From contig JAKBBS010000205.1 of the NCBI GenBank assembly GCA_021808425.1, forward strand, positions 1 to 5,723: a stretch of 5,723 nucleotides of DNA. The letters are read 5' to 3'. Source of the DNA: Actinomycetes bacterium (GTDB taxonomy: Bacteria; Actinomycetota; Acidimicrobiia; Acidimicrobiales; Palsa-688). Position numbers and translations under genes: made by a program. Positions 1-5,723 of the stretch are shown piece by piece; position 1 is the stretch's first letter, and each line of letters opens with the position of its first letter. A model generated the notes under the pieces. That model saw only the letters and a list, made by a program, of their open reading frames with translations. It had not been told where the DNA came from and searched no databases.

Positions 1-1
1 G

Positions 2-196
2 CCTGACGTCGCGGGTTTGGAGCGCCTCCCGTCGAACCGGATGCGCCAGTACGTGCGGGCCTGGATCGGCGAGTGGGACCTGCGCCGCCTCGACCCTGGA
101 TACGAACCACGGATCACCGCCGACGGCCTTGGCGTCGACCTGAGCTACGACGACGACATCCCCGCCGACGCACCCGGCCTCGTCGAGGAACCCTGA
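2..196 (+). CDS. C-terminal end of an unidentified protein (partial)
   Basis: The frame is open from the window edge to a TGA at 194-196 and gives the last 64 residues of a protein. Codon use is strongly GC-rich at third positions, and the peptide looks like real protein: a basic, aromatic stretch (NRMRQYVRAWIGEWDLRRLD) and then an acidic tail rich in D and E (LSYDDDIPADAPGLVEEP). I do not recognise the family. It lies on the same strand as the helicase that follows, close enough to share a transcript, and the end of this gene may carry the ribosome-binding site of the next (GAGGA at 185-189). A functional partner of the helicase, for example a nuclease as in archaeal XPB-Bax1 pairs, is only a guess; no catalytic motif is visible in this fragment. 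Confidence 0.6.
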   Translation, partial: PDVAGLERLPSNRMRQYVRAWIGEWDLRRLDPGYEPRITADGLGVDLSYDDDIPADAPGLVEEP

Positions 197-200
197 GCTG
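185..200 (+). promoter_or_regulatory. Candidate ribosome-binding site and CTG start for the helicase
   Basis: GAGGA at 185-189 is followed, after 8 bases, by CTG at 198-200, in frame with the helicase. The frame is open back to a stop at 141-143 and contains no ATG, GTG or TTG before the ATG at 267. Translation from 198 would add 23 residues that complete a helix-turn-helix. By contrast, the ATG at 267 has only an AGG directly against it. CTG starts are rare, so this stays a candidate. Confidence 0.35.
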
Positions 201-266
201 CTCGCCGACTCCATAGCGGACCTGATCGAAGCGTCCGGCGGGCTGAGCACGACAGAACTGTCGAGG

Positions 267-1787
267 ATGCTCGACGTCGACGAGCACACAGTGCAAAGGG
301 CACTCTTCGCCGCCCACGGCCGTTTCCGTTCCGACCGGGATACCCCGCCCCGATGGTGGCTTGCCGGGGAACGCCCGGTGATGCGAGACGCCCCTGTCCG
401 TGCTCGCCCACCCGGGCCTAAACGGCCGGACCTCTACATCTGGCAGGCGGACGCGCTCCGGGCGTGGGAGGAAGCAGGCGGGCGCGGTGTGATCGAGGCG
501 GTCACCGGCGCCGGCAAGACAATGGTGGGGATTGCAGCCACCCTGGCAGAAATCGACCGGCGGGGCCAGGTGCTCGTCGTGGTGCCCACCGTCGAGCTGC
601 AAGACCAGTGGGTGCAGCAGCTGCGCAAGTTCCTTCCCGGCTCGCGTCCGATCGGTCGTCTCGGCGCGGGAGGCCGGGACCGGCTGTCGGGCCACGACGT
701 CGTCGTGGCGGTCGTCAACACCGCCCGCAGCTACGATTCGATGCCCATCCGCCGCGGCGGGCTGCTCGTCGCCGACGAATGCCACCGCTACGGCAGCGAC
801 GTCAACCGCTTGGCCCTGGACGGTCGCTTCTCGCGACGCCTCGGGTTGAGTGCAACTTACGCGCGCTCCGACAGCGGCAACTCGCAGTGGCTCGACCCGT
901 ACTTCGGCGGTACCTGCTTCCGGTTGGGCTACGCCCGCGCCGTCGCCGAGGGGGTTACAGCCCACTTCGAAGTAGCGCTGATCGGGGTAGAGTTCTCTGC
1001 GCTCGAGCAGTGCACCTACAACGAGCTGACGGACACGATCAGGGTCCTGTGGGTTCGCCTGGTGGAGCATTTCGGCGTCACACCCGAACCCTTCGAGCTG
1101 TTCATGCAGGAAGTCGCCGAGATGGCCGACGGTGGTGGTGAAGGCAGCGCCACCGCGCGGAGATACCGGCAGGCGATGCTGGCCCGGCGGCGTTTGCTGG
1201 CCGACACTCCCGCCAAGGACGAGGCGCTCATCGTCTTGGCGCCCGCAGTTCGGGCTGCGGACAGGGCAATCGTCTTCACCCAAAGTATCGACACCGCGGA
1301 GCGCACAGCTACGGTGCTCGCCGAATGCGGTCTTCGCGCTGGCGTGATCCACTCCAGGCTCCCCGGCGACCAGCGAGCCACCGTGCTCGCCAGATTCGCG
1401 TCGGGTCGCCTCGAGGTTGTGGTAGCTCCACGGCTGCTAGACGAAGGCATCGACGTGCCTGCTGCAGACCTTGCTGTCATAGTCGCTGCCAGTCGCTCCC
1501 GGCGCCAGATGATCCAGCGCATGGGCCGGGTGCTTCGCCGCAAGCCCGACGGGCGGGCTGCACGTTTCGCTGTGCTGTTCGTCGAGGGCACCGTCGAAGA
1601 TCCCAACTCCGGCGCCCACGAAGCGTTTCTCGGAGAGGTCACCGAGGTGGCAGATAGAGTGACATATTTTTCTCCTATCGACCTGCGACGCACGCCAGAC
1701 ATCGTCCGAACGTCGTTACAACACCGAAGAAACGCAGCCTGCACCCCGGCTTCGCCAGCTACGACGGGCCACTCCGGGTGGTCGTGA
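267..1787 (+). CDS. XPB-like superfamily 2 DEAD/DEAH helicase with N-terminal helix-turn-helix
   Basis: Predicted ATP-dependent DNA helicase or translocase. Residues numbered from the ATG at 267: a Q-like YIWQADAL near 57-64, Walker A TGAGKT 80-85, motif Ia VVPTVEL 105-111, DECH box 170-173, motif III SAT 195-197, motif IV IVFTQS 335-340, motif V LDEGIDVPAADLAVI 391-405 and motif VI QRMGRVLRR 417-425. Both RecA-like lobes are therefore complete, with an insert of roughly 100 residues between them. The arrangement resembles the XPB/RAD25 branch, whose members act in DNA repair or, in bacteria, often in defence-type loci. The first ~25 residues (DEHTVQRALFAAHGRF) are the second half of a winged-helix/HTH that continues upstream in frame, so the true start is probably before 267. 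The last ~20 residues are low-complexity and unlike the usual end of such helicases. Function in this locus is unknown; the helicase assignment is firm. Confidence 0.88.
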   Translation: MLDVDEHTVQRALFAAHGRFRSDRDTPPRWWLAGERPVMRDAPVRARPPGPKRPDLYIWQADALRAWEEAGGRGVIEAVTGAGKTMVGIAATLAEIDRRGQVLVVVPTVELQDQWVQQLRKFLPGSRPIGRLGAGGRDRLSGHDVVVAVVNTARSYDSMPIRRGGLLVADECHRYGSDVNRLALDGRFSRRLGLSATYARSDSGNSQWLDPYFGGTCFRLGYARAVAEGVTAHFEVALIGVEFSALEQCTYNELTDTIRVLWVRLVEHFGVTPEPFELFMQEVAEMADGGGEGSATARRYRQAMLARRRLLADTPAKDEALIVLAPAVRAADRAIVFTQSIDTAERTATVLAECGLRAGVIHSRLPGDQRATVLARFASGRLEVVVAPRLLDEGIDVPAADLAVIVAASRSRRQMIQRMGRVLRRKPDGRAARFAVLFVEGTVEDPNSGAHEAFLGEVTEVADRVTYFSPIDLRRTPDIVRTSLQHRRNAACTPASPATTGHSGWS

Positions 1788-1893
1788 CCGGCCTGCTCGC
1801 CTCCTGCAAGCTAGGTTCGCAACGTTGCGGCAATACGACCCCACCTCGCCGGGAGCTGTTCGCAACCCTCCCCGTCCCTTGCCGACGCCAAGG
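1788..1893. other. Gap after the helicase with palindrome and 9-bp direct repeat
   Basis: No gene is supported here. The stretch contains a perfect 12-bp palindrome (1818-1829). It also has a direct repeat GTTCGCAAC at 1815-1823 and 1858-1866, the first copy overlapping the palindrome. No T-rich terminator is visible. The repeats could be binding sites or chance in GC-rich DNA. Confidence 0.4.
1818..1829. repeat. 12-bp perfect palindrome CGCAACGTTGCG
   Basis: CGCAACGTTGCG equals its own reverse complement. It begins 31 bases after the helicase stop codon. With no loop it is better suited to a dimeric DNA-binding protein than to a terminator hairpin. Its role is unknown. Confidence 0.4.
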
Positions 1894-2076
1894 TCAGCTG
1901 TGACGCAGTCGCACCCCGGGAACCCTCCGGAAATCGCGAATGTTCTTGGTGTGAAGCGACAGCGAGTGCACCACGGCGGTGGCGGCAATGAGAGCGTCGG
2001 GCATCCGGAGGGTCGGGACCTCGCGTCGCAACCGGACGTCGGCCTCCTTAGATCCAGGCGACCCGGTCAGGAAGGA
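1894..2076 (-). pseudogene. VapC/PIN toxin, C-terminal remnant
   Basis: On the minus strand a frame of 60 codons ends at TGA (1894-1896) and runs back to an in-frame TAA at 2077-2079 without any ATG, GTG or TTG start in the conserved part. Residues ~12-56 read as the C-terminal part of a PIN-domain RNase of the VapC family: VRLRREVPTLRMPDALIAAT, then the HSLSLHTKNIRDFRRVPGV block. The D of MPDALIAAT and the D of NIRDF correspond to the last two acidic residues of the PIN active site. The N-terminal half, with the first catalytic Asp and the Glu, is absent, and no antitoxin precedes it; instead the promoter of an opposite-strand AbrB/VapC pair begins there. The first ten residues (SFLTGSPGSK) fit the family less well, so the breakpoint is probably near 2046. 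No toxin activity is expected. Confidence 0.72.
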
Positions 2077-2085
2077 TTACCGTGG

Positions 2086-2091
2086 TAGCAT
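2086..2091 (+). promoter_or_regulatory. -10 box for leaderless transcription of the AbrB-type antitoxin
   Basis: TAGCAT fits the TAnnnT consensus of actinobacterial -10 boxes. It ends six bases before the ATG at 2098, the spacing expected when transcription begins at the start codon. There is no Shine-Dalgarno sequence at normal distance (GAAGG at 2072-2075 is too far). The -35 region around 2063-2068 is not convincing. Confidence 0.5.
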
Positions 2092-2097
2092 AATGGC

Positions 2098-2331
2098 ATG
2101 CGGTCTACCATCGATAAGGCAGGTCGACTGGTCATTCCCAAGCCACTTCGTGACCGGGTCGGTCTGCAACCGGGCGAAGTCGAGATCGAGGTCGATGGCG
2201 CTGCGCTTCGCGTCGAGCCGGTAGCAGGAGGCCCTCTCGAGCGACGAGACGGGTGGCTGGTAATTCCTAGCTCCGGCGGGGTGCTTACCTCCGACGAGAT
2301 CAGCTGCCTTCGCCATGGCGACCAGAGGTAA
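2098..2331 (+). CDS. vapB: AbrB/MazE-fold antitoxin (VapB type)
   Basis: A 77-residue protein. Residues 1-42 form a SpoVT-AbrB swapped-hairpin DNA-binding domain: MRSTIDKAGRLVIPKPLRDR, then GLQPGEVEIEVDGAALRVEPV, with the characteristic 'D.aGR.viPk.lR...gl.pG' pattern. The remaining ~35 residues (GWLVIPSSGGVLTSDEI...) would be the toxin-binding tail. It overlaps the PIN toxin gene by 17 bases, the usual order for antitoxin then toxin, and would bind and neutralise that toxin while repressing its own promoter. The ATG at 2098 is chosen because the AbrB fold starts immediately and a TAGCAT -10 box sits six bases upstream, implying a leaderless message. Family assignment is firm; autoregulation is inferred from the family. 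Confidence 0.85.
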   Translation: MRSTIDKAGRLVIPKPLRDRVGLQPGEVEIEVDGAALRVEPVAGGPLERRDGWLVIPSSGGVLTSDEISCLRHGDQR

Positions 2332-2746
2332 GATTCTCGACGCTCTCGTCGACACGAGCGTGGCAGTCGCTCTACTCGTGGAGGATCACGAACACCGCCA
2401 TGCCGCGCTGGCGGCGGTGGGCGCAAGGAGGGTCGGGCTCTCAGGTCACGCTCTATTCGAGACCTACTCTGTACTCACCCGTCTTCCATCTCCCAACCGG
2501 CGTTCACCCGCAACAGTCGCCCTTCTTATTCAGGAAAACTTCGCCGTCAGCCGTCAGCTGTCCACTGAAGCGGCAGGCGCCCTATTGGGCAAGTTGGCTC
2601 CTGCGGACATCAGCGGCGGCTCGGTGTACGACGCACTGGTAGCGGCCACCGCACTTGAGAGTGGGCTGCCCCTTCTGACCTGTGACAGACGTGCCCTGCC
2701 CGTCTACCGGGCGCTGGAGGTTCCCTACGAATACATCCTGCGCTGA
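2315..2746 (+). CDS. vapC: VapC-family PIN-domain ribonuclease toxin
   Basis: A 143-residue PIN-domain protein, full length for VapC. The four acidic active-site positions are visible: D13 in ALVDTSVAVALL, E49 in HALFETYSVLTRL, D106 in SVYDALVAATALESGLPLLT and D124 in TCDRRA. The family consists of Mg-dependent RNases that cut tRNA or rRNA and stop growth when the antitoxin is lost. The ATG at 2315 lies inside the end of the antitoxin gene in another frame (17-base overlap); only a poor ribosome-binding site precedes it, so translation is probably coupled to the antitoxin. All catalytic residues are present, so the toxin should be active. The RNA target cannot be read from the sequence. Confidence 0.87.
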   Translation: MATRGKILDALVDTSVAVALLVEDHEHRHAALAAVGARRVGLSGHALFETYSVLTRLPSPNRRSPATVALLIQENFAVSRQLSTEAAGALLGKLAPADISGGSVYDALVAATALESGLPLLTCDRRALPVYRALEVPYEYILR

Positions 2747-3081
2747 TCAAGATCAGTTTCAAAGCCACCCGTCGCCGGGTGACAGTCACGGTCTTGGAAC
2801 ACCAGGCCGGGGAGCAACGCCACGACGCCTTGGAGCGCGGCCGCTCCCCGACGGCGGAACGTGGCTCGAGCCCGAACCTCGCCAGTCACATCTGGGCTCG
2901 ATCTCGCGACGTGAGCTTAGGTAGGAAGGCAAACGGGATCGGGCCGCCTGGGGGCTGTCGGCTTCGACGGTCCTCCAGATCGGGTCCTTGCGATCGAAGC
3001 GAGGGGGGCTCAAGAAGCGCTACCGGGGCATCGTATTATGGACGCACGCCGGCAACGTCGGAGCGATGAACTACCAAATAC
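2747..3081. other. 335-bp region without a supported gene
   Basis: This gap lies between the convergent ends of the two toxin genes. Open frames exist in it but their predicted peptides are rich in R, S, G and P and show no domain. It holds a short stem-loop just after the first toxin gene (2766-2781), a 7-bp inverted repeat (GCTTCGA 2961-2967, TCGAAGC 2994-3000) and an AT-rich TATTAT at 3034-3039 that could be a -10 box reading antisense to the second toxin. None is strong evidence of function. Confidence 0.5.
2766..2781. terminator. Stem-loop after the first vapC, possible weak terminator
   Basis: CACCCG (2766-2771), a TCGC loop and CGGGTG (2776-2781) make a perfect 6-bp hairpin starting 20 bases past the toxin stop codon. 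There is no T-tract, so it is at best a weak intrinsic terminator or an RNA-stabilising 3' hairpin. Because the second vapC ends about 300 bp further on in the opposite direction, it could in principle serve only the + strand operon. Confidence 0.4.
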
Positions 3082-3489
3082 TCACCCTAGGCTGAGACGC
3101 TCCGTCAGTTGCCCTGTAACGTCGGCAATCACGTCGAAGTCCTTGTCCACGTGCAAGACCGTGAGCCCGGCAAGCTCCGCCGTGGCGGCGACAACGAGGT
3201 CCGGGACGGACGGTCCACGATGGTGCCCGATATCGCCTAGCAGCGCCTGCACCTCAACAGCTCGGCTCTCGCTCGCCGGTGTCAGATACTCGACAGGCAT
3301 CGCAGCTAGCGGCGCTCTCCGCATTGCAGTACGCAAATCGGACCCCGACTTCGCCGAGAAGCCAACCTCCAAGAGGGTGAGGGTCGTGATACGGACCAGC
3401 CCACGGTCAATACGCTCAGCCCACACATCGGCCTCCGGGGTCACACCGAGGCGAGCTAGAGCAGAGGTGTCGATGAGCCATTCGGTCAC
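3082..3489 (-). CDS. vapC: VapC-family PIN-domain ribonuclease toxin (second pair)
   Basis: A 135-residue PIN protein. Active-site acids: D7 in [12 protein letters not shown]41 in [10 protein letters not shown]97 in [20 protein letters not shown] and D115 in [10 protein letters not shown]. The DKDFDxIA ending is typical of actinobacterial VapC proteins that pair with ribbon-helix-helix antitoxins. It is predicted to be a Mg-dependent RNase toxin. The start is GTG at 3489, fixed by the GTGA overlap with the antitoxin stop codon, which indicates translational coupling; the PIN core then begins at residue 4, as is normal. The sequence is unlike that of the other intact VapC in the window, so the two pairs are separate acquisitions and not a recent duplication. 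All catalytic residues are present. Confidence 0.88.
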
Positions 3490-3713
3490 TCCCAGGCGCC
3501 CTTCATTACCTCAGCATCACCAAGGTCAGCGAACACTTCGGCGAACGCCTTGAGGTGCTCGGCGGTCACCCGTTGCGGGCTCGCTACGGCCTCTTGAGCC
3601 AGTCTCCGCCGCAAATACTCGCTTCGCGACAGGCCGAGCCTCGCTGCGCGTGCGTCGAGCGCGGCAACTACATCTTCGGGAACATCACGGACTAGGACGT
3701 CGGTCACGGTCAC
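3486..3713 (-). CDS. vapB: Ribbon-helix-helix antitoxin (VapB type)
   Basis: A 75-residue protein with an N-terminal ribbon-helix-helix: strand TDVLVRDVP (4-12), helix [15 protein letters not shown] (13-27), then [15 protein letters not shown] (28-42). The C-terminal part ([25 protein letters not shown]) would wrap the toxin. It overlaps vapC by four bases. Two in-frame GTG codons compete as start: 3713 and 3707. The strong GGAGG at 3721-3717 lies only 3 bases from the first but 9 from the second, so the protein probably begins at 3707 (VTDVLVRD) and is 73 residues long. It should bind its own promoter as a dimer and neutralise the PIN toxin; this follows from the family. The insertion sequence begins only 46 bp upstream of the annotated start. 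Confidence 0.83.
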
Positions 3714-3716
3714 CTA

Positions 3717-3742
3717 CCTCCGGTTGATATCGCACGATAGCA
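3717..3742 (-). promoter_or_regulatory. Extended -10 and Shine-Dalgarno of the second vapBC pair
   Basis: On the minus strand TATCGT (3739-3734) fits TAnnnT and is preceded by TGC (3742-3740), an extended -10. Transcription would start near 3727 and leave a short leader carrying GGAGG (3721-3717). The expected -35 position, about 3757-3762, straddles the 5-bp target duplication and the first bases of the insertion sequence, so the element has replaced whatever lay there. An extended -10 may lessen dependence on a -35. Confidence 0.45.
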
Positions 3743-3754
3743 CATTTATCTTCC

Positions 3755-3759
3755 GAGTA
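3755..3759. repeat. Target-site duplication GAGTA, left copy
   Basis: GAGTA directly abuts the left inverted repeat and is repeated at 5615-5619 directly outside the right one. This is the signature of a transposition event with a 5-bp staggered cut. The intact copies suggest the insertion is fairly recent. Confidence 0.85.
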
Positions 3760-3777
3760 GTGGAGTTTCGTACTTCT
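3760..3777 (+). repeat. Left terminal inverted repeat of the IS
   Basis: GTGGAGTTTCGTACTTCT, matching the right end in inverted orientation except at positions 6 (G versus C) and 12 (T versus C). Similarity stops after position 18. The transposase stop codon lies 43 bp further in. Confidence 0.88.
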
Positions 3778-3820
3778 CCGGGTTGTCGTCCCTCGGATGG
3801 AGCCGGTGAGCGGCCCTGCT

Positions 3821-5134
3821 CTACGCCGCGGTCGCCAGAGCATCGAGAAGACCGTCGAGGATTTCTTGGGGAAGTGCCTCGGAAGGTGACACCGGCGTAA
3901 TTCGTTCGGCCCAGAGCACCCGGCGCAGTGAGGCGAGTGCGTCGAGGAAGCTTGGGGTGGCCTTCTTCGGGTACCACGGCCGGGGGATCCAGCTCGTCGC
4001 GGTGCCGAAGGTCGGGATGTACCAGGTCCAGATCGCAGCGTAGAGCCACAGCGACAACGACGCGGCACGCTCTGGTCCCTGGCGTTTCCAGCACTGGGGA
4101 TCTTCGGCACCGAGGCACTGCTTCACCTCTCGGTTGACACACTCGATCGACCAGCGCCCGGCGTAGCGCGAGGCGACATCACCAGGGACGGCGTTGAGGT
4201 CGGTGGTGAAGAAGAAGTCGTCGTGCATGACGCCTTGGGGGTCGCGGACGATGACGAGGAGCACGAGGTTCACCTTGTCCACCGAGTACCACAGCACTGG
4301 GCGGCTCCAGACGAGGAGATCCTTGGTCCGTCCCCGCCACTCGACGGTCGCAGCGCTGAACGTGTCGTTCGTGAGCCCTTCGGCCATCACCTGTGGCGTC
4401 TTGAGACGCGCCCCTCTCATGCGAGGCCGTCCCCGCTTGCCGGTGCGTGGCGGTGGCGCCTCGTAGAGGGCGGCGTCCCGGCGCATCCGGGAGGTGAGGG
4501 TCGTGCGGGGAAGTCCTCGTCCCGCCAAGGTGGCGTACGCTCCGTCGGCACAGAGGCTGAAGGAGCGATCAGGAAGCCAGCTCGCCAGCTCGGCGATGAT
4601 CTCGGTTGCGAGGTCGGTGGTCGTCGGACCACCTTTGCGGTGCAGGCGGACCCCGACGGGCACCCCGATCGGCATCCCGCCCCAGGGCGGAGAGACTCGG
4701 AGGGTGACGACCACGAGGTTCAGGCCGGTCGCGTAGACGACCTTGCTCCTCGTCGAGCGCACCGCGTCTCGGAAGATCCCAGCTCCATCGATCTTTCGGC
4801 CGGACTTCTTGTAGAGCGTGTCGTCGCAGTCGAGGAGGACCTCTCCCTGCGGGCAGAGTACTCCGACCATGTGCAGGACGAGCACCTTCCAGAGCGCGTT
4901 CGTCGACCACCTCGCCGCACGGAAGAAGCGGTGATAGGCGTCGTGTGCCCGCCTGCCCTCGGGATCGCCGGCACATATCATGGCCGTCACTGTGCGGCGC
5001 CCAGGCGCGAGCACCCAACCGGTGAGGACCGTGGCGAACAGGGAGAAGCTCGGCGCGCTGAAGCACCCCAGCCCTAGCGAGACGAGCGCGTCCCAGGCCG
5101 AGCTCGATCGGCGAAACCTCGTTGCACGTGTCAC
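3821..5134 (-). CDS. DDE transposase, IS4 superfamily (IS701-like)
   Basis: A 437-residue cut-and-paste transposase. Probable catalytic triad: D102 or D104 in VLLDCDDTLYKKSGRK, D197 in SLCADGAYATLAGRG and E331 in RWSIECVNREVKQ. The last lies in an exact Y-(2)-R-(3)-E-(6)-K signature, Y324, R327, E331 and K338, diagnostic of the IS4 superfamily. The N-terminal part (residues ~30-80, with GRRTVTAMI and HDAYHRFFRAARWS) resembles the DNA-binding region of IS701-like transposases, and a basic stretch near 230-245 (TGKRGRPRMRGARLK) lies in the insertion between the second D and the E. The GTG start at 5134 is supported by GGAGG at 5145-5141, six bases away. The frame is uninterrupted, so the enzyme may be active. 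It diverges from the small IS gene and reads toward the second vapBC pair, so read-through could affect those genes. Confidence 0.9.
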   Translation of the reverse strand: MTRATRFRRSSSAWDALVSLGLGCFSAPSFSLFATVLTGWVLAPGRRTVTAMICAGDPEGRRAHDAYHRFFRAARWSTNALWKVLVLHMVGVLCPQGEVLLDCDDTLYKKSGRKIDGAGIFRDAVRSTRSKVVYATGLNLVVVTLRVSPPWGGMPIGVPVGVRLHRKGGPTTTDLATEIIAELASWLPDRSFSLCADGAYATLAGRGLPRTTLTSRMRRDAALYEAPPPRTGKRGRPRMRGARLKTPQVMAEGLTNDTFSAATVEWRGRTKDLLVWSRPVLWYSVDKVNLVLLVIVRDPQGVMHDDFFFTTDLNAVPGDVASRYAGRWSIECVNREVKQCLGAEDPQCWKRQGPERAASLSLWLYAAIWTWYIPTFGTATSWIPRPWYPKKATPSFLDALASLRRVLWAERITPVSPSEALPQEILDGLLDALATAA

Positions 5135-5146
5135 CCGACACCTCCA

Positions 5147-5172
5147 GTCCGTCGGTAGTATGGCCGACGGAC
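5147..5172. promoter_or_regulatory. 9-bp inverted repeat between the divergent IS genes, likely shared operator/promoter
   Basis: GTCCGTCGG (5147-5155) and CCGACGGAC (5164-5172) pair perfectly around TAGTATGG. The centre offers a + strand -10 (TAGTAT, 5156-5161) for the small gene and a weaker minus strand -10 (CATACT, 5162-5157) for the transposase. Ribosome-binding sites flank the repeat: GGAGG at 5145-5141 (minus) and AGGAG at 5175-5179 (plus). A dimeric regulator bound here could control both genes; alternatively the repeat folds in RNA read in from outside and hides the start sites. The repeat is seen, the roles are inferred. Confidence 0.55.
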
Positions 5173-5188
5173 CTAGGAGATAGGGTGG

Positions 5189-5554
5189 ATGGTGGTGACG
5201 ACGACCAAGACAGGGATAAGAGCCGACCGGGCAGCACGGGCCAAGCAGGCCCGCATCGCGAAGGCGCTCTCCGAGCTGGGGTTGGCGTTACCGGGTTCGG
5301 TCGAGGTGCGATCGACGCGCTGTGGAAAGGCGAACTGCCGGTGCAAGGCTGATCCACCCCAGCTGCACGGCCCCTACATCGTCTGGACCCGCAAGGTCGA
5401 CGCGAAGACCGTGACGCGGGTGCTCAGCCCTGACCAGCTCGAGGACTACCGACCGCTCTTTGACAACGCCAAGCGACTCCGGGAACTCGTCACCGAGCTC
5501 CAGAGCCTGACGCTAGACGTCGTCGACAGCGATGACCGCTGGCGCACCCACTGA
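5189..5554 (+). CDS. Small IS-encoded protein with CGKxNCRC motif (DUF6788-like)
   Basis: A 121-residue soluble protein of unknown function. A basic, helical N-terminus (residues 9-32, RADRAARAKQARIAKALSEL) is followed by a probable zinc-binding site: C45, C50 and C52 in RCGKANCRC, with H60 in QLHGPY as a possible fourth ligand. Next come WTRKVDAKTVTRVLS (66-80), PDQLEDYRPLFDNAKRLREL (81-100) and a leucine-rich helix ending near 110. This conserved order matches the family I recall as DUF6788, common in actinobacteria. The ATG at 5189 has AGGAG nine bases upstream. The gene lies inside the terminal repeats of the insertion sequence and diverges from the transposase, so it moves with the element. 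A role as accessory transposition factor or DNA-binding regulator is inferred; there is no known activity. Confidence 0.78.
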   Translation: MVVTTTKTGIRADRAARAKQARIAKALSELGLALPGSVEVRSTRCGKANCRCKADPPQLHGPYIVWTRKVDAKTVTRVLSPDQLEDYRPLFDNAKRLRELVTELQSLTLDVVDSDDRWRTH

Positions 5555-5561
5555 CACTCCC

Positions 5562-5593
5562 GACGCCTGGCGTCCTCCGCCGCGCTGGAGGGC
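5562..5593. terminator. Overlapping inverted repeats after the small IS gene, possible terminator
   Basis: GACGCC (5562-5567) and GGCGTC (5569-5574) are inverted around one base. GTCCTCC (5572-5578) can also pair with GGAGGGC (5587-5593) through seven base pairs including one G-T. Both lie between the stop codon at 5554 and the right terminal repeat. There is no T-tract, so this could be a weak terminator that keeps transcription inside the element, or a mere result of high GC. Confidence 0.3.
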
Positions 5594-5596
5594 ACC

Positions 5597-5614
5597 AGAA
5601 GTGCGAAAGTCCAC
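5597..5614 (-). repeat. Right terminal inverted repeat of the IS
   Basis: Read on the minus strand this is GTGGACTTTCGCACTTCT, matching the left end at 16 of 18 positions. It begins 43 bases after the stop codon of the small IS gene (42 intervening bases), almost the same distance as between the transposase stop and the left repeat. Confidence 0.88.
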
Positions 5615-5619
5615 GAGTA
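5615..5619. repeat. Target-site duplication GAGTA, right copy
   Basis: An identical copy of the 5 bp directly outside the left end. The following base is G, like the first base of the IS, so a 6-bp reading (GAGTAG) is possible. Only the 5-bp reading gives symmetric inverted repeats that begin with GTGGA at both ends. Confidence 0.85.
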
Positions 5620-5630
5620 GGTCCAGTCGC

Positions 5631-5636
5631 TAATAT
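5631..5636 (+). promoter_or_regulatory. Possible leaderless -10 box right of the IS
   Basis: TAATAT fits TAnnnT and lies five bases before an ATG at 5642. Before the insertion it would have faced away from the second vapBC promoter across a short shared intergenic region. Its -35 position (about 5608-5613) now lies in the right IS repeat. Confidence 0.3.
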
Positions 5637-5641
5637 CCCAG

Positions 5642-5723
5642 ATGACGGGAGTGTTCGACCGGCGCCGCTATCAGCGCTGTGTGTCCTTCACTGCCGTGGT
5701 GGGCGGCGTCAGATGCCAGGAGA
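5642..5723 (+). CDS. Possible start of an unidentified gene, cut by the window end
   Basis: From ATG 5642 a frame runs open to the window edge, 27 codons, beginning MTGVFDRRRYQRCVSF. About four in five third positions are G or C, as expected of coding sequence here. There is no Shine-Dalgarno; a TAATAT box just upstream would make it leaderless. I recognise no domain, and a short open frame of this length in GC-rich DNA can arise by chance. Confidence 0.28.
   Translation, partial: MTGVFDRRRYQRCVSFTAVVGGVRCQE

What the first reader, a model, noticed from the sequence alone, without database searches (positions are those of the whole stretch)
3760..5614. Insertion sequence with a second, non-transposase gene inside its repeats
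The 18-bp inverted repeats (16/18) and GAGTA target duplications enclose both a YREK-type DDE transposase and a divergent CGKxNCRC/HGPY/WTRK protein. Simple insertion sequences normally carry only the transposase. The close, regulated arrangement suggests that the small protein is an accessory factor of the element (targeting, end binding or repression) and not a host gene, which would give a function to an uncharacterised family.
Basis: partly seen in the sequence, partly recalled or inferred. Interest (0 to 1): 0.75.

Follow-up and report, generated by a model that had tools for sequence, protein, structure and literature searches.

The report
Repressor-like gene shared by insertion sequences
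A small uncharacterised gene (family DUF6788) really lies inside this jumping DNA element, and the same gene family sits beside many unrelated kinds of bacterial recombinase, often just behind a palindrome laid over a promoter, so it may encode a swappable repressor that keeps mobile elements in check.

Summary
In detail: 18-bp inverted repeats (16/18) and GAGTA duplications enclose an IS701_3-type transposase and a divergent DUF6788 gene. The reading is right in spirit but too narrow. Of 127 distinct near-full DUF6788 copies collected, 94 have a recombinase within 1.5 kb (73 of 92 with enough flank), and 6 more an unidentified protein pair; 0 of 863 control windows do. The recombinases are of at least nine unlike kinds, among them IS701, ISKra4, IS1634, IS1182, IS5, IS4-like, serine and tyrosine recombinases. 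In 93 of the 94, DUF6788 is divergent from the recombinase or upstream of it in the same direction. In the genomes sampled most relatives of these transposases lack DUF6788, so it is an exchangeable add-on. New here: a dyad, often over a predicted -10 box, directly upstream of DUF6788 (window 5147-5172), at p<=0.05 in 48 of 125 copies, against 24 of 250 random genes, 2 of 32 DUF6788-less transposases and 5 of 115 downstream regions. It occurs in both arrangements and in a few solo copies, so it seems to track DUF6788. The protein is basic, under purifying selection, with invariant Cys3 and a confident alpha-beta-beta-beta-alpha model without a significant solved match. Best reading: a DNA-binding autorepressor. 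DNA binding itself is inferred.

The parts
3755..3759 (.). left copy of target duplication GAGTA
3760..3777 (+). left terminal inverted repeat GTGGAGTTTCGTACTTCT
   Evidence: same end motif in L003, L004, L008, L010
3821..5134 (-). IS701_3-type DDE transposase, 437 aa, full YREK signature
   Evidence: NCBIfam NF049999 E 2.5e-81, Pfam DDE_5 E 8.6e-22
5141..5145 (-). probable ribosome-binding site of the transposase (GGAGG on the minus strand)
   Evidence: read; inference
5147..5172 (.). dyad GTCCGTCGG-TAGTATGG-CCGACGGAC between the divergent genes: proposed operator
   Evidence: z 4.2, p 0.024, the minimum of 40 shuffles; arms largely kept in L002, L003, L004, L005
5156..5161 (+). TAGTAT, -10-like hexamer (TANNNT) in the dyad's core
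   Evidence: no good -35 in the window (score 5 of 12), so weak by itself
5175..5179 (+). probable ribosome-binding site AGGAG of the small gene
   Evidence: read; inference
5189..5554 (+). DUF6788 gene, 121 aa, pI 9.7; model alpha-beta-beta-beta-alpha
   Evidence: Pfam PF20586 E 1.8e-30; model pLDDT 92.3; pI
5321..5368 (+). codons 45-60, C-x4-C-x-C-x7-H motif: C45, C50, C52 invariant and H60 in 90% or more of 98 homologues (likely metal site, inferred)
5597..5614 (-). right terminal inverted repeat
5615..5619 (.). right copy of target duplication GAGTA

Best explanation
The 1855-bp element is a two-gene insertion sequence. Its small gene belongs to DUF6788, a family that rides on many unlike mobile elements. 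The protein most likely works as a small, basic, metal-stabilised DNA-binding protein, probably a dimer, that binds the dyad over the promoter between it and the transposase (or, where DUF6788 comes first in the same direction, the promoter in front of both genes). It thereby represses its own and the recombinase's transcription and limits transposition. Shown here: location inside the ends, association with many recombinase kinds, exchange between them, purifying selection, a conserved Cys3 (plus His) motif, a confident predicted fold, and an excess of dyads, often on predicted -10 boxes, directly upstream of DUF6788. Inferred: DNA binding, dimerisation, metal binding, repression, effect on transposition.
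For: Recombinase within 1.5 kb of 94 of 127 copies (86 of the 94 within 300 bp), 73 of 92 with adequate flank; control 0 of 863. Arrangement divergent in 57, DUF6788 upstream in the same direction in 36, other in 1. Dyad p<=0.05 in 48 of 125 copies, against 24 of 250 random genes, 5 of 115 downstream regions and 2 of 32 DUF6788-less transposases; 20 of 55 in a set under 60% identity. Dyads in divergent (20 of 57) and same-direction (16 of 36) copies, and in 4 of 14 copies with adequate flank and no recombinase found (leaving out the IS66 copy). TANNNT in the core of 58 of 82 dyads against 25 of 82 shuffled, either strand; sigma-70 score 9 or more on the DUF6788 strand in 17 against 1, on the other strand in 7 against 1. 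A -10 in the core would put the transcription start beyond the left arm, which favours a DNA operator over an RNA hairpin (inference). pI above 8.5 in 95% of 98 homologues; dN/dS 0.08-0.32 in 10 pairs. Recombinase label changes on the tree: 22, least possible 11; shuffled mean 61.3.
Against: No binding was measured, and no significant structural match was found. 77 of 125 copies have no dyad at p<=0.05, including both tyrosine-recombinase copies and 4 of 5 serine-recombinase copies. 24 of 82 dyads have no TANNNT in the core on either strand. The window's promoter lacks a recognisable -35. The transposase could bind the dyad in divergent elements. In three Burkholderiales operons DUF6788 is the second gene, behind DUF5372 or Y4bD/Y4pK. 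Two plasmid copies lie beside no annotated recombinase.
Confidence: 0.58

Rival explanations
1. DUF6788 is a transposition cofactor: it binds element ends or target DNA and helps the recombinase assemble or choose sites.
For: It lies inside the ends. In the ISKra4 elements L038 and L043 the terminal repeat and the right arm of the upstream dyad share CGCTGTAGGA (eight of these bases, GCTGTAGG, in L040).
Against: The shared bases are not kept in the ends of L041, L050 or L039. One cofactor serving DDE, serine and tyrosine chemistries and exchanged between elements is less likely than a regulator. Most sampled relatives of these transposases do without it.
Confidence: 0.2
2. It is a passenger with another job (defence, counter-defence or host benefit) that happens to sit by the transposase.
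For: Copies without a recombinase found nearby exist: L001, 80% identical to the window protein, and the plasmid copies L274 and L275.
Against: Position and orientation beside the recombinase follow two patterns in 93 of 94; no PADLOC hit better than E 0.054; passengers usually differ between elements (recalled).
Confidence: 0.12
3. It is an RNA-binding regulator acting on a hairpin in the leader.
For: The alpha-beta-beta-beta-alpha order recalls SRP9/14 and double-stranded-RNA-binding domains, which are among the weak top Foldseek hits (E 0.07 or more).
Against: The core of most dyads carries a predicted -10 box, so the left arm should not be transcribed in the DUF6788 direction (inference).
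Confidence: 0.07
4. The transposase itself binds the dyad and DUF6788 is unrelated to it.
For: Transposase autorepression is known in general (recalled). In divergent elements the dyad lies before both genes.
Against: Dyads occur with unlike recombinases, upstream of DUF6788 in same-direction arrangements and in 4 of 14 recombinase-free copies, and rarely before DUF6788-less transposases (2 of 32).
Confidence: 0.08

Closest known systems
Pfam PF20586, DUF6788
   Same: The window protein is a clear member (E 1.8e-30).
   Different: Pfam gives it no function; no paper in the held library names DUF6788 or PF20586. Its genomic settings and upstream dyads are described here.
NCBIfam IS701_3 / IS701 family (De Palmenaer et al. 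2008, PMC2266710, passages read)
   Same: DDE transposase profile match, terminal repeats, short target duplication.
   Different: Target duplication 5 bp, published value 4; length 1855 bp, published 1400-1550; complete YREK, whereas only 4 of 27 published IS701 elements had its tyrosine; a second gene.
Tn3-family TnpR (resolvase) control of tnpA and tnpR (PMC7157771, abstract and sections 14-15 read)
   Same: Element-encoded DNA-binding protein, divergent from the transposase in Tn3, controlling both genes from the site between them.
   Different: DUF6788 shows no recombinase domain in Pfam; it serves many element families; binding is unproven.
Toxin-antitoxin pairs embedded in Tn3 transposition modules (PMC7157771, abstract and sections 14-15 read)
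   Same: Small module embedded in the transposition module near its promoters and proposed to be regulatory.
   Different: A single gene, no toxin partner seen; carried by insertion sequences of several families.

Membership tests
DUF6788 (PF20586) | profile score over the curated cut-off | tested here: met
   105.5 bits against 27.2
DUF6788 (PF20586) | C-x4-C-x-C core | tested here: met
   its three cysteines are invariant in 98 aligned members
IS701 family | transposase profile over cut-off | tested here: met
   NF049999 273.7 bits against 170; another IS701 model, NF033540, is below its cut-off (61.2 against 150)
IS701 family | 4-bp target duplication | tested here: not met
   5 bp GAGTA here; 6 bp in L009 and L021; published value 4
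IS701 family | length 1400-1550 bp | tested here: not met
   1855 bp with two genes
IS701 family | published terminal consensus ---YACT-Y--YR | tested here: inconclusive
   ACT is present at one end, Y at position 4 is not; the paper says the consensus does not stand for the whole family
IS4 family proper | complete YREK signature | tested here: met
   residues 324-338
IS4 family proper | about 10-bp target duplication | tested here: not met
   5 bp
Transcriptional autorepressor of a mobile element (works like) | dyad overlapping the promoter directly upstream | tested here: met
   window 5147-5172; 48 of 125 copies; the promoter itself is predicted only
Transcriptional autorepressor of a mobile element (works like) | sequence-specific DNA binding and repression | not testable with these tools
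   needs EMSA and reporter assays
SRP9/14 or dsRBD-like fold | significant structural match | tested here: inconclusive

The most novel reading that the evidence does not exclude
DUF6788 is a previously unrecognised, metal-dependent class of DNA-binding autorepressor with a fold of its own: a modular governor of mobile-element copy number that has been swapped among at least nine recombinase kinds of three chemistries, each lineage carrying its own palindromic operator laid over the -10 box.
Probability: 0.45. Interest if true: 0.86.

Novelty: new variant of a known kind. Interest (0 to 1): 0.72.

Why it matters
Simple insertion sequences are usually thought to carry the transposase alone and to be held down by it or by weak expression (recalled). 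A common, exchangeable repressor module across unrelated families would give a function to an uncharacterised protein family, show that copy-number control can be acquired like a part, and let annotators tell such two-gene elements from neighbouring host genes. The operator prediction can be tested with one protein and one short DNA.

Tried and rejected
Searches that gave nothing: viral-contig scans with both alignments; PHROGs; PADLOC (best E 0.054); PDB by sequence (best E 0.47); viral structure library (nothing at E 0.001); papers for DUF6788 and PF20586 and for IS701 family with an additional orf. Searches listed papers, of which only PMC2266710 (passages) and PMC7157771 (abstract, sections 14 and 15) were opened.

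Considered and dropped: an IS701-specific partner (the gene is in many families); operator half-sites used again at the window's own ends (GTCCGTCGG is not in the terminal repeats); the group II intron reverse transcriptase beside five copies as a further partner (with ISKra4 or serine recombinase there; not counted as a recombinase); a census of the window transposase in the class of the genome that holds L001 (only fragments, in 1 of 198 genomes at E 1e-30). The unidentified protein pair ('pairX') had no Pfam match and at best a weak IS1182 match (E 1.6e-6, below cut-off) in NCBIfam, and no convincing PDB match.

Caveats on counts. DUF6788 hits with a matched domain under about 70 aa and duplicate loci were dropped before the 127. 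An earlier count of 100 with a neighbour included 6 copies beside pairX only; the recount gives 94 plus 6. Of the 94 labels 6 rest on under 60 bits. Labels come from 24 neighbour proteins found beside DUF6788 plus the window transposase, so the control measures the density of that same set; its 20 stretches were picked by me from genomes carrying DUF6788. Some family names are below NCBI's cut-off: ISNCY (305.6 against 325) and the two IS4-like groups, which are DDE_Tnp_1 by Pfam. Row L105 (IS66 transposase) is not in the 94. Row D046 was labelled IS1182 by a neighbouring element; for the tree it was relabelled IS701. Dyad p-values rest on 40 shuffles (minimum 0.024), and copies are related; the set under 60% identity is the fairer one. 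The control of divergent gene pairs had only 11 members (1 with a dyad). The IS family searches score at most 5 candidates per genome, so the fractions with DUF6788 are partial; adjacency was judged by eye from the coordinates. Of 22 loci searched for ends, 7 show repeats and a clear target duplication; the others lacked one or the other.

Full report
The observation. The window holds terminal inverted repeats at 3760-3777 and 5597-5614 (16 of 18 bases), flanked by GAGTA on both sides, around a 437-aa transposase on the minus strand (3821-5134) and a 121-aa protein on the plus strand (5189-5554). The transposase is IS701_3 by NCBIfam (E 2.5e-81) and DDE_5 by Pfam. The small protein is Pfam DUF6788 (E 1.8e-30); it has no NCBIfam or PHROG match. 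The repeat score in the window equals the best of 60 shuffles, so by itself it is not overwhelming. The same ends, GTGGACTTTCGCAC-like, enclose both genes in L003, L004, L008 and L010, and the right end is kept in L002 and L005. That settles the ends, although L003, L004 and L010 show no target duplication.

Who else has the small gene. A scan of genome contigs with a 20-sequence alignment gave 67 loci. Neighbouring genes fell into several clusters that did not join by BLAST. Representatives were named with NCBIfam and Pfam as IS701, ISKra4, IS1634, IS1182, IS5 and IS66 over NCBI's cut-offs, ISNCY and IS4/IS1380-like below them (the latter DDE_Tnp_1 in Pfam), a tyrosine recombinase and a large serine recombinase. 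Family searches of whole genomes found DUF6788 over the cut-off in 34 of 296 genomes of the phylum of the genome holding L041 (Agrococcus) and in 8 of 249 of the phylum of the genome holding L040 (record title: Bacillota).

How tight the association is. From these sources 127 distinct near-full copies remained after dropping short and duplicate hits. A recombinase lies within 1.5 kb of 94 of 127, and within 300 bp in 86 of these; 6 further copies lie beside an unidentified protein pair, and for 27 nothing of the set was found, one of which has an IS66 transposase. Among copies with at least 600 bp upstream and 300 bp downstream it is 73 of 92, plus 4 with the pair. Split by source: 39 of 54 from the contig scan (plus 5 with the pair), 55 of 73 from the genome searches (plus 1). 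In a set under 60% identity it is 42 of 55 (plus 1). In 20 stretches of the same genomes, 0 of 863 300-bp windows outside 4 kb of a DUF6788 copy were that near to any of the same proteins. Of the 94, 57 have the recombinase upstream and divergent, 36 have it downstream in the same direction, and 1 is otherwise; that one is a copy assigned to a neighbouring element. The pattern reaches Pseudomonadota: in three annotated Burkholderiales plasmids the order is DUF5372 or Y4bD/Y4pK protein, DUF6788, serine recombinase. Of seven plasmid places opened, those three have a serine recombinase, one has a short annotated transposase upstream and divergent, two have no annotated recombinase and one record has no annotation there.

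Both genes move together. Of 22 loci searched for ends, 7 show repeats with a clear target duplication around DUF6788 and transposase: the window, L009 (GGGTGT) and L021 (CTACCT) for IS701; L041 (TATGTCT), L039 (ATTCGATAC) and L045 (CAACGAAAT) for ISKra4; and L033 (GTTGTA) for IS1634. In L009 and L021 the repeat itself (10 bases) is no better than shuffles; the duplication carries the case there. Near-identical two-gene units recur in different contigs, for example L020/L021/L022 (1892 bp, 99.8%), L006/L018 (2338 bp, 99.4%) and L038/L043 (2157 bp, 93.6%).

It is optional. In the same 296 genomes none of 10 IS701_3 places over the cut-off has DUF6788 alongside; some weaker matches do, such as L204, L208 and L216. 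Of 13 ISKra4 places 2 do, and of 125 IS1634 rows 18 do, all among those scoring 268 bits or less. So DUF6788 belongs to subgroups within several families. On a tree of 117 DUF6788 domains the recombinase label changes 22 times where 11 would be the least possible; with the first labelling it was 23, and shuffled labels needed 61.3 on average. Labels are clustered, yet they have been exchanged repeatedly. Chemistry (DDE, serine, tyrosine) changes 3 times. Forks on a 93-column alignment are poorly resolved, so the numbers are rough.

The protein. Ninety-eight aligned members share three invariant cysteines, and H60, G61, P62 and G36 in 90% or more. Median pI is 9.8, above 8.5 in 95%. In 10 pairs dN/dS is 0.08-0.32, similar to three transposase pairs (0.17-0.22). 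AlphaFold2 gives helix-strand-strand-strand-helix with mean pLDDT 92.3 for the window protein, and the same order (with one short extra helix) with 96.0 for L118, which is 24% identical. No solved structure matches at E 0.001. The weak top hits are SRP9/14 proteins, with double-stranded-RNA-binding domains lower down, which share the element order (recalled); a DNA-binding variant of that order in Tn916 integrase is recalled, not tested.

The operator. Aligning the space between the genes of the window, L002, L003, L004 and L005 shows CCGTCGG...CCGACGGA kept while the surroundings drift. ISKra4 elements have CCTACAG...CTGTAGG or close to it (19 aligned), and elements with the unidentified pair GCACAC...GTGTGC or similar (6 aligned). 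Searched without prior alignment, the 160 bp before the DUF6788 domain hold a dyad at p<=0.05 in 48 of 125 copies, against 24 of 250 random genes (Fisher 1e-10), 1 of 11 divergent gene pairs, 5 of 115 regions downstream of DUF6788 and 2 of 32 regions before DUF6788-less transposases. In the set under 60% identity it is 20 of 55. The arms differ between lineages, yet the core often looks like a -10 box: TANNNT on either strand in 58 of 82 dyads (25 of 82 shuffled), with sigma-70-like pairs such as TTGACA-17-TATATT in L106, L116 and L118 and opposed promoters in L114. The dyad is found in divergent (20 of 57) and DUF6788-first copies (16 of 36). Of 24 copies with nothing of the set nearby 9 have one: 4 with adequate flank (out of 14 such), the IS66 copy L105, and 4 with too little flank to judge. 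The dyad therefore seems to go with DUF6788 more than with any recombinase. It is missing at this threshold from both tyrosine-recombinase copies and 4 of 5 serine ones. This is what an autorepressor's operator looks like, and lineage-specific arms are what one expects if each protein recognises its own site.

Reading. DUF6788 most likely binds this dyad and silences both itself and the recombinase. The comparison with known systems is closest to Tn3, where the resolvase, divergent from the transposase, controls both genes from the site between them, and to toxin-antitoxin pairs embedded in the same place (PMC7157771, sections 14-15 read). DUF6788 is neither a resolvase nor a toxin-antitoxin pair by the families found. 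The binding step, the metal, the dimer and the effect on transposition remain to be measured. No held paper contains DUF6788 or PF20586. The library is open-access only, and ISfinder could not be consulted.

Noticed in passing
window 2098-2746 (+) and 3082-3713 (-): Two PIN-type toxin-antitoxin pairs (MazE-like plus PIN; FitA/RHH plus PIN) lie before the element; its left end is 46 bp upstream of the RHH gene's start, so the insertion probably cut into that pair's control region.
   Followed up: no
window 267-1787 (+): Superfamily 2 helicase (ResIII/Helicase_C) upstream of the toxin-antitoxin genes.
   Followed up: no
L026 634-3716, L027 591-3668, L012, L017, L076: DUF6788 divergent from a roughly 300-370 aa protein and, in most, a roughly 550 aa protein without clear family (L026 and L027 share about 3.1 kb at 80%); by eye the longer looks DDE-like and the shorter a little like a degenerate tyrosine recombinase. 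Possibly an undescribed element type.
   Followed up: partly
L042, L044, L166, L272, L273: Group II intron reverse transcriptases lie near DUF6788 copies in several genomes and plasmids.
   Followed up: no
L038 and L043 terminal repeats: The terminal repeat shares CGCTGTAGGA with the right arm of the upstream dyad; it could be a second binding site at the ends, or chance.
   Followed up: partly
L001 5001-5357; L024 5001-5324; L275 3797-4321: DUF6788 genes with no recombinase found nearby: L001 is 80% identical to the window protein; L275 (Chlorohelix plasmid) sits beside sulfur-metabolism genes. Remnants, or repressors taken over by the host.
   Followed up: no
L274 4019-5158: Alicyclobacillus plasmid gene of 1140 bases annotated as DUF6788 family protein, longer than the domain, in a plasmid gene string with an HU family protein and helicases.
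   Followed up: no
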